The notes under the pieces: generated by a model
What the model was told of the DNA's origin: nothing
The model's database searches: none
The model's input: only the letters and a program-made list of their open reading frames with translations
Shown: positions 1-64,000 of the stretch, in pieces
How positions within the stretch are numbered: the first letter of the stretch is position 1
Layout: each line of letters begins with the position of its first letter
Source: an uncultured Bacteroidia bacterium
Lineage (GTDB): Bacteria > Bacteroidota > Bacteroidia > Bacteroidales > F082
Length of the DNA stretch: 64,000 nucleotides
Reading direction: 5' to 3'
Assembly: GCA_902801625.1 (NCBI GenBank)
Contig: CADCJI010000014.1
Span: 62,001 to 126,000 of the forward strand
Translations under genes and position numbers: made by a program

Positions 1-1
1 T

Positions 2-1015
2 ACTCCTGACAATGAGATTCTTGACGAGGCTCGTCTGGAGAGAACTCTCATCATTGCTCCTCGTACGATGATGAACTACCTCGTAGCCATCATCATAGGT
101 CTGTTGATTCCTGCCTTGTACCTCTTCCTAAAGAATTTCTTCAATGTGACTATCACTGACCGCAAGGATGTGGAAAAACTGACAAACTTCCCTATCGTTG
201 GTATGGTGGCTCAAAGCAATACCAAAGACCCGCTCTTGGTGGTCAACAACCCCAAGTCGCCCATAGCAGAATCCTTCCGATCTATCCGTACCAATATCGA
301 ATTCATCACACAGAGCAAATTGCCTTGCACGGTACTGGTTACAGGTGATACGCAGAGCATCGGAAAGACATTCAATAGTATCAATATCGCATCCATCTAT
401 GCCTTATATGGCAAAAAAACCGTGTTGTTGGGATTCGACTTGCGCAAACCAAGACTTTTCCAAGAGTTTGCGTTATCTAATAGTGTGGGTTTGAGCAGTT
501 TCTTGGGCAATAAGGAGAGTTTGGATAACATCATTCAGAGTTCAGGGAAAATCCAGAATCTTGATATCATCCCGAGCGGTCCCATTCCGCCCAACCCAGC
601 TGAGTTGATTGCTTCGGAAAAGTGTGACGAGTTGTTTGCCGAACTGAAAAAGCGTTATGATTACATCATTATCGACACGCCGCCTATTGCCCTTGTCACC
701 GATTCCTTGCTGCTCATGCGTCATTCTGATGCCAACCTCTTCATTGTCCGCCAGGGCGTGACCAACAAGAACGCATTTGGGGGTCTCATCAAAGACCTTG
801 AAGACCGCGATATGCATTTCTCCATTGTCATCAATGGTGTTAAAGCTGAAAAGGGCTATGGCTATGGAGGTAAGAAATATGGCTATGGTTATGGCTATGG
901 TTACGGCTATGGTTATGGCTACGGCTACGGAGATACGAGTGGCTATTATGGCGAGAGTGAAGGCGATGATAAGAAAAAACACAGTCATCGTAAGGGAAAA
1001 GAAGATAAGGCATAA
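2..1015 (+). CDS. Polysaccharide-export tyrosine autokinase (Wzc-like BY-kinase), 5' end outside window
   Basis: The reading frame is open from base 2, so this is the C-terminal 337 residues of a longer protein; the first ATG at 68 is internal. It shows the end of the Wzz-like periplasmic domain, one transmembrane segment (from MMNYLVAIIIGLLIPALYLF), then a cytoplasmic bacterial tyrosine-kinase domain. That domain has Walker A (GDTQSIGKT), Walker A' (VLLGFDLRKPR) and Walker B (YDYIIIDTPP). The tail is an extended Tyr-Gly array followed by a Lys/His-rich end, the usual place of autophosphorylation in this family. Such kinases control chain length and export of capsule or exopolysaccharide in the inner membrane. 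The stop codon directly abuts the start of the next gene, an UpxY-like regulator, which fits a capsule locus. Function is secure; the particular polysaccharide is unknown. Confidence 0.93.
   Translation, partial: TPDNEILDEARLERTLIIAPRTMMNYLVAIIIGLLIPALYLFLKNFFNVTITDRKDVEKLTNFPIVGMVAQSNTKDPLLVVNNPKSPIAESFRSIRTNIEFITQSKLPCTVLVTGDTQSIGKTFNSINIASIYALYGKKTVLLGFDLRKPRLFQEFALSNSVGLSSFLGNKESLDNIIQSSGKIQNLDIIPSGPIPPNPAELIASEKCDELFAELKKRYDYIIIDTPPIALVTDSLLLMRHSDANLFIVRQGVTNKNAFGGLIKDLEDRDMHFSIVINGVKAEKGYGYGGKKYGYGYGYGYGYGYGYGYGDTSGYYGESEGDDKKKHSHRKGKEDKA
880..934 (+). repeat. Tyr-Gly codon repeat in the kinase tail
   Basis: A run of alternating GGC/GGT and TAT/TAC codons gives about nine consecutive Tyr-Gly pairs near the C-terminus of the tyrosine kinase. 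The near-identical 6-base units (GGCTAT, GGTTAT, GGCTAC) could expand or contract without shifting the frame. Confidence 0.85.
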
Positions 1016-1561
1016 ATGAGTAACACGGTAGACGATCTTGATGAGAGGTTCTGGCACGCCCTTTATGTGAGGTCGCGTATGGAAAAAAAGGTGCTGTCGC
1101 AGCTTGAGGAGGGTGGCTACAAAGCTTATTTGCCGTTGGTTACCCAGGTCAAGCAATGGAGCGACCGCAAAAAGAAAGTGGAGGAGCCTTTGTTCAAGTC
1201 TTATGTGTTCGTGTATTCCAACGAAAGGGAGTACATCCCTATTTTGAATGTGTATGGCGTAATCAAATTTGTCACCTTTGAGAGAAAGGCCGTTGCTGTT
1301 CCTGAGAATCAGATTCTTGCCATCAAGAAGTTCGTCAGTGATTTCGAGAAGGGCGAAGAGTATAAGATGATGAATCATGAGGAATTGAAAGTGGGGCAGA
1401 AGGTGAGGATTATCAATGGTCCCATGAAAGGACTCACAGGCAAGCTTGAGACCATCTATAACAAACGCCATCTGATTGTCTATATCGATGTGGTCGGGCA
1501 ATGTATTCCGGTTCATATCCCAAGGGCGAAAGTGGAACCGTGTGAAGATGTGAAAAAGTAG
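1016..1561 (+). CDS. UpxY-family (NusG-like) transcription antiterminator
   Basis: A 181-residue protein with an N-terminal NusG-like domain beginning WHALYVRSRMEKKVLSQL and a C-terminal KOW-type segment near residues 124-150 (LKVGQKVRIINGPMKGLTGK). Members bind RNA polymerase and prevent early termination inside long polysaccharide operons; in Bacteroides the UpxY proteins act on their own capsule locus. The ATG begins immediately after the stop of the upstream kinase gene with no spacer, so the two are probably co-transcribed and translationally coupled. UpxY genes are usually found near the start of a locus, so a position behind a Wzc-like kinase is less usual. It could instead be a RfaH-like regulator of a different operon. 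Family assignment is firm; the target operon cannot be seen. Confidence 0.88.
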   Translation: MSNTVDDLDERFWHALYVRSRMEKKVLSQLEEGGYKAYLPLVTQVKQWSDRKKKVEEPLFKSYVFVYSNEREYIPILNVYGVIKFVTFERKAVAVPENQILAIKKFVSDFEKGEEYKMMNHEELKVGQKVRIINGPMKGLTGKLETIYNKRHLIVYIDVVGQCIPVHIPRAKVEPCEDVKK

Positions 1562-1580
1562 GTACATTTGAGGATATTGT

Positions 1581-1589
1581 TATTTTTGC
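1581..1589 (+). promoter_or_regulatory. Bacteroidota -7 element (TATTTTTGC)
   Basis: TATTTTTGC lies 36 bases ahead of the ATG at 1626 and fits the Bacteroidota consensus TAnnTTTG. No clear -33 TTTG at the expected spacing is seen. Confidence 0.6.
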
Positions 1590-1625
1590 AGCATAAAACA
1601 CGAATAGAAACAAATACAATAAGTC

Positions 1626-2537
1626 ATGAATTCAGAGAATAAAAGATCAAATCAGCCAATATGGCTTTATGCCATTCTTGGCTTGTTGGCTATTGCCTTG
1701 GTTTTCCTTTTGGTGCGTAATTCGTCACTGAAAACCGATAAGGAAGCCCTTGAAGCTGAAAAGGAGATGCAACGTCTCGATTTTCAGGCTGAAGTGGATA
1801 GCTTGATGAAAGTGCATAACGAGCTGAAAGAAAGCTATGGCGAGTTAAGCCTTGAACTGGCCGAGAAGGACAGCATCATCCAAGCCGATGCTGTTGAAAT
1901 CAAAAAACTTCTTGATTCACAATGGGATTACAACCGTATCAAGAAGAAAGTGGCTGCCTTGCAAGATATTTCGCAGCGTTATGTGCGCCAGATGGACTCG
2001 CTCTACACTGTCAATCGTGAACTGGTGGCCGAGAACGAACGTATCCGCGAAGAGTTCCAAGCTGAACGCCGTCAGAACACTACCCTGACCCGTCAGAAGG
2101 AAGAGCTGACCAACAAGGTGAACCAGGCAGCTACGATGAGGATCTCCAACTACAAAGCCAAAGCCGTGCGCTTCAAAGGCAGTGGTAAGGAATCAGACAC
2201 CGATCGGGCCAGCCGTGCCGAACGCATCAGAATCGACTTCAACGTGGCTGCCAATGAGCTCATTGAGCCGGGCACAAAACTATTCTATGTGCGCATCGCC
2301 GACCCCAAGCGTGCCATCATCAGCAAGGGCACGGGCGATGAGTATTCGTTCAAGTCGAATGGTGAGACCTTGCAGTTCACTGAGAAGGTGAGGGTCAACT
2401 ATGATGGCACCGAAACTGCAGTGCGTGCCTATTATGTGAAGCCTGATGCTTACGAGCTGATGCCTGGCACTTATTTCATTGACGTGTACGAGCAAGGCGG
2501 TAAGCTGATAGGCCAAACCACCGTTGATTTGAAGTAA
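1626..2537 (+). CDS. Membrane-anchored coiled-coil protein of unknown function
   Basis: I do not recognise a named family. The 303-residue product has one N-terminal transmembrane segment (about residues 13-32), then a long charged heptad-rich coiled coil (about 35-180) with many Glu/Lys/Leu residues. A folded C-terminal domain (about 190-303) begins near RIRIDFNVAANELIEPGTK and has beta-rich character. No lipobox is present, so it is probably anchored by the N-terminal helix with the rest in the periplasm. It has its own -7 element and so seems separate from the capsule genes upstream. Downstream is a 106-bp inverted repeat and then recO on the other strand. A scaffold or tether role is conceivable from the architecture, but nothing in the sequence proves it. 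Confidence 0.75.
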   Translation: MNSENKRSNQPIWLYAILGLLAIALVFLLVRNSSLKTDKEALEAEKEMQRLDFQAEVDSLMKVHNELKESYGELSLELAEKDSIIQADAVEIKKLLDSQWDYNRIKKKVAALQDISQRYVRQMDSLYTVNRELVAENERIREEFQAERRQNTTLTRQKEELTNKVNQAATMRISNYKAKAVRFKGSGKESDTDRASRAERIRIDFNVAANELIEPGTKLFYVRIADPKRAIISKGTGDEYSFKSNGETLQFTEKVRVNYDGTETAVRAYYVKPDAYELMPGTYFIDVYEQGGKLIGQTTVDLK

Positions 2538-2544
2538 CTTCTGC

Positions 2545-2650
2545 TATTACGTCATTGCGAGGAGGCACGACGAAGCAATCCAGGGAGCAAGTTGCTTTTC
2601 TGGATTGCTTCTTCCGTTTTTACGGAATGAGGCCTTGCAATGACGTAATA
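2545..2650. repeat. 106-bp palindromic intergenic repeat (CGTCATTGCGAGG type)
   Basis: The ends TATTACGTCATTGC (2545-2558) and GCAATGACGTAATA (2637-2650) are perfect 14-base inverted repeats. An inner pair (GCAATCC-AG near 2575-2583, CTGGATTGC near 2600-2608) also matches. The sequence resembles the widespread CGTCATTGCGAGG...GAAGCAATC repeat class found between genes in many bacteria. It sits between convergent genes and may act as a bidirectional terminator. Confidence 0.8.
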
Positions 2651-2666
2651 CGTTACAATAGCTTAT

Positions 2667-3392
2667 TTATTCCAACACGGTCTTCAGTACTTCATGCGAA
2701 TGGAAGTCGTTCATCACAGGGGCATGAAGCCGCATGAACATGATGAGTCCGTCGAGCAACTCTCGGCGTTGGCTCACACGCAAAGGCATGCGACAAGCCT
2801 CGTCAATGCTAACATTAAGCATTTGCGCCAACAGTTGTGCGTTTTCATTGTCGAAGTAATAAGGGTGCACTGGCAGGTCATGGGCAAACGAGCCTTCCAT
2901 CATGTCGAAGCAATAGCCCTTTTCGTTGTTGGCTTTGGGATAGAATCCCAGGTGACGGGTCAGCTCCAAGGTGAAAAACAAAGGGAAATTGGCATAGTCT
3001 TGTTCCACTAAGTCGAGCCAAAGCAGGGAGCGAACGATGAAGTCAAACATGACCTCATTCTGTTCTTGTTCAATGATGGTCTTTGAAAGCAATTCGCTGA
3101 TGTACATCAAGATGGCGCTTTTGTTCATCACGAAAGGAATGCTTTGGTAGACGGTGGAGAGTTGCACATCTTTCAGGTAACCCAAACTACCTTTGTTGGG
3201 CCTGCTGGCTTCTAAATAATTAATAAGGTGTAGGTTTTGAAATAAAGCCGCTCGACTTTTCGAATTGCGGTTGAACGCGCCTTTCACCATATAGGAGCGC
3301 AGACCGAGGTTTCGTGTGAACACCTTTACAATGAGGCTGGTGTCGCCATAGCGGATGGATTGCAGGACAATGCCTTGAATTGTGTCGTCCAT
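2667..3392 (-). CDS. recO: DNA repair protein RecO
   Basis: A 241-residue protein starting MDDTIQGIVLQSIRYGDTS, the typical RecO N-terminal OB-fold opening, with the helical domain after it (LFQNLHLINYLEASRPNKG; FFTLELTRHLGFYPK). RecO loads RecA on SSB-coated single-stranded DNA together with RecR in gap repair. The four-cysteine zinc finger found in some family members is absent: only one cysteine-containing segment (GYCFDMMEG) remains, as in many Bacteroidota forms. The start codon shares one base with the stop of the upstream porZ-like gene (TGATG), so translation is likely coupled. Length matches the family. Confidence 0.93.
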   Translation of the reverse strand: MDDTIQGIVLQSIRYGDTSLIVKVFTRNLGLRSYMVKGAFNRNSKSRAALFQNLHLINYLEASRPNKGSLGYLKDVQLSTVYQSIPFVMNKSAILMYISELLSKTIIEQEQNEVMFDFIVRSLLWLDLVEQDYANFPLFFTLELTRHLGFYPKANNEKGYCFDMMEGSFAHDLPVHPYYFDNENAQLLAQMLNVSIDEACRMPLRVSQRRELLDGLIMFMRLHAPVMNDFHSHEVLKTVLE

Positions 3393-5713
3393 CAGTTCAT
3401 GATCAAAATCTTGGTGGCAAACTTGTCGGTGCCTTGCTTGGTGCTGACAAAGATGAAATAAACGCCAGGACTCACTTTCTCACCATTGATGTTGGTGCAG
3501 TCCCAAACGGCTTGACCGCCTTCCGAAATCAACTGGGTGACGAAGGTGCCATCGACAGTGGTGATTCTAACCAACGAATTGGAAACCAAGCCCTTGATGC
3601 CAACAAATCCGTTATAGCCAGGTCTTACAGGGTTGGGATAGGCAATCACCTCGCTGATTTCAGGCTCAGGCGTGGCATATTCACCGCGATAGGAGATGAC
3701 ACCACTACCCGTGCCGAAGAACACCTCACCGCTCTTGTCGATGGCCATGGTGGTGACGGCATTGTCAAGCAAAGGGCTGTTGCTGGTGTTGAAGTAGTGG
3801 ATTTCTTTGGGCTTGCCGTCAAACGACATGAGATAGACACCCGATTCGAGACCAAACCAAATCTGATCGGAACCTTCCATAGCTGCCATCGAGAGCACAT
3901 TGGATTCGGCGAACAAGTAATCGAATTGGTCGGTACCGTCGTTGCGAGGCACGCGTACTTGTGTAGCGTCGAAGTTGTCACCGCTGAAGATTTTCTTTGT
4001 GTCGGAGAACAGGCAAGGGCCTTTGTCGGTGCCAGCCCAAACGGCGCCCTTATTGTCTACAGTGAGGCAACTGACTGAGCCAAGGAGCTTGCCGTTGCCT
4101 GTAGCCGTGTTGAGGTTGACCGTCTGGTCGTCAGTAGGATTATCGAGGGTGCCATTGTCGTTGAAGACGATGACTTCGCCATTACGGCGTGTTATCCATT
4201 TGTAGTCGTTATGGTCGATGAGCAATGTGCCAATGTCGATGGCGCTAATGCTGCCACCAAGATTGAAGGAATGCCAAGTGCCATCGGGCTCCATAGCAGA
4301 GAGGAGGTTGGGTGCTCCCGTGTTGGCTACCCACAGGTTGCCTTTGCTGTCGAAGGCCAAGCCACTGATGTTGATGAGGCTCGGGTCACTGACCCAGTGG
4401 TGCAGCGAGCTATTTTCTTCGTTGTAGACCTCCACCAATTCATCATCCTTGAATTTCAGTAAGCCGCTGCCCCATGTGCCCACATAAGTGACTGAGGGGT
4501 CTTTGGGATTGGTGGCAGTGCAAACGAAGTCGGTGTATTCGTTGAAGTCGGGCAAAGTGGAATTGTTAAGGATGGTCCATGAGCCGTCGAAGCGGGCCAC
4601 GCCATCGCGCATGTACCGTTTGCCCCAGTTGGAGGCGTGTCCTCCTGTGGCAATCCACACCTGATCGTCGTAGGCCTTGAGCTCGAAGACATTTTTCGAG
4701 GCCGTGCCATTGGGTTTTACATCCATCTTGTTCCAGCCGTCGGAGGTCTTGACGAGGCCTCGTCTTGTGTCGCCAATCCAGTAGTTGCCGCTGTTGTCGA
4801 TAGCCACGGCGAGAGGCTCAATTGCTCCACCAGGATTGTAAATGGTATGTACTTGTTGGAAGTTCCTGTCGTGCTCCGAAATATTGTATCGGTTGACAAT
4901 GAGGAGGCGGTCGCCGTAAGCACGAAGCTGTTGCTTCTCAGTGATGTTTTCTCTGTCGAAATAGCCCCAATGGCTGCCGTCGAACACAAAAAGGGTGTCG
5001 CCATTGTGCTCACCATTATGGTTGAGTAATAGTTTGCCCGCGAAGACTTCCATTTCTTTGTAGGCCAGATGTGGATGGATAAGGCTGGTGTCAAAATGCC
5101 AAGCGGCATAATTGGCTAAGTTTTGTGCATCTTGAGCGGCATAATAAATGCCATTGTCCGTGCAGGCATAGATGCGGCCATTATAAAGAGCCACATCGGT
5201 GACGTTTACCATATCACCTTGGTTACCAATATAATAAGTATCTTTTACCTCTTCTTTCTTCAGGTCGAAGACAACGATGCCGAAACCGCAAGCCACATAG
5301 GCCAAGTCGCCATCAAAACAGACATGGTTGATGCTTTTGTTGCCCACGATGTTCTTATCCTTGATGTCGCTCATGTTGTGGATGTTGCCATCGTGGTCGA
5401 TGAGGTCGACATTGGCGTTGGTATAGGCGACGAAGAGTTTGCGTTGGCTTTCATTGTAGCCTATGGTGCTGATGCCGATGTCTGACAAGCCATTGATTTT
5501 GTTGAGGATATTGATGGAATTGTCCTCTGTGTCGTAATAAAACAACTCATACTGAGTGGCAGCGTAGATTTTGTTGCCAACGGGTTCAACGCCTATCACT
5601 TTCTGATAGGGCAGGTGAGTGCGCCAGTTGCCGATGGAGACGCCGTCTTGGGCGATGGCTAAAGTGGAAACGAGCCATGCGGCTATGAGGAGGGTAAATC
5701 TGAATCTGTTCAT
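3392..5713 (-). CDS. porZ: Probable PorZ: T9SS component with two beta-propellers and C-terminal sorting domain
   Basis: A 773-residue secreted protein. It has a signal peptide (MNRFRFTLLIAAWLVSTLAIAQ, ending near 22), many propeller blades of the two-component-regulator type (for example NKIYAATQYELFYYD, GDLAYVACGFGIVVFDL, GNLWVANTG, GAVWAGTDKGPCLF), and a C-terminal domain from about residue 693 (YPNPVRPGYNGFVGIKGL) ending in KILIMN. Length, two-propeller layout and C-terminal domain match PorZ of Porphyromonas gingivalis, a surface component of the T9SS attachment complex involved in modifying cargo with A-LPS. It overlaps recO by one base. It could instead be an ordinary propeller cargo protein; the conserved length and the type of C-terminal domain favour PorZ. 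Without a search the assignment stays probable. Confidence 0.72.
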   Translation of the reverse strand: MNRFRFTLLIAAWLVSTLAIAQDGVSIGNWRTHLPYQKVIGVEPVGNKIYAATQYELFYYDTEDNSINILNKINGLSDIGISTIGYNESQRKLFVAYTNANVDLIDHDGNIHNMSDIKDKNIVGNKSINHVCFDGDLAYVACGFGIVVFDLKKEEVKDTYYIGNQGDMVNVTDVALYNGRIYACTDNGIYYAAQDAQNLANYAAWHFDTSLIHPHLAYKEMEVFAGKLLLNHNGEHNGDTLFVFDGSHWGYFDRENITEKQQLRAYGDRLLIVNRYNISEHDRNFQQVHTIYNPGGAIEPLAVAIDNSGNYWIGDTRRGLVKTSDGWNKMDVKPNGTASKNVFELKAYDDQVWIATGGHASNWGKRYMRDGVARFDGSWTILNNSTLPDFNEYTDFVCTATNPKDPSVTYVGTWGSGLLKFKDDELVEVYNEENSSLHHWVSDPSLINISGLAFDSKGNLWVANTGAPNLLSAMEPDGTWHSFNLGGSISAIDIGTLLIDHNDYKWITRRNGEVIVFNDNGTLDNPTDDQTVNLNTATGNGKLLGSVSCLTVDNKGAVWAGTDKGPCLFSDTKKIFSGDNFDATQVRVPRNDGTDQFDYLFAESNVLSMAAMEGSDQIWFGLESGVYLMSFDGKPKEIHYFNTSNSPLLDNAVTTMAIDKSGEVFFGTGSGVISYRGEYATPEPEISEVIAYPNPVRPGYNGFVGIKGLVSNSLVRITTVDGTFVTQLISEGGQAVWDCTNINGEKVSPGVYFIFVSTKQGTDKFATKILIMN

Positions 5714-5784
5714 AGTGATGAATTTGGCGGTAAAAATACAAATTTATGCGATGATAACGCTGATTTGTGCGTATTATTGCATCA

Positions 5785-5836
5785 AAAGGAAATAAAAAGA
5801 AATAGCAAACAACTGAAAACCAATTGTTTGCTATTT
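5785..5836 (-). terminator. Intrinsic terminator of tRNA-Arg
   Basis: Perfect 13-base arms at 5800-5812 and 5824-5836 (AAATAGCAAACAA and its complement) are followed, reading on the minus strand, by a T-rich run. It lies 9 bases downstream of the tRNA. Confidence 0.85.
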
Positions 5837-5845
5837 GAAATTTTG

Positions 5846-5917
5846 TAGCCCAACTAGGACTCGAACCTAGATTTAAAGTTTAGGAAACTTCCGTTCTATC
5901 CCTTGAACTATTAGGCC
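5846..5917 (-). tRNA. tRNA-Arg (anticodon CCU)
   Basis: The minus-strand sequence folds as a 72-nt tRNA. The acceptor stem is GGCCTAA paired with TTGGGCT (with G-U pairs). The D arm contains GTTCAAGGGATAGAAC. The anticodon arm GAAGT-TTCCTAA-ACTTT gives anticodon CCT, and the T arm is CTAGG-TTCGAGT-CCTAG. The discriminator is A and the CCA end is not encoded. It reads AGG codons. A -7 element lies just upstream and a strong terminator just downstream, so it is a single-gene unit. Confidence 0.96.
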
Positions 5918-5934
5918 TTTGGAATTATTCCGCT

Positions 5935-5943
5935 GCAAAGGTA
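5935..5943 (-). promoter_or_regulatory. -7 element of the tRNA-Arg gene (TACCTTTGC)
   Basis: On the minus strand TACCTTTGC ends 17 bases before the tRNA 5' end and matches TAnnTTTGC. Confidence 0.65.
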
Positions 5944-5986
5944 CGATTTTTTTTGAGATGGAGGCAAAAGTTTTTGTTTTTGAACC

Positions 5987-6064
5987 GCCTTCTATAGATT
6001 GACTACGTCGAATCTTCGATTTCCATGCCTACGCACATACCTGCGTTGGAATGACATAGAAGGC
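5987..6064. repeat. Palindromic repeat, CTATAGATT...AATGACATAG family, copy 1
   Basis: Outer arms GCCTTCTAT (5987-5995) and ATAGAAGGC (6056-6064) are perfectly complementary. The inner parts (ATAGATT; GGAATGACAT) match the other copies of this family at 8816-8872, 8900-8961, 43208-43277 and 43305-43359. Confidence 0.8.
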
Positions 6065-6070
6065 TTGCTC

Positions 6071-6817
6071 TTAATTCAAATCGAGCACGATAGGGCAGTG
6101 GTCGGAATGCATCACTTCGGGCAGGATACCTACTTGGGCGATGCGGTCTTTCAAGTTCTCTGTCACCATGTGGTAGTCGATGCGCCAGCCGAGGTTCTTG
6201 GCTCGGGCACCAGCGCGGAAGCTCCACCAGCTGTATTGGTTGGGTTCCTTCACCAACTGCCGGAAGCTGTCGATGTAGCCATCGCTGAGGAAATCGGTCA
6301 TCCACTGGCGTTCCTCGGGAAGGAAGCCCGATGAGGTGTCGTGTTTCCTGGGGTTGTTGATGTCGATGTCTTCGTGGCAGATGTTGTAGTCGCCCGAAAG
6401 CACCAGTTGCGGGCGTTCTTTCCTCAACTCGTTGACATACTTGCGGAAGAAATCGAGCCACACCATCTTGAAGGCTTGGCGCTCATCGCCCGTGGTGCCC
6501 GAGGGATGGTAAACGCTCACCACCGAGAGGTCGCCGAAGTCGGCACGAAGGAAGCGGCCTTCGTTGTCGTATAAAGGCTCGTTCATGCCGTAGACCACAT
6601 TGTCGGGCTCTTGTTTTGTGATGAGGCCCACGCCGCTGTAGCCTTTCTTTTGCGCAGGGAACCAATAGTGGTGGTAGCCCATCATCTCGAAGTCCATCAA
6701 GGGAATCTGGTCGGGTGTGGCTTTCAGCTCTTGGAAGCAGAGCACATCGGGTTGGTAGTCGTTGATCCATTGCAGCAGGCCCTTGTTGATGGCCGCGCGG
6801 ATGTAGAAATCGGTCAA
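6071..6817 (-). CDS. xth: Exodeoxyribonuclease III family protein with missing N-terminus (possible pseudogene)
   Basis: The body is clearly an exonuclease III/AP endonuclease: FQELKA (metal-binding Glu), SGDYNICHEDIDINNP (catalytic Asp/Asn), GWRIDYHMV and HSDHCPI (catalytic His). Family members begin with about ten residues of the form MKIISYNVNGIRAA, whose Asn helps bind the metal. Here the frame starts only at a TTG (6815-6817), giving MTDFYIRAAINKG, and a TGA stands two codons upstream. The bases just before ATCCGCGCG belong to a dispersed repeat (6803-6927). The codons for SYNVNG are therefore gone, and none are found on the far side of the repeat. The remaining frame is intact, so the loss may be recent, or a shortened and probably impaired protein is made. 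Confidence 0.85.
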   Translation of the reverse strand: MTDFYIRAAINKGLLQWINDYQPDVLCFQELKATPDQIPLMDFEMMGYHHYWFPAQKKGYSGVGLITKQEPDNVVYGMNEPLYDNEGRFLRADFGDLSVVSVYHPSGTTGDERQAFKMVWLDFFRKYVNELRKERPQLVLSGDYNICHEDIDINNPRKHDTSSGFLPEERQWMTDFLSDGYIDSFRQLVKEPNQYSWWSFRAGARAKNLGWRIDYHMVTENLKDRIAQVGILPEVMHSDHCPIVLDLN

Positions 6818-6927
6818 AAATCACTTTTAAAATCGGTCAAAAATCAAATGTCGTAATTTGGTTTGGAAAAGATGATTTTTGACTGATTTTTATTTTCTAT
6901 TTTTGATAGATTTCTTGCGAAGCAATC
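6803..6927. repeat. Dispersed repeat (GTAGAAATC ... GCGAAGCAATC), long copy
   Basis: The element begins GTAGAAATC followed by GGTCAAAAATCA (a motif present twice) and ends with 27 bases (6901-6927) identical to 41413-41439. The second copy at 41365-41439 has the same two ends but is shorter. The left end falls exactly where the exonuclease III frame loses similarity to its family. Confidence 0.75.
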
Positions 6928-7020
6928 ACTATTCACGGTGCGAAAATAGTGAAAAAGTTGTTTCTTTTCGGTGCGCGCGTTACTTTTTTATATTTTAGCG
7001 GCCGAAAAACGAGAATAACC

Positions 7021-8805
7021 GTGGGTAAAGCCAAAGATAAAATCAACGGATGGATTGATCGCTTCAACGCTTGGCGCGCGACGCACATGACCGACCGTCG
7101 TTTCATGCTGATACTCAGTATTCCAGCAGGTTTCTTCGCTGGTGCGGCTGCTGTCATTATCAAGAAGTTGGCACACGGCATTCGCGATTTGGTCATCAAT
7201 GCGCAGTTCACCTACACCCACTTTCTTTATTTCATATGCCCCGCCATCGGTATCCTGCTGACCATTCTGTTCTGTAAGTACATCCTTAAGAAGGAAGTAG
7301 GTCATGGCATCCCGGGCATTCTTTATGCCATCTCGAAGAATAAGGGTAAGGTACATCATAGCAGCACTTGGTCGAGTATTGTTACCAGTGCTCTGACTGT
7401 TGGTTTTGGTGGTTCAGTGGGATTGGAAGGTCCAAGCGTGTCGACAGGCGGTAGCATAGGCTCAAATATTGCACAATTGCTGAAGCTTGACTATAAGCAC
7501 ACTATCTTGCTTATCGGCATGGGTGGAGCGGCGGCTTTGGCAGCCATCTTTCAAGCACCTATCACAGGTATTGTCTTTGCCCTTGAGGTGTTTATGATCG
7601 ACCTGTCGCTCAATGCTTTAGTGCCTATCATCTGCTCTTCGTTTGTCGCCATCTTGACCGCATATTGGTTCCTTGGCCAGACGGTGGAATATCCTGCGGT
7701 TATTGCCGAAGGTTTTATCCCAAGCAATGCCTTGTTTTATGTCGGTTTAGGCCTCTTTGCGGGACTGGTTTCGGCCTATTTCCTCAAGGTGACTTTCAGT
7801 GTGGAGAAGCGTTTCAAGAAGGTGCAGTCACCTTGGGTACGTTTTCTCGTTGGTGGTACGCTGTTGGGTATCCTTATTTTCTTATTCCCAGCGCTTTATG
7901 GCGAGGGCTACGAGGCCATCAACTCGGCTTTGCGCGGCGACTATAGTCCTGTTTTCGGCAATCCTTTGTTTGCTAGATTCAAGGATTTTGACCTCGTGGT
8001 CATTATCCTCTTTGCAGGTATGATTTTGCTGAAAGCCTTCGCCACGGCCTTCACCTTTGGTGCGGGTGGCGTGGGTGGCACTTTTGCTCCGGCCTTGTTT
8101 ATTGGTGCCTTCACGGGATTGTTTTTTGCTACCTTGGTCAACTATTTGGGTATAGGTAACTTAGATCCTGCCAAGTTTGCTCTTGTGGGTATGAGTGGCT
8201 TGGTGGCGGGCATGCTCCATGCACCTTTGACCGGCATCTTCCTTATTGCCGAAATCACCAATGGATATGCCCTTATCGTGCCCTTGATGATTGTGTCGGC
8301 ATTGGCCTACGCCATCAACAGGCTGTTTTTCAGCCATTCCATCTATACCAATGCTGTGGCGGAAAAGGGTGTTGAGGTGACACACAATAAGGATAAAAGT
8401 ATTCTCAATATGTTGGCTATCAACCAATTGATTGAGACCAATTTCAGTCCTATTGACCCGAATTGCACTTTTGGCGACCTGTTGCCTTTGGTGTCATCAT
8501 CGAAGCGCAACATCTTCCCTGTGGTTGATAAGGAAGGTTTCTTCTGCGGTCATGTGCTGTTCGACGATGTCCGTGGTATCCTCTTCGATTCAAGCCATTA
8601 CGACCAATCGATCCAGAATTATGCGGTCCTGCCCGATTATGTCATCCATCCTGAAGAGCCGATGGAAGAGATTGTGCATAAGTTCCAGAAGTCGGGCAAA
8701 TACAACATTCCTGTGATTCAGGAAGGCAAGTACTTGGGTTACCTTTCGCGCGCCAATGTGTTTTCGGCTTATCGTGCCATGATGAGTGAAATCTCGGAAG
8801 ATTGA
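7021..8805 (+). CDS. CLC-family chloride channel/transporter with CBS domains
   Basis: About 594 residues from the GTG at 7021. The membrane part has the CLC signatures GSVGLEGPSVSTGGS (with the gating Glu), GMGGAAALAAIFQAPITG and GAGGVGGTFAPALFIG. The C-terminal about 130 residues form a pair of CBS domains (IFPVVDKEGFFCGHVLFDDV and YNIPVIQEGKYLGYLSRANV) that sense nucleotides in related proteins. It moves chloride across the inner membrane, as channel or H+/Cl- exchanger. A GTG at 6949 is also in frame but would add residues unlike the family and would start inside a small palindrome, so 7021 is preferred; ATG 7087 is a third option. Downstream is a pair of palindromic repeats, then tadA on the other strand. 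Confidence 0.92.
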   Translation: MGKAKDKINGWIDRFNAWRATHMTDRRFMLILSIPAGFFAGAAAVIIKKLAHGIRDLVINAQFTYTHFLYFICPAIGILLTILFCKYILKKEVGHGIPGILYAISKNKGKVHHSSTWSSIVTSALTVGFGGSVGLEGPSVSTGGSIGSNIAQLLKLDYKHTILLIGMGGAAALAAIFQAPITGIVFALEVFMIDLSLNALVPIICSSFVAILTAYWFLGQTVEYPAVIAEGFIPSNALFYVGLGLFAGLVSAYFLKVTFSVEKRFKKVQSPWVRFLVGGTLLGILIFLFPALYGEGYEAINSALRGDYSPVFGNPLFARFKDFDLVVIILFAGMILLKAFATAFTFGAGGVGGTFAPALFIGAFTGLFFATLVNYLGIGNLDPAKFALVGMSGLVAGMLHAPLTGIFLIAEITNGYALIVPLMIVSALAYAINRLFFSHSIYTNAVAEKGVEVTHNKDKSILNMLAINQLIETNFSPIDPNCTFGDLLPLVSSSKRNIFPVVDKEGFFCGHVLFDDVRGILFDSSHYDQSIQNYAVLPDYVIHPEEPMEEIVHKFQKSGKYNIPVIQEGKYLGYLSRANVFSAYRAMMSEISED

Positions 8806-8815
8806 TGGTTCTTTT

Positions 8816-8872
8816 TCCGCCGACTATGTCATTCCTTGTTGAGGCTTGTGCGATTGGAATCTATAGGCGGCG
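8816..8872. repeat. Palindromic repeat, CTATAGATT...AATGACATAG family, copy 2
   Basis: CCGCCGACTATGTCATTCC (from 8817) faces GGAATCTATAGGCGGCG (to 8872). This is the family core in opposite orientation to copy 3, with imperfect GC-rich outer arms. Confidence 0.7.
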
Positions 8873-8899
8873 AGGTAAAGAATATGTGACTTTGCTGTC

Positions 8900-8961
8900 T
8901 TTTAAATGCATAGATTCCATGCCACCGCACAGCGGGATGTGGGAATGACATGCATTTAAAA
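8900..8961. repeat. Palindromic repeat, CTATAGATT...AATGACATAG family, copy 3
   Basis: Perfect 12-base outer arms TTTTAAATGCAT (8900-8911) and ATGCATTTAAAA (8950-8961) enclose the family core ATAGATTCCATGC...GGAATGACAT. It lies between convergent clc and tadA and may work as a terminator. Confidence 0.8.
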
Positions 8962-8967
8962 GCCTGC

Positions 8968-9408
8968 TTATCTTCTCTTCTTAAAGAACTCCGTCAGCAG
9001 CGAGAGACATTCCTCCCGCATCACGCCTGTTTCGGTCTTTGTCTTGGGGTGTAGCATATTGCCAAAACGCGAAAAGCCATTTTTCGGGTCATCAGCAGCC
9101 CAGACGACCTTGCCGATATGGGCATGACAAAGCGCACCGGCACACATGGGGCAGGGCTCCAAGGTGACATAGAGCGTGCATTCGTCCAAATACTTTGCAC
9201 CCAAGGCATTGGCTGCAGCGGTAATAGCCAGCATCTCGGCATGGGCGGTCACGTCGTTGAGGGTCTCGGTTTGGTTATGGGCACGGGCGATGATCTTGTT
9301 GTTGCACACCATCACAGCACCAATGGGGATTTCATCGGCCTCAAGGGCTTGCTGAGCCTCTTGATAGGCTTGTTTCATATAATATTCATCGGAGAAAACG
9401 GAGAGCAT
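8968..9408 (-). CDS. tadA: tRNA-specific adenosine deaminase TadA
   Basis: A 146-residue cytidine/deoxycytidylate-deaminase-fold protein with the zinc site HAEMLAI and PCPMCAGA, and the substrate-side segments PIGAVMV and NDVTAHAEM. TadA converts A34 to inosine in the anticodon of tRNA-Arg(ACG). Length is typical for bacterial TadA. It could be read as a general nucleoside deaminase, but TVYVTLEPCPMCAGALCHA-like context and the conserved N-terminus (YYMKQAYQEAQQA) fit TadA. It is a single gene on the minus strand and no close promoter is obvious. Confidence 0.92.
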   Translation of the reverse strand: MLSVFSDEYYMKQAYQEAQQALEADEIPIGAVMVCNNKIIARAHNQTETLNDVTAHAEMLAITAAANALGAKYLDECTLYVTLEPCPMCAGALCHAHIGKVVWAADDPKNGFSRFGNMLHPKTKTETGVMREECLSLLTEFFKKRR

Positions 9409-9451
9409 ATTATTTGATTTGTAGTGACGTAACGATTGCGTCTTCCAATGA

Positions 9452-10291
9452 TTACATTTTTGATAACAATGTCGTAGAACTAATTTCCATCTTGCTGAAA
9501 GCGAACCATTTCTTTCCTAAATCCTTCAATGATGCACCGATGTGATAAACGGTATCGTCAATCATAAGGAAACGGTCGTGTGAATCGGCAAAGACCTGAA
9601 CATCAATGGGTTCATATTGTGCATTATGCAGGTTGATGTTGGTTTGCAAAGCTGGACTTATCTGACGGGTATAAGCTGTTGCTTTGACATTTGGGGCGCG
9701 TTTATCAAGAAGTTTCAATACAGTATCATCCAAGTAGTTATCAATGAGTACAATATTTTTTTTTGCACTACGAATCAAGTTGCTGACAAACGCATGGGCA
9801 TCAAACACTTGACCTTCGAAGAAAATTCCCTCGACAGGTGGAAGTGATGTACGAACAAAAAAGTCTATTTTTTCGGAATGTTCAGCCAATAAGGCTTGCT
9901 GGTTCTCTAATTGGTTTTCAATCTTTAGAAGCCGTTGATTTATGGCGTAACCTTTTAATAAATAGTCCTTTAAGACTTTGTTTGCCCATTGTCGGAATTG
10001 GGTGCCACGTTGCGATTTGACACGATAGCCTACCGAAATAATGACATCAAGGCTGTAGAGTTTCACAGGACGGTCAGAAAAAGGAATGTGCAAAAAATGC
10101 ACATTGCTTTCTTGGTCAAGTTCTCCTTCTGCGAACACATTATTAATGTGTCGTGTTACGACGGTTCTATCTTTTTGAAACAATTCAGCCATTTGCGCTT
10201 GAGTGAGCCAAACGGTCTCTTCCTCCAAACGCACCTCAAGTTGCACATTTTCGTTTGGCTGATACAATATGATTTCGCCAGTTTGCTGCAT
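9452..10291 (-). CDS. RhuM-family protein with C-terminal HxRxxxxD motif
   Basis: A 279-residue protein. The N-terminal half is a RhuM/KilA-like DNA-binding domain: EETVWLTQAQMAELFQKDRT looks like a helix-turn-helix, followed by VTRHINNVFAEGEL and LYSLDVIISVGYRVKSQRG. A short helical linker with QLENQQALLAEHSEKI follows. The C-terminal part has HDRFLMIDDTVYHIGASLKD, which resembles a single phospholipase-D-like HxKxxxxD motif with Lys replaced by Arg. RhuM proteins were first named from a Salmonella pathogenicity island but are common in gut Bacteroidota and their role is not settled. It stands alone with its own promoter. Family is secure, function is not. Confidence 0.82.
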   Translation of the reverse strand: MQQTGEIILYQPNENVQLEVRLEEETVWLTQAQMAELFQKDRTVVTRHINNVFAEGELDQESNVHFLHIPFSDRPVKLYSLDVIISVGYRVKSQRGTQFRQWANKVLKDYLLKGYAINQRLLKIENQLENQQALLAEHSEKIDFFVRTSLPPVEGIFFEGQVFDAHAFVSNLIRSAKKNIVLIDNYLDDTVLKLLDKRAPNVKATAYTRQISPALQTNINLHNAQYEPIDVQVFADSHDRFLMIDDTVYHIGASLKDLGKKWFAFSKMEISSTTLLSKM

Positions 10292-10313
10292 GTTAATTCA
10301 TTGAGAAGTCCGA

Positions 10314-10346
10314 CAAAAATAATGTTTTTCTGTCAGTTATCGCAAA
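10314..10346 (-). promoter_or_regulatory. Promoter of the RhuM-family gene
   Basis: On the minus strand TTTG (10343-10346) is followed 21 bases later by TATTTTTG (10314-10321), close to the Bacteroidota TTTG-N19-TAnnTTTG arrangement, 22 bases ahead of the ATG. Confidence 0.65.
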
Positions 10347-10404
10347 TTTTGCGACAACTTGAACCGTCAAGTATTCCTTGACATTTGCAGTTAGTAGGTT
10401 TTTC

Positions 10405-11199
10405 CTATAACCTAATTTCAAACCCATCCCAATCCGGTCCCAACGGGAATTTCTGCCTGAAGCGTTCCAGCTTTTCGTAATCCAAGGTGCAATGTAGCAC
10501 GGCTTCTTGGTATGGCTCCGCCTTGGAGATGACCTCTCCCCGAGAATTGATGACCTGCGACTCACCACTGTAATGCAGGTCGTTGTCATCTTCGCCGACA
10601 CGGTTCACGCCTATCCAATAGGCTTGGTTCTCGATGGCACGGGCGACTAAGAGTGTGTTCCAAACCACCATCCTGGAGTCAGGGAAGTTGGCGAGATAAA
10701 AGGCCAAGTCGTATTCGTATTGTCCGTTCTCATAGCGGTTGCGCGCCCAAACAGGGAAGCGGATGTCGTAGCACACCATGGGTCTGATGCGCCATCCATT
10801 CAACTCCACAATCAGCTGTTTTTCACCGCGTTCCACCAATTTGTCCTCACCACCCATGGTGAAGGTGTGGCGCTTGAAATAGAGCTCATAGCTGCCATCA
10901 GGGCGCATCCAAACGAGGCTGTTGTAGTAATGCCCTTCGATTTCGAGAGGGAAGGTGGTGGCAATGACTGCTTCCTTTGCCTTGGCTTGTTCGCGCAACC
11001 AATGCATGGTCGGGCCATCGACGATTTCGGCAAATTGTTTCGGGTCGACGGGAAAAGCCGTGGTGAAGGTCTCGGGCATGAGAATCAGGTCAGTGTCAGG
11101 TTGTACCTGTTTCAGCAAATCGCTGAAATGTTGCAAATTAGCCGCCTTGTCTTCCCATTTCAGGTCGGCTTGGATGTAAGCGAGATTGAGGTTTTGCAT
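10405..11199 (-). CDS. Nitrilase-superfamily amidohydrolase (omega-amidase, YafV/Nit2-like)
   Basis: A 264-residue enzyme with the nitrilase Glu-Lys-Cys triad: LMPETF (Glu), LYFKRHTF (Lys) and MVCYDIRFPVWARN (Cys). The sequence after the cysteine (YDIRFP) is that of omega-amidases, which hydrolyse alpha-ketoglutaramate and similar repair substrates in the cytoplasm. Length matches the family and no signal peptide is present. The gene is divergent from a Nudix hydrolase; the two -7 elements are only 12 bases apart, so expression may be linked. It could act on other small amides. Confidence 0.88.
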   Translation of the reverse strand: MQNLNLAYIQADLKWEDKAANLQHFSDLLKQVQPDTDLILMPETFTTAFPVDPKQFAEIVDGPTMHWLREQAKAKEAVIATTFPLEIEGHYYNSLVWMRPDGSYELYFKRHTFTMGGEDKLVERGEKQLIVELNGWRIRPMVCYDIRFPVWARNRYENGQYEYDLAFYLANFPDSRMVVWNTLLVARAIENQAYWIGVNRVGEDDNDLHYSGESQVINSRGEVISKAEPYQEAVLHCTLDYEKLERFRQKFPLGPDWDGFEIRL

Positions 11200-11218
11200 A
11201 AAACTGAATGTTACAAAT

Positions 11219-11227
11219 GCAAAAATA
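11219..11227 (-). promoter_or_regulatory. -7 element for the omega-amidase gene
   Basis: TATTTTTGC on the minus strand, 19 bases before the ATG. It lies back to back with the element at 11240-11248. Confidence 0.65.
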
Positions 11228-11239
11228 GAAAATAAATCT

Positions 11240-11248
11240 TATTTTTGC
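11240..11248 (+). promoter_or_regulatory. -7 element for the Nudix-AsmA operon
   Basis: TATTTTTGC on the plus strand, 15 bases before the ATG at 11264. Confidence 0.65.
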
Positions 11249-11263
11249 GGAAAATAAGACATT

Positions 11264-11713
11264 ATGAGTTTTACCTACAATTATCCTCGTCCATGTGTTA
11301 CGACTGATTGTTTGATATTCAGAAAGATAGGTGATATTTGGCATCTGCTTTTGATTGAGCGGGGCAACGAGCCATTCAAAGGCTGTTGGGCTTTGCCAGG
11401 CGGTTTTTTGGAGATGGAGGAGGATTTGGACACATGTGCGGCACGAGAATTGCAGGAAGAGACTGGACTGACGGGCATCGAATTGCACCAGCTTTATGCT
11501 TTCGGCGCTCCAAACCGTGACCCGCGTCATCGTACCATCAGTGTAGCCTATTGGGGCGTTGACAACTTAGAACAACAAGCTGTAGGTAGTGATGATGCAG
11601 CCAAGGCACAATGGTTTGCCTTGGAAAAGTTGCCGAGTCTGGCCTTCGACCATGAGCAGATCCTGCAAAAAGCCCTGTCAAATAACGAAGTGGATAAAGT
11701 ATTAACTAGGTAA
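11264..11713 (+). CDS. Nudix hydrolase
   Basis: A 149-residue protein with a complete Nudix box GGFLEMEEDLDTCAARELQE followed by ETGL, and an N-terminal beta strand (CVTTDCLIF). The layout resembles the ADP-ribose pyrophosphatase/NrtR-like subgroup, but there is no C-terminal helix-turn-helix, so it is an enzyme only. It cleaves a nucleoside diphosphate linked to another group; the substrate cannot be told from sequence. It opens a plus-strand run with the lipoprotein (26 bases downstream) and the AsmA-like gene. Confidence 0.88.
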   Translation: MSFTYNYPRPCVTTDCLIFRKIGDIWHLLLIERGNEPFKGCWALPGGFLEMEEDLDTCAARELQEETGLTGIELHQLYAFGAPNRDPRHRTISVAYWGVDNLEQQAVGSDDAAKAQWFALEKLPSLAFDHEQILQKALSNNEVDKVLTR

Positions 11714-11739
11714 GATACAACAACTTAAATAACGAACCG

Positions 11740-12141
11740 ATGAAGAAGCTACTTCATTTCTTTCTATGCCTTATTGTCGCTTTGAGCTTCAGTGCATGTG
11801 GCGATATTTCCATTGATAACGGTTATGACGCTTCGATGCTGTATGGAAAGTGGCAAGAAGGCTCGGTTTTCGAGCATTATTATAGTTCCAATATAGAACG
11901 TGTTTTGCCCAATGGTGACACGGTACAAGCTAACGGCACCACATGGGATGAGGGCGATGATGTCAGTGAGGATGAGGCACAACTCTTCAACTGGACTTTG
12001 ACGGGTTCCACCTTGAAGCATGAACATGTGGGCACTTTTGTGATGATTCCCAAGGTTTACACCGTTACTTCACTCACTTCCAGTGAGTTGGTTTATGAGG
12101 ACGATTATGGAACGGCACATCATTTCTCAAAGGTTGAATAA
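11740..12141 (+). CDS. Small lipocalin-like lipoprotein
   Basis: A 133-residue protein with a lipoprotein signal (MKKLLHFFLCLIVALSFSAC, lipid-modified Cys at 20). A beta-rich body includes MLYGKWQEGSVFEHYY, LFNWTLTGSTLKHEH and SSELVYEDDYGTAHHF. That pattern (a GKW start, then strands with a 'ltssxLv' segment) is seen in many Bacteroidota lipocalin-like lipoproteins. It ends 5 bases before the AsmA-like gene, so the two are co-transcribed. The role is unknown; a periplasmic or outer-membrane location is likely. Confidence 0.75.
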   Translation: MKKLLHFFLCLIVALSFSACGDISIDNGYDASMLYGKWQEGSVFEHYYSSNIERVLPNGDTVQANGTTWDEGDDVSEDEAQLFNWTLTGSTLKHEHVGTFVMIPKVYTVTSLTSSELVYEDDYGTAHHFSKVE

Positions 12142-12146
12142 TAGGT

Positions 12147-15100
12147 ATGAAAAAGGCTTTAAAGATAACCGGCATTACCTTTGCCTCCCTTGTGGGGGTA
12201 GTGATTATTGTGGTTGGCATTGCTGTGGCCATGATTTCCTCTTCGGGACGGCTCACCAAGATGGTCAAAAAGTACGCGCCGGAGTTCATCACCTGCGAGA
12301 TGGAGTTGGGCAAGGCTGACCTCACCTGGTTCAAGACCTTCCCCAATGTAGGCATTGATATAGAGAATGTCGCTTTAATTAACCCAACGGCGGGTTCACC
12401 ATCCGATACTTTAGCCAATATTGATGACTTGGCAGTGGTGCTTGACCTCAAGAAACTGTTGAAAGAGAATGAGATAGTAATCAGAAAGTGCATCCTTGAA
12501 GATGCTTTTGTCAACCTGTATACGGATACGATTGGCAACAACAATTTCAATATCTTCAAACCAAATGAGGACAATGACACCACGAGTACCTTTGATTATT
12601 TGGTTGATATTGAGGAAGTCAAGCTGAAAAACACCACCTTGTTTTATACTGATGACCGCAATGGGATGACAACCCAAGCCCAAGGGCTTAACATGGATTT
12701 GAAAGGCAAGATGCTGGACAAGGACATTGATGCTGATTTGACCATGAATGCCAATGACTTAACCTTGAAAATGAAGGCTATACAATTGGCATTGAAGACT
12801 TTGAACCTCGATTTTAATGGCAAAATTGCGCAATTGGATCAAATCAATGGCACATTGAAACTAGCAACTCCCGACATCAACTTGAACCTAAAGGAACCTT
12901 ATCTTGAGAACGACTCGCTGAGCTTGAACCTGCCTTTGCAGTTCAACTTGAAAGACAAGAAGGGGCATCTTGACAAGGCTACAATTGGGATTAATCGCTA
13001 CCAATTTGATGTGGATGGCGAGGTGGAAATGGCCGATAACAACGACATCAACCTTGATTTAGTGCTGAATACCAATACTTTGGTTGTAGAAGATGTGTTG
13101 ACTTATCTTCCTGAAAAGGTGCAGAAAAAGCTAAGCCGCATCGAGTATTCGGGCAAGGCGACTCTCACTGATGTGGAGGTGAAAGGCACTTATAATGATA
13201 GTCTCATGCCTTTGATTAAGGCTAAGGTGTTGACCGACAATGTGAAAGTCAGCATGAAGCAATTGCCGTATCCCATCACTGAGGTCAACTTGGATGGCGA
13301 TTTGGACTTGGACCTCAACACTGATGCCAATAGCTTGACGGTCAACAGTGTGAAGGCCAAATTCAACCGAAGCAGCTTTACGGCTAGTGGCTTGGTCGAT
13401 GATTTATTGGGTGACATTGGCTTGAAACTCAAGGTGAAAGGCGATGTGCCGATGACGGATATTAAGAGCTTCCTGCCCAAGACAATGAAGTTGAACGGTC
13501 GCACCAACCTCGACTTGACTACCAACTTCACAGTTGAGCAGTTGATGAAGTCGCTCGATGATTACAACCTGAACCGCCTTTCGGCCAAGGCCAACCTGAA
13601 AGTCAAGGACTTCGCCTTGGACATGGACACCATTCATGCAAAGGCTCCTATGCTCAATGTGGGTTTGACCTTGCCGGCCTCAGCCAAACAAAAAGGACAG
13701 AAGGGTGCCTGCATCGCTCTCAATACCAGCCAATTGGATGCTCAAGTTGGCAAAGGCATCAAAGCTGATTTGAAGAATCCCGACATCAAGTTGTCGGCCG
13801 ACAACTTCAAAGGCGGGTTGGAGAAGATGCTGCTGAATGCCGACCTCAGGTTCAGCCATTTGGATGTGGACTACGACAGCATTACCGCCCATATTGATGC
13901 GCCGGCACTCACTTTCGTGACTACGCCCGAGAAGAAAGCCAATGGCATGAATGCCCGTGTTACCTTAGACGGCAAGCAGGTGGTGGCCAATATGGGCAAA
14001 GCCTATGTGTTGAACTCCAATTCGCTGAAAGTTGACGCTTCGGTGAAACAAAACAAAGCCAAGACGGACTTCCTCAACCAATGGAATCCCACTGCGGATT
14101 TCATTTTGGGCAATGCTGAGTTGCAGGTAGACGGTATCAGCGAGGACATCCGTATCAGTAATATCGATTTCCTATTCAATTCCAGCGAGTTGGACTTCAA
14201 GAAAAGCACCTTCCGCATCGGCAAGTCTGACATAAGTCTGCAAGGGAGTGTCATTGGCATCAAGGAGTGGATTGAAGACCATAAGAACCTGATGAAGGGC
14301 GAGATGCAAGTCACATCGAATATGATGGACATCAATGAGATCTTGGATTTGACCAGCGGGTTGGGTCATTCGGACGCTGAGCCCGTCGAAGCGACCGTTA
14401 CAGAAAACAAGGAAGACAACCCCTTCATGGTGCCTGAAGGTATCGATTTCAACTTCGTTCTCAATACGAAGAAGGCCTTGTACGACAACTTCGACCTGAA
14501 CAACCTCAACGGCACCATGACCGTGAAAGACGGTACGCTCATCTTGCAGGAAATCGGTTTCACCAACAAGGCTGCCGAGATGCAGTTGACGGCTCTGTAT
14601 CAGTCGCCGCGCAAGAACAACCTCTTCTTGGCTATGGATTTCCACCTGCTGAAGGTGCAGATCAACGACTTGTTGCAGATGGTGCCATACATTGACACAC
14701 TGGTGCCTATGTTGAAGACCTTCGACGGGCAGGCCGAGTTCCACATCGGTGCGGAGACCAACCTGAAGTCGAACTACGAACCCAAGATTTCCACCTTGCG
14801 TGCCGCTGCCGACATTGAAGGCAAAAACCTGACTGTGAAAGACAAATTCACCTTCACGAAGATTACCGACATGCTGGATGTCAGCACCAACGGAGAATAC
14901 CGTGTCGACAGCCTCGATGTGCAGCTCACCGCTTTCAAGAACGAAATCGATTTGTGGCCTTCGCAAATCGCGATTGGGAAATACAAGGTGACGGTTGACG
15001 GCCGAATGACCTTGGACAAGAATGGCGAATACCATCTCTCTGTGACCCAGTCGCCTTTGCCCGTGCGCCTTGGGCTGAAGATTTCAGGACCCTTCAACAA

Positions 15101-15230
15101 GCTAGAGTATAAGCTTGAAGACTGCAAGTATCCCAATCTCTACAAGCCCAATAAGCGCAGCGATACGGAACAGATGTACTATGAGCTGAAGAAGAAGATT
15201 GCCGACCGCTTGAAGGCGAATGTGAGGTAA
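12147..15230 (+). CDS. AsmA-family protein
   Basis: A 1027-residue protein with one N-terminal transmembrane helix (about residues 8-31) followed by the AsmA opening (RLTKMVKKYAPEFITCEMEL, FKTFPNVGIDIENVAL). A very long, repetitive beta-strand body follows with many alternating D/N and L residues (for example NVDLVLNTN-like and DLDLNTDANSLTVNS strands), then an AsmA C-terminal segment near GTMTVKDGTLILQEIGFTN. AsmA-like proteins span the periplasm as grooved beta structures and are linked to lipid transport between the inner and outer membranes. It is last in the Nudix-lipoprotein-AsmA run. Its stop is 14 bases from the stop of the convergent lipoprotein gene, and no terminator is visible there. 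Confidence 0.88.
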   Translation: MKKALKITGITFASLVGVVIIVVGIAVAMISSSGRLTKMVKKYAPEFITCEMELGKADLTWFKTFPNVGIDIENVALINPTAGSPSDTLANIDDLAVVLDLKKLLKENEIVIRKCILEDAFVNLYTDTIGNNNFNIFKPNEDNDTTSTFDYLVDIEEVKLKNTTLFYTDDRNGMTTQAQGLNMDLKGKMLDKDIDADLTMNANDLTLKMKAIQLALKTLNLDFNGKIAQLDQINGTLKLATPDINLNLKEPYLENDSLSLNLPLQFNLKDKKGHLDKATIGINRYQFDVDGEVEMADNNDINLDLVLNTNTLVVEDVLTYLPEKVQKKLSRIEYSGKATLTDVEVKGTYNDSLMPLIKAKVLTDNVKVSMKQLPYPITEVNLDGDLDLDLNTDANSLTVNSVKAKFNRSSFTASGLVDDLLGDIGLKLKVKGDVPMTDIKSFLPKTMKLNGRTNLDLTTNFTVEQLMKSLDDYNLNRLSAKANLKVKDFALDMDTIHAKAPMLNVGLTLPASAKQKGQKGACIALNTSQLDAQVGKGIKADLKNPDIKLSADNFKGGLEKMLLNADLRFSHLDVDYDSITAHIDAPALTFVTTPEKKANGMNARVTLDGKQVVANMGKAYVLNSNSLKVDASVKQNKAKTDFLNQWNPTADFILGNAELQVDGISEDIRISNIDFLFNSSELDFKKSTFRIGKSDISLQGSVIGIKEWIEDHKNLMKGEMQVTSNMMDINEILDLTSGLGHSDAEPVEATVTENKEDNPFMVPEGIDFNFVLNTKKALYDNFDLNNLNGTMTVKDGTLILQEIGFTNKAAEMQLTALYQSPRKNNLFLAMDFHLLKVQINDLLQMVPYIDTLVPMLKTFDGQAEFHIGAETNLKSNYEPKISTLRAAADIEGKNLTVKDKFTFTKITDMLDVSTNGEYRVDSLDVQLTAFKNEIDLWPSQIAIGKYKVTVDGRMTLDKNGEYHLSVTQSPLPVRLGLKISGPFNKLEYKLEDCKYPNLYKPNKRSDTEQMYYELKKKIADRLKANVR

Positions 15231-15244
15231 GCAAGTGCAGATTT

Positions 15245-16165
15245 CTATTTCTGAATGGCTGTTTCGATGAGCTCTGTATCGACCACTTTACCACCCCAAG
15301 TTGGATGCAATTTGATTTTTAGCCAGCCGTAACGTGAATTGCCGTTTTTGGTGATTCTGAAACCAATGTATTTCTCTTCATCGGTCGGGAAGTTCCAGCA
15401 GCTGTAGATATGTTTGTTGTGTGAACCTGTAACGATTTGTTCCTCTTCATTAGGATCATTCATTAAAGTATATTCAACATTCTCTCTGAATAAGAAGGTT
15501 GAGTTTATGAATTGGAAATTGTCCTCAAAACTGAGATGGTCGTTGAAATCATTGGCAGTGATTTCAAAGACATTGGAGGTGCTGACAGGGTCGTTTTCAT
15601 CTATCTGGCCACAAGTGGAATAAGTGTAGTTAGATATTATTTGTGTCCATCCGTTATAGTTTGTAATTGTGGTGTCGCGATGGCTGTAACTTTCTTTTTC
15701 AATGCTTTCCCCGTGAATTTTGATGCTGCTTAGGCAATGCAAGGTGAGCTCCTGGAACTGTCCTATTGCCAAGGGGCCGTCGTAATAGGTTTCAATTCGA
15801 ATGTCGTTAGTCCCATTGCCATCGAGGTCTAACAGAATAGGATTCCATGCATCATCAAATTCCATGATGGTATTGTAGGTGGTAACCTTCATTCCAGTGG
15901 TATCGCCAAAACGGATGCCATCAATCACTACGGGTATGGTGTCATTCCCGTTAGGAATAGTATCATTTCCAATCGGGATTGTATCATTTCCAATCGGAAT
16001 GGTGTCGTTTCCGTTAGGAATAGTATCATTCCCGCTAGGGATAGTGTCAGAAGGTTGCTCGTTGTTCTGTTCGTTGTTGTTCGGGATAGGGTCTTTTTTG
16101 CAAGACGTGATGATGCCGATGGCCAACACGGCCAGTGCAATCATAATGGAAAGCTGCTTTTTCAT
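15245..16165 (-). CDS. Lipoprotein with DTIP repeat linker and a calcium-type DxDxDG domain
   Basis: A 306-residue product. The lipoprotein signal ends at Cys 22 (LAVLAIGIITSC). A Gln/Asn-rich linker then runs into at least five near-perfect NDTIP(N/I)G units (about residues 37-72). The folded part starts near IDGIRFGDTTGMKV and contains LLDLDGNGTNDIRIETYY, an EF-hand-like calcium loop, and ends with YIGFRITKNGNSRYGWLKIK. The same DxDxDGTxD...GFRI...YGWLKI pattern occurs in the T9SS protein at 16765-18573 of the same gene run, so the two share a domain. The linker probably extends the domain away from the outer membrane. Function unknown. Confidence 0.75.
   Translation of the reverse strand: MKKQLSIMIALAVLAIGIITSCKKDPIPNNNEQNNEQPSDTIPSGNDTIPNGNDTIPIGNDTIPIGNDTIPNGNDTIPVVIDGIRFGDTTGMKVTTYNTIMEFDDAWNPILLDLDGNGTNDIRIETYYDGPLAIGQFQELTLHCLSSIKIHGESIEKESYSHRDTTITNYNGWTQIISNYTYSTCGQIDENDPVSTSNVFEITANDFNDHLSFEDNFQFINSTFLFRENVEYTLMNDPNEEEQIVTGSHNKHIYSCWNFPTDEEKYIGFRITKNGNSRYGWLKIKLHPTWGGKVVDTELIETAIQK
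15938..16054 (-). repeat. Five 21-bp tandem repeats coding NDTIPxG
   Basis: Units of the form GGAATAGTATCATTTCCAATC repeat about five times with few differences and keep the reading frame. The array can change length without a frameshift. Confidence 0.85.
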
Positions 16166-16225
16166 ATTACATTGATTTTGTTGGTTTTCATTTGGGGTTA
16201 TAGGATTATCGTATCACGGCAACTG

Positions 16226-16741
16226 CTAGTTTGTACCTTGTGCGCGCTTGAAAGTGTAGTAGTTTGTTCGTTCCCAGCCATGGTGGTTTTGGTATGAATT
16301 TACCTTATAGTAGTCTTCGAAGACCATGGTTTCGTTGTCGAGTTTTGTTATTGCATATTTGGTCGTGTTGATTATCAGAGAATCTCCGCTGATAAGCCAA
16401 TCAGCCTCCACATAAGGGTTGGCATACGTTCCCTCTTGAAACATTCGGTCGCTCATGTGCCACCGTAGGGTTCCGTCGGCATAAATCTCGATTGCGTCAT
16501 AGCCAGCATAACTAGTATCGGGCAAGTTCCATGTTTCTTCCTGGGAATAAGAATCATCGTTACCCCACGGATGCTCGTCAGTGAGATCGTGAATCCAAAG
16601 GTGATAAGTCTGTACATCCCATTTTCCGACAACAAGTTCTTTGTAGTTGGGCTTGTCATTGTTGTTTGTGTTATCCTTTTTGCAGGATACTATGGCGATA
16701 GCGGCCATCGCGACAATTAGAATTACGAATGCTTTTTTCAT
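16226..16741 (-). CDS. Lipocalin-like lipoprotein of unknown function
   Basis: A 171-residue product with a lipoprotein signal (MKKAFVILIVAMAAIAIVSC, Cys 20). A short Asn-rich linker follows, then a lipocalin-like start (ELVVGKWDVQTYHLW), a central strand (IYADGTLRWHM) and a closing segment (SGDSLIINTTKYAITKLDN; ETMVFEDYY). This pattern is common in Bacteroidota 'lipocalin-like' lipoproteins. It lies between a T9SS-sorted protein gene (24 bases upstream) and another lipoprotein gene, all on the minus strand, which fits one operon. No enzymatic motif is seen. Confidence 0.72.
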   Translation of the reverse strand: MKKAFVILIVAMAAIAIVSCKKDNTNNNDKPNYKELVVGKWDVQTYHLWIHDLTDEHPWGNDDSYSQEETWNLPDTSYAGYDAIEIYADGTLRWHMSDRMFQEGTYANPYVEADWLISGDSLIINTTKYAITKLDNETMVFEDYYKVNSYQNHHGWERTNYYTFKRAQGTN

Positions 16742-16764
16742 AGTTGTGTGTTTTTGATTGTTAT

Positions 16765-18573
16765 TTATTCTAATACAAATTTCTGTGTTTCGCCTGCAAA
16801 GGTGATGAAATACAATCCAGCAGGCAGATTATCGATATTGATTTGTTGTTTTTCAGCGGTAATGTGGCCTTGCAGCAGGGTTTGCCCCGTGAGGTTGGTG
16901 ATGCGGTATTCGGTTTCCGTTTGTAGAGATGTGGCGTGCCGCGTCTCTACAAACAAAACGCCGTTGGTGGGATTGGGATAGACCGCATAACCATTGTCGG
17001 TAGGTTCGTCAAATGTGGTGTTCACATCAGTAGCTTCCACTGCCAATATGTCCATAATCACATCACAACCATCGAGTTGCGAGAGTAATTCGAAATTTTT
17101 CCAAATACTTCCTTTGTTATCCGATTTACCAACCATGTAAATGTCATCGAAACCACCATAAATTCGTTGAATGCTTTGGTTTAAAGACAATTGTAATAAT
17201 TCATGCCCATTCTTGAGTACACCATAATACATCCCGTGTGGATAATAAAATGTAAAATAGTAATCATCTTGATATGCATAGAGACAATTAATAAATTCAA
17301 GCGGGGAAAAATTAGAGATACGTTCATTGTCTTTCCAAATGGTTGGCATGGAAATGATCTCAAATCCATTATCATAATTTAAATAACCATTTGTGAATAT
17401 TGAACCATTGTCAACGGAGATTTCTTTTGCCCATGATGCCCTTTGTACGCCAGAAGGTTCCTGTTTGTAAAACAACTGCGATGCTTTCCATACGCTGGCT
17501 TTATTGAGGCTGTCAGTGATGTATCCACAAAAATAGGGGATATTGGTGTTCTTGTCCACATCGGCATCGTAGATGAAGCTGTCGTATAGCCCGTCGCCAA
17601 GCACCCAATGCGGAGTAAAGTCCGGACCTCGCCATACAGTGGCCACTTTTATGCCTTCTTCGGTGGTCGTGTTTCCTACATAGAAGAGAGTGTCACCCAG
17701 GCAATAGATGTCCTTGATAGTAACACCGTTATGGCCTTCGGTTGACAAGTATAGTTCATCGTTTTTCCAAATTTCTGTTTGCAGGGTGGACGAGTTTGCC
17801 GAATAAACTACCATCCAATAGATATTTCCTTCCGAATCGTTTGCAATCTTGTAAGGAGTGATTTGCTTGCCCGTGACTCTGATGGAATGTAACAAAGCAT
17901 TGTTTTTGTAGAGCTTGGCGGTTCGGGTTGCGGAATTGTTGTCTTTGTAACCAATGGTATACAAATCGGGGACGATAGGGGAAGGAGAAGGGGTTTCAAT
18001 CTCGGTTTGTTCCCAGCGCAGGGGATAATTAGGAATGGTGCAGTAGGCCATGTCGTCGCAGTAAGCCGACACAATGTCAAACACTCCTGGGCCTGGTTGA
18101 TATCCGTTACCATTCAGGTTTCTATACATATAGATTTTTGCCCAAGCATAGTAAATATCGTCATTCACGGTTTTGCGAAAACCCATTATGAATTCCATGT
18201 ACTGATCGGGATACCATAATAACTCCCATGTGTCATTGGCTTCAGCCCATAATGGATGATTTGGAATAATAGAGTCATTCTCATCCATATAACCGTATGA
18301 ATAGATGCTGTTGTAACAGTAGCGAAAATCCCATGAAGAAGTAACATACACATATCGAACTTGAGTTGAATAATGCGCTTTTATATACATCTTGAAATCT
18401 ATCGTTCCATCTTGGTCTAGGTCGATTTTCAAAGTGTCATGGGAATCGTAAGGAGACAACTCTTCAATGCACAAGTCTGGCTCAAAGTCGGTGTAGAGGA
18501 TAGGGCTTTCTTGGGCTTTCAGATTTATAGTGGCCATAAACAAGACCGTCAAGATCGTAAGTAATTTTTTCAT
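16765..18573 (-). CDS. T9SS-sorted surface protein with VWK/IWK repeats
   Basis: A 602-residue secreted protein. It has a signal peptide (MKKLLTILTVLFMATINLKAQ, to about 21), an N-terminal domain with the calcium-type loop IDLDQDGTIDFKMYI and a FRKTVNDDIYYAWAKIYMYR strand, shared with the lipoprotein at 15245-16165. A propeller-like middle follows, with recurring EIWKNDELYLS, TVWRGPD, SVWKASQLFY, TIWKDNERIS and SIWKNFELLS units. A T9SS type A sorting domain ends it (VYPNPTNGVLF ... YRITNLTGQTLLQG ... GLYFITFAGETQKFVLE). Within the sorting domain, residues VETRHATSLQ are encoded by a 28-bp palindromic repeat. It is the third gene of a minus-strand run with a TPR regulator. Its ligand or partner is unknown. 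Confidence 0.85.
   Translation of the reverse strand: MKKLLTILTVLFMATINLKAQESPILYTDFEPDLCIEELSPYDSHDTLKIDLDQDGTIDFKMYIKAHYSTQVRYVYVTSSWDFRYCYNSIYSYGYMDENDSIIPNHPLWAEANDTWELLWYPDQYMEFIMGFRKTVNDDIYYAWAKIYMYRNLNGNGYQPGPGVFDIVSAYCDDMAYCTIPNYPLRWEQTEIETPSPSPIVPDLYTIGYKDNNSATRTAKLYKNNALLHSIRVTGKQITPYKIANDSEGNIYWMVVYSANSSTLQTEIWKNDELYLSTEGHNGVTIKDIYCLGDTLFYVGNTTTEEGIKVATVWRGPDFTPHWVLGDGLYDSFIYDADVDKNTNIPYFCGYITDSLNKASVWKASQLFYKQEPSGVQRASWAKEISVDNGSIFTNGYLNYDNGFEIISMPTIWKDNERISNFSPLEFINCLYAYQDDYYFTFYYPHGMYYGVLKNGHELLQLSLNQSIQRIYGGFDDIYMVGKSDNKGSIWKNFELLSQLDGCDVIMDILAVEATDVNTTFDEPTDNGYAVYPNPTNGVLFVETRHATSLQTETEYRITNLTGQTLLQGHITAEKQQINIDNLPAGLYFITFAGETQKFVLE
16919..16954. repeat. GTAGAGACG palindrome inside a T9SS sorting domain
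   Basis: The 28-bp core 16923-16950 has arms CTCTAC/GTAGAG and extends to matching GTTTGTAGAGA / TCTCTACAAAC arms. On the coding strand it reads V-E-T-R-H-A-T-S-L-Q in frame. Confidence 0.85.
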
Positions 18574-18592
18574 GGTTTTGTGATTTGTTTGT

Positions 18593-19936
18593 TTATATTT
18601 CGTTAATTATTTCTTCAAAACTCCGCTCGTCCTCCAAGCCGTTCATCTTCTCCTGCTTGATGCGCGACTTGCGGCGGGCATAGGAGTTGGTTTGCAGGTT
18701 CATCAGGATGGAGATGACTTGGTTGCTAAAGCCTTGCTTGGTGAGGCAGCAGATTTGCAGGTCGCTCTTGGTGAGGGTGGGGTACTGGTTCACCAGTCGT
18801 TTGGTGAAGTCATTGTAGACCTTGTCGATGAGCGTCACGAAGTCATCCCATTCGGTTTCCTTCAGATCGAAGTCGAGGGTCGAGGCGGTGATTTGCTCGG
18901 TGAGGGCGAGGGCGGTCACATACACCTTGTTTTTCTTCAATTCTAGCTCCAGTTGGTTCTTCATCTCTTCGGCTTTCAGTTTGGCACTCAGTGTTTTCTG
19001 TCGCAAGAGTAGCAAAGTGATAGCCAAAACGACCAACAAGAGACCGAGGATGAGATAAAGGTAGAGGCTCTTCAGTTTCTGCTCTGATTGCAGTTGGCTT
19101 TTCTGCATCTGGAGGTCGTATTCCGCCTTGATGCGCTGCACCTGCTCGCTGCGGTGCGTGCTGTCGGCCTGCATCATGTTCTCGTTGAACAGTTCGTGAC
19201 ATTCCAAAGCCTTTTGGTAGTCCTCCTCAATCTGATGGATGAAATAGAGGCTTTGGTAGGCCGACATGCGCACGCCAGCCATCTCGTTATGGGTGGCCTC
19301 AGTGAGGTGGACGATGGCAAGGCTGTCCTGCTCCAGATAATAGTAGGCCAAACCCAAGGTCAGCGGACCGTCGCCTTGTGCGCCGTTGGCCAAAGCTTGA
19401 CTGACGCGCTCGATCACTTGTTCATAGTCTTCCTTTACCAACAGCACATCGCGGCTCGATTCAAGCAGGATTTCGTTTTGCATCGTTTTGTCATTCAAGG
19501 CTTTGGCAAGGGAAAGGGCTTCATCGTAATGTTGTTCTGCAGCATCGATGTCGCCTAGCGAGGCAGATGCACGCCCACAGTTGCGCAGGGCATTCATTAA
19601 TAAGGTTGAGTCGTTCAGTTCACGAGCCAGTGTGGCGGCATCTTCATGCAGGTGTAGGGCTTCATCGAAGAGTTCGTGCTTCCAGTAGCAGAAGCCTAGG
19701 TTGTCCTCGATTTGTGCTTTTAGCCGTTTTACCTCGGGTTGAGCCTGGTTGCAGCGGTTGATAGCCAACAATGCCTGGCTGAAGCTCTCGGCGCCGGCTT
19801 CCGTTTGTTTGCCGACACGCTGTTCGAGACCTTGTTGGAAGAGTGTCTCCGCCTCTTTCAGGCTGCGTGCGCCTTGTTGACAGGCCGCGAGGATTGCCGT
19901 AAGGAGGAATGCCCATATCCAATATCGTGTTTTCAT
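18593..19936 (-). CDS. Membrane-spanning TPR protein with C-terminal HTH-like domain (putative regulator)
   Basis: A 447-residue protein. It has an N-terminal signal with lipobox-like LTAILAAC (Cys 19), then tetratricopeptide-like helical pairs (about residues 25-270: AETLFQQGLEQ, ALHLHEDAATLARELND, AEQHYDEALSLAKALND, ALECHELFNENM). A transmembrane helix (about 290-312) and a coiled coil follow, then a C-terminal segment containing YPTLTKSDLQICCLTKQGFS and SNQVISILMNLQTNSYARRK. That ending is typical of Bacteroidota TPR-TM-HTH regulators, in which a periplasmic TPR sensor is joined to a LuxR-like DNA-binding part in the cytoplasm. Its start overlaps the stop of the upstream T9SS gene (ATGA), so the two are coupled. 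What it senses is unknown. The DNA-binding part is inferred from pattern only. Confidence 0.78.
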   Translation of the reverse strand: MKTRYWIWAFLLTAILAACQQGARSLKEAETLFQQGLEQRVGKQTEAGAESFSQALLAINRCNQAQPEVKRLKAQIEDNLGFCYWKHELFDEALHLHEDAATLARELNDSTLLMNALRNCGRASASLGDIDAAEQHYDEALSLAKALNDKTMQNEILLESSRDVLLVKEDYEQVIERVSQALANGAQGDGPLTLGLAYYYLEQDSLAIVHLTEATHNEMAGVRMSAYQSLYFIHQIEEDYQKALECHELFNENMMQADSTHRSEQVQRIKAEYDLQMQKSQLQSEQKLKSLYLYLILGLLLVVLAITLLLLRQKTLSAKLKAEEMKNQLELELKKNKVYVTALALTEQITASTLDFDLKETEWDDFVTLIDKVYNDFTKRLVNQYPTLTKSDLQICCLTKQGFSNQVISILMNLQTNSYARRKSRIKQEKMNGLEDERSFEEIINEI

Positions 19937-21729
19937 TGTTTTACAAATTTTTCAGTCTGTTCGCCTATGCTGATGAAATACATTCCCGAAGGCAGATTGG
20001 CAATGTCAATCTGCTGGTTTTCGGCATTAATTGAACCTTGTAGGAGGGTTTGCCCCATGAGGTTGGTGATGCGGTATTCGGTTTGTCCCGTTGTAGGGCT
20101 GTCACATTGTGGCAGCCGCACAAACAAAAAGCCATAGGCTGGATTAGGATAAACCGTTAAAGTCTCTAAGTCTGTCGAAGGGTTGTCTTCCTCAATACCG
20201 TTGTGCAGTTGTTGATAAATCTCATCACAATCCCTTTCTCCATCTTTGTATGCCAAGATGCCATCCCTCCAGTAACAACGTAAACCTTCCACATTGGTTC
20301 TTTTTCCTTTCGTCATCAGTTTTTCAGGGAAGAAACTCGTCAGATGGCCGAGGCCACAAATGATGGTGCCGCTGAAAACGTCGTTTGTGTCGGTGATATG
20401 CAACGCTCTGTAATTCCTGCTGTTGTATTCGTAACTATCGTCAATGGCATCCACATGGACGGTGATGTTTTCGTTCCCTACTTTGATGTTCCACTCGTCA
20501 CCAACATGAGCCCAGAAGTCGTATAGTGTTGTGAATTCTTCAGTGGTTTTGTTCCACCAATACACTTTGCCGTCTTCCTCGTAGACATATTCGTGGGTGA
20601 CTTCGGTAATTTCGCTGCGGTCGTAGTGGGTATTGCTGCGCACGATGACCTTGGGGCGTTTGCCTGCTCGGTCGAACAGCGTATCACCGACATATTCCAG
20701 ATGCTGGTAAGAGATGTTGCCGTCGTCGTTGAGGATTTCGTAATACCAGTCAGAAAACAAAGTGAAAATGCTTGGAATGTCATCGGCATAGGGAATACTC
20801 CTCCAAAATTGTCCATCGCCTACGAAATACAAGCGATTGTCCCAGCCCATGGAGAGGTTGGTGGGAAGGAGTTCTGAGACGGGAAGGTTTTCAAAGGTGT
20901 TGTAGAAATGCTCGCCATGGTCAAAGGAATAGGCCAGAACAGCCGTGTTTGCATTTGGAATACTAGGTTTGTATAAGATGCCATTGTCGGAGACATCGAC
21001 TTTGCTGGCCCGAAAAGCATAAAACCCAGGTATATGCTCAAAGCCTGAAAAGTTGCCGTCGAAATCAACACCGCAAAGCAAATTGCCTTCAGGGTCAAAA
21101 GCCATGTCTTTGATGCCAAGGCCTTCAAAGGCAACGAGTTCCCAGTTGCGCATATCAGAAAGGGTGGTGTGATACACGCCGATGTTAGGTCCGATGTTGC
21201 GCCAGATACTGGCATATACATCACCGTTTTCATTGACCAGAAGGCTTGAGACTTCTTGGTCGTTTTCCATGAAGGCGATGTGGGTCGAGTCCCAAGTGAG
21301 GCCGCCATCAAGTGTCCAAATAAGAAAAGGAGATTTCCATCCAACGAGTGTGTCGTTCGAAGGAGAAACCATTCTCATGTAGCTGAAAGGATTGTAGCCA
21401 GTGCCATCATTAATAGGTGAAGTCTGCTGCCAGGTGTCGCCGTTATCGTCTGAATAATAGACGATATTGTCGTTTATCAGAAAAATCCTGCCTTTGTCTC
21501 CGATGATGCAGTTACCGATATTGCCAGTGAACACGGTTTCCCAGGTCTCGCCTTTGTCTAGCGATCGTAGCAGGTTTATAGGATGGGTGTACTGAATGCA
21601 GAACAAATCACCTTGGGTGTTCACACCCCTGAGTGAACCGGGAAGATTCAAAGGCTCCCAGATGTTTTGTGCTTCAAGGATGCCGAAGCAGGTATAGAAG
21701 AGAATTAATAATGCGAATATCTTTTTCAT
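19933..21729 (-). CDS. T9SS-sorted protein with Asp-box (BNR) repeats
   Basis: A 598-residue protein from the ATG at 21727-21729; an upstream in-frame extension lacks a signal and runs past the promoter. Signal peptide MKKIFALLILFYTCFGILEAQ. The body has several sialidase-type Asp boxes (SLDKGETWETV, SDDNGDTWQQT, LDGGLTWDST), which mark propeller blades but are not themselves catalytic. The C-terminal part has FHVDAIDDSYEYNSRNY-like strands, then a T9SS sorting domain (LTVYPNPAYGFLFV ... YRITNLMGQTLLQG ... GMYFISIGEQTEKFVKQ). It is first in the minus-strand run with the TPR regulator, whose start overlaps its stop. No sialidase catalytic residues could be identified, so I do not call it an enzyme. 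Confidence 0.85.
   Translation of the reverse strand: MKKIFALLILFYTCFGILEAQNIWEPLNLPGSLRGVNTQGDLFCIQYTHPINLLRSLDKGETWETVFTGNIGNCIIGDKGRIFLINDNIVYYSDDNGDTWQQTSPINDGTGYNPFSYMRMVSPSNDTLVGWKSPFLIWTLDGGLTWDSTHIAFMENDQEVSSLLVNENGDVYASIWRNIGPNIGVYHTTLSDMRNWELVAFEGLGIKDMAFDPEGNLLCGVDFDGNFSGFEHIPGFYAFRASKVDVSDNGILYKPSIPNANTAVLAYSFDHGEHFYNTFENLPVSELLPTNLSMGWDNRLYFVGDGQFWRSIPYADDIPSIFTLFSDWYYEILNDDGNISYQHLEYVGDTLFDRAGKRPKVIVRSNTHYDRSEITEVTHEYVYEEDGKVYWWNKTTEEFTTLYDFWAHVGDEWNIKVGNENITVHVDAIDDSYEYNSRNYRALHITDTNDVFSGTIICGLGHLTSFFPEKLMTKGKRTNVEGLRCYWRDGILAYKDGERDCDEIYQQLHNGIEEDNPSTDLETLTVYPNPAYGFLFVRLPQCDSPTTGQTEYRITNLMGQTLLQGSINAENQQIDIANLPSGMYFISIGEQTEKFVKQ
20093..20121. repeat. Second type of palindrome in a T9SS sorting domain
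   Basis: GGCTGTCACATTGTGGCAGCC (20097-20117) is a near-perfect inverted repeat flanked by GTAG/GCAC. It lies in the sorting domain directly before the TEYRITN segment, the same place where the neighbouring T9SS gene carries the GTAGAGACG palindrome. Confidence 0.6.
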
Positions 21730-21797
21730 AGTTCTAGGGTTTTTCGTTTTTATCTTAGTTTGTTGTTCTGTTTTTGCATTCCTTTCAGGTCTGCAAC

Positions 21798-21806
21798 GCA
21801 AAAGTA
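21798..21806 (-). promoter_or_regulatory. -7 element (TACTTTTGC) for the T9SS/TPR operon
   Basis: TACTTTTGC on the minus strand, 68 bases before the ATG at 21729. This is the only clear -7 element seen ahead of the five-gene minus-strand run. Confidence 0.55.
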
Positions 21807-21948
21807 GAACATTTCTCAAAACGAAAAACCATTTGTCAAGCCCTTTAGAGGGCTTGTCTATCATCTTGAGATGTGGTAAAAAATTAAACGATTGAATTTC
21901 AACTTGTTGTAAAATCGAAATTCAACCGTTGTCTATGGGGTTGTCTAT

Positions 21949-21999
21949 GTAGAGACGGTGTACACGCCGTCCCTATAAGGCCATTTTTACGTCTCTACC
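21949..21999. repeat. GTAGAGACG-type repeat at the 3' end of the zinc-ribbon gene
   Basis: GTAGAGACGG (21949-21958) faces CCGTCCCTAT (21967-21976), and a further ACGTCTCTAC lies at 21990-21999. The minus-strand copy GGTAGAGACG supplies the TAG stop codon of the zinc-ribbon gene. Confidence 0.65.
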
Positions 22000-22795
22000 A
22001 GTCCGAATCCCAGTCGGTGCTGCCACTGTCCCACGAGTCATTGTCACTGTCCCAGTTGCTGTCGCTGTCCCAGCCGTTGTCATCGCTGTGGCTGCCCGAG
22101 TCGTACCATGAGGTTTGTTCGAAGTCCTTGCCCTCATGGTTGGTGATTTTGTAGTCCTTAGCGTTCTTGTCCGTAATGTCGATTTCTTCATAGGACTTGA
22201 ACCAGTCGTCTTTTTCTTTGTCGTAATAGAACCACGACGAGCCTTGGTGATAATATTGTGTGCCGTTGTAGTTGTAGTAGCCGTTAGGAGGTGTGTTGTC
22301 AAAAATGGCCACCAAGAGGCACATGACGACAAAGAAGATGCCTACAGCAAACAGGCAGCCTTTTCTCTTCTTTTTCTTTTTGACGGTCTTGTCCACCAAA
22401 GGCTGTTGCGGGCTGCTTGCAGGTCGGTTGCCTTTCTGGTCGGCGATTTCCGCCTTCAGGCGTTGGTACAGTTCGTTGACGGCATACTTCTCGTCGGTAC
22501 CTTGGTAGCGGATGGCGCGCTCACCCGTCGACTTGTTCTTGTAGACCACGAAGTCGCCATAGCTATCTCTGTAGATACCGAAGGCTTTCGGCTCACGGAT
22601 ATCCTTGCCGATGAAAAACCTAGTGATTTCTTCTGGTGGCAGGTGATGTGCGATATACCAAGCGCGCAGCTCCTCGATGGTCTTGGGCTGCTCCTTGGCA
22701 GTGCGGTTAGCACCCGAGAGAGGAGCGCCGCAACAGGGACAGCGCTCGCTCTTCTCGTCAATCATCGAGCCGCAAAAATCACACTTGACTTGCAT
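21995..22795 (-). CDS. Zinc-ribbon membrane protein with WDSD-rich tail
   Basis: A 266-residue protein. An N-terminal zinc ribbon (CDFCGS ... CPCCGA, residues 5-22) is followed by a cytoplasmic region with EELRAWYIAHHLPPEEIT. A basic stretch (KKKKKRKGC) leads into one transmembrane helix (about 147-165). The outside part has NGYYNYNGTQYYHQGSSWFYYD and a tail of repeated W-D-S-D units ending in DWDSDW. I know of no named function for this layout. It starts 5 bases after glyS ends and is probably co-transcribed with it. The stop codon comes from a dispersed repeat, so the present C-terminus may be shorter or longer than the ancestral one. Confidence 0.78.
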   Translation of the reverse strand: MQVKCDFCGSMIDEKSERCPCCGAPLSGANRTAKEQPKTIEELRAWYIAHHLPPEEITRFFIGKDIREPKAFGIYRDSYGDFVVYKNKSTGERAIRYQGTDEKYAVNELYQRLKAEIADQKGNRPASSPQQPLVDKTVKKKKKRKGCLFAVGIFFVVMCLLVAIFDNTPPNGYYNYNGTQYYHQGSSWFYYDKEKDDWFKSYEEIDITDKNAKDYKITNHEGKDFEQTSWYDSGSHSDDNGWDSDSNWDSDNDSWDSGSTDWDSDW

Positions 22796-22800
22796 AGGCT

Positions 22801-24324
22801 TTATTTTTTCGGCTTCAATTCATCGAAAATCATGTTTCTCAGATTGTCAATCGGGACGCGCACTTGGGCCATCGTGTCGCGGTCGCGCACGGTGACGGTG
22901 TTGTCGACCAAGGTGTCGTTATCCACGGTGACGCACATCGGCGTGCCGATGGCATCCTGTCTTCTGTAGCGCTTGCCGATGGAGTCTTTCTCCTCGTATT
23001 GGCACATGAAGTCGGCCTTCAGCGAGTCGATGATTTCGCGGGCCTTCTCCGGCAGACCGTCTTTCTTGACCAGCGGCAGCACGGCGACTTTGTAAGGTGC
23101 AAGGATGGCCGGCAGCTTCAGCACCACGCGCTCCGAGCCGTCTTCTAGCTTCTCTTCGGTGAAGGCATTGCTGAACATGGCGAGGAACATGCGGTCGAGA
23201 CCAATGGAGGTCTCGATGACATAAGGTGTGTAGCTCTCGTTGGTGTCGGGGTCGAAGTATTGGAGTTTCTTGCCCGAGTATTTGGCGTGGGCCGAGAGGT
23301 CGAAATCGGTGCGGCTGTGGATGCCTTCCAGCTCCTTGAAGCCGAAGGGGAAGTCGAACTCGATGTCGGTGGCGGCGTTGGCGTAGTGGGCCAGCTTCTC
23401 GTGGTCGTGGAAGCGGTATTTCTCGGCGGGCAGACCCAGCGAGAGGTGCCAAGCGAGGCGTTCCTGCTTCCAGTGTTGGAACCATTCGAGCTCCGTGCCG
23501 GGACGGACGAAGAACTGCATCTCCATCTGCTCGAACTCGCGCATACGGAAGATGAACTGACGGGCCACAATCTCGTTGCGGAAGGCCTTACCGGTCTGGG
23601 CGATGCCGAACGGAATCTTCATGCGGCCGGTCTTCTGCACATTGAGGTAGTTGACAAAGATGCCTTGAGCTGTCTCGGGACGCAGATAGATGGTGTCGGA
23701 GCCGTCGGCCACGCTTCCCATCTTGGTGGCGAACATCAAGTTGAACTGACGCACATCGGTCCAGTTGCGGGTACCACTGATGGGGCAAACGATTTCCAGG
23801 TCGAGGATGAGCTGCTTGATGGCGTCGAGGTCGTTTCTTTCCATAGCACCATACAGGCGGTGGCTGATTTCCTCGATTTTGGCCTTGTGCTCGAGGACGC
23901 GGGGGTTGGTGGTCACAAATTGTTCCTCGTTGAAGGCATCGCCGAAGCGCTTACGGGCTTTCTCCACCTCTTTATTAATCTTCTCCTCGATCTTGGCCAT
24001 ATAATCTTCGACAAGCACATCGGCGCGGTACCGTTTCTTCGAGTCGCGGTTGTCGATGAGCGGGTCGTTGAAAGCATCGACGTGTCCTGAGGCCTTCCAG
24101 GTGGTGGGGTGCATGAAGATGGCGGCGTCGATACCGACGATGTTCTCGTGCATCTGCACCATAGCTTTCCACCAGTATTCACGGATGTTCTTCTTCAGCT
24201 CCACACCGTTTTGGCCGTAGTCGTAAACGGCTGACAGTCCGTCATAAATTTCGCTCGAAGGGAAAATAAATCCGTATTCCTTCGCATGAGCGGTTATTTT
24301 CTTGAAAAAATCTTCTTGGTTCAT
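22801..24324 (-). CDS. glyS: Glycine--tRNA ligase (dimeric, class II)
   Basis: A 507-residue class II synthetase of the alpha2 type found in Bacteroidota. Motif 2 FRNEIVARQFIFRMREFEQ and motif 3 IGLDRMFLAM are present, along with the N-terminal PSSEIYDGLSAVYDYG and the C-terminal anticodon-binding domain (YKVAVLPLVKKDGLPEKA, DAIGTPMCVTVD). It charges tRNA-Gly in the cytoplasm. Length is as expected and all motifs look intact. The zinc-ribbon gene follows 5 bases downstream. No clear -7 element is seen upstream; the 130-base gap to queA holds AT-rich and repeat sequence. Confidence 0.96.
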   Translation of the reverse strand: MNQEDFFKKITAHAKEYGFIFPSSEIYDGLSAVYDYGQNGVELKKNIREYWWKAMVQMHENIVGIDAAIFMHPTTWKASGHVDAFNDPLIDNRDSKKRYRADVLVEDYMAKIEEKINKEVEKARKRFGDAFNEEQFVTTNPRVLEHKAKIEEISHRLYGAMERNDLDAIKQLILDLEIVCPISGTRNWTDVRQFNLMFATKMGSVADGSDTIYLRPETAQGIFVNYLNVQKTGRMKIPFGIAQTGKAFRNEIVARQFIFRMREFEQMEMQFFVRPGTELEWFQHWKQERLAWHLSLGLPAEKYRFHDHEKLAHYANAATDIEFDFPFGFKELEGIHSRTDFDLSAHAKYSGKKLQYFDPDTNESYTPYVIETSIGLDRMFLAMFSNAFTEEKLEDGSERVVLKLPAILAPYKVAVLPLVKKDGLPEKAREIIDSLKADFMCQYEEKDSIGKRYRRQDAIGTPMCVTVDNDTLVDNTVTVRDRDTMAQVRVPIDNLRNMIFDELKPKK

Positions 24325-24388
24325 TATTGTTAGTTATTTATTTAAAATTCACAGATTTAAGATTCAAAAATTCAAGTGTTTTGTCGGC

Positions 24389-24445
24389 GTTTCGACAGGC
24401 TCAACGACCTTAGCTTTTGCAGGTCCCTGAGCCTGTCGAAGGGCC
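24389..24445. repeat. Inverted repeat TTTCGACAGGCTCA...TGAGCCTGTCGAAG, complete copy
   Basis: GTTTCGACAGGCTCAACGACC at 24389-24409 and GGTCCCTGAGCCTGTCGAAG at 24422-24441 form a 57-bp inverted repeat between glyS and queA. This element class is widespread in Bacteroidota intergenic DNA. Half copies occur at 26353-26378 and 27563-27585, and a decayed one near 47463-47484. Confidence 0.8.
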
Positions 24446-24455
24446 GTATTTTGAA

Positions 24456-25505
24456 TTATATAATCAACATCGCATCACCGTATGTGAAGAAACGGTACTT
24501 CTCTGCGATGGCTTCCTTGTAGGCCTTCATCAGCAGGTCGTAACCAGCGAATGCAGCAACCTCCATCATCATTGGTGACTTGGGCAGGTGGAAGTTGGTG
24601 ATCATGCAGTTGGCTACGGAGAAAGTGTAAGGCGGAAAGATGAACTTGTTCGTCCAGCCTTTGTAAGGTTTGATCTTGCCGCCGATGGTCATGGCTGTCT
24701 CAAGGGCTTTCAGCGAGGTGGTGCCCACGGCAAACACATTGTTGTGTCGCGCATTAGCCTCGTTGACCAAGGTGCAGCATTCCTCGTCGATGTACATCTC
24801 TTCTGAGTCGGGTTTGTGCTTGGTGAGGTCTTCCACCTCGATGTCGCGGAAGTTGCCCATGCCGGGGTGCAGGGTCAGCTCGGCGAAGGAAGCGCCCACG
24901 ATTTCGAGGCGTTTCATCAGGATCTTGCTGAAGTGCATGCCAGCGGTGGGTGCCGAAACGGCGCCTTCCACCTTGGCGTAGATGGTCTGGAAGTCCTCGG
25001 CGTCTTCGGGACGTTCGTCGCGGTTGAGTTCCTTAGGAATAGGCGTGTGGCCGAGTCCTGAAAGGGTCTTCTTGAACTCGTCGTAGGTGCCATCATAAAG
25101 GAAACGCAATGTGCGGCCACGCGAGGTGGTGTTGTCGATGACTTCGGCCACCAACTCATCGCCTTCGCCGAAATAGAGTTTATTACCGATGCGGATCTTA
25201 CGCGCTGGGTCGACGAGCACATCCCAAAGGCGACTCTCGTGGTCCAGCTCGCGGAGCAGTAGCACTTCGATCTTGGCGCCGGTCTTTTCCTTTTCGCCAT
25301 AGAGTTTGGCGGGGAACACCTTAGTGTTATTGATGACGAACACATCACCGTCTTTCACATAGTCCACCAGATCCTTGAAAATGCGGTGTTCGATTTTACC
25401 CGTTCTGCGGTCGACGACCATCATACGAGCTTCGTCGCGGTTTTGTGTAGGCTGCAGTGCGATGAGCTCGCTAGGCAAGTTGAATTTGAATTGTGAGAGT
25501 TTCAT
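24456..25505 (-). CDS. queA: S-adenosylmethionine:tRNA ribosyltransferase-isomerase QueA
   Basis: A 349-residue enzyme of queuosine synthesis that moves the ribosyl part of SAM onto preQ1 in tRNA to make epoxyqueuosine. Family landmarks are [58 protein letters not shown] and [15 protein letters not shown]. The full length matches. It has a promoter of its own and follows truB after 93 bases. It is the last gene of the conserved ftsX-DUF3098-uppP-truB-queA order. Confidence 0.97.
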
Positions 25506-25541
25506 TGTATGATGTTATTGTTGTTTTTTCCGAAATAAACT

Positions 25542-25573
25542 ACAAAGATACGACAAAACCGAAATTTTGTCAA
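25542..25573 (-). promoter_or_regulatory. Promoter of queA
   Basis: On the minus strand TTGACA (25568-25573) stands 17 bases before TATCTTTG (25543-25550), 36 bases ahead of the ATG. The -7 matches the Bacteroidota pattern, and the upstream box looks like a classical -35. Confidence 0.6.
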
Positions 25574-25598
25574 GTATTTTTTATTAAAGCATTGATTG

Positions 25599-26348
25599 TC
25601 AAGCTTGTTTTTGCTCTTTTTCCAATTGTTCCTTTTTCCACTCCTTGAAAGCGTCGCCCGTGTCGATGATGTGCTGTTTCAGCTTTTCCAAAGGCCAAGC
25701 ATCTTCAACCTTGAAGTCACCGATGCGGGTTCGGCGCAGTGAGGTCAGGCAGGCACCATTGCCTAAAGCTTTGCCGAAGTCGTTGGCGAGGCTGCGGATG
25801 TAAGTGCCTTTGCTGCAAGTCACCTCGAAATCCAGCTCGGGGAAGCGGTCGAGGCTGAGTTTGAAGTCATCGATGCGGACATCGCGGGCCTTTAGTTCGA
25901 TTTCCTCGTCGGAGCGGGCATAGTCGAAGGCGCGTTTCCCCTTGATTTTGATGGCGGAGTACTTGGGCGGGTATTGCTTCAGGTCACCGATGAACTGCTG
26001 GCGGGCAGCCTCAATCTGTTCCGGCGTGATGCTGTCAGTGGGGAAGAAGGCATTAGGCTCGCTCTCCAAGTCGAAGGTCGGAGTGGTTTGGCCGAGCAGG
26101 ATGGTGCCCGTGTAAGTCTTCACCTGCGCTTGATAGTTGTCGATTTGCTTGGTCATCTTGCCTGTGCAGAGGATGAGCAGGCCTGTCGCCAATGGGTCCA
26201 AAGTACCGGCATGGCCCACCTTCAGCTTACGGATACCGTAGCAACGGTTGAGCAAGGAACGGATGAAGTTGACTGTGTCGAACGAAGTCCAGTCCAAGGG
26301 CTTGTCAATGAGGATGACCTCGCCTTCTTCGAAGTTGAACATTTTCAT
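25599..26348 (-). CDS. truB: tRNA pseudouridine(55) synthase TruB
   Basis: A 249-residue protein with the TruB catalytic motif VGHAGTLDPLATGLLILCTG (Asp nucleophile), the N-terminal LIDKPLDWTSFDTVNFI and KYPPKYSAIKIKG-like segment (PPKYSAIKIKGKRAFDYAR). It isomerises U55 in the T-loop of tRNAs. The C-terminal PUA domain is short, as in other Bacteroidota forms, and the end is a charged tail. It is 31 bases downstream of uppP, with a repeat half-element in the gap. Confidence 0.96.
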   Translation of the reverse strand: MKMFNFEEGEVILIDKPLDWTSFDTVNFIRSLLNRCYGIRKLKVGHAGTLDPLATGLLILCTGKMTKQIDNYQAQVKTYTGTILLGQTTPTFDLESEPNAFFPTDSITPEQIEAARQQFIGDLKQYPPKYSAIKIKGKRAFDYARSDEEIELKARDVRIDDFKLSLDRFPELDFEVTCSKGTYIRSLANDFGKALGNGACLTSLRRTRIGDFKVEDAWPLEKLKQHIIDTGDAFKEWKKEQLEKEQKQA

Positions 26349-26352
26349 GGTT

Positions 26353-26378
26353 CAGGTCCCTGAGCCTGTCGAAGGGCC
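26353..26378. repeat. Half copy of the TTTCGACAGGCTCA repeat (inverted)
   Basis: CAGGTCCCTGAGCCTGTCGA continues to 26378 and matches the right half of the element at 24422-24445. The opposite half lies at 27563-27585, on the other side of uppP and the DUF3098 gene. Confidence 0.75.
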
Positions 26379-26379
26379 G

Positions 26380-27213
26380 TTAATTAAGAACATACGGTAA
26401 CACAATGGCCAAAATACCCACAATGGCGCAATAAATAGCGAACCAAATCAGCTTGCCCTTCTTCACGATGTTGATCATCCACTTGCAGGCGATGCAGCCG
26501 AAGATGAAGGCCGCCAGGAAGCCCACGATGGCTGCCATGGGCGAGATGCCGCTCATGGCTTGGCTGAATCCAACCTCAAACATATCCTTGATGTCGAGCA
26601 GAGCCTCACCGAGGATAGGAGGAATGACCATCAGGAAGGAGAACTGAGCCAGCTTTTCCTTTTTGTTGCCGAGGAGCAAGCCAGTGGCAATCGTTGAGCC
26701 CGAGCGCGACAGACCTGGCATCACGGCGCAAGCCTGAGCGATACCGATGATGAAGGCATGCCAACCACTGATGTTTTCCTTTTGTCTGGGTTTGGCGAAG
26801 TAGGAGAAGGCAAGCAACGAAGCCGTCACCAAGAGCATGATGCCCACGATGAGCAGGCCTGAGCCGAAGACTTCTTCCACCTTGTCCTTGAAAAACAAGC
26901 CGACAATCATCACGGGAATCATCGAAATGAGGATGTTGAAGGCGTATTTTGTGCCGTCGTTGAGATTGCAATATTTGCGCCACGACTGTTTGGCGAACAA
27001 GTCCTTGAAAATCCATACGATTTCTTTCCATAGGATGACCAAAGTGCTGAGCACGGTGGCCACATGGAGCAAGACCGTAAATGCGAGGTTCGATTCGCCG
27101 TCTTCGAGACCGAAGAGGGCTTGACCAATGGCTAAGTGACCACTACTACTGACGGGCAGGTATTCCGTCAAACCTTGAATAATGCCTAAGATTAATGCTT
27201 GTAACCAGTCCAT
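26380..27213 (-). CDS. uppP: Undecaprenyl-diphosphatase UppP (BacA)
   Basis: A 277-residue polytopic membrane enzyme that dephosphorylates undecaprenyl pyrophosphate to recycle the lipid carrier for peptidoglycan and polysaccharide synthesis. The two signature motifs are intact: [19 protein letters not shown] (residues about 17-35) and [18 protein letters not shown] (about 165-182). About eight hydrophobic segments are seen. It begins 14 bases after the DUF3098 gene. Overproduction of such proteins gives bacitracin tolerance in other bacteria, but nothing here suggests that role. Confidence 0.96.
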
Positions 27214-27227
27214 AGTGAGTGTTTATT

Positions 27228-27506
27228 TTATTGTTTTTTTCCTTTCCAGAATATTGCAACGATTTCAACGACAAACCCTGCTAGAATCAGGATGGTGGAC
27301 AGAGTGATATGTTGGAAATCAAACATTTTCGGATTAAAAACATCAGGGTCAGAGGAGCCTCCGCCAATCATTAGGATGAAGCCCAAGGCAAGCAGGGCGA
27401 TACCGATGAGCACGATGATGTAGTTCTGTTTGCCGAAGGGCATGACCTTTTGGTTGTCAGCGACTTCGGCCGTTTTTGATTTTGTCTTTGTTATTTCTTT
27501 TGCCAT
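27228..27506 (-). CDS. DUF3098-family small membrane protein
   Basis: A 92-residue protein with a polar N-terminus (MAKEITKTKSKTAEVADNQK) and two hydrophobic helices (YIIVLIGIALLALGFILMIG and LSTILILAGFVVEIVAIFW), separated by GGSSDPDVFNPKMFDF. This is the DUF3098 pattern, found between ftsX and uppP across Bacteroidota. The conserved position suggests a link to cell-envelope growth, but no function has been proved to my knowledge. Confidence 0.88.
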   Translation of the reverse strand: MAKEITKTKSKTAEVADNQKVMPFGKQNYIIVLIGIALLALGFILMIGGGSSDPDVFNPKMFDFQHITLSTILILAGFVVEIVAIFWKGKKQ

Positions 27507-27516
27507 ATTCAGTAAT

Positions 27517-27556
27517 ATTTAAAATTCAAAATTTAAGATTTATAACTTAAGATTAT
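27517..27556. repeat. AT-rich TTTAAAATTCAAAATTTAAGATT repeat
   Basis: AT-rich sequence of the type TTTAAAATTCAAAATTTAAG recurs near 24334-24375 and, inverted, near 39550-39580. It lies directly upstream of a TTTCGACAGGCTCA element here and at 24389. Confidence 0.5.
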
Positions 27557-27562
27557 TCGGGC

Positions 27563-27585
27563 GTTTCGACAGGCTCAACGACCCT
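27563..27585. repeat. Half copy of the TTTCGACAGGCTCA repeat (direct)
   Basis: GTTTCGACAGGCTCAACGAC (from 27563) matches the left half at 24389-24409. Its right edge touches the ftsX stop codon. Confidence 0.75.
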
Positions 27586-28463
27586 TAAGCGTACAGTTGG
27601 TCGATGTCGGCGTGGAGGTATTTCCGGAGGGCCAGTCGCGTGGAAAGACCGCCAAGAAGTATGCCCAAAATAAGGACCCCGACAAAGATGCCAATGATGA
27701 TTTTATAGTCTTGTACAAAAGTCAGTTCCGGTAAGCGTTTGGTGAGACCGTACAGCAGCAAAGCCAAGAAAGCATCGGCCAGTAAAGCCCCGAAAAAGCC
27801 CTGGGTGATGCCACTCCTGATGAAAGGCCGACGGATGTAGGCGGGTGTCGCCCCTACAAGTTGCATGCTCCGCACAAGGAAACGCTTGGAGTAGATGCTA
27901 AGTCGTATCGTATTACGTATCAGTGTGATGGAGATGATGAGTAGTACTAAGCTGGCAATCATCAGTGCGAGGCCGATGCGGTTGACATTCTGGTTGATTA
28001 AGTTGACCAAGGATTTTTGGTAGTAGATTTCCTTGACATCCTTGTTTTTCTTCAGTTGTGCTTGGATGAGGTTAATGCTGTCATTGTTGGCCCAGTCGGC
28101 ATTGAAGCGCACATCGATGGAGGGGAGGAGTGGGTTCTCCTCGTTGCCAAGCCATTGCAGGAAGTCCTCGCCAAGGTCTTCGCTCAAGCGGCGGATAGCC
28201 TCCTCTTTGGTGATGTATTCCGTCGATTTCACGGCAGGCATGGAGTCGAGTTCCTGTTGTAGTTTGAGGATATTGGCTTCTTTCACATTGCTGTTCATCA
28301 CCACCTCGAAGCCGATGTTTTCCTTGAGATGGTTGGAGAGTTTCTGCGCATGCATCATAAGCAGGGCAAACACGCCTAAAAGGAAGAGTACCAATGTGAT
28401 ACTCATCAGTGACATGAAATAAGACCCTGCCACGCGGCTTTTGCTTGAACTCTTTTCGGACAT
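27585..28463 (-). CDS. ftsX: Cell-division protein FtsX
   Basis: About 292 residues from the ATG at 28461-28463 ([20 protein letters not shown]); an in-frame extension upstream would run through the promoter. It has one N-terminal helix, a periplasmic loop ([20 protein letters not shown] ... [20 protein letters not shown]) and three C-terminal helices with the FtsX signature [13 protein letters not shown]. With FtsE it forms the ABC-type complex that activates peptidoglycan hydrolases at the septum. FtsE is not in the window. It leads the ftsX-DUF3098-uppP-truB-queA group and has a -7 element at 28506-28514. Confidence 0.93.
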
Positions 28464-28505
28464 CTTTACTTCGATAAACTCAGTAACCTCATTATGAATG
28501 AAACG

Positions 28506-28514
28506 GCAAAGATA
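28506..28514 (-). promoter_or_regulatory. -7 element (TATCTTTGC) of the ftsX operon
   Basis: TATCTTTGC on the minus strand, 42 bases before the ftsX start codon. Confidence 0.6.
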
Positions 28515-28579
28515 GGGGAAATATTTCAATTCCGTTTTCACGGAATGAAGTTTTTGTTTTTCACTTTCGGTTTTTTCAC

Positions 28580-28588
28580 TATTTTTGT
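28580..28588 (+). promoter_or_regulatory. -7 element (TATTTTTGT) of the acyl-CoA carboxylase gene
   Basis: TATTTTTG at 28580-28587, 20 bases before the ATG at 28608, with a TTTG at 28553-28556 as possible -33 box (spacing 23). Confidence 0.6.
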
Positions 28589-28607
28589 GCTTTCAATCTC
28601 TACTACT

Positions 28608-30215
28608 ATGCAAGTACTGAAATCCAACATACGCACCGACTCCGAAGAGTTCAAGCAGAACGAGAAGAACTTCCTTGCGCTGATGGCTCAATATCGTGAG
28701 GCGATGTCGGCCTCCATGCAAGGTGGTGGCGAGAGTGCCGTGGCCAAGCACAAAAAACGCAACAAGCTGCTCGCCCGAGAGCGCATCGACCTGCTTATCG
28801 ACCCGAACACACCGTTTCTAGAACTGTCGCCGATGGCGGCTTATGGCACCTATAACAACGACTTCCCTTCGGCGGGCATCATCACGGGTATCGGTGTCAT
28901 CCAAGGTCGTGAAGCCGTCATCGTGGCCAACGACGCCACTGTAAAAGGCGGCACCTATATGCAGTATACGGTGAAGAAACACCTTCGCGCACAAGAGATT
29001 GCCATGGAGAACCACCTACCTTGTGTCTATATGGTCGACAGTGGCGGTGCCTTCCTACCCGAGCAGGACACGGTCTTCCCTGATCGTGACCATTTTGGGC
29101 GTTTCTTCTACAACCAGGCGCGCATGTCAGCCATGGGCATCCCGCAAATCGCCATCGTAATGGGCATGTGTACTGCTGGCGGTGCATATGTACCAGCCAT
29201 GAGCGACGAGACCATCATCGTGCGCAACCAAGGCACGATCTACCTCGGCGGACCGCCGTTGGTGAAGGCTGCTACGGGCGAGGTGGTCACGGCGGAAGAG
29301 TTGGGCGGTGGCGAAATGCACACCTCCGTGTCGGGCGTGGCCGACCACCTGGCCGAAAACGACCAACACGCCCTGCAGATCTGCCGTAACATCTTCAAGA
29401 CCTTAGAAAAGTCGCATCGTCAGAAGTTGGACATGCTTCCCGTTGAGGCACCTTTATATGACCCGCACGACCTCTATGGCCTCGCCCCCATCGACTTCCA
29501 TAAGCTTGTCGACCCGAGGGAAATCATCGCTCGCATCGTCGACGGCAGTCGTTTCCAGGAGTTCAAGTCAAGATATGCCACGACTCTCGTCTGCGGTTTT
29601 GCGCATTTGATGGGCTTTCCTGTGGGCATCATCGCCAACTACGGCGTGTTGTTCTCAGAATCGGCATTAAAAGCCACGCACTTCATCGAGCTTTGCTGCC
29701 AACGTAATATCCCGTTGGTGTTTTTGCAGAACATCACGGGCTTCATGGTCGGCAAGCAATACGAGCAAGGCGGCATTGCCAAGGACGGTGCCAAGATGGT
29801 TCATGCCGTCTCGAATGCCAACGTGCCCAAGTTCACGGTCATTTTCGGCGGGTCGTTTGGCGCGGGCAACTATGGTATGGCGGGTCGCGCTTACAGTCCG
29901 AGGTTGCTCTTCATGTGGCCCAACGCCAAAATCTCCGTCATGGGTGGTGAACAAGCGGCCAGCGTACTCGCCACGGTGAAGGAAGACCAATACAAATACA
30001 AAGGTCTTGAAGTCCCGAAAGACGAAATCGCGCAGCTGAAGAAGGAAATCTTGGCTAAGTATGATTACGAAGGCTCTGCCTTCTATAGTACAGCTCGCCT
30101 CTGGGACGACGGCATCATCGACCCTGTCGACACCCGAAAGATATTGGCTTTAGGCATCGCGGCCTCGCTGAACCAGCCCTTCCCGCCGCAGCAGTTTGGT
30201 GTGTTTAGGATGTAA
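28608..30215 (+). CDS. Acyl-CoA carboxylase beta (carboxyltransferase) subunit, methylcrotonyl-CoA type
   Basis: About 535 residues from the ATG at 28608; the in-frame extension upstream would cross the promoter. It has two crotonase-like halves: the N-terminal one with [20 protein letters not shown] and [19 protein letters not shown], and the C-terminal one with [20 protein letters not shown] and [20 protein letters not shown]. The segment [19 protein letters not shown] is typical of methylcrotonyl-CoA carboxylase beta, and the length fits that branch better than propionyl-CoA carboxylase (about 510). It transfers carboxyl from biotin to the acyl-CoA. The partner biotin carboxylase/BCCP genes are not in this window, so the exact substrate remains open. 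Confidence 0.88.
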
Positions 30216-30252
30216 GAATCCTCCAAAAATCGATATAATTTTGCGTTTATTC

Positions 30253-30285
30253 CGCTACGAAAATCAAAATTTGCATTTCGTAGCG
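30253..30285. promoter_or_regulatory. Inverted repeat between carboxylase and AAA-ATPase genes
   Basis: CGCTACGAAAAT (30253-30264) and ATTTCGTAGCG (30275-30285) are complementary apart from one extra A. There is no T-run, and it lies 33 bases upstream of the -7 element of the next gene, so an operator is as likely as a terminator. Confidence 0.55.
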
Positions 30286-30317
30286 AAATAAAGTTGATTT
30301 TATTCAGAAATTTGTTT

Positions 30318-30326
30318 TATCTTTGC
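30318..30326 (+). promoter_or_regulatory. -7 element (TATCTTTGC) of the DUF234 ATPase gene
   Basis: TATCTTTGC ends 29 bases before the ATG at 30356. Confidence 0.6.
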
Positions 30327-30355
30327 AGCGAAAAACAACTAATACCCTATCAATC

Positions 30356-31795
30356 ATGTGCATTGTTATTGGAAGAGAGAAAGAGATTGAGGAGCTAAAA
30401 CGTCGCTGTGGTAGTGGCCGCCCAGAGTTTATTGCGGTCTATGGCCGTCGCCGTGTGGGTAAGACATTCCTCATCAACGAGACATTAGGCGACAACATGA
30501 CATTTCATCATACGGGTCTTTCTCCATACGACCGCAAGAGAAAGGTCACGCTGAAAGACCAGTTGCAGAACTTTTATTTCTCGCTGATTCGCCACGGCAT
30601 GGAGGGCATCGCCCAGCCAAAGTCGTGGATGGAGGCTTTTTTCATGCTTGAGCAGTATCTTGAGCGACGCGACAACGGATTGCGTCAGGTGGTGTTTATC
30701 GATGAGTTGCCTTGGATGGACACGCCAAGGTCGGGGTTTCTCACTGCACTTGAGGCATTTTGGAATGGTTGGGGCAACACCCGTCATAACCTCTGCTTTG
30801 TGGTTTGTGGTTCCGCCACCTCCTGGATGCTTGACAATCTCATCAACAACAAAGGTGGGTTGTATGGACGTCTTACCTGCGAGATTAAGCTTGCCCCGTT
30901 CACCTTGCTTGAATGCGAAAAGTTCTTCGTTAGCCGAGGCATCAAGATGTCACGCTACAATATCGCCCAAGCCTACATGATTCTTGGCGGCATCCCTTAT
31001 TACCTCGACTGCTTTGACCCGTCGCTCAGCCTCGCGCAAAACATCGACAGACTGTTTTTCAACCCAAAAGCGAAACTTGGCGACGAGTTTGACCGGCTGT
31101 TCAACTCCGTGTTCGACCATGCTGATGCCTGCATGAAAATAGTGAAGGCGCTGGGACAACGGCATTCGGGATACACTCGCGAGGAGATTGCAAAAAAAGT
31201 CGGCATCAATCCCAACGGCGATTTCACATCCATTATGAAAGCCCTCATGGCCAGCGACTTTGTGAAGAAATACGTTCCATATGGTGTGAGCAAACGCGAT
31301 GAGCACTATAAACTATCGGATTGTTTCTGTTGGTTCTGGCTGCACTTTAAGGAAAGCCGAGGCATCACAGAAAACGACTATTGGGAACATCATCTGAAAG
31401 AACCGGAGATAGCTTCGTGGCGAGGGGTCGCTTTCGAGGAGGTATGTTTTCAGCATATCCAACAAATCAAGATGGCTTTGCAGGTCGCAGGCGTTTCTTC
31501 CAACGAAGCAGCCATGATTGTGAAAGGCAGCGGCAAAAATGAAGGCATGCAACTTGACTTGCTCATCGACCGTGCCGACGACGTAGTGAACGTATGCGAG
31601 ATGAAATTCAACAAAAGCCCGCTTACCATCACGAAAGCATACGCACAAAAATTAGTGTCCCGCGTCAGCACCCTTGAAAAGACCGACCCCAACAAGACCT
31701 ATCATTTGACACTCATTAGTGTTTCGCCTCTGAAACCCAATGCATATTCCGATACGTTTACAGCGAGGATTACTATTGATGAACTATTTAAATAA
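30356..31795 (+). CDS. AAA ATPase with C-terminal DUF234 (nuclease-fold) domain
   Basis: A 479-residue protein of the archaeal-type ATPase family. It has an N-terminal P-loop (FIAVYGRRRVGKTFLINE), Walker B (QVVFIDELPWMDTPRSG) and sensor-like VVCGSATSWM. A winged-helix part follows (GYTREEIAKKVGINPNGDF). The C-terminal DUF234 region holds MQLDLLIDR ... VVNVCEMKF, a D...ExK pattern of the PD-(D/E)XK nuclease fold. Start ATG 30356 is chosen because it follows a -7 element; an upstream TTG would lie inside that element. Such genes are frequent in gut Bacteroidota as single units with no proven role; mobile-element or defence functions have been suggested. It has no partner gene here. Confidence 0.85.
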   Translation: MCIVIGREKEIEELKRRCGSGRPEFIAVYGRRRVGKTFLINETLGDNMTFHHTGLSPYDRKRKVTLKDQLQNFYFSLIRHGMEGIAQPKSWMEAFFMLEQYLERRDNGLRQVVFIDELPWMDTPRSGFLTALEAFWNGWGNTRHNLCFVVCGSATSWMLDNLINNKGGLYGRLTCEIKLAPFTLLECEKFFVSRGIKMSRYNIAQAYMILGGIPYYLDCFDPSLSLAQNIDRLFFNPKAKLGDEFDRLFNSVFDHADACMKIVKALGQRHSGYTREEIAKKVGINPNGDFTSIMKALMASDFVKKYVPYGVSKRDEHYKLSDCFCWFWLHFKESRGITENDYWEHHLKEPEIASWRGVAFEEVCFQHIQQIKMALQVAGVSSNEAAMIVKGSGKNEGMQLDLLIDRADDVVNVCEMKFNKSPLTITKAYAQKLVSRVSTLEKTDPNKTYHLTLISVSPLKPNAYSDTFTARITIDELFK

Positions 31796-31799
31796 CTGA

Positions 31800-34145
<2,346 letters not shown>

Positions 34146-34149
34146 AACA

Positions 34150-34185
34150 TGTAGAGTCGGTGTCACACCGACTCTACAATTTTTA
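34150..34185. terminator. Hairpin terminator between GH97 and rlmN (GTAGAG-type repeat)
   Basis: TGTAGAGTCGGTG (from 34150) and CACCGACTCTACA (to 34178) form a long stem followed by ATTTTTAT on the plus strand. It has the arms of the GTAGAGACG repeat family but with GTC in place of ACG. The T-run overlaps the rlmN stop codon. Confidence 0.8.
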
Positions 34186-35199
34186 TAACAGATTTTTCGT
34201 CGACAGCAGCCCACAAGCTGCGTCAATGTCTTGTCCGCGTGAAGCTCGGATGGTGGCAATGATGCCTTTCTCGTTCAGTGCATCGCGGAACCAAGTCATC
34301 GTGGCGGCATCGGGGCTCTTCAGCGGGATGCCTGGCACGGTGTGATACCTTATTAAATTAAAGCGGCAACGGGTGCTGCCCAATAGCCGTGCGATTTCCT
34401 TGATATGGTCCTTGCTGTGGTTGAGGTCTTTGAAGATGATGTACTCGAAAGATAGGCGGCGTTGGCCATGCCAGTCGTGCTGTTTCACAGCATGAATGAC
34501 CTCCTTGATGGGATAGCTCTTTTCGACGGGCATCAGCTTGAGGCGTTCGTCGTGGAAGGGACTGTGCATCGAGATAGCGAGGTTGCATTTCGACTCTTCG
34601 AGGAAACGCTTGAGATTGGGAATAAGGCCGCAGGTCGAAACGGTGATGCGGGTCGGGCTCCAGCCCAGGGCCCATTCTTGGGTGAGAATGTCGAGTGAGC
34701 GCATCAGGTTGTCGTAGTTGGCCAAAGGTTCGCCCATGCCCATGAATACGATGTTGGTGAGTGTGTCGAACTCGGGTAGGCTGAGGATTTGGTTCATGAT
34801 CTCGGCCACGGAGAGGTTCTTTTGGAAGCCCTGTTTTCCTGTGGCGCAAAAGAGACAATCCATTTGACAGCCGACCTGCGTGGAGACACACAGTGTGGCA
34901 CGCTCGCGGTCGGGGATGTAGGCCGCCTCGATGAAATGCTCACCGGCAGAAAAGAGGTATTTCTTTGTGCCGTCGGTTGACACCTGTTCCTTGACGGGAG
35001 CCTTCAGTCCAGTCTCATATTGCTCTGACAACAAAGCCCTTGCACTTTTGCTGAGGTTGGTCATATCCTCGATGGAGGAGCAACGTTTCTGGTAAATCCA
35101 GTCCACAATCTGCTTGCCCGTGAATTTGGGCAGTTCCAATTTCTCGACAACCTCCTGAATCTCGGCAGAGGTCTTGCCTAAAAGTATCTTTTTTTCCAT
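34183..35199 (-). CDS. rlmN: Dual-specificity 23S rRNA/tRNA adenine C2-methyltransferase RlmN
   Basis: A 338-residue radical SAM enzyme. The 4Fe-4S motif is CQMDCLFC (within VSTQVGCQMDCLFCATGKQG), with FMGMGEPLANYDNLMRSL, VSTCGLIPNLKRF and SMHSPFHDERLKLMP following as in the family. A C-terminal cysteine (QDIDAACGLL) is the methyl-carrying residue position. It methylates A2503 of 23S rRNA and A37 of some tRNAs. The ATG at 35197-35199 is preferred; a longer in-frame form would read through the -7 element, which lies only three bases before this ATG. Confidence 0.96.
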   Translation of the reverse strand: MEKKILLGKTSAEIQEVVEKLELPKFTGKQIVDWIYQKRCSSIEDMTNLSKSARALLSEQYETGLKAPVKEQVSTDGTKKYLFSAGEHFIEAAYIPDRERATLCVSTQVGCQMDCLFCATGKQGFQKNLSVAEIMNQILSLPEFDTLTNIVFMGMGEPLANYDNLMRSLDILTQEWALGWSPTRITVSTCGLIPNLKRFLEESKCNLAISMHSPFHDERLKLMPVEKSYPIKEVIHAVKQHDWHGQRRLSFEYIIFKDLNHSKDHIKEIARLLGSTRCRFNLIRYHTVPGIPLKSPDAATMTWFRDALNEKGIIATIRASRGQDIDAACGLLSTKNLL

Positions 35200-35202
35200 G
35201 CC

Positions 35203-35211
35203 GCAAAAATA
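35203..35211 (-). promoter_or_regulatory. -7 element (TATTTTTGC) abutting the rlmN start
   Basis: TATTTTTGC is separated from the ATG by only three bases (GGC), so transcription would begin at or next to the start codon. Confidence 0.6.
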
Positions 35212-35264
35212 AGGAAAAATGACGTGTTCATGTTTAGACAAAGCCGTAAACATCAAAAAATGTG

Positions 35265-35273
35265 TACTTTTGC
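35265..35273 (+). promoter_or_regulatory. -7 element (TACTTTTGC) of the L,D-transpeptidase gene
   Basis: TACTTTTGC ends 19 bases before the ATG at 35293. Confidence 0.6.
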
Positions 35274-35292
35274 ACCCATGTTTTGAAATATC

Positions 35293-35922
35293 ATGAAAAA
35301 AATGACACTCATATTCAGTCTTTTGGCGGCTTTGTTTGTTATGCCGTCGTGTGGTACAACCCCTTCAGATAAGGTAGTCGAAAAACAAGAGCCTATCTTA
35401 GAAACGGTCCCAATGGATACTATCAATGTGGTTCCCGCCGACTCGGCCACTTTTTATTCCGAGGTGGTGAACAAAAAGAACTGTTTCATCCTCATTTCCA
35501 AGCCAGAGTATCGGCTGTATGTGTGCGAGGTGGTGAATGGCGATACCATCAAACGTGTGCATTATCCTGTTTGTGTCGGCTTGAAGAAAGGCCAGAAACA
35601 GAAAAAAGGCGACATGAAAACACCAGAATGTACTGTCGACCAACCGTTTACTATTACTGAAATCAAGGATGCTTCCAAATGGTACCACGATTTTGGCGAT
35701 GGCCGTGGTGAGATCCTTGCTTACGGCAATTGGTTCATGAGATTGAGTACGCCAGGTTTCAAAGGCATTGGCATTCATGGCAGCACGAATAATGAAAACT
35801 CCGTTCCAGGTCGTGGAAGTGAAGGGTGCATTAGGTTGAGAAACAAAGATTTGGATGAATTGAAAGCTAAATATGCTTTCGTTGGAATGCGTGTGGTCAT
35901 CCTTGCTGATAAGATGAACTAA
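35293..35922 (+). CDS. L,D-transpeptidase (YkuD domain) lipoprotein
   Basis: A 209-residue product. The lipoprotein signal ends at Cys 20 (LAALFVMPSC). The YkuD catalytic domain runs from about residue 60 (FILISKPEYRLYVCEV) to the end, with the catalytic motif HGSTN ... GRGSEGCIRLRN (His and Cys). It makes 3-3 cross-links in peptidoglycan or attaches proteins to it, in the periplasm. The 3' end overlaps the convergent Ig-like lipoprotein gene by four bases, with no terminator between them. Confidence 0.9.
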   Translation: MKKMTLIFSLLAALFVMPSCGTTPSDKVVEKQEPILETVPMDTINVVPADSATFYSEVVNKKNCFILISKPEYRLYVCEVVNGDTIKRVHYPVCVGLKKGQKQKKGDMKTPECTVDQPFTITEIKDASKWYHDFGDGRGEILAYGNWFMRLSTPGFKGIGIHGSTNNENSVPGRGSEGCIRLRNKDLDELKAKYAFVGMRVVILADKMN

Positions 35923-37757
35923 GGTTTCTTGTTCAGATCCCAAGCCTCTTCCAGATCAATATCCCATCCTGCCTTGATTTCAAGCGGGTCTTTGTAGTCG
36001 ATGACAGTCTCGGGGAGGGCGTGACGATGATAATTGCCCGTGCTCCATTTGCCGTTGCCATCGGCATCCAAAAGGGCGCGAAGCTTATATTTGGCAGGCA
36101 TCAGGTATTCGAACAACACCTCTTGTTTTTGTGTGATGGTTTCCTCTTTCAGCACTTTGCCACCCTCGTTGGTGAGTTGTACCACAACTTGCTTCATGCC
36201 TTCGGGCGGGATGACCGTGATATAGATATTACCATATTCATCGTCCTTAAGTACATGAAAATCAACTTTAATGACATCGTTGGTGCGACCACGGATGCCC
36301 CAAAACACGGAGTCAGGTATCACGAAACTATAGCTTGAATCAGCGGCAAAAGGTGTAGTCAGCCGGTATTTTGTTCCATATTCATCAGCCGGCTCGAAGG
36401 CGAGTTTGTTGTAATGCACCGTTGTGTCGCATTTGAAAATAGCCGAGTCGCGCATTTGGTAGTCGATGATAGGCTCCGAAAACTTCAAGATGAGGTCTTC
36501 GCCAGCAATTAGTCCTCCACGACCGAGCAGATTGTCGGTGATTTTCAGTTTTTCCACCTCACGTTTGCGTCTTCTGTTTCCGCCGGATTCCTTGAATTTC
36601 AGGCTGAAGCGAGATGAGTCGTTGATGACAGTGTCGTATTTCACTTGCACCCAAAGGCTGTCCTTTACATTGGGTGTGAAATACCACCAAACTGTATCGT
36701 ATTCAGCGGAATGTATGGATACGAGATTGAAAGTGTCGGGCAGCATTTCGGGGGTCATCACCACGGCTTCCTTGGCGGGACGACGGAAAATGAAGCGCAA
36801 TAGGCCTTCTTCAATGAGCTTCTTTTCCAAAAGTACCTGTGTGGAATCTTCTTCGGTGAACATATAGAGAGTAAGGTTCAGTGCTTTTTGGTCGAAAACT
36901 CTTTGGGGAATGGTGTCTTTCGGTATGATGAATGATGAATCTGAATGGATTCCCATAAGAGAATCCGCAGATGCCATCGGTATGGAATCATTAATCAATA
37001 AGGTGCTGTCCGTCGCAGTTGTATCCGCAACTTGCGGTCTAGACGTTTGCTGATAGGAAGCGGGAACCAAAGTATCCAAGAAAGCCACTTCTTCGTTCGG
37101 TAAGTCAAAGTAAAGGTTGGAATTCGCATCCTTAAGTGCGAAAACGAGGTATTGTTGATCGGCAAGACCCGTAAGACGGAAGTTGCCTTCCTTGTCGGTC
37201 TTGGTGATGTAGTTTGGGGTGGTGGTAAGTGGCAGCGAATCAATATTTTCTTGGTTAGCAGCATAGAGAGAAACATAGACATCTCCCACTGGTTTTTTAT
37301 CGGCAGCGTTCAGCACTTTACCTGCAATGCAGAGGGTGTCGATATGGTCGCCCGTCGAAAAACTATAGACATAATCCTTGAACTGATTGCCCTCGTGCAA
37401 GTCCTTGATGGCTGCCCCGAAGTTGATGGTGTAAGTGGTGTTTGAAGCCAAGTCTTCCTTGAATTTAATGACTACGGTCTTATTCTTCAGCTTGATGTCG
37501 GGTTTCTCGCTCAGCGGTGGCGAAATCATCACGTTCTGGTTGGCGTTTTCGAGGGTGATGTATTCATCGAAGGTGATTTCAATTTTTTTCCCTACAAAGC
37601 TGACGCTATGGTTTTCGGGCACGGCTTCGACCACTACGGGAGGCCGATCGTCTTTTGGGCCACCTGTGGGTGCCACCGCATTGGCGCAATGCTGGGCGAG
37701 GAAGGCCGTCAGCAGCACCGAGAGGCAATAGAACAGATATTTTGGTTTCCTAATCAC
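35919..37757 (-). CDS. Ig-like (SbsA/Big_5 type) lipoprotein, conserved in Bacteroidota
   Basis: A 612-residue protein starting at GTG 37755-37757. The lipoprotein-like signal (YLFYCLSVLLTAFLAQHC) puts the Cys at about 24, followed by ANAVAPTGGPKDDRPPVVVE, the opening of a widely conserved Bacteroidota family. An SbsA-type Ig domain follows (ITFDEYITLENANQNVMISP; NTTYTINFGAAIKDLHEGN), then a carboxypeptidase-regulatory-like fold (IAGKVLNAADKKPVGDVYVS) and further beta domains, ending in YHRHALPETVIDYKDPLEIK. Its place is probably the periplasmic side of the outer membrane. Function is not known; conservation suggests an envelope structural role. The -7 element lies three bases before the start codon. 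Confidence 0.82.
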   Translation of the reverse strand: MIRKPKYLFYCLSVLLTAFLAQHCANAVAPTGGPKDDRPPVVVEAVPENHSVSFVGKKIEITFDEYITLENANQNVMISPPLSEKPDIKLKNKTVVIKFKEDLASNTTYTINFGAAIKDLHEGNQFKDYVYSFSTGDHIDTLCIAGKVLNAADKKPVGDVYVSLYAANQENIDSLPLTTTPNYITKTDKEGNFRLTGLADQQYLVFALKDANSNLYFDLPNEEVAFLDTLVPASYQQTSRPQVADTTATDSTLLINDSIPMASADSLMGIHSDSSFIIPKDTIPQRVFDQKALNLTLYMFTEEDSTQVLLEKKLIEEGLLRFIFRRPAKEAVVMTPEMLPDTFNLVSIHSAEYDTVWWYFTPNVKDSLWVQVKYDTVINDSSRFSLKFKESGGNRRRKREVEKLKITDNLLGRGGLIAGEDLILKFSEPIIDYQMRDSAIFKCDTTVHYNKLAFEPADEYGTKYRLTTPFAADSSYSFVIPDSVFWGIRGRTNDVIKVDFHVLKDDEYGNIYITVIPPEGMKQVVVQLTNEGGKVLKEETITQKQEVLFEYLMPAKYKLRALLDADGNGKWSTGNYHRHALPETVIDYKDPLEIKAGWDIDLEEAWDLNKKP

Positions 37758-37760
37758 GGG

Positions 37761-37769
37761 GCAAAGGTA
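37761..37769 (-). promoter_or_regulatory. -7 element (TACCTTTGC) abutting the Ig-like lipoprotein start
   Basis: TACCTTTGC, then CCC, then the GTG start: the same three-base gap as at rlmN, again suggesting a leaderless transcript. Confidence 0.6.
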
Positions 37770-37778
37770 GGCATTTTT

Positions 37779-39458
37779 CTATTTCACCACCGCTTTCATG
37801 GCACTCTCGCCCACTTTCACCACATAAAGTCCTGATTTGAGGCAAAACTCGCTTTGCAAAACCTGTCGTTTTTGAGCCACAGCACGACCGAGCATATCGT
37901 AGACCACAATGTCGGCAGGATCATCACATTCGACGGCCAAACCGCCTTCGATGTTGAAAACACGGGCGGGGAAATCGGATGCTTCGGGAAGGTTTTCATA
38001 ATGTTTGGAGTAATACAATGCCACATCTGCATTAACAGGCGAAATGATGTCGGGCAAATTGGGGTCGCTGAACCTCCAAACCCCTGATTCCCATTTATGA
38101 TGAATCGGGAAATGGTCGTTTTTCCAATAATAAGGTTCGCCGTCGAGTACCATACGGAATTCGTGGTCGGTCATAAAACCAATGAAATCGTTCCAAGCCC
38201 TTTCCAGTCCTAATATGTTGTCAGACGGTGTGTTATAGTCAAAACCCTGTCTGAAATAGAATTCCAAATAGTTCTGAAAATAATAGTCCTGATAAACTTC
38301 CCATTCTGAAACCAAGTTTCCTTGGTCGTCAAACTCATATTCCACTCGGGAATCGCCCAACAACGCCCCATCGATCATACTGTATCTTTTGCAGCGCTTC
38401 ATAGCAACGCGGCCTTGTTCGTCATAAGTGTTTTCGTACCTGAAGCGAGGCTGTTGTCCACTCGCCCAATTGTCGTAACAGGTTTCTGCAACGATGCGGT
38501 CTTGCTCGTCACGCTCATATTCGTATAGCACGGGATGGTCTATCACCCCATTATGATGGGTGAAGTTCTCCAATTTCCAGATGAGGCTATCATTCTCATT
38601 ATAAGTAAATTCGATGGTGTCTTGCTCCCAGATGAAATCAGGAAGCGTGGTTTGGCAGAAATAATACCAAATCGGATTGTTGCGCTCATCATAAATATAC
38701 TTTGTTTCTTTTTCTATGTTGTTGCTTGAAATGTAATATTCTCTCAACAGGAAGCCGTCTTCGTTGTACTCGTATTCTGTGGTGCTCCCTTCCGAATCCC
38801 AAGTGCCCGTGTTGGCGTTCCAAAGGAAGTATTCCTCTAGAACCAGTTGATGCTGGTCGTTGTAAGTGTAAACCATTTTACTAAAGGGCTTCCAGTCGTA
38901 GCCCTCGGTAAAGTCGCGGAATTGTTGCGTCAAACAACCCAGTTCGTCATATTCCCATCTCAATCGTTCGTAAGGTACCCAAGTCGTGTCAGAGTCACCA
39001 CGGCTGTATATCCTATACTCAACGCACTTGTTGTTTTCATAATCGTATTCCAATCGGTTATAGGAATGTCCTGCTCCGACTTCAGCACATCGAAATTCCG
39101 ATACGAAAACGCAATTGCCCGCATTGTCGAAAACGCTGTCCGTCTTCTGATGGAGGAACCAGTCGTCGTTTTCCCAATTCCAGTAGGAAAAGGAAAGGCA
39201 ACGATTGTTGTTGTCGTAGTCGTAGTGCCATTTTTCGGCGTAATGCAAATCGGTGGAGAGCTCTTCCACTTTCGAGAAAATAACTTGGTTCAGGCGTTTG
39301 TTGCCGTCGTAACCATAGTTGAATTTGGCCCTTACATAATCACCGTCAATATCAGTAACTACAAGGCTGTCCAAGGCTTCTGTAAGTTCGGCTGTTTGTT
39401 GCGCCATCAATGTGATTGTCGCAAAAGCCATAATGAAAACTAAAATGATTTTCTTCAT
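37779..39458 (-). CDS. Secreted protein with YD/RHS-like repeats and T9SS-type C-terminus
   Basis: A 559-residue protein from the ATG at 39456-39458 (signal peptide MKKIILVFIMAFATITLMAQ). The body is built of repeated short strands of the form YEYDEQGRV / EYEYNEDGFLLREYY / YDYDNNNRCLSFSYW / YTYNDQHQLVLEEYF, similar to RHS/YD repeats that wrap into beta shells. The end (GGLAVECDDPADIVVYDMLG, then GLYVVKVGESAMKAVVK) is a T9SS-type sorting domain. It is probably exported and fixed at the surface. It has its own -7 element. No toxin or enzyme domain is visible. Confidence 0.82.
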   Translation of the reverse strand: MKKIILVFIMAFATITLMAQQTAELTEALDSLVVTDIDGDYVRAKFNYGYDGNKRLNQVIFSKVEELSTDLHYAEKWHYDYDNNNRCLSFSYWNWENDDWFLHQKTDSVFDNAGNCVFVSEFRCAEVGAGHSYNRLEYDYENNKCVEYRIYSRGDSDTTWVPYERLRWEYDELGCLTQQFRDFTEGYDWKPFSKMVYTYNDQHQLVLEEYFLWNANTGTWDSEGSTTEYEYNEDGFLLREYYISSNNIEKETKYIYDERNNPIWYYFCQTTLPDFIWEQDTIEFTYNENDSLIWKLENFTHHNGVIDHPVLYEYERDEQDRIVAETCYDNWASGQQPRFRYENTYDEQGRVAMKRCKRYSMIDGALLGDSRVEYEFDDQGNLVSEWEVYQDYYFQNYLEFYFRQGFDYNTPSDNILGLERAWNDFIGFMTDHEFRMVLDGEPYYWKNDHFPIHHKWESGVWRFSDPNLPDIISPVNADVALYYSKHYENLPEASDFPARVFNIEGGLAVECDDPADIVVYDMLGRAVAQKRQVLQSEFCLKSGLYVVKVGESAMKAVVK

Positions 39459-39487
39459 AATTGATGGTTGTTTTAGATGATTATGCG

Positions 39488-39496
39488 GCAAAGATA
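39488..39496 (-). promoter_or_regulatory. -7 element (TATCTTTGC) of the YD-repeat protein gene
   Basis: TATCTTTGC on the minus strand, 29 bases before the ATG. Confidence 0.6.
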
Positions 39497-39538
39497 ATAA
39501 AAACTAACCTACTTGCACGGCATTCCAAATGGAATTAG

Positions 39539-39547
39539 TATTTTTGC
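39539..39547 (+). promoter_or_regulatory. -7 element (TATTTTTGC) of aspS
   Basis: TATTTTTGC ends 41 bases before the aspS ATG; an AT-rich repeat-like stretch fills the leader. Confidence 0.6.
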
Positions 39548-39588
39548 AAGTTTTAATCTTTGAATTTTAAATCTTAAATCTCGAAAAT

Positions 39589-41346
39589 ATGTACAGAACA
39601 CATACTTGTGGCGAACTTCGACTTGCCGACGCTGGCAAGGAAGTGACATTAGCCGGTTGGGTGCAGCGCACCCGCGACAAAGGCTCCCTCGTTTGGATTG
39701 ACCTCCGCGACCGTTATGGCATCACCCAACTTTTCTTGGATGGCAACAGCGATCCTAAATTGATGGAACAAGCACGTACTTTTGGCCGTGAATTCGTGAT
39801 TCAAGCAAAAGGTACCGTCATTGAGCGTGAATCGAAGAACCCAAACATGCCGACGGGCGAAATCGAGCTGAAAGTCAACGAGTTCAAACTGCTCAACAGC
39901 AGCAAGACCCCGCCCTTCACCATCGAAGATGTCAGCGACGGCGGCGATGACCTTCGCATGAAATACCGTTATTTGGACATCCGTCGTAACCCTGTTCGCC
40001 AAAATCTCGAATTGCGCCACCGCATGGCGATGCTCGTGCGCAACTATTTGAGCAACCTCAATTTCCTCGAAATCGAGACCCCGATGCTCATCAAGAGCAC
40101 GCCCGAAGGTGCCCGCGACTTCGTGGTGCCGAGCCGCATGAACCCTGGCGAGTTCTATGCCCTGCCGCAAAGCCCGCAGCAGTACAAGCAGTTGCTGATG
40201 GTGGCTGGCATGGACCGCTATTTCCAAATCGTGCGTTGCTTCCGCGATGAGGACCTCCGAGCCGACCGTCAGCCCGAGTTCACCCAAATCGACTGCGAGA
40301 TGTCGTTTGTGGAACAAGAAGATGTGCTCAACACCTTCGAAGGTTTGGCCAAGCACCTCTTCAAGGAGATGAAAGGCCTTGAATTTGGCCAATTCCCGCG
40401 CATGACTTGGCACGACGCCATGAAATACTATGGTTCCGACAAGCCCGACATCCGCTTCGGGATGAAGTTCGTGGAACTCAACGATGTTGCCAAAGGCAAG
40501 GGTTTCGGCCTCTTCGACAACGCCGATTTAGTTGTCGGTATCTGCGCCGAGGGTTGCTCGGAATACACCCGCAAACAACTTGATGCGCTCACCGAGTTTG
40601 TGAAGCGTCCGCAAGTGGGTGCTGGCGGCATGGTCTACATCAAATACAACACTGATGGCTCGTTCAAGTCGTCCGTCGATAAGTTCTACACGCCAGAAGA
40701 TCTGAAGGTCATTGCCGACAAGTTCGGTGCCAAGCCTGGCGACCTAATGCTCATCCTCTGCGGTGATGCCATGAAGACCCGTGTGCAACTCAACGCCTTG
40801 CGTCTTGAGATGGGTAACCAGCTCGGCCTACGCAAGCCCGACGAATATGCACCGCTATGGGTCATCGACTTCCCGCTGCTCGAATGGGACGAGGAGACGC
40901 AACGCTATTATGCTATGCACCATCCCTTTACCGCACCGAAGCCTGAAGATGAGGCTTTGCTTGATGACCCGACAAAGTGGGGCGACATCCGCGCCAACGC
41001 CTACGACATCGTGATGAATGGTGTGGAGGTCGGCGGTGGCTCCATCCGTATCCATGACCGCACTTTGCAGAACAAGATGTTCCACACCTTGGGCTTCACC
41101 GATGAAAAGGCCCAGGAGCAGTTCGGCTTCCTGATGGGTGCCTTCGAATATGGCGCACCGCCTCACGCTGGTCTGGCCTTCGGCTTCGACCGTCTCTGCT
41201 CGCTCTTTGGTGGTGCCGACAGCATCCGCGACTTCATCGCCTTCCCGAAGAACAACGCCGGTCGCGATGTGATGAGCGGTTCGCCTGCCCCGATTGCCCA
41301 GGAGCAATTGGATGAGTTGCAGATTGCGCTGAATTTGAAAGGATAA
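39589..41346 (+). CDS. aspS: Aspartate--tRNA ligase (bacterial type)
   Basis: A 585-residue class II synthetase with an N-terminal OB-fold anticodon domain ([20 protein letters not shown]), motif 2 [18 protein letters not shown], the bacterial GAD insertion (about residues 290-410, with [15 protein letters not shown]) and motif 3 [15 protein letters not shown]. It charges tRNA-Asp. Full length and intact. The next gene, pfkA, follows after 108 bases that contain a dispersed repeat. Confidence 0.97.
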
Positions 41347-41364
41347 TTATGGAATACACTACGT

Positions 41365-41439
41365 GTAGAAATCTGCCAAAAATCAATCAAATTCAAAAAT
41401 AGATTTTATAGATTTTGATAGATTTCTTGCGAAGCAATC
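41365..41439. repeat. Dispersed repeat (GTAGAAATC ... GCGAAGCAATC), short copy
   Basis: The same ends as the element at 6803-6927: GTAGAAATCTGCCAAAAATC at the left, and 27 identical bases at 41413-41439. It lies 15 bases upstream of the pfkA start. Confidence 0.75.
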
Positions 41440-41454
41440 CAAAATAAGAGAACT

Positions 41455-42549
41455 ATGAAAAGACTATTAGTCCTTACCGGTGGCGGCGATTGCCCAGGCC
41501 TGAACGCCGTGATCCGCGCCATCGTCAAGAGAGCTGCCCAAGAAAAAGATTGGGAAGTGCTCGGTAGCATTCAAGCCTACAACGGCATTCTGTGGGAACC
41601 CACCGAAGTCGTTAGGCTGACACCAGAATCGGTGCGCGGCATCCATTTCCGTGGCGGCACCATCATCGAGACCACCAACAAGGGCGGCCCGTTCAACTGG
41701 CCTATCAAAAACGCCGACGGCACTTGGACCACCGTTGACCGCTCGGACGAAATGCTTCGCAAACTGCAATACATGGGCATCGACGCGGTCATCAGCATCG
41801 GCGGCGACGGCTCGCAGCGCATCTCGCAAAAGCTTTACGAGAAGGGCTTGAACATCATTGGTGTGCCCAAGACCATCGACAACGACCTCTCGTCGACGGA
41901 ATGCACCTTCGGTTTCCAGACCGCCGTGCAGATTGCCACTGAGGCCGTCGACAAACTTGTCACCACGGCCGCTTCACATAACCGTGTCTTCGTCCTTGAA
42001 GTGATGGGTCGCGATGCCGGCTGGATTGCCTTGCATAGCGCCATAGCGGGTGGGGCGGAGGTGTGTCTGTTGCCCGAGTTCCCCTACGACATTAATGTGG
42101 TGAAGGCTCGTTTGGAGCAACGCTTCAACCACGACCGTGGCTTTGCCGTGGTTGTAGCCTCAGAAGGCGCTCGTCCGAAGGACGGCCAGCAGGTGTATGA
42201 AATCAGCACAGAGGTCGGTTATGAGAACAAGAAGTTGGGCGGCATCGGTCGCCGTTTCATCGAGGAGATGAAGGCGGCAGGCTTTACCCACGACATGCGC
42301 GAGACCACATTGGGTCACTTGCAGCGCGGTGGCGTGCCGATTGCCTATGACCGTGTTTTGTCAGCTGAGTTTGGTGTGAAAGCTTTCGAGATGGTCCTCA
42401 ACGGTCAGTTCGGCCAGATGGTGGCCTACCATCATCCCGATTTGGGGGCTGTCTCCCTCAAGGAAGCTATTTCCAAGCCCAATCTTGTCACCATCGACAG
42501 CGACTTGGTGAATACGGCGAGAGGGTTGAACATCTCTTTGGGTATTTGA
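41455..42549 (+). CDS. pfkA: 6-phosphofructokinase
   Basis: A 364-residue PfkA-family protein with LTGGGDCPGLNAVIR, ISIGGDGSQRIS, VPKTIDNDLSSTECTFGF (catalytic Asp), VMGRDAGWIALHSA and TTLGHLQRGG. It phosphorylates fructose 6-phosphate in glycolysis. The donor-site residues are Gly in GGDGS, where pyrophosphate enzymes have Asp (GGDDT), and Lys in PKTIDND. This mixed pattern occurs in an ATP-using subgroup, so ATP is the likelier phosphoryl donor, with less than full certainty. A small lipoprotein gene follows after 5 bases. Confidence 0.93.
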   Translation: MKRLLVLTGGGDCPGLNAVIRAIVKRAAQEKDWEVLGSIQAYNGILWEPTEVVRLTPESVRGIHFRGGTIIETTNKGGPFNWPIKNADGTWTTVDRSDEMLRKLQYMGIDAVISIGGDGSQRISQKLYEKGLNIIGVPKTIDNDLSSTECTFGFQTAVQIATEAVDKLVTTAASHNRVFVLEVMGRDAGWIALHSAIAGGAEVCLLPEFPYDINVVKARLEQRFNHDRGFAVVVASEGARPKDGQQVYEISTEVGYENKKLGGIGRRFIEEMKAAGFTHDMRETTLGHLQRGGVPIAYDRVLSAEFGVKAFEMVLNGQFGQMVAYHHPDLGAVSLKEAISKPNLVTIDSDLVNTARGLNISLGI

Positions 42550-42554
42550 ATACC

Positions 42555-43181
42555 ATGAAAAAAGGACTCTATTTCCTTGCTTTGCTTTGCTTTTTTGTGT
42601 CATGCAGGAAAGAGGAAACCCCACAAGGTGGTGAGCCTCATGTGCCTTATCAGCCCACATACGAGGTAGGTGATTATTATCATAACGACACCTTGGAAGG
42701 GATTGTGTTTTGGACTTATACTGCCTATCACGGCCTAATGGTCAGTCTTGATGAGACCTTTTTGCCCTGGTGTCTGCCAGGAAATCTTAACTGCGAGACG
42801 GGTGCCACCAATCCCTACGAAGGCTGGAACAACACCAACATCTTGATGGATGTTTATGACATGAGCCATTATCCAGCCATTCAATGGAGTTACCTCAAAA
42901 ACACTTGGCATCTCGTAAATTATCCCCATCGGAAGATTATCGACAAGCAGTGGTATGTGCCCTCGACGACAGAGTTGCGCTATCTTTTGCAAAACCAAGA
43001 GGCGGTGAACGCCACCTTGGCATCGATGGGTTATCCCACTTTGGAGGACAAGACCTATTGGTCGAGCACCGAGACGGGCACACGTGGTGCGGCAGCCGTA
43101 AGGATGCAGGATGGACAGTTCGTTATCAGCGACTCCGTGAAGACGCTGGAGTTTTATGTGAGGGCAATCAGAAACTTTTAG
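42555..43181 (+). CDS. Lipoprotein with FISUMP/DUF1566-like domain
   Basis: A 208-residue protein from ATG 42555 (MKKGLYFLALLCFFVSCRKE, lipid-modified Cys at 17). After a short proline-rich linker the body contains GDYYHNDTLEGIVFWTYTAY and KQWYVPSTTELRYLLQNQEA, then YWSSTETGTRGAAAVRMQDG and FYVRAIRNF. The 'WYVPSxxEL ... YWSSTE ... VRAIR' pattern is that of the FISUMP (Fibrobacter major paralogous) / DUF1566 family of surface proteins. The start is 5 bases after the pfkA stop, so it is read from the same transcript, though no functional tie is obvious. Function unknown. Confidence 0.78.
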   Translation: MKKGLYFLALLCFFVSCRKEETPQGGEPHVPYQPTYEVGDYYHNDTLEGIVFWTYTAYHGLMVSLDETFLPWCLPGNLNCETGATNPYEGWNNTNILMDVYDMSHYPAIQWSYLKNTWHLVNYPHRKIIDKQWYVPSTTELRYLLQNQEAVNATLASMGYPTLEDKTYWSSTETGTRGAAAVRMQDGQFVISDSVKTLEFYVRAIRNF

Positions 43182-43207
43182 TAATCTTCCCTACGCAGAG
43201 TTGTGTA

Positions 43208-43277
43208 GGCCTCAACAGGTATGTCATCCCTGCGGGGGTTGGCGGGCAAAGGCTTGGGATCTATAGCTGTTGAGGCC
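43208..43277. repeat. Palindromic repeat, CTATAGATT...AATGACATAG family, copy 4
   Basis: Perfect 11-base outer arms GGCCTCAACAG (43208-43218) and CTGTTGAGGCC (43267-43277) enclose TATGTCATCCC ... GGGATCTATAG, the family core in reverse orientation. Confidence 0.8.
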
Positions 43278-43304
43278 GTCATTTATAGATTTTGTTTTTA
43301 AACC

Positions 43305-43359
43305 GCCTCCTATAGATTCCATGCTCCCCACCATCCTCTGCTGGAATGACATAGGAGGC
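43305..43359. repeat. Palindromic repeat, CTATAGATT...AATGACATAG family, copy 5
   Basis: Outer arms GCCTCCTAT (43305-43313) and ATAGGAGGC (43351-43359) enclose AGATTCCATGC ... GGAATGAC. Compared with copy 1, one arm base is changed and its partner is changed to match. Confidence 0.8.
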
Positions 43360-43398
43360 TTGAGAGAATGACATACACGGAGGGCTGGAGAGGAAGGC

Positions 43399-44874
43399 TT
43401 ACTTCTTCGCTACAGGGTCGCAAGTCAAATCAATGCCCAGTTTTTTGAAGATTTTCTGGTCCACTTCGCTGAGCATCACTGTGCTATGCACTTGACAGCC
43501 TTTTAGTTGCGGCAGATGTTCCAAAGCCATTTTGCAGTTTTCATCCCATAGGCTGAGCATGGAGAGGGCCACCAAGACCTCATCGGTGTGCAAGCGTGGG
43601 TTTTTGCCATGCAAGAAACTGACTTTTGTCTTTTGAATGGGCTCAATCATGGCTTGCGGGATGAGCTTCACCTCATGCGGTATGCCTGCAATATGTTTGG
43701 TGGCGTTTAGAATCAAAGCGGCGCTGGGACCAAGAAGGGCGCTGGTGTGAGCTGTGATAATAGTGCCATCTTCCAATTCGATGGCGGCAGCGGCAGCGCC
43801 TTCCTGCTCTTTGCGCTCTTTGGCAGCGATGGTGGTTTTGCGGTCAGCCGTGCTGATTTTGGCTTGTTTCATCAGCAAAGCAATCTTATTGACCTCGTTC
43901 TCAGTGCCTTTGCCTTTGGCCAAATTGCAAAGTGCAGCATAGTAACGACGGATGATTTCTTGCTTGGAGGCTTCGCAACAGGCTTCATCATCGCTGAGGC
44001 AATAGCCTACCATATTGACGCCCATGTCGGTCGGCGACTTGTAGGGATTCTCACCATAGATGCTCTCAAAGATAGCATTCAGCACGGGGAAAATCTCAAT
44101 ATCGCGATTGTAGTTGACAGCTGTTTTGCCGTAGGCTTCCAGATGGAACGGGTCAATCATGTTGACATCGCTGAGGTCGGCAGTGGCGGCTTCGTAGGCT
44201 ACATTGACGGGATGCTTCAGAGGTAGATTCCATACAGGGAAGGTTTCAAACTTGGCGTAGCCCGCCTTGACGCCGCGCTTGTTCTCGTGATAGAGTTGGC
44301 TCAGGCAGACGGCCATCTTGCCGCTTCCCGGGCCTGGTGCTGTGACCACCACCAATGGGCGCGTGGTTTCCACATAGTCGTTGCGGCCAAAGCCTTCCTC
44401 CGAGTCGATGAGAGCGACATTGTTGGGATAGCCTTCAATGATGCGGTGGTAATACACCTTGATGCCCATGCGCTCCAAACGCTGGCGGTAGGCATCGGTG
44501 CTGGCTTGACCGTTGTAGTGGGTCACCACCACCGAACTCACCATGAAACCACGGTTCATGAATTCCTCACGCAGACGCAACACATCCACATCGTAAGTGA
44601 TGCCCAAGTCGCCGCGCACCTTGTTCTTCTCAATGTCGACGGCACTGATGACGATGATGATTTCAGCCACATCGATGAGCTGTGAAAGCATCTTCAGTTT
44701 ACTATCAGGCTGGAAGCCTGGCAGCACACGGCTGGCATGGAAATCGTCGAAGAGTTTGCCGCCGAATTCGAGATACAGTTTGTCGCCGAATTTTGCAATG
44801 CGGTCTTTGATGTGTTCTGACTGGATTTTGAGGTATTTTTCGTTGTCGAACCCGTATTTTTTAGTGGTTTTCAT
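43399..44874 (-). CDS. DUF1846-family protein
   Basis: A 491-residue cytoplasmic protein from ATG 44872-44874 (MKTTKKYGFDNEKYLKIQSE); the in-frame upstream extension would overlap the -7 element. The family landmarks are IKDRIAKFGDKLYLEFGGKL, RVLPGFQPDSKLKML and a P-loop-like VVTAPGPGSGKMAVCLSQLY near residue 190. DNVNMIDPFHLEAYGKTAVN-type text lies in the middle (SDVNMIDPFHLEAYG), and VALSMLSLWDENCKMALEHL near the end. Structures of this family are known but the biochemical role is, to my knowledge, unproved. Length matches. It is a single gene on the minus strand. Confidence 0.88.
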   Translation of the reverse strand: MKTTKKYGFDNEKYLKIQSEHIKDRIAKFGDKLYLEFGGKLFDDFHASRVLPGFQPDSKLKMLSQLIDVAEIIIVISAVDIEKNKVRGDLGITYDVDVLRLREEFMNRGFMVSSVVVTHYNGQASTDAYRQRLERMGIKVYYHRIIEGYPNNVALIDSEEGFGRNDYVETTRPLVVVTAPGPGSGKMAVCLSQLYHENKRGVKAGYAKFETFPVWNLPLKHPVNVAYEAATADLSDVNMIDPFHLEAYGKTAVNYNRDIEIFPVLNAIFESIYGENPYKSPTDMGVNMVGYCLSDDEACCEASKQEIIRRYYAALCNLAKGKGTENEVNKIALLMKQAKISTADRKTTIAAKERKEQEGAAAAAIELEDGTIITAHTSALLGPSAALILNATKHIAGIPHEVKLIPQAMIEPIQKTKVSFLHGKNPRLHTDEVLVALSMLSLWDENCKMALEHLPQLKGCQVHSTVMLSEVDQKIFKKLGIDLTCDPVAKK

Positions 44875-44900
44875 GGTGCTTAGAATTAAAAATACGGGAT

Positions 44901-44909
44901 GCAAAGATA
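44901..44909 (-). promoter_or_regulatory. -7 element (TATCTTTGC) of the DUF1846 gene
   Basis: TATCTTTGC on the minus strand, 26 bases before the ATG. Confidence 0.6.
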
Positions 44910-44953
44910 CGGTTTTTCAAAATACTAAGACCTTTTTTCTAAAATTTTAAGTC

Positions 44954-44985
44954 AAAAAAATGGTCGCCCACATTGGAGCGACCAT
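44954..44985 (-). terminator. Intrinsic terminator of glyA
   Basis: Arms ATGGTCGC (44960-44967) and GCGACCAT (44978-44985) are followed, reading on the minus strand, by seven T residues. It lies 25 bases downstream of the glyA stop. Confidence 0.88.
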
Positions 44986-45010
44986 TTATTAATTAAGGTG
45001 TTGCTAATGC

Positions 45011-46309
45011 TTACCAAGCGAAGAGCGGATAGTCCTTCATCAGCTTGTTGACCTCGGCGCGGACGGCGTTGATCTTGGCCTCCGAAGCGGTCTTGGTCTC
45101 AGGATTGATGTCGCTGATGACATCGTCGATCATGTCGACGATGACGGCCATCTTATCTTGCTTCAGACCACGGGTGGTGATGGCGGGCGTACCGACACGC
45201 AGACCAGAGGTCAGGAAAGGTGAGCGGGTGTCGAAGGGCACCATGTTCTTGTTGACGGTGATGTCGGCAAGGACGAGGGTGTTCTCCACCATCTTACCGG
45301 TGATTTCCGGGAACTTGCCGCGGAGGTCGATCAGCATGGAGTGGTTGTCGGTGCCACCGCTGATGACATCGTAGCCCTTATCCATGAAAGCTCTGGCCAT
45401 GAAGGCGGCGTTCTTTCTCACCTGCTGGATGTACTCCATGTACTCGTCGCTAAGGGCTTCGCCGAAAGCAACGGCCTTAGAGGCGATGACATGCTCCAGA
45501 GGACCACCTTGGATGCCTGGGAACACGGCGCTGTTAATCAAAGCAGACATCATCTTCGTCTCGCCCTTCGGGGTCTTGCGGCCACGCGGGTCTTCGAAGT
45601 CATGACGGATGAGGATCATGCCGCCACGGGGACCACGGAGGGTCTTGTGAGTCGTGGTGGTGATGATGTGGCAGTACTCCAACGGGTCGTTGAGCAGACC
45701 CTTGGCGATGAGGCCAGCGGGGTGGCTAACGTCGGCCATGAGGACGGCGCCCACTTGGTCGGCGATGGCACGCATGCGTTTGTAGTCCCAATCACGGCTG
45801 TAAGCAGAGGCACCAGCGATGATGAGTTTGGGCTTACACTCGAGGGCGATTTTCTCCATCTCATCGTAGTCGACGCGACCGGTTTCCTTGGCCACATGAT
45901 AGGCGACGGGCTTATAGAGCATACCCGAAGCGTTGACCGGGCTGCCGTGTGAGAGGTGACCACCGTGCGAGAGGTCGAGACCCATGAAGGTGTCGCCGGG
46001 TTCAAGCAAAGCTTGCATCACAGCCATGTTGGCCTGTGCGCCCGAGTGGGGCTGCACATTGGCGAAGGTGGCGTTGAACAGTTGGCAGGCGCGGTCGATG
46101 GCGATTTGCTCGCTCTGGTCGACGATTTGGCAGCCGCCGTAATAACGCTTGCCGGGATAACCCTCGGCGTATTTGTTGGTCATGACAGAACCCATGGCTT
46201 CCAGCACTTGCTCGCTGACAAAGTTTTCCGAAGCGATGAGCTCGATTCCGTGCATCTGACGCTCTTTCTCTTGGCGAATCAGATCAAAGATTTTTTCGTC
46301 TCTTTTCAT
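45011..46309 (-). CDS. glyA: Serine hydroxymethyltransferase
   Basis: A 432-residue PLP enzyme that interconverts serine and glycine with tetrahydrofolate. It shows [35 protein letters not shown], the substrate segment [20 protein letters not shown] and the PLP-lysine region [17 protein letters not shown]. The C-terminal [17 protein letters not shown] is typical. Full length. A weak -7-like CAACTTTGC (minus strand, 46379-46387) lies 69 bases upstream, and a strong terminator follows, so it is a single-gene unit. Confidence 0.97.
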
Positions 46310-46428
46310 TATTGTTGAATTGTTGATTGTTGAGTCGTTTAATTGTTGTTTTAGGGACTGCCAGAGGCTAATTCCGCTGCAAAGTTGCGAAATTTTATTG
46401 AGTCTACGACAAAAAATCTAACTTTTAC

Positions 46429-46437
46429 TATTTTTGT
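46429..46437 (+). promoter_or_regulatory. -7 element (TATTTTTGT) of the DUF3089 gene
   Basis: TATTTTTGT ends 21 bases before the ATG at 46459. Confidence 0.6.
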
Positions 46438-46458
46438 CGGCCTAAAACCAACCATTCA

Positions 46459-47442
46459 ATGAAAAACAATTCCTTTTTTGGCCTTTTGATGGCATTAATG
46501 ATGTTTTCGACCTTCTCTTGTAACCATCAATCCCAACCAGTTGAATCAACAATTGATTATTCCGATAACACATATTGGTACAGCTGTGGCGACACCACAA
46601 AAGATGCTGATGTCTTCTATGTATATCCGACCGTATCGACCATTTCTTATGTTGACAACGACTCATCGTGGTTTGCTGACATTACCATTCCCGAGGTGCG
46701 CGAGGAAGCCAATGGCAACCAACGCTTCAACAAGATGCTTTATGGCGAGTACAATTTCTACGCACCCTATTATCGACAAATGATTTTTGAGGCTTATTCT
46801 CAACCCACACCTATGTTAGATTCTCTTGCTCAAATAGCGGCTAAGGATGTCAACGACGCCTTCCAATATTATATGGCGAACTTCAACCATGGTCGCCCCT
46901 TTTTCCTGATGGGTCACAGCCAAGGCTCGCAGATGCTTATTGAGTTGTTGAAAAACGGAATGACCGAGGAACAACGCAAACTGATGGTAGCTGCTTATTG
47001 CATTGGCTATCATGTCAGTGCAGAAGAACTAGCCGCCTATCCCGAGGCTTTGAAACCCGCCACAGATAGCACAATGCAAGGTTTGGTCATTTTCAACTCT
47101 GTGACGGATACAACCGCTATCGGCATGGTTTCGCGTGGCGATGTGGTCGGCATCAATCCCACCACTTGGACAATGGCACCGGACACCGTTCCCGCCGAGT
47201 TACATCTGGGCATGGCCAAATACAATGAAACTCGCGACAGTGTCCTCATCGTGCCTTGTCCGACTAGGACTTATCTTTACAAGCACAACACCGTCTGCCC
47301 CGACCTCGACCCGGAAATGGTCTTCATCCCAGCTTATGAGGACAAGTTCCCGAAAGGCAACCTCCACTTTGCTGACTCTTGGCTCTTTGGCGGGAATGTG
47401 TTGGAGAATATGAGATGTAGGTTGAGGAATTACAAAAATTGA
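46459..47442 (+). CDS. DUF3089 alpha/beta-hydrolase lipoprotein
   Basis: A 327-residue product. The lipoprotein signal (LMALMMFSTFSC) places the Cys at 21. The DUF3089 features include DADVFYVYPTVSTISYVDND at the start of the mature domain, the nucleophile elbow FFLMGHSQGSQMLIELL (Ser in GHSQG) and LGMAKYNETRDSVLIVPCPT. The last part, GNLHFADSWLFGGNVLENM, holds the expected C-terminal His. It is probably a periplasmic esterase or lipase; the substrate is not known. It stands alone between glyA and tyrS. Confidence 0.85.
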   Translation: MKNNSFFGLLMALMMFSTFSCNHQSQPVESTIDYSDNTYWYSCGDTTKDADVFYVYPTVSTISYVDNDSSWFADITIPEVREEANGNQRFNKMLYGEYNFYAPYYRQMIFEAYSQPTPMLDSLAQIAAKDVNDAFQYYMANFNHGRPFFLMGHSQGSQMLIELLKNGMTEEQRKLMVAAYCIGYHVSAEELAAYPEALKPATDSTMQGLVIFNSVTDTTAIGMVSRGDVVGINPTTWTMAPDTVPAELHLGMAKYNETRDSVLIVPCPTRTYLYKHNTVCPDLDPEMVFIPAYEDKFPKGNLHFADSWLFGGNVLENMRCRLRNYKN

Positions 47443-47443
47443 C

Positions 47444-47452
47444 TATTTTTGC
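47444..47452 (+). promoter_or_regulatory. -7 element (TATTTTTGC) of tyrS
   Basis: TATTTTTGC begins one base after the upstream stop codon and ends 41 bases before the tyrS ATG. A decayed TTTCGACAGGCTCA-type half repeat lies in the leader (47463-47484). Confidence 0.6.
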
Positions 47453-47462
47453 ACCCAAATTT

Positions 47463-47484
47463 ATTTCGACGAGCTCAATAACCT
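47463..47484. repeat. Decayed half copy of the TTTCGACAGGCTCA repeat
   Basis: ATTTCGACGAGCTCAATAAC (47463 onward) resembles TTTCGACAGGCTCAACGACC with several changes. Confidence 0.5.
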
Positions 47485-47493
47485 TAACTAACG

Positions 47494-48792
47494 ATGAAGA
47501 ATTTTGTTGAAGAACTCCGCTGGCGCGGAATGCTGGCACAGATTATGCCAGGAACGGAAGAACTCCTCCAGAAAGAAATGGTAACGGCTTACCTCGGTAC
47601 CGACCCGACCGCCGACTCCTTACATATCGGACACCTTTGCGGCATCATGATGCTGCGCCATCTGCAACACTGCGGCCACAAGCCCATCATCCTGGTGGGT
47701 GGTGCCACAGGCATGATTGGCGATCCCTCGGGTAAGAGCCAAGAGCGTAACCTGCTCAACGAAGAGACCTTGCGTCACAACCAAGAGTGCATCAAGGCAC
47801 AAGTGGCCAAGTTCCTCGATTTCGAGTCGAAGGAGCCCAACGCTGCCGAGATGGTGAACAACTACGACTGGATGAAGGACTTCACTTTCCTCGACTTCGC
47901 CCGCGAGGTGGGCAAACACATCACCGTGAACTATATGATGGCCAAGGACAGCGTGCAGCAACGCCTCAACGGCACCGCCCGCGACGGCTTGAGCTTCACC
48001 GAGTTCACCTACCAGCTTCTGCAAGGCTACGACTTCCTGTGGCTCTACCAGCACAAGAACTGCAAGCTGCAGCTGGGCGGTAACGACCAATGGGGCAACA
48101 TCACCACGGGCACGGAATTAATTCGCCGTACCTTGGGCTTTGAGAACGAGGCCTTTGCCCTGACTTGCCCGCTCATCACCAAGGCCGACGGTAAGAAGTT
48201 CGGCAAGACCGAGAGTGGCAACATCTGGCTCGACCCGAAGCGCACCACGCCTTACAAGTTCTACCAGTTCTGGCTCAACGTCAGCGATGAGGATGCCGAG
48301 AAATACATCAAGATCTTCACCTCGCTGGATAAAGAAACCATTGATGCCCTGATTGAAGAGCACAAGAAAGACCCGGGCATGCGTGTGCTGCAAAAGCGTT
48401 TGGCCCAAGAGGTTACTGTGTTGGTGCACTCCCAAGAAGCTTTGGATGCCGCCATCGAGGCCTCCAACATCCTCTTCGGCAAGTCGACCAAGGAAGGTTT
48501 GGAGAAGCTCGACGAAGCCACCTTCTTGGACATCTTCGACGGCGTGCCGCAGGAGCATATCGCCCGCACCGACCTCGAAGCCGGTATCCCGATTGTCGAC
48601 TTCATGGCCGTCAACACGCAGATTTTCCCCTCAAAAGGTGAGGCCCGCAAGATGACCCAAGCCAACGGCGTGAGCGTCAACAAGGAAAAGGTCACTTTGG
48701 ACAAGGTCATGACCACCGACGACCTCATCGACGGCAAGTACATCCTTATGCAGAAGGGCAAGAAGAACTATTACCTCGTTGTAGTCGAATAA
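47494..48792 (+). CDS. tyrS: Tyrosine--tRNA ligase
   Basis: A 432-residue class I synthetase with the HIGH motif [18 protein letters not shown], the tyrosine-site segment [20 protein letters not shown] and [13 protein letters not shown] in the KMSKS position. A C-terminal S4 RNA-binding domain (about residues 365-432, [20 protein letters not shown]) follows. It charges tRNA-Tyr. Full length and intact. The next gene, a DUF6922 protein, starts two bases after its stop. Confidence 0.97.
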
Positions 48793-48794
48793 TC

Positions 48795-49100
48795 ATGGAA
48801 GACAAGGATAAGCTACACGGCCTCAGCCCATATTTGTTTTGGGATTTCGATACGACCCACTTCGACATCGACAAAAATGCCGCGTGGCTTATCCAAAGGG
48901 TGCTGGAATATGGGCAGATGAGCGATTGGAACATCATCGAAAAGCATTTTGGTGTTGATACAATTGTTTCATACGCTCTGAATTTCAGAACACTAAATCC
49001 AGTTGCGCGTTCGTTTTTGAGCTTTATTTCAGGTGTTAAGAAGGAGGATTTCAGATGCTATCGTATCGCACAATCGAGCCCTACACTTTGGAACTCCTGA
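48795..49100 (+). CDS. DUF6922-like small protein (putative antitoxin partner)
   Basis: A 101-residue protein starting MEDKDKLHGLSPYLFWDFDT, with NAAWLIQRVLEYGQMSDWN and VARSFLSFISGVKKEDFRCY. The 'yLFWD.d...id...n..iIerVLeyG...dw' pattern is that of small Bacteroidota proteins (DUF6922) often encoded directly before AbiEii-type nucleotidyltransferases. The last 46 bases overlap the start of the next gene in another frame, so the two are coupled. By position it may be the antitoxin of the pair; this is inference. It also follows tyrS by only two bases and so may be transcribed from the tyrS promoter. Confidence 0.75.
   Translation: MEDKDKLHGLSPYLFWDFDTTHFDIDKNAAWLIQRVLEYGQMSDWNIIEKHFGVDTIVSYALNFRTLNPVARSFLSFISGVKKEDFRCYRIAQSSPTLWNS
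49041..49047 (+). promoter_or_regulatory. Strong ribosome-binding site (AAGGAGG) of the AbiEii-like gene
   Basis: AAGGAGG lies 7 bases before ATG 49055, inside the coding part of the preceding gene. Near-perfect sites like this are rare in the window and fix the start of the AbiEii-like gene. Confidence 0.7.
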
Positions 49101-49684
49101 AGTACTTGATGGCAGAGCCTTATCTGAAGGATTGCCGTCTCGTGGGTGGGACAGCTTTGGCTTTGCAATACGGACATCGCTCGTCGGTGGATTTGGACGT
49201 TTTTGGTGTGATTTCCGACAATGATGCTGCATTGCAGGACATTTTGGAAGGCTTCGGAAAGATTCAAGGCCAAATGACCTCCAAATACATCAAATCATTC
49301 ATTGTTGATGGAATCAAGGTGGATTTTGTCAATTATTCACGTTATCCTTGGCTTGATGAGGCAGTTATTGAGGACGATTTGAGATTGGCTTCGCCAAAAG
49401 ACATTGCCGCCATGAAAACCTACGCCATACAAAACCGAGGTTCGCGAAAGGATTTCATTGACATGTATTTCCTTTTGCAGCACTTCACTCTTGAGGAAAT
49501 ACTTGGTTTTTATGCTCAAAAGTATCCCAACTATTCCATGTTCAGGACGCGGATGGCCTTGACCTATTTTGAAGATGCGGAAAACAAGGAATGCCCTCCC
49601 ATGTTCATTAAGGTAGATTGGAACGACATCAAAGAGTTCATTTCGCAAAAAGTCAGGGAAATTGATTGGGTAAAGTTTGAGTAG
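49055..49684 (+). CDS. AbiEii/AbiGii-family nucleotidyltransferase (putative toxin)
   Basis: A 209-residue protein with the nucleotidyltransferase motif LVGGTALALQYGHRSSVDLD (Gly-Gly ... Asp-x-Asp), a third acidic site around IKVDFVNYSRYPWLD, and RGSRKDFIDMYFLLQHFTLE with the Lys/Asp pair of the AbiEii family. Members of this family form type IV or type II toxin-antitoxin or abortive-infection systems and transfer nucleotides to tRNA or other targets. The upstream DUF6922-like gene overlaps it. The strong AAGGAGG site marks the start. Family membership is good; toxicity is not shown by sequence. Confidence 0.85.
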   Translation: MLSYRTIEPYTLELLKYLMAEPYLKDCRLVGGTALALQYGHRSSVDLDVFGVISDNDAALQDILEGFGKIQGQMTSKYIKSFIVDGIKVDFVNYSRYPWLDEAVIEDDLRLASPKDIAAMKTYAIQNRGSRKDFIDMYFLLQHFTLEEILGFYAQKYPNYSMFRTRMALTYFEDAENKECPPMFIKVDWNDIKEFISQKVREIDWVKFE

Positions 49685-49963
49685 TTTTGCCGCGTGAAAT
49701 GAAAGTGGGTGAAGAAATGAAAGCCGAAATGCTGATTTCACCGTGCGAAATAAGGCAAGAATACCGCATTTTAATGGTCTCTTAAACCAAAAAAAACATG
49801 GACAAACCAAAAAACCGAGTTTTCATAAACATTTGAACGTCAATATATTGAAAATTTCAAAATCGAAATAGATAGGGACAAAACCGTTTTAGGGCTTTGC
49901 AGATGGCTTTTTTGGTGTTTTTTTGGATAATTTTGCGTGCATAACGCAGAAAAACACATTGAA
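49685..49963. other. Intergenic region without recognised gene
   Basis: This 279-base stretch contains only AT-rich sequence, a 28-codon frame from 49699 that has no support, and the -7 element of the next gene. No RNA fold or repeat could be recognised. Confidence 0.6.
49928..49936 (+). promoter_or_regulatory. -7 element (TAATTTTGC) of the DUF4932 gene
   Basis: TAATTTTGC ends 27 bases before the ATG at 49964. Confidence 0.55.
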
Positions 49964-51070
49964 ATGAAAACAACGAGAATTTTCACCCTGCTTGCGCTCC
50001 TGCTGATGGCGGGAGGGGTGATGATGCAGGCACAAGAAGTCAAAGTTGAAGCTTCGGAAACGATTGAACTGATGAGCATTATGGCTCGCACAGCTGGATT
50101 TCAGGAGTATCACATGGACATGGCAGGGAAATACACAGAAGAAACCGAGGCTTGGTTTGCTCCGTTTGAATCGCATTCCGCTATTGCTTACATGCGAAGT
50201 TTGAGAGCGAAATACGGCATTAGTTATGATGCTGTTGCTAGTATGTCGTTACATATCGAAGCGGATGGAAAGACCGTGCGTCTCGTTGATGCCAAAACCC
50301 TTGAACAGAGATGGCAAAATGTTAATCTTGACACTTGTTTGATGTACATCAACCAGTTTTACGTTGATACACACTTCCACGAGTTCTACATGCAGCACCA
50401 AAGTTTCTACGAGAAAGGACTTGAAACCTATAGAAATAATGTGATGCAATATTTCCATCAAGACTGGTATTCTCAATTTTATGGCATGACACCCGAAGAA
50501 ACTTTTACGGTCATCATTGGATTTACCAACGGAGGGAATAATTATGGGGCGAGTCGCCAGTTTCCAGACCAAAAGAAAGAAGTCTTTGCCATTTGTGGTT
50601 ACTACTTGGATGAGGAGACTGGCAAGGCTTTTGAGACCGTGGAGATTTTTGCTCCTTTACTGATTCACGAGTTCAACCATTCGTTTGTCAATCCACGCCT
50701 TGATGATGAGGCAAACAAGACTTTGTTGTTGCCAATTGGAGAGGATTTGTATGTTCTGACAAAAAACTTGATGAATTGGCAGGCATACAAAAACGGCTCG
50801 ACAGTGCTTAACGAGAGCATTGTCCGAGCCGCTGTCATTATCTATATGGAGGAAAATGGTTTTGCTGCCGAGCAGGTGAGAGATGAAATGTATGACCAAC
50901 TAGGCAGGGGCTTCCATTGGATGCCCGAGTTGGTGGGCGCACTAAAAGAATACACGCATCATCGCGACAAATACCCGACTTTCAACGATTTTTATCCTGA
51001 AATCGCGAAGGTCTTGGGCACATACGTTGAGAGTGAGCATCAGCAGATTAATACTGCTTTGGAAAGATGA
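49964..51070 (+). CDS. DUF4932-like secreted putative metallopeptidase
   Basis: A 368-residue secreted protein from ATG 49964 (signal MKTTRIFTLLALLLMAGGVM, cleavage near MQAQ). It shows ETIELMSIMARTAGFQEYHM, a TFTVIIGFTNGGNNYGASRQ segment and IFAPLLIHEFNHSFVNPRLD, in which HEFNH is a zinc-metallopeptidase HExxH motif. A downstream Glu (STVLNESIVRAAVI) could be the third ligand. This matches the DUF4932 family of Bacteroidota. Target unknown. A 496-residue secreted protein gene follows after 40 bases and may be in the same transcript. Confidence 0.82.
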   Translation: MKTTRIFTLLALLLMAGGVMMQAQEVKVEASETIELMSIMARTAGFQEYHMDMAGKYTEETEAWFAPFESHSAIAYMRSLRAKYGISYDAVASMSLHIEADGKTVRLVDAKTLEQRWQNVNLDTCLMYINQFYVDTHFHEFYMQHQSFYEKGLETYRNNVMQYFHQDWYSQFYGMTPEETFTVIIGFTNGGNNYGASRQFPDQKKEVFAICGYYLDEETGKAFETVEIFAPLLIHEFNHSFVNPRLDDEANKTLLLPIGEDLYVLTKNLMNWQAYKNGSTVLNESIVRAAVIIYMEENGFAAEQVRDEMYDQLGRGFHWMPELVGALKEYTHHRDKYPTFNDFYPEIAKVLGTYVESEHQQINTALER

Positions 51071-51110
51071 GAAATGGATAAAAGAATAACAAATTAAAAA
51101 TCAGTAAAAT

Positions 51111-52601
51111 ATGAAAAATAAGATATTAATTCTGTTGATTGTATTCTACACTTGTGTCTCATTCGCCCAAATGCCGACAATCAAGCAAGGCCCTTTGGCC
51201 AAAGGCGTAAAACTCACCAATCAAGCCATGTATATAGGAGAGGATGAGTCTTGTTATTATTTCTTTGACTGTTCCATTAAGACAGCCGTCCTTGGTTTCA
51301 GCAAGACCGACTTGTCGCTGAAAGTGGAGAAGGAATACAAGTCCAAACTGTCGGTGCGTTTCCCCATTTACGGAGGTGTGTTTGGCGAGAACATTGAGCT
51401 GGTTACCGCAAAGTGCGAGCCGGAGGGCTATCGCCTCGAAAAATTCACGATAAAGAAGTCGGACATGACATTGGCCTCGACCGATGACATCGGATTCTCG
51501 CCTTTCGAAGACGGGAAAAAGCATGTCATCAACATGGATCCTGTCAAGCTGAAGGATATGCTTACGGTTTCCAGCAAACTTTCTCCTGACCGATCCCATC
51601 GTGCGCTGGTGCGATTGGACCAGTGCAAGAATGGCGCACCTAGCGTTTGGAAGGTAGTGATGTTGGACAACAAGACAGGTGCGACTTTATGGAGCAGGGA
51701 TACGGATCTCCATTTTGCCGATTTCGTGCCTACTGACGACGGCAGGGTCATATTGGCAGGCTATTATCTTGCCGACACCGAAGACAAGGCAATAGCGGCG
51801 CTCGTGGTCATGTCGAACGAAGGAGAAGAACAAATGGCATTCCCTTTGCCCGTCAACATCGGAAGTGCGGAACTTGCATTGAACGGCAATCGCCTTTGGG
51901 TTACTGGTTCGCTGAAAGGAGAGAAATACGGTGACTGGATGTTTTTGTTCAATAGAAACGCCGCCCTTTGCGGGATGTATGTTACCGTATTCGACATGAA
52001 AGAGCAAACTGTTGTCACTTCCGATACGTATTCTTTCACAAAAGAAGACGTAGATGTTTACCTCAACGCCAAGGAAGGCAAGAGCAAAGACAATGAGGTC
52101 CATTGGATTGATTTTCAGCCCTATCTCATGAACGATGGCCGTGTCTGTGTGACAGGCGTTTATAATTATGATGAGGTCATTAGCACTCATACGGGTGCGT
52201 ATTACCAATTCGGGAAACAAGGAGGCATTCTGAACATGTTTGATGCTGACGGAAAACTATTGTGGAGGAAGCCTTACAGGAATGAGATTATCGGTCCCAA
52301 AGAAGTCGTTTCCGATGAATTGTTCGACATCAACGGTAACCTTTGCTATTATTCGATGGTCTGCTCCAAGTATAAATATCCATCGGATGTGGCCGCCTCA
52401 CAAGACCCGCGGTTTTTGAAGACCAAGCTCCGCGAGATCATCTTGGATAATGACGGAAACGAGACCGTGAATGTCATCGACGGCAAGGGCGTTGTCGGCA
52501 TCGCTGCCCAAAGCTATAATTCAGACAAGACGAAGCGACTGTTTCTGTTGATGGAACAAGGCTTGATCAAAAGCGATGTGCGGTTGGTGGTGGTAGATTG
52601 A
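51111..52601 (+). CDS. Secreted protein of unknown function, propeller-like
   Basis: A 496-residue product with signal peptide MKNKILILLIVFYTCVSFAQ. The mature part is beta-rich with propeller-like repeats (YIGEDESCYYFFDCSIKTAV; GRVILAGYYLADTEDKAIAA; GNRLWVTGSLKGEKYGDWMF; GRVCVTGVYNYDEVISTHTG; GNLCYYSMVCSKYKYPSDVA). There is no sorting domain and no lipobox, so it is probably soluble in the periplasm. I recognise no named family. It follows the putative metallopeptidase gene by 40 bases, and a long hairpin lies between it and the convergent amidase. Confidence 0.75.
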   Translation: MKNKILILLIVFYTCVSFAQMPTIKQGPLAKGVKLTNQAMYIGEDESCYYFFDCSIKTAVLGFSKTDLSLKVEKEYKSKLSVRFPIYGGVFGENIELVTAKCEPEGYRLEKFTIKKSDMTLASTDDIGFSPFEDGKKHVINMDPVKLKDMLTVSSKLSPDRSHRALVRLDQCKNGAPSVWKVVMLDNKTGATLWSRDTDLHFADFVPTDDGRVILAGYYLADTEDKAIAALVVMSNEGEEQMAFPLPVNIGSAELALNGNRLWVTGSLKGEKYGDWMFLFNRNAALCGMYVTVFDMKEQTVVTSDTYSFTKEDVDVYLNAKEGKSKDNEVHWIDFQPYLMNDGRVCVTGVYNYDEVISTHTGAYYQFGKQGGILNMFDADGKLLWRKPYRNEIIGPKEVVSDELFDINGNLCYYSMVCSKYKYPSDVAASQDPRFLKTKLREIILDNDGNETVNVIDGKGVVGIAAQSYNSDKTKRLFLLMEQGLIKSDVRLVVVD

Positions 52602-52615
52602 TATTTTGATAAAGC

Positions 52616-52672
52616 CATCGAAAGCCTAGCCATCCCCAACGGCGACATGGAGACGGTTTAAGGCTTTCGATG
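52616..52672. terminator. Long hairpin between convergent genes
   Basis: CATCGAAAGCCT (52616-52627) and AGGCTTTCGATG (52661-52672) are perfect 12-base arms around a 33-base loop containing a further short pair (CCAT / ATGG). It is likely a bidirectional transcription stop, but it lacks a T-run. Confidence 0.6.
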
Positions 52673-52680
52673 AGCAAAAA

Positions 52681-53778
52681 CTATTTCTTCAGCGCCTCCT
52701 CAGCCTGTTTCACCGTGCCGCGCTCACCGTTGATAAAGGCGATGACGAAGGCATCCTTAAAGCCTAAATCGCGCACTTCGTTCTGTCGTGCCAAGGCTTC
52801 AGCTTTGGTCAGAAAACGGCCTGAAATGTAGCGATAAGCGCCGTTGTATTCGTAGACTTCCACTTCTTTCACCCCTTTAAAAGCCTTGTCTGTAACGGGC
52901 ACTTTCTTGTTCAAGGTGGAGAACTGAACCGAAAAATAGGTGTCTCCAACGACTGAAGAAGGCTTTTCGTCACTGGTCTCAGGCTTGCTGGAAACATGGT
53001 TCTCGGCTTCAAATTCCCGCTTGTACTCTTCAAAGGCGCGGTACAAAGCCAAAGCCATTTGCGTTTGTCCTTTTTCGGAATTGAGGAACTGTTCTTCTTT
53101 TGTATTGTTGATAAAGCCTAGTTCCACTAGGATGCTCGGCATGGAGGTTTTCCAAAGTACCAGGAAACCAGCCTGTTGCACACCTCTGTCGTTGCGACCT
53201 TTGCTGGCAAACTGTTTCTGCACCTTGCCTGCCAAATCAAGGCTTTGGCTTTGGTAGAGGCTTTGTGAGAGCGAGAAGAGGATATAGGCTTCGGTGCTGT
53301 TGGGATCGAAGTTGTCGTAAGCATCGGTGTTGTCTTCCAACAGGATGGCCGCATTTTCCTTCTTAGCAACGGCAAGGTTTTTCTCGTTTTTCGATTCACC
53401 CATCACGAAAGTCTCCGTGCCAGAGGCCGAGTTGGGTGTCTCCGTCGAATTGCAGTGAATCGAGATGAACACGTCGGCATTGTTGCGATTGGCAATGGCG
53501 GCACGCTCGCTCAGTTCGACGAATTTGTCTTTTTTTCGCGTGTAGATTACTTTCACATCGGGAAGGTTCTCTTCGATATATGCTCCAAACTTGAGCGCGA
53601 CAGCCAAATTGAGTGTCTTTTCGTTGGTTACCTTGCCTAAGGCCCCCGTGTCCTTGCCGCCATGACCTGCGTCGATGACGATGGTTTGTATCTTTTCACC
53701 TTTTTGGGCAAAGGACCATAAAGGCATTAGAAAAAGCAGGGCTAAAACACCAAATCGCGAAATCTTTCGTTCTATCAT
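52681..53778 (-). CDS. N-acetylmuramoyl-L-alanine amidase (Amidase_3) with C-terminal SPOR-like part
   Basis: A 365-residue exported protein with signal MIERKISRFGVLALLFLMPL and cleavage near WSFAQ. The Amidase_3 zinc site is IVIDAGHGGKDTGALG (His), ISIHCNS (His) and SILVELGFINN (Glu), over about residues 30-240. The C-terminal about 90 residues (YFSVQFSTLNKKVPV ... GAYRYISGRFLTKAEALARQ) resemble a SPOR peptidoglycan-binding domain. It cleaves the amide bond between MurNAc and the stem peptide, probably in cell separation. It is divergent from lptD with only 79 bases between start codons. Confidence 0.92.
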   Translation of the reverse strand: MIERKISRFGVLALLFLMPLWSFAQKGEKIQTIVIDAGHGGKDTGALGKVTNEKTLNLAVALKFGAYIEENLPDVKVIYTRKKDKFVELSERAAIANRNNADVFISIHCNSTETPNSASGTETFVMGESKNEKNLAVAKKENAAILLEDNTDAYDNFDPNSTEAYILFSLSQSLYQSQSLDLAGKVQKQFASKGRNDRGVQQAGFLVLWKTSMPSILVELGFINNTKEEQFLNSEKGQTQMALALYRAFEEYKREFEAENHVSSKPETSDEKPSSVVGDTYFSVQFSTLNKKVPVTDKAFKGVKEVEVYEYNGAYRYISGRFLTKAEALARQNEVRDLGFKDAFVIAFINGERGTVKQAEEALKK

Positions 53779-53811
53779 ACTGAGTTTGTTTATTTATGCG
53801 CGAAGAAAAAC

Positions 53812-53820
53812 TATCTTTGC
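53812..53820 (+). promoter_or_regulatory. -7 element (TATCTTTGC) of lptD
   Basis: TATCTTTGC at 53812-53820, with TTTG at 53785-53788 as possible -33 box (spacing 23). It lies 37 bases before the TTG start at 53858. Confidence 0.65.
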
Positions 53821-53857
53821 AGCGGATTTCTACCGTACAAAAGTAATCGTTTTCACG

Positions 53858-56740
53858 TTGACAAAACGCACGGCACATAAGAATTATTTTCATAAGGCGG
53901 CCTTTTCTTTGCTCACCGCCATGGTCGTGTTGTTTTATGGGTGTAAACAATTATCTCATACTGAGAAAGATAAATACACAATCAAGCCTCCAACGGTAGA
54001 CAGCACGGTTGTCGTTCAAGAACGCATCACAGACACGATTACGATAACGCTGGATAGCATCGCTGCGTTGGACACAATTCCTGTTTTGGACACGGTTCAT
54101 TCATTGGATTCCATTGCGGTTTCTGAATCGGATTCGATTAATGTAGAGACGCAAAATTTTGCGTCTCTACAAGATTCGATTAATACCGATTCCTTGAAAA
54201 AGGTAAAACCTCAGCGCATTGAGCCGCGACGTTCGGAGTCGGCCATCGAGACGAAGGTGATTTGTTCGGCTGTGGATTCGTCGTACCGTGACATGAACAA
54301 GAAGAAAATCTACTATTTCGGTCAGGCCGAAGCCAAATACGATGACATCACTTTGACAGCGGCATGTCTGGAATTCGACCTTGAGACCAGCACTTGCCGT
54401 GCTTACGGTGTTGCCGATTCGTTAGGCAAGTTGCAAGGGCGACCTGTCTTTACACAAGGGGAAAGCACTTTTGAGGCCGTGGAAATGCTATACAACTTCA
54501 AGACAAAAAAAGGTATCATCACCAAGGTTTGGACTGAAGAGAACGATGGCTATTTGCATGGTGAGCGCATCAAGCGCATGGACGACAACACCATCAACAT
54601 CCGTTCGGGAGGCTACACTACCTGTGACCTCAAGGAGGATCCGCACTATCAGTTCAAGTTCACCAAAGCCAAGGTCATCCCAGACGATAAGATTGTCACG
54701 GGTCCGATTTATTTGACCATTTCCGACATCCCATTGCCCCTGGCTTTACCTTTCGCCATCATTCCCAACACGAAAGGCAAGAAGTCGGGCCTTATCATAC
54801 CCACCTACGGTGAATCGGCCAATAGAGGTTTCTATTTGGAAAACGGTGGCTATTATTGGGCCATCAACGACTATTACGACTTGCAGGTCTTGGGCGACAT
54901 CTACACACGCGGTTCATGGGGCATCAAGCCGACATTCCGTTACAACAAACGCTATCGCTTCAATGGCTCGATGGCTTTGGGCTTTGCCGTCAACAAAATA
55001 GGAACGAAAGGTGCCGCCGATTATCAGGAAAGCACTGATTTTAAGATCCAGTGGACCCACAAGCAAGACCCCAAAGCTCATCCGAGGCGCAATTTTTCGG
55101 CCAATGTCAACATTGTGAGCTCCAACTTCAATAAATACAACGCCCAAACCACCACCGACCAGCTGAGCAACACTTTCAATTCGAGTATTTCCTACCAGAC
55201 GAATTTTGCCGGTAAGGTCTACCTCACCCTTAATGGAAGCCATAGTCAGAACACACTGACGCGTCAGGTGACGGCTTCGTTGCCTGAGCTTACCTTGTCT
55301 GTCAACACGTTTTATCCTTTGAAAAACGTGGGCAAAGCGGGCAAAAAACGTTGGTACCAAAGCTTGAGCATGGGCTATACATTGAATGGAAAAGCTTACA
55401 TCAATGATGTGGACACAGTGCTTTTCCATGGCATCTCCGATGACTTCGGCGGTTGGGCGAGGGAGATGCTTCGCGACCATGTGCAGACGGGTATTTCGCA
55501 CAGGATGCCCATCAATGCCACTATTAAACTCTTTAAGCATTTCTCGTGGACCAATTCGCTGACATTGAATGACTACATGTATTTCAAGCGCATTGAACGT
55601 CAATGGATTAATGACAGTGACTCGACAGGACATCTGCAGACTGACACTATCCATGGTTTCCGTAATCTAGTGGACTTCAATGCAAGTTCCAACCTGACGA
55701 CCAAAATCTATGGTATGGTGAACTTTGCCCAAGGTCCCATCCGCGCCATTCGCCACGTCTTCACGCCAACCATCGGTTTTACCTACCGTCCCAACTTCGG
55801 CGACCCGAAATGGGGTGTATATGGTTCATATGTCGACGGCAATGGCAAAGAGCAGGTTTACAATAAGTTCAGTAATGCGCTTTATGGCACGCCATCGCAA
55901 ACGCAACAAGGGCTGTTGACCTATAATTTTAATAACAACTTGGAAATCAAGGTGCCGTCGAGTTCCGACACCATCACAGGGGTGAAAAAAATACCCATTT
56001 TGGAATCGTTCAGCATTTCGGGCAATTACGACCTGACCAAGGACTCGGTCAACTTTTCTCCTATTTCGATTAGTGGGCGCACCACATTGTTCAAGAAGTT
56101 AGGTATCAACTATAGCAGTTCATGGGATCCCTACGCCGCCGACTCGTTGGGTCGTCGCATCAATCGCTTTGAGATTGCTGACAATGGGCGGTTGTTCCGA
56201 AAGACGGGCTCGTCTTGGCGTTTCAGTTTGAATTATAGCTTCAACCAAAACGACCTCAAGAAACTGCAAGGCAAGAAAGGTAGTCAGGAATTGCGTGACG
56301 AAATCAACGAAAATGCTAGAAAATCAGGCAATTTCGACCCAGATGAATTGAACGAAATCTTGGGTAATCCCAATGCTTACATTGACTGGACCACGCCTTG
56401 GTCACTCTCTGTGAGCTACAACCTAACCTACACGACATCAATTGCATACGCTGCCTTTATGGGCATTGCTACTAACACCCATGTGCATACCATTGGCCTC
56501 AACGGTGATATTAGCATTACGCCCAAGTGGAAGGTGACCTTCTCGACGGGTTGGGACTTTGTCAACAACAAACTTTCCTATACCAACCTCAGCGTATACC
56601 GCGACCTGCACTGCTGGGAGATGCGCTTCAACTGGATTCCTATCGGCAGCTACAAGAGCTGGAATTTCACCATCAATGTGAAAGCCCAGGCGTTGAAGGA
56701 CTTGAAGTATGAGAAGAAGAAGGATTATCGTGATAATTAG
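53858..56740 (+). CDS. lptD: LPS assembly outer-membrane protein LptD (OstA-like)
   Basis: About 960 residues. The frame is open upstream but passes the promoter, so the start is taken as TTG 53858, giving a lipoprotein-like N-terminus (TAMVVLFYGC). A Ser/Asp-rich linker with repeated LDSIA/LDTIP units follows (about residues 40-125), then an OstA beta-jellyroll domain (YYFGQAEAKYDDITLTAACL; GRPVFTQGESTFEAVEMLYN). A large C-terminal barrel ends with MRFNWIPIGSYKSWNFTINV. LptD places LPS in the outer leaflet. Inside the linker, VETQNFASLQ is encoded by a 28-bp palindromic repeat flanked by direct repeats. The neighbouring divergent amidase is a common arrangement in Bacteroidota. Confidence 0.9.
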   Translation: MTKRTAHKNYFHKAAFSLLTAMVVLFYGCKQLSHTEKDKYTIKPPTVDSTVVVQERITDTITITLDSIAALDTIPVLDTVHSLDSIAVSESDSINVETQNFASLQDSINTDSLKKVKPQRIEPRRSESAIETKVICSAVDSSYRDMNKKKIYYFGQAEAKYDDITLTAACLEFDLETSTCRAYGVADSLGKLQGRPVFTQGESTFEAVEMLYNFKTKKGIITKVWTEENDGYLHGERIKRMDDNTINIRSGGYTTCDLKEDPHYQFKFTKAKVIPDDKIVTGPIYLTISDIPLPLALPFAIIPNTKGKKSGLIIPTYGESANRGFYLENGGYYWAINDYYDLQVLGDIYTRGSWGIKPTFRYNKRYRFNGSMALGFAVNKIGTKGAADYQESTDFKIQWTHKQDPKAHPRRNFSANVNIVSSNFNKYNAQTTTDQLSNTFNSSISYQTNFAGKVYLTLNGSHSQNTLTRQVTASLPELTLSVNTFYPLKNVGKAGKKRWYQSLSMGYTLNGKAYINDVDTVLFHGISDDFGGWAREMLRDHVQTGISHRMPINATIKLFKHFSWTNSLTLNDYMYFKRIERQWINDSDSTGHLQTDTIHGFRNLVDFNASSNLTTKIYGMVNFAQGPIRAIRHVFTPTIGFTYRPNFGDPKWGVYGSYVDGNGKEQVYNKFSNALYGTPSQTQQGLLTYNFNNNLEIKVPSSSDTITGVKKIPILESFSISGNYDLTKDSVNFSPISISGRTTLFKKLGINYSSSWDPYAADSLGRRINRFEIADNGRLFRKTGSSWRFSLNYSFNQNDLKKLQGKKGSQELRDEINENARKSGNFDPDELNEILGNPNAYIDWTTPWSLSVSYNLTYTTSIAYAAFMGIATNTHVHTIGLNGDISITPKWKVTFSTGWDFVNNKLSYTNLSVYRDLHCWEMRFNWIPIGSYKSWNFTINVKAQALKDLKYEKKKDYRDN
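54131..54184 (+). repeat. GTAGAGACG palindrome in lptD with 12-bp flanking direct repeats
   Basis: A perfect 28-bp palindrome (54143-54170) is flanked by GATTCGATTAAT at 54131-54142 and again at 54173-54184. The coded peptide is DSIN-VETQNFASLQ-DSIN. Confidence 0.9.
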
Positions 56741-56800
56741 TTGAGAGTTTAGAGTTGAGAGTTTAGAGTCAGTTGAAAGTTGATAGTTGAGAGTTGACAC
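56741..56800. repeat. Short-period GAGTTTAGAGTTGA repeat
   Basis: Imperfect tandem copies of GAGTTTAGAGTTGA-like units directly after lptD, in a spacer that also contains CATTCAACATTCCGCATTCC. No gene is seen. Confidence 0.65.
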
Positions 56801-56845
56801 TTCGCGTCATTCAGCATTCAACATTCCGCATTCCGAATTAATCAT

Positions 56846-56854
56846 TATCTTTGT
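56846..56854 (+). promoter_or_regulatory. -7 element (TATCTTTGT) of the double-redoxin gene
   Basis: TATCTTTGT ends 28 bases before the ATG at 56883. Confidence 0.55.
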
Positions 56855-56882
56855 CGCCTAAAACCTAATAAAATAAACAACT

Positions 56883-58745
56883 ATGAAAAAAGTATTTACC
56901 CTTCTCCTCGCGCTGGCCATTGGTTTTGGCCTGAAAGCGCAATGCCCTCTCACACAAGCCGTTGACTTTACTGCTACGGATGTTCATGGCACAGAAGTCC
57001 ATTTGTTCGATATCCTTGATGGTGGACAATATGTGCTTGTTGACTTCTTCTTCGTCAACTGCGGCCCCTGCCAAATAGCTACACCGAAAGTCGTCGAATC
57101 CTATTATGCGATGGGTTGCAACCAGCACGATGTGTTTTACATAGAAATTTCTGACCGCGACAGCGATGCGGCTTGCCTCAATTGGGTGAACAACTATGGT
57201 GTGGAATACCCAACTATCAGCGGTGCAGCTGGCGGTTCTGGCATCAGTAACACCTATCAAATCGGAGCTTTCCCCACAGTTATCCTCATTGCGCCGGACC
57301 GTTCCATCGTCATCAATGACTTGTGGCCCATCAACAACGCCCAAAGTGTCATCACCGCTTTGGAACAACACGGACTGCAGCAGCATGACTGCAATGGCGC
57401 GACCTACGACCCGCAGGTGAGCATCACGGTTGACCAAGTGCTGGAGACCGAGGTCACGGCCACCTTCACGCCTAATGAAGACTGCGCATCATACGCTTAC
57501 ACCTTGGCTACTGAGGCAGAAATCCAGGAATGGATGGGTATTGCAGGTCTCGACCTCCCCGAATACCTTTGGAACCACGGTATGCCTGGCTCGGGAGTCA
57601 TCTCCAACACCTTCAGCGACCTGACGCCCAACACGGAATATGTAATCTACGCAGTGCCTGCCGACATTGACGGCAACCTCGGTGAGGTCGTCCAAGAGCC
57701 GGTTACAACTACGCCGAGTGGCCCTTCTGACATCATGCCCGACTTCACCGCCACCGACATCGACGGCAACGAAATCCACCTCTACGACATTCTTGATGCA
57801 GGTCAGGCCGTGCTGATCAACTTCTTCCTCACTGGGGACCCATATAGCGAGGCTCCTATGGCCGATGTGGTCGAAGCCTACCGCCTTTATGGCTGCAACC
57901 AAAACGATGTGTTCTTCATGGGAATCTCACCCAATGGCCATGACAACGAATGCCAAACTTGGGTTGACCAATTCGGTGTGCAGTATCCCACCATCAGCCG
58001 CGACGGCGGTGGTAACGATATTGCACAAGACATCCCCGTGGGTTACTATCCCACCATCATGCTCATCCGTCCCGACCACACCTTTGCAGTGCGTGACATC
58101 TATCCGCCTACGCTGGAATATATTATTAATGCCATGAACGCAGAAGGTTATGAGCAACATGAGTGCCCATTTGAAGAAACGCTGACTTTCAGCATGGATA
58201 CAATTGAATTGCCTTATGCCACACCTACTGAAATCACTGTTTATAACAACACTGCAGAGGATGCCGTCATCCAAAGTATACAAGAAACCAACGAATGGAA
58301 TAATTTCTGTTTGATTACTTTCCTTATCAACGGCGAAGAATATTGGTGCCCTGACGATCTTGAAATCACCTTACCGAGAGGTGAATCTCTCACTATGTTT
58401 ATGGTATGCGATATGGTTGGGAAAAATGCTCCTGAATATATCGAAGACCTTGTCACCGTGTCAAGTAACTTGCCTGACGCCAGTTTCACGGTGATGGTAG
58501 AACACGCATGGTCGGTGGATGAAAATGAGGCTTCGGCCACGCTTTATCCCAATCCCGCCAATGAAAGCGTGACCTTGAAGGGCGGAAACCTTGGCATGGT
58601 GCGCGTCTTCAACGCCCTCGGCCAGAAGGTGGATGAATACGAAGCTAATGGCAGCGAACTCCGCATCAACACGACAGGCTATGAGAACGGCGTTTATGTC
58701 GTGAAGGTTGGTGAGAAGACGATGAGATTTGTTGTAAAACATTGA
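56883..58745 (+). CDS. T9SS-sorted protein with two thioredoxin-like domains, the second lacking cysteines
   Basis: A 620-residue secreted protein with signal MKKVFTLLLALAIGFGLKAQ. The first redoxin domain (about residues 25-160) has VDFFFVNCGPCQIATPKVVE, a CxxC active site, and the cis-Pro region AFPTVILIAPD. A fibronectin-like segment (about 175-280) follows, then a second redoxin domain (about 285-435) with the same order of motifs, in which the active site reads INFFLTGDPYSEAPMADVVE with no cysteine. A further beta domain follows, and a T9SS-type C-terminus (LYPNPANESVTLKGGNL ... GVYVVKVGEKTMRFVVKH). The duplicated domains share DFTATD(I/V)xG-(N/T)E(I/V)HL(F/Y)DILD at their start. Role unknown; extracellular disulfide chemistry or binding is possible. 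Confidence 0.88.
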   Translation: MKKVFTLLLALAIGFGLKAQCPLTQAVDFTATDVHGTEVHLFDILDGGQYVLVDFFFVNCGPCQIATPKVVESYYAMGCNQHDVFYIEISDRDSDAACLNWVNNYGVEYPTISGAAGGSGISNTYQIGAFPTVILIAPDRSIVINDLWPINNAQSVITALEQHGLQQHDCNGATYDPQVSITVDQVLETEVTATFTPNEDCASYAYTLATEAEIQEWMGIAGLDLPEYLWNHGMPGSGVISNTFSDLTPNTEYVIYAVPADIDGNLGEVVQEPVTTTPSGPSDIMPDFTATDIDGNEIHLYDILDAGQAVLINFFLTGDPYSEAPMADVVEAYRLYGCNQNDVFFMGISPNGHDNECQTWVDQFGVQYPTISRDGGGNDIAQDIPVGYYPTIMLIRPDHTFAVRDIYPPTLEYIINAMNAEGYEQHECPFEETLTFSMDTIELPYATPTEITVYNNTAEDAVIQSIQETNEWNNFCLITFLINGEEYWCPDDLEITLPRGESLTMFMVCDMVGKNAPEYIEDLVTVSSNLPDASFTVMVEHAWSVDENEASATLYPNPANESVTLKGGNLGMVRVFNALGQKVDEYEANGSELRINTTGYENGVYVVKVGEKTMRFVVKH

Positions 58746-58751
58746 TTTACT

Positions 58752-58829
58752 ATGGCCTATGGCTAATGACTATGGCCGCTTTTACATTTATTGAAGCGGC
58801 CATAGTCATAGGCCATGTGCCATTGGCCA
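58752..58829. repeat. Inverted repeat (GGCCATAGTCATAGGCCAT type) after the redoxin gene
   Basis: GACTATGGCCGCTT (58768-58781) and AAGCGGCCATAGTC (58794-58807) are perfect arms. ATGGCCTAT and ATAGGCCAT extend the stem outside a small bulge, and GGCCAATG-like pieces flank it. It may terminate transcription between the two plus-strand genes. Confidence 0.7.
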
Positions 58830-58841
58830 AAATAAAAAACC

Positions 58842-60095
58842 ATGAAAATAATCATTCTTCGTTCCTCGTTCCAAACCGATGAATTTGTCAGGACAGAATA
58901 TGCCGAATTGATTCAACGGCTGGAAAATGATTGTCATGCCGTTATTAATATCATTGGTGATGAAATGGTAGAGACGGTGCATGCACCGTCTCTACAAACA
59001 ACAATACCCGATGCATTTATGATTGCCACCGGCGGCGTGGAAAACCTGTTCAAACGCATTTGGTCCGCCATCGATATTGAAACCATGTATGGGCCATCGC
59101 ACCAAAAAACCGTCACCATGATCGCTGACGGACGCAACAATTCCTTGGCGGCCTCATTGGAGATATTGACCTATTTGGGCAACATCGGGGTGGAAGGAAA
59201 GATTTTGCATGGGATGAATGATGAGATTGTTTCGGCCGTTGTAGAGACGTACGGCCGTACGTCTCTACAGGGCCGAATCGGGTTGTTCGGTCAACCCTCC
59301 GATTGGCTCATTGCCAGCGGGGTGGACCGCGATTACCTCCGTCAACGATACGATATCGAAACCGTCGACATAGATTTACAACGCCTCATGGATGGCATCA
59401 AGGTGGTGCCTCAAACTGAGGCCGAGGAGGTGGCGCAAACTATGGTGAAATGTTCCAAGGCCGTCAAAGAGCCTTCGGATACCGATATGCTGGAAGCCGC
59501 CAAAGCCTATCTCGCCATCAAGCGCATCTGTCAGGAGGAGCGCTTGGATGCCATGACCATCCGCTGCTTCGACATCGTGAAAGCCTGTGGCACGACGAGC
59601 TGTTTGGCTTTGGCATTGCTCAACGATGAAGGCATCGTGGCAGGCTGCGAAGGTGATATGCAGACATTGATGAGCATGTATTTGGCCAAACGTTTGTGCG
59701 GCGAGGTGGCATTTATGGCCAACCCGTCGCAACTCACGGATAAAACCTCCATGTTGGCACACTGCACCATCCCGCTGACCATGTGCAATGAGACTGTAGT
59801 GCGCTCGCATTTCGAGTCGGGTATAGGCGTGGCCATACAGGGTGTGTTGCCACTGACCGACTACACCTTATTTAAATGGGGTGGCCCAAAATTAGACCGT
59901 TATTTTGTCACCGAGGCACAAGCCATAGAGGCACCTTACAGCAACCATTTCTGCCGCACGCAAATCACGCTCGATGTGAATCTGAAACCTTATCTGCTCC
60001 AACACTCCATCGGCAACCACCATGTCATCATCCGTGGAACGCACGCCGACGCAATCCGCCGATTTATGCAGTCCAACGGAGTTCAGAACGTGTAA
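58842..60095 (+). CDS. L-fucose/L-arabinose-isomerase-like protein with two repeat-derived peptides
   Basis: A 417-residue cytoplasmic protein. The C-terminal part (about residues 225-400) is like the fucose isomerase C-terminal region, with IRCFDIVKACGTTSCLALAL, GIVAGCEGDMQTLMSMYLAK and HCTIPLTMCNETVVRSHFES. The N-terminal half (TIPDAFMIATGGVENLFKRI; KTVTMIADGRNNSLAASLEI) fits the same superfamily. Two peptides, VETVHAPSLQ (residues 43-52) and VETYGRTSLQ (residues 134-143), are encoded by perfect 28-bp palindromic repeats. A sugar-isomerase activity is plausible but the substrate is unknown. Its last 13 bases overlap the end of the convergent patatin gene. Confidence 0.8.
   Translation: MKIIILRSSFQTDEFVRTEYAELIQRLENDCHAVINIIGDEMVETVHAPSLQTTIPDAFMIATGGVENLFKRIWSAIDIETMYGPSHQKTVTMIADGRNNSLAASLEILTYLGNIGVEGKILHGMNDEIVSAVVETYGRTSLQGRIGLFGQPSDWLIASGVDRDYLRQRYDIETVDIDLQRLMDGIKVVPQTEAEEVAQTMVKCSKAVKEPSDTDMLEAAKAYLAIKRICQEERLDAMTIRCFDIVKACGTTSCLALALLNDEGIVAGCEGDMQTLMSMYLAKRLCGEVAFMANPSQLTDKTSMLAHCTIPLTMCNETVVRSHFESGIGVAIQGVLPLTDYTLFKWGGPKLDRYFVTEAQAIEAPYSNHFCRTQITLDVNLKPYLLQHSIGNHHVIIRGTHADAIRRFMQSNGVQNV
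58968..58995 (+). repeat. GTAGAGACG palindrome in the isomerase-like gene, copy 1
   Basis: Perfect 28-bp palindrome with core GTGCATGCAC, read in frame as VETVHAPSLQ. Confidence 0.9.
59241..59268 (+). repeat. GTAGAGACG palindrome in the isomerase-like gene, copy 2
   Basis: Perfect 28-bp palindrome with core TACGGCCGTA, read in frame as VETYGRTSLQ. Confidence 0.9.
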
Positions 60096-62413
60096 CCGAA
60101 TGAGAAATAAGCTCCAAAACGGTTCTCCGAATCTCTTCTCGACCAATGTGCTGTCAGTGAAATGGGACCCAAAGGACTGTTGTAGGAATACTTCAATCCC
60201 GCGCCTTGTGCTTCAAGGGGCTTAAACATATTATCAAACTGCATCAGAGGTACCAGATCCCAATTTATCAACAAATTGTACATGGCAGTCAGATAGTGGT
60301 TTCCATAAAAGTTGTAACGTAAGTCGGCACGAAACACACTGGCATTGTCATCTGCCGACTCCACAGAGTTAAACCCGATGAAAGGCATTTGGTCATAGAA
60401 ATGGCGCCCTGAAATCTCGCTGCCATAAACGTTCCACAAGTTGAAATATCCAGGTATCCCTGACACATAGCGGCCATACACTTGAGGTATAATGGTGAAT
60501 CTCCCGCCTCCTGGTGTGATGTAGGATTGAAAACTGTATGCGAGATCAAGGTATCCCTTTTCTGTAGTAAATCCTTCTTCAGATTCAGAATGATGATTCA
60601 AGTTGATATGATAACGACCTGTCAAGCTAGCCTTGATGCCATGGTTGGCAAAATAGGTGTCATCTAGATTGTCGAATTCCATGTTGACAAACGGCGAAAC
60701 CAGCTGGTTGGACACGAAGAATAAGGAATCAAAAATATTACCAGTTATAGAGGAAAGATCAAATGTCGTATTAGTGTATGATACACCGACTTTAGTGTTG
60801 AAGTTGAGTAGATGGAACTGTGAGATATAGCCACTTAGCTTATTCTGTCGGTAACTCAGATTGAACATCTTACCCACGATAGCTGATGTTCTGAAATGCT
60901 CGTTGCGGTAGTCGTATGCCAAGTTAAAGTTGGCCACGGATGGCAAAGAATAGGTATAGGTGAGATTGATTTTTGGACTGTAGCTGAGCTTGAAGTTAGC
61001 GTTCAACTTTGAGCCGTTGAATTTCTTCTCGTTGAGACCAACGTGGAGCAACAGAGCAGCCCCTTCTTCAGTGTCATAGCGTACACCTAGACCGAAAACA
61101 TGGGGTTTGGCATATTTCATATCGATATTCAAGTCGTAGGCATCCGAAAGCTGATCATTCTGGTGGATGGAATCGCATTCCTTGATTTGATAAGTGATTT
61201 CATCGAAGCAGCCTGTACCACGATAAATCTTAACGGCGTTTTCGATGTCTGCTTCCGAATACGCTTTATCGACCTTCAGTCCACCTTTTCGGATCAGCCA
61301 ATTGCTTTCCCGAGGGCTCACATTGTTGAAGGTGATGGAACGGATGAGTACTGACTCTTTGTCCAAATTCTTGGCGTTAGGCGCACGAAGTGTCTTGCTG
61401 ACAGGATGCCCCGCCGAGGCATCGACGGCCTTTTTGATGGCCAGGAGCTGGTCGTGGTATTCGCTGGCTTTTTTGTAGCCTCTACCCACGAGTGTGTCGA
61501 TGGCATCTGGGGTGAAGCTGAGCATGCCGAAGCCGCTGATGTCAGGAATGATATGGACATCGCACAACTGACGGTTTTCCACTCGCTTTGCACTTGTGCT
61601 GTTGGTGACCAACCGGAGAAACACTTGGGGCAACGACTTCAAATCGTTGATTGTGATATCCTTAGTGGAAGTAACTTCAATACCAATGATGATATCAGCG
61701 CCCATGTCACGAAGCACATCGGCGGGGAAGTTGTTCACCAAACCGCCGTCAACGAGTACTTTGTCACCAATTGTGACAGGAGAGAATACGCCTGGAATGG
61801 CCATACTGGCCCGCATGGCTGTAGGCACGCTACCACTACGCAACACCACTTCCTTGCCGGTAATCATGTCGGTTGCTACGCAGGCAAATGGGATGGGCAG
61901 GTCGTTAAAGTCCATTTCCTCCTGATAACCGACACATAAGTCGTTGAATAAGTTGATAAGTGAACTGTTGTTGACGTAGGCACTAGGCAACTGGCTGATA
62001 AACTTAGAATTAGGGTCGTTGTCGAAGAGACTTTCCGTGTTGAAAGGTACTTGAAGCATTAGAGTGCTGTTACGTTGCCTCATTTCCTCCGACATCATGG
62101 AGCGGTCAATCTTATTGCCGATATACTCTGACCAGTTCATGCCTGCAATGAGTTCGGTAAGCTCATCGGGAGAATAGCCTAAGGCATAAAAGCCACCGAT
62201 GATGGATCCCATGCTGGTGCCGGCCACATAATCAATGGGGATGCCCAATTCTTCGATGTATTTCAGTGCGCCGATATGCGATGCGCCTTTGGCACCACCA
62301 CCGCCTAAGACCACACCGACTTTGAGGCGGGGCGGTTGGATAGTAGTATTGGTTTGGGCTTGGGCCACGAGAGAAACTAAAAGAGTTGCGATGAGTAAGT
62401 AGATTTTTTTCAT
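60083..62413 (-). CDS. Patatin-like phospholipase with POTRA and outer-membrane barrel
   Basis: A 776-residue protein with signal peptide MKKIYLLIATLLVSLVAQAQ. The patatin domain (about residues 30-230) has the oxyanion loop GVVLGGGGAKGASHIG, the Ser in AGTSMGSIIGG and the Asp in KVLVDGGLVNNFPADVL, so the Ser-Asp dyad is complete. A POTRA-like part (about 365-430, LIRKGGLKVDKAYSEADIEN) and a BamA/TamA-type beta-barrel follow to the end, which closes with RFGAYFSFGYTF (C-terminal Phe). The order patatin-POTRA-barrel is that of PlpD-type (type Vd) proteins. It has a -7 element 21 bases upstream. Its substrate, and whether the patatin part is surface exposed, are unknown. Confidence 0.92.
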   Translation of the reverse strand: MKKIYLLIATLLVSLVAQAQTNTTIQPPRLKVGVVLGGGGAKGASHIGALKYIEELGIPIDYVAGTSMGSIIGGFYALGYSPDELTELIAGMNWSEYIGNKIDRSMMSEEMRQRNSTLMLQVPFNTESLFDNDPNSKFISQLPSAYVNNSSLINLFNDLCVGYQEEMDFNDLPIPFACVATDMITGKEVVLRSGSVPTAMRASMAIPGVFSPVTIGDKVLVDGGLVNNFPADVLRDMGADIIIGIEVTSTKDITINDLKSLPQVFLRLVTNSTSAKRVENRQLCDVHIIPDISGFGMLSFTPDAIDTLVGRGYKKASEYHDQLLAIKKAVDASAGHPVSKTLRAPNAKNLDKESVLIRSITFNNVSPRESNWLIRKGGLKVDKAYSEADIENAVKIYRGTGCFDEITYQIKECDSIHQNDQLSDAYDLNIDMKYAKPHVFGLGVRYDTEEGAALLLHVGLNEKKFNGSKLNANFKLSYSPKINLTYTYSLPSVANFNLAYDYRNEHFRTSAIVGKMFNLSYRQNKLSGYISQFHLLNFNTKVGVSYTNTTFDLSSITGNIFDSLFFVSNQLVSPFVNMEFDNLDDTYFANHGIKASLTGRYHINLNHHSESEEGFTTEKGYLDLAYSFQSYITPGGGRFTIIPQVYGRYVSGIPGYFNLWNVYGSEISGRHFYDQMPFIGFNSVESADDNASVFRADLRYNFYGNHYLTAMYNLLINWDLVPLMQFDNMFKPLEAQGAGLKYSYNSPLGPISLTAHWSRRDSENRFGAYFSFGYTF

Positions 62414-62434
62414 TGTTACGGATTTATTAACCGT

Positions 62435-62443
62435 GCAAAAATA
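62435..62443 (-). promoter_or_regulatory. -7 element (TATTTTTGC) of the patatin gene
   Basis: TATTTTTGC on the minus strand, 21 bases before the ATG. Confidence 0.6.
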
Positions 62444-62488
62444 AGGTTTTTTCGTTCATTATTGATTTTTATTGCAAAATCAACAACA

Positions 62489-64000
62489 CTAACCAATCTG
62501 GCTCCAATCAAACGTTTGGGCAAACAATTCCTTGTAATGCTCACGAAGCATTCGATTCTCGGGCTTGATGAGCTTCGGGTCATCGGCTAAAAGTTTGATG
62601 GCGGCCTCGCGGACTTGCGGGATTAATGGACCGTCTTTTTGTAGGTCGCCGATGAGCATTTCGATTTGTCCGGACTGCCGTGTGCCGCCCGTTTCACCGG
62701 GGCCGCGCAGTTCTAAGTCGACTTCGGCGATTTCGAAGCCGTCGTTGGTGCTGCACATGGTCTTCATGCGGGTTTTACCATCGTTAGTCAATTTATGGTC
62801 GGTGACAAGGATGCAATACGACTGGTCGGCACCGCGACCTACGCGACCACGCAACTGATGCAACTGCGACAGACCAAAGCGGTTGGCATTCTCAATGATC
62901 ATCACCGTGGCGTTGGGGATATTCACGCCCACCTCGATGACCGTCGTGGCCACCATGATTTGCGCATTCCTATTAATAAAGCGTTGCATCTCGAAGTCCT
63001 TGTCCTCGGCAGTCAACCTGCCGTGGCACACGCAAAGTTTGTACTGCGGTTCTGGAAAGTCGTGCAGCAAGGCCTCATAACCCTCCTGAAGCGCAATCAT
63101 ATCCGTGTTCTCCGACTCCTTGATGCAGGGATAGACCACATAAATCTGCCTACCAAGCGCAATCTGCTGCTTCATGAACATCATGATGCGGTAGCGGTCG
63201 TCGCTGTAAATGTGATAAGTCTGCACGGGCTTTCTTCCTGGCGGCAACTCATCGATTTTGGAGACATCGAGATCGCCGTATTGCGTCATGGCAAGAGTGC
63301 GAGGAATGGGTGTGGCGGTCATCACCAAAGTGTGCGGAGGAATCTCGGTTTTCTCGTAGAATCTTGACCTTTGCTCCACGCCAAAACGATGTTGCTCATC
63401 GATGATGGCCAAGCCCAAGTTCTTAAACACCACCTTGCTTTCAATCAGGGCGTGGGTGCCCACCACGATTTGCATGGTGCCGTCGGCCAGACCAGCGTAA
63501 ATCTTCCGTCGCTCCGCGATTTTGGTGGAACCCGTCAGCAATGCGAAGTTGATGTTCATGTTCTTCAATTGCTCCTGAAGCGTGGCAAAATGCTGGGTGG
63601 CCAGGATTTCGGTAGGTGCCATAAGGCAGGCTTGGAAGCCGTTGTCCAAGGCCAAGAGCATCACCATGAGGGCGACGATGGTCTTGCCGCTACCCACATC
63701 GCCTTGCAGCAGGCGGTTCATCTGATGACCAGAGCCCAAGTCTTTTCGGATTTCCTTGATGACACGCTTTTGGGCGTTGGTCAGCGGGAAAGGCAAATGG
63801 CTTTTGTAAAAATCGTTGAAATAGTCGCCCACTACACCGAAAACATGCCCTTTGATAGCCTGCTCGCGGTGCATTTTGTTGCGCAGCATTTTCAGTTGGA
63901 AAAAGAAATGCTCCTCGTATTTCAGTCGGCGTGTGGCCTGCTGGATTTCGATGTTGTTGGAGGGCAGGTGGATCTCGTAATAGGCGTAGCGGCGTGGAAT
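62489..64000 (-). CDS. recG: ATP-dependent DNA helicase RecG, 5' end outside window
   Basis: The frame is open to the window edge; the visible part is the C-terminal 503 residues. The helicase motifs are complete: GDVGSGKTIVALMVMLLAL (motif I), LMAPTEIL (Ia), IIDEQHRFGVEQ (II), MTATPIPRTL (III), TTVIEVGVNIPNATVMII (V) and QLRGRVGRGADQ (VI). The family's end segment DDPKLIKPEN is also present. Before motif I, the linker (YYEIHLPSNNIEIQQATRRL) belongs to the wedge domain. RecG reverses stalled forks and processes Holliday junctions. An ATG at 63887-63889 is internal to the protein, not the start. Confidence 0.96.
   Translation of the reverse strand: MPRRYAYYEIHLPSNNIEIQQATRRLKYEEHFFFQLKMLRNKMHREQAIKGHVFGVVGDYFNDFYKSHLPFPLTNAQKRVIKEIRKDLGSGHQMNRLLQGDVGSGKTIVALMVMLLALDNGFQACLMAPTEILATQHFATLQEQLKNMNINFALLTGSTKIAERRKIYAGLADGTMQIVVGTHALIESKVVFKNLGLAIIDEQHRFGVEQRSRFYEKTEIPPHTLVMTATPIPRTLAMTQYGDLDVSKIDELPPGRKPVQTYHIYSDDRYRIMMFMKQQIALGRQIYVVYPCIKESENTDMIALQEGYEALLHDFPEPQYKLCVCHGRLTAEDKDFEMQRFINRNAQIMVATTVIEVGVNIPNATVMIIENANRFGLSQLHQLRGRVGRGADQSYCILVTDHKLTNDGKTRMKTMCSTNDGFEIAEVDLELRGPGETGGTRQSGQIEMLIGDLQKDGPLIPQVREAAIKLLADDPKLIKPENRMLREHYKELFAQTFDWSQIG

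What the first reader, a model, noticed from the sequence alone, without database searches (positions are those of the whole stretch)
58968..59268. Four in-gene palindromes always read in the same frame as VET....SLQ
The 28-bp palindromes at 16923-16950, 54143-54170, 58968-58995 and 59241-59268 each have arms GTAGAGACG/CGTCTCTAC (one arm base changed in the first) and different self-complementary 10-bp cores. All four are translated as VET-xxxx-SLQ, although a palindrome has six possible reading frames and at least some of the others are also open. The two strands read alike, so frame choice, not orientation, is being selected. Two copies are in one isomerase-like gene, 245 bases apart. A repeat that behaves as a portable peptide module is unusual.
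Basis: seen in the sequence. Interest (0 to 1): 0.82.

Follow-up and report, generated by a model that had tools for sequence, protein, structure and literature searches.

The report
Palindromes that swap their cores
A Bacteroidales-type bacterium and its relatives carry dozens of copies of a 28-letter DNA palindrome, some inside open genes, whose ends stay fixed while the middle is replaced wholesale by another self-matching middle, so short repeats appear to overwrite one another in place, even within protein-coding genes.

Summary
The four palindromes are real but belong to a REP-like family: 48 exact copies in this genome, present in 95 of 99 genus genomes. 'Always VET' fails: by a long-ORF rule 16 own copies read VET, 4 the other open frame, 28 lie outside. 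The third frame contains TAG. Arms are conserved as DNA, not peptide: four-fold sites differ 6.3% in arms, 38.1% elsewhere in the gene.

The surprise is elsewhere. At a fixed site in orthologues the 10-bp core is either kept or replaced as a block. In 48 comparisons with near-identical flanks, 21 cores differ at 0-1 bases, none at 2-3, 27 at 4-10; 1,092 control windows never exceed 5. One intergenic site has 199 of 200 flanking bases identical and all 10 core bases different. Double-sided arm changes are compensated 16 to 1.

I infer that copies overwrite each other by hairpin-dependent template switching or short-tract conversion. Linkage to RAYT-type transposases was tested and not found. 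The enzyme and the direction of exchange are unknown.

The parts
58968..58995 (+). Palindrome, site 1 of the isomerase-like gene, core GTGCATGCAC, read VETVHAPSLQ (residues 43-52)
   Evidence: arms within 4 mismatches at this codon position in 41 of 70 orthologues, 28 of the 30 closest
59241..59268 (+). Palindrome, site 2 of the isomerase-like gene, core TACGGCCGTA, read VETYGRTSLQ (residues 134-143)
   Evidence: within 4 mismatches in 46 of 70 orthologues, 30 of the 30 closest
59076..59103 (+). Site 3: decayed relative here (IETMYGPSH...), an exact-arm palindrome in G063, G095 and G078 at the corresponding place
   Evidence: alignment; low-confidence loop 83-88 in the model
58842..60095 (+). 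Isomerase-like gene (417 aa) that holds sites 1-3
   Evidence: NCBIfam sulfoquinovose isomerase model 2.7e-14, far below its cut-off; Foldseek to L-arabinose isomerase 7cxo E 4.9e-21, TM 0.61 by query
54143..54170 (+). Palindrome in the LptD-like gene, core CAAAATTTTG, read VETQNFASLQ
53675..56740 (+). LptD-like gene
   Evidence: Pfam LptD_2, 7.4e-164
16923..16950 (-). Palindrome in the T9SS sorting tail of gene 16765-18573, read VETRHATSLQ
16765..18573 (-). Gene with T9SS type A sorting domain
   Evidence: Pfam PF18962 1.2e-12; TIGR04183 3.2e-11
34151..34177 (.). Intergenic relative with a compensated arm change (GTAGAGTCG...CGACTCTAC); G051 has GTAGAGACG-TAGCGCGCTA-CGTCTCTAC at the matching place (L085:3001)
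21949..21998 (.). Degenerate intergenic relative with an extra inverted arm

Best explanation
The palindromes are copies of a dispersed, REP-like DNA element: arm GTAGAGACG, a self-complementary core (usually 10 bp), and the inverted arm. Most examined copies lie outside long ORFs; some entered genes in frame long ago, in loops or linkers, and have stayed there through speciation (shown). They are kept as DNA rather than as a peptide (shown). They evolve by in-place overwriting: the core at a fixed site is replaced as a block by another core of the family while arms and flanks stay (shown as a pattern), and arm changes on one side are often matched on the other (shown as a pattern). Inferred mechanism: the palindrome folds into a hairpin when single-stranded during replication; a nascent strand that has copied one arm switches template through the 9-nt arm, either to itself, which re-perfects the palindrome, or to another copy, which imports that copy's core, and returns on the second arm. 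VET....SLQ is the commoner of the two open readings, nothing more.
For: 48 exact copies, control 0. Arms within 4 mismatches at the same codon position in 41 (site 1) and 46 (site 2) of 70 orthologues, with different cores. Block replacement: numbers of pairs with 0-10 core differences are 16,5,0,0,2,1,4,9,6,1,4 for 48 pairs against 499,346,178,52,15,2 and then 0 for 1,092 control windows. G063/G077 site 3: 1 of 117 flanking bases and 10 of 10 core bases differ. Intergenic L034/L199: 199 of 200 flanking bases the same, 10 of 10 core bases different; G051 has a third core there. Arm four-fold sites 202/3,199 against 24,387/63,975 in the rest of the gene. Compensated double arm changes 16 to 1; shuffles 2.3 on average, at most 8 in 2,000. 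Pool test positive for two of three cores.
Against: No enzyme, strain-level event or direction of change has been seen. The pool test fails for CACGGCCGTG (p 0.67). Some orthologue differences may be segment recombination: for G000/G119 site 1 the adjoining bases differ too. Asymmetric cores such as TGCCATGGCG persist uncorrected, so self-correction is incomplete. Pairs and genomes are related, so counts are not independent. In the own-G138 comparison only 2 of 22 orthologous copies are replaced. Arms of 9 nt are short for RecA-type exchange (recalled).
Confidence: 0.6

Rival explanations
1. A Y1 (HUH) transposase of the RAYT kind cuts single-stranded hairpins at GTAG and places a new hairpin where an old one stood, so cores are swapped by targeted transposition.
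For: GTAG/CTAC ends as in GTAG REPs (PMC3733652); REPIN-like doublets with GTAG only on the outer side occur; 70 of 99 genus genomes have Y1_Tnp matches.
Against: 0 of 5 own Y1 loci and 3 of 34 fetched Y1 loci in all (5 own, 29 others) hold a copy, one of these with 3 mismatches; from the own density (94 sites in 3.58 Mb) about 3 are expected by chance (inference). Genomes 96-99% complete without a Y1 match keep 14-26 exact copies: G014, G064, G071, G105, G147.
Confidence: 0.2
2. Homologous recombination of longer segments between species carries different cores along; no element-specific process exists.
For: Around site 1 G000, G138, G115 and G126 share a local haplotype (GDEM...SLQTTIPD) with related cores, unlike G119 and G109.
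Against: Cases with unchanged flanks: 1 of 117, 1 of 200. Cores would still have to be diversified first, and cores are bimodal where control windows are not.
Confidence: 0.1
3. Selection on an RNA hairpin (terminator or mRNA structure) keeps the pairing while cores drift.
For: Runs of 5 or more T within 3 nt of an end at 11 of 46, 7 of 51 and 12 of 50 copies, 1.5-1.6% at random places; predicted RNA hairpins of -15.7 to -20.7 kcal/mol.
Against: Block replacement is not drift; the same pairing is kept inside coding genes; named contigs show T runs at only 5 of 96 against 2.3%.
Confidence: 0.05
4. One reading: a portable peptide module VET....SLQ whose reading frame is selected.
For: VET commoner than the other open frame by the long-ORF rule, 53 to 19; sites in loops.
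Against: The second frame is used in long ORFs too (L044, L078, L087); a strict codon-score rule gives 5 to 6; core residues vary between orthologues; arms are frozen at synonymous positions; most copies are outside long ORFs.
Confidence: 0.02

Closest known systems
GTAG-tagged REPs (Di Nocera et al. 2013, PMC3733652; parts 1-3 of 8 and found passages read)
   Same: 20-40 bp palindromic repeats with GTAG, many copies, mostly extragenic, stem sub-families with complementary changes, some copies inside ORFs.
   Different: Here GTAG/CTAC is paired and at both ends; no RAYT linkage found; the text read lists GTAG repeats in Proteobacteria, Cyanobacteria, Chloroflexi and the PVC group, and names Bacteroidetes only for CGTC repeats; in-place core replacement is not described in the parts read.
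REPINs (PMC3116915, PMC8049555; passages seen)
   Same: Doublets of inverted copies with GTAG outside occur in these genomes; non-autonomous sequence populations.
   Different: The family studied here is mostly single 28-bp palindromes, and no RAYT linkage was found.
Rickettsia palindromic elements in genes (passages of PMC3733652 and PMC6649704)
   Same: In-frame palindromes in open genes.
   Different: The Rickettsia elements are said to lose repeat identity with time (PMC6649704); here pairing is kept and cores are exchanged.
Quasipalindrome correction / template switching within one inverted repeat (abstracts of PMC8794818 and PMC8604942)
   Same: Inverted repeats made perfect, compensatory multi-base changes, also in coding DNA.
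   Different: Described within one repeat in the abstracts seen; here cores of a dispersed family appear to replace one another between sites.

Membership tests
GTAG REP (PMC3733652) | 20-40 bp palindrome in many dispersed copies | tested here: met
   28 bp, 48 exact copies, reversed control 0
GTAG REP (PMC3733652) | unpaired GTAG at one end | tested here: not met
   GTAG/CTAC is part of the paired arms at both ends; one-ended forms occur in doublets only or as decayed copies
GTAG REP (PMC3733652) | mostly outside genes | tested here: met
   203 of 275 copies outside long ORFs
GTAG REP / REPIN | RAYT (Y1) gene flanked by the repeat | tested here: not met
   0 of 5 own loci, 3 of 34 fetched loci in all; the list of Y1 matches was cut and not all loci were fetched
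REPIN | inverted doublet as the unit | tested here: not met
   main family is single palindromes; doublets exist beside it
Rickettsia palindromic element | in-frame insertion in open genes | tested here: met
   20 of 48 own copies in long ORFs; orthologues without site 1
Rickettsia palindromic element | repeat identity lost with time | tested here: not met
   core pairs complementary 276 of 340 against 112.8 after shuffling; double arm changes compensated 16 to 1
Intrinsic terminator | stem followed by a T run | tested here: inconclusive
   met by 11 of 46, 7 of 51 and 12 of 50 copies, not by the rest; no transcripts seen

The most novel reading that the evidence does not exclude
The family works as one population of exchangeable hairpin cores: single-stranded hairpins overwrite one another at fixed chromosomal sites through 9-nt arms, a conversion system with tracts of about 28 bp, and inside genes it acts as a hot spot that changes four loop residues at a stroke while keeping the reading frame.
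Probability: 0.4. Interest if true: 0.85.

Novelty: new variant of a known kind. Interest (0 to 1): 0.68.

Why it matters
Whether REPs evolve by gene conversion was asked in the title of a 1988 review (Higgins et al., seen only in the reference lists of PMC3116915 and PMC8266576), and a 2021 paper calls their dissemination mechanisms poorly understood (PMC8266576, abstract passage). These repeats make the question testable: fixed sites, near-identical flanks, cores replaced in blocks. It would also be a source of multi-residue protein change that could look like positive selection.

Tried and rejected
Portable peptide: rejected. RAYT linkage: searched Y1_Tnp in the own genome and the genus; no linkage. 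Rfam: at gathering threshold only a tRNA in the window. Solved structures by sequence: no match for the isomerase-like protein up to E 0.1. Terminator scan of 53000-60500: 10 found, 7.0 expected, none at the palindromes. Target-site duplication: only the 54143 copy was noticed to have a flanking repeat; not tested in general. Pool test: positive for two of three cores, negative for CACGGCCGTG. Three rules for 'in gene' gave different VET:CRD ratios, all reported. Core-class counts on the gene tree: 20 changes in 37 genomes (500 shuffles: mean 26.0, minimum 21) and 21 in 43 (mean 25.1, minimum 21), so some phylogenetic signal remains; segment recombination could also move cores. Assembly artefact: thought unlikely, since 9-bp arms are shorter than usual assembly words and the pattern recurs in many assemblies (inference, not tested). 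Literature: the searches listed no paper that by title or abstract start describes this repeat in Bacteroidales or core replacement at orthologous sites; the library lacks most subscription journals, and one search listed 15 of 313 papers.

Full report
Observation. The window holds the four palindromes as stated and two further relatives at 21949-21998 and 34151-34177. With up to three mismatches 5 matches are found; dinucleotide shuffles give 0.01. The palindrome is symmetric, so both strands give the same three readings: V E T x x x x S L Q, x R D x x x x V S T, and one that contains TAG. Two frames can be open, not six.

What it is. The window's genome (3.58 Mb in 62 contigs, 84% complete) has 48 exact copies of GTAGAGACG-N8-12-CGTCTCTAC; the reversed pattern gives none. 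With a 10-base core 94 sites match with up to three mismatches, control 5. In a spread of 60 genomes of the family 8 have exact copies: the own genome, four of the same genus (16-55 copies) and three of other genera (1-2 copies). In the genus 95 of 99 genomes have it. Two named MAG stretches match G138 loci at 92.9% (L348, RGIG7101, water buffalo abomasum) and 89.1% (L350, RUG11296), and one record (L345, uncultured Bacteroidales) is identical to a G138 locus over 3,028 bases. No genus name was obtained.

Frame. With the rule of an ORF of at least 150 codons and an ATG at least 20 codons upstream, copies are VET, CRD, outside: own genome 16, 4, 28; G051 9, 5, 37; G138 13, 4, 33; named contigs 15, 6, 105 (51 of 55 and 50 of 55 exact copies were fetched for G051 and G138). 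A first gene caller gave 21 VET and 12 CRD, a strict codon-score rule 5 VET and 6 CRD. So VET is favoured at most moderately. Seven of the own VET copies sit at one place in paralogous T9SS tails (YPNPxxxxLxVET....SL), and others in a lipoprotein-like linker shared by several loci. 'Always VET' does not hold.

Orthologues. The isomerase-like gene is found in 75 of 99 genus genomes; 70 were fetched and aligned, five were not. Arms within 4 mismatches lie at site 1 in 41 of 70 and at site 2 in 46 of 70; among the 30 closest orthologues in 28 and 30. A third place is decayed in most but has exact arms in G063, G095 and G078. Some relatives are empty at site 1 (G137, G107, G129, G128). The arms hardly change, also at four-fold sites: 202 of 3,199 comparisons differ (6.3%) against 24,387 of 63,975 (38.1%) in the rest of the gene, for pairs at 10-25% divergence. 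The core changes as a block. Among 48 orthologous comparisons with at most 10 differences in up to 117 flanking bases (60 left, 57 right, a 3-base shift allowed), the numbers of pairs with 0 to 10 core differences are 16, 5, 0, 0, 2, 1, 4, 9, 6, 1, 4; for 1,092 ten-base control windows elsewhere in the gene they are 499, 346, 178, 52, 15, 2 and then zero. The sharpest in-gene case is G063 against G077 at site 3: one flanking base of 117 differs and all ten core bases differ. On a tree of the rest of the gene at least 20 changes of core class are needed for 37 genomes at site 1 and 21 for 43 at site 2; label shuffles give means of 26.0 and 25.1 and a minimum of 21 in both cases. Pairs are not independent, since one genome enters several comparisons.

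The same outside genes. Of 65 own copies in fetched loci compared with 57 of G138 (up to three arm mismatches), 22 are orthologous with both 100-bp flanks at 80% or more: 14 cores identical, 5 with one change, 1 with a length change, 2 replaced; against G051 4 are found, 3 of them with 4 or more core differences. In L034/L199, 199 of 200 flanking bases are the same and the core is CGCCATGGCG in one and GTGTGCACAC in the other; G051 has TAGCGCGCTA at that place. Each is a recurrent core in its own genome: 3 of 46, 7 of 50 and 18 of 51 fetched copies.

Self-complementarity. In 68 distinct in-gene copies (arms within 4 mismatches) arm pairs changed on one side 67 times, on both sides with pairing kept 16 times and on both sides without pairing once; shuffling partners gives 2.3 on average and never more than 8 in 2,000 runs. 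Some of the 16 share ancestry (G118, G122, G125, G144; G147, G149, G153), so independent events are about ten by eye. In G129 a 36-bp perfect palindrome at site 2 has the family core GTGTGCACAC but quite different arms. In exact-arm copies 202 of 230 (own), 239 of 255 (G051) and 224 of 250 (G138) core pairs are Watson-Crick, and most exceptions are G-T on one strand. Such asymmetric cores persist, so correction is incomplete.

Pool. Genomes with GTGTGCACAC (one difference allowed) at an isomerase site have 12.3 further copies on average (7 genomes) against 1.8 (41), p 0.011; CGATTAATCG 6.3 (9) against 0.95 (39), p 0.0065; CACGGCCGTG 1.46 (13) against 1.66 (35), p 0.67. Two of three tests favour import from the genome's own pool. 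Relatedness of genomes is not corrected, and only three core types were tested.

Structure. The model of the isomerase-like protein (38-sequence alignment, mean pLDDT 87.8) resembles L-arabinose isomerases (7cxo, E 4.9e-21, TM 0.61 by query). Residues 45-50 and 83-88, in sites 1 and 3, are two of the three segments below pLDDT 50 (the third is 153-158); site 2 (134-143) spans the end of a helix and the loop to the next strand. The inserts sit where they are likely to be tolerated (inference).

Mechanism. Shown: dispersed family, old in-frame residence, DNA-level constancy of the arms, block replacement of cores, compensated arms. Inferred: hairpin-dependent template switching. A nascent strand that ends in an arm can pair with the complementary arm of the same copy, which re-perfects it, or of another copy, which imports its core; the second arm brings it back. 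Template switching within one inverted repeat is documented (abstracts of PMC8604942 and PMC8794818); the between-copy version is my extension. The main rival is RAYT-type transposition. Linkage was tested and not found: none of 5 own Y1 loci and 3 of 34 fetched Y1 loci in all hold a copy, about what chance would give, and genomes 96-99% complete without a Y1 match keep 14-26 exact copies (G014, G064, G071, G105, G147). REPIN-like doublets with GTAG only on the outer side keep that rival alive. A terminator role is likely for part of the copies: T runs at 11 of 46, 7 of 51 and 12 of 50, 1.5-1.6% at random places.

Known or new. The nearest kind is the GTAG REP (PMC3733652: parts 1-3 of 8 and found passages), which also occurs inside genes. 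This family differs by GTAG paired at both ends and by the lack of RAYT linkage. Rickettsia elements inside genes are said to lose repeat identity (passage of PMC6649704), the opposite of what is seen here. The searches named under Tried and rejected listed no paper on core replacement at orthologous sites. I file it as a new variant of a known kind; the exchange process, if confirmed, is the new part.

Noticed in passing
L225:1501-2307 (G138) and L014:1501-1528 (own genome): In G138 two identical palindromes lie 779 bp apart (start to start) around an ORF of about 230 codons; the own genome has one palindrome, with a third core, joining the two outer flanks. Copies may mediate loss or gain of whole genes.
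   Followed up: partly
L043:1742-1810, L050:1343-1415, L062:2843-2915, L073:441-514 and 1177-1250, L233:3554-3620: REPIN-like doublets: two inverted stems with GTAG only on the outer side, mostly with 9-base cores, beside the symmetric family.
   Followed up: no
L171 (G129), isomerase site 2: A 36-bp perfect palindrome inside the gene with the family core GTGTGCACAC but entirely different arms.
   Followed up: partly
window 16923-16950 and L015, L017, L018, L026, L039, L040, L042: Palindromes recur at one place in the T9SS sorting tail of several paralogous proteins, with differing cores.
   Followed up: partly
G014, G041, G064, G065 (listings): Some species of the genus mostly carry an 11-base-core version (29 bp, CCATAATATGA type), which would not keep frame like the 28-bp form.
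   Followed up: no
L241-L357, named contigs: The same arms occur in Nostocales and a few other phyla; horizontal spread or convergence is open.
   Followed up: no
window 54131-54184: The LptD-gene copy is flanked by a 12-bp direct repeat GATTCGATTAAT (DSIN on both sides), a possible target duplication.
   Followed up: no
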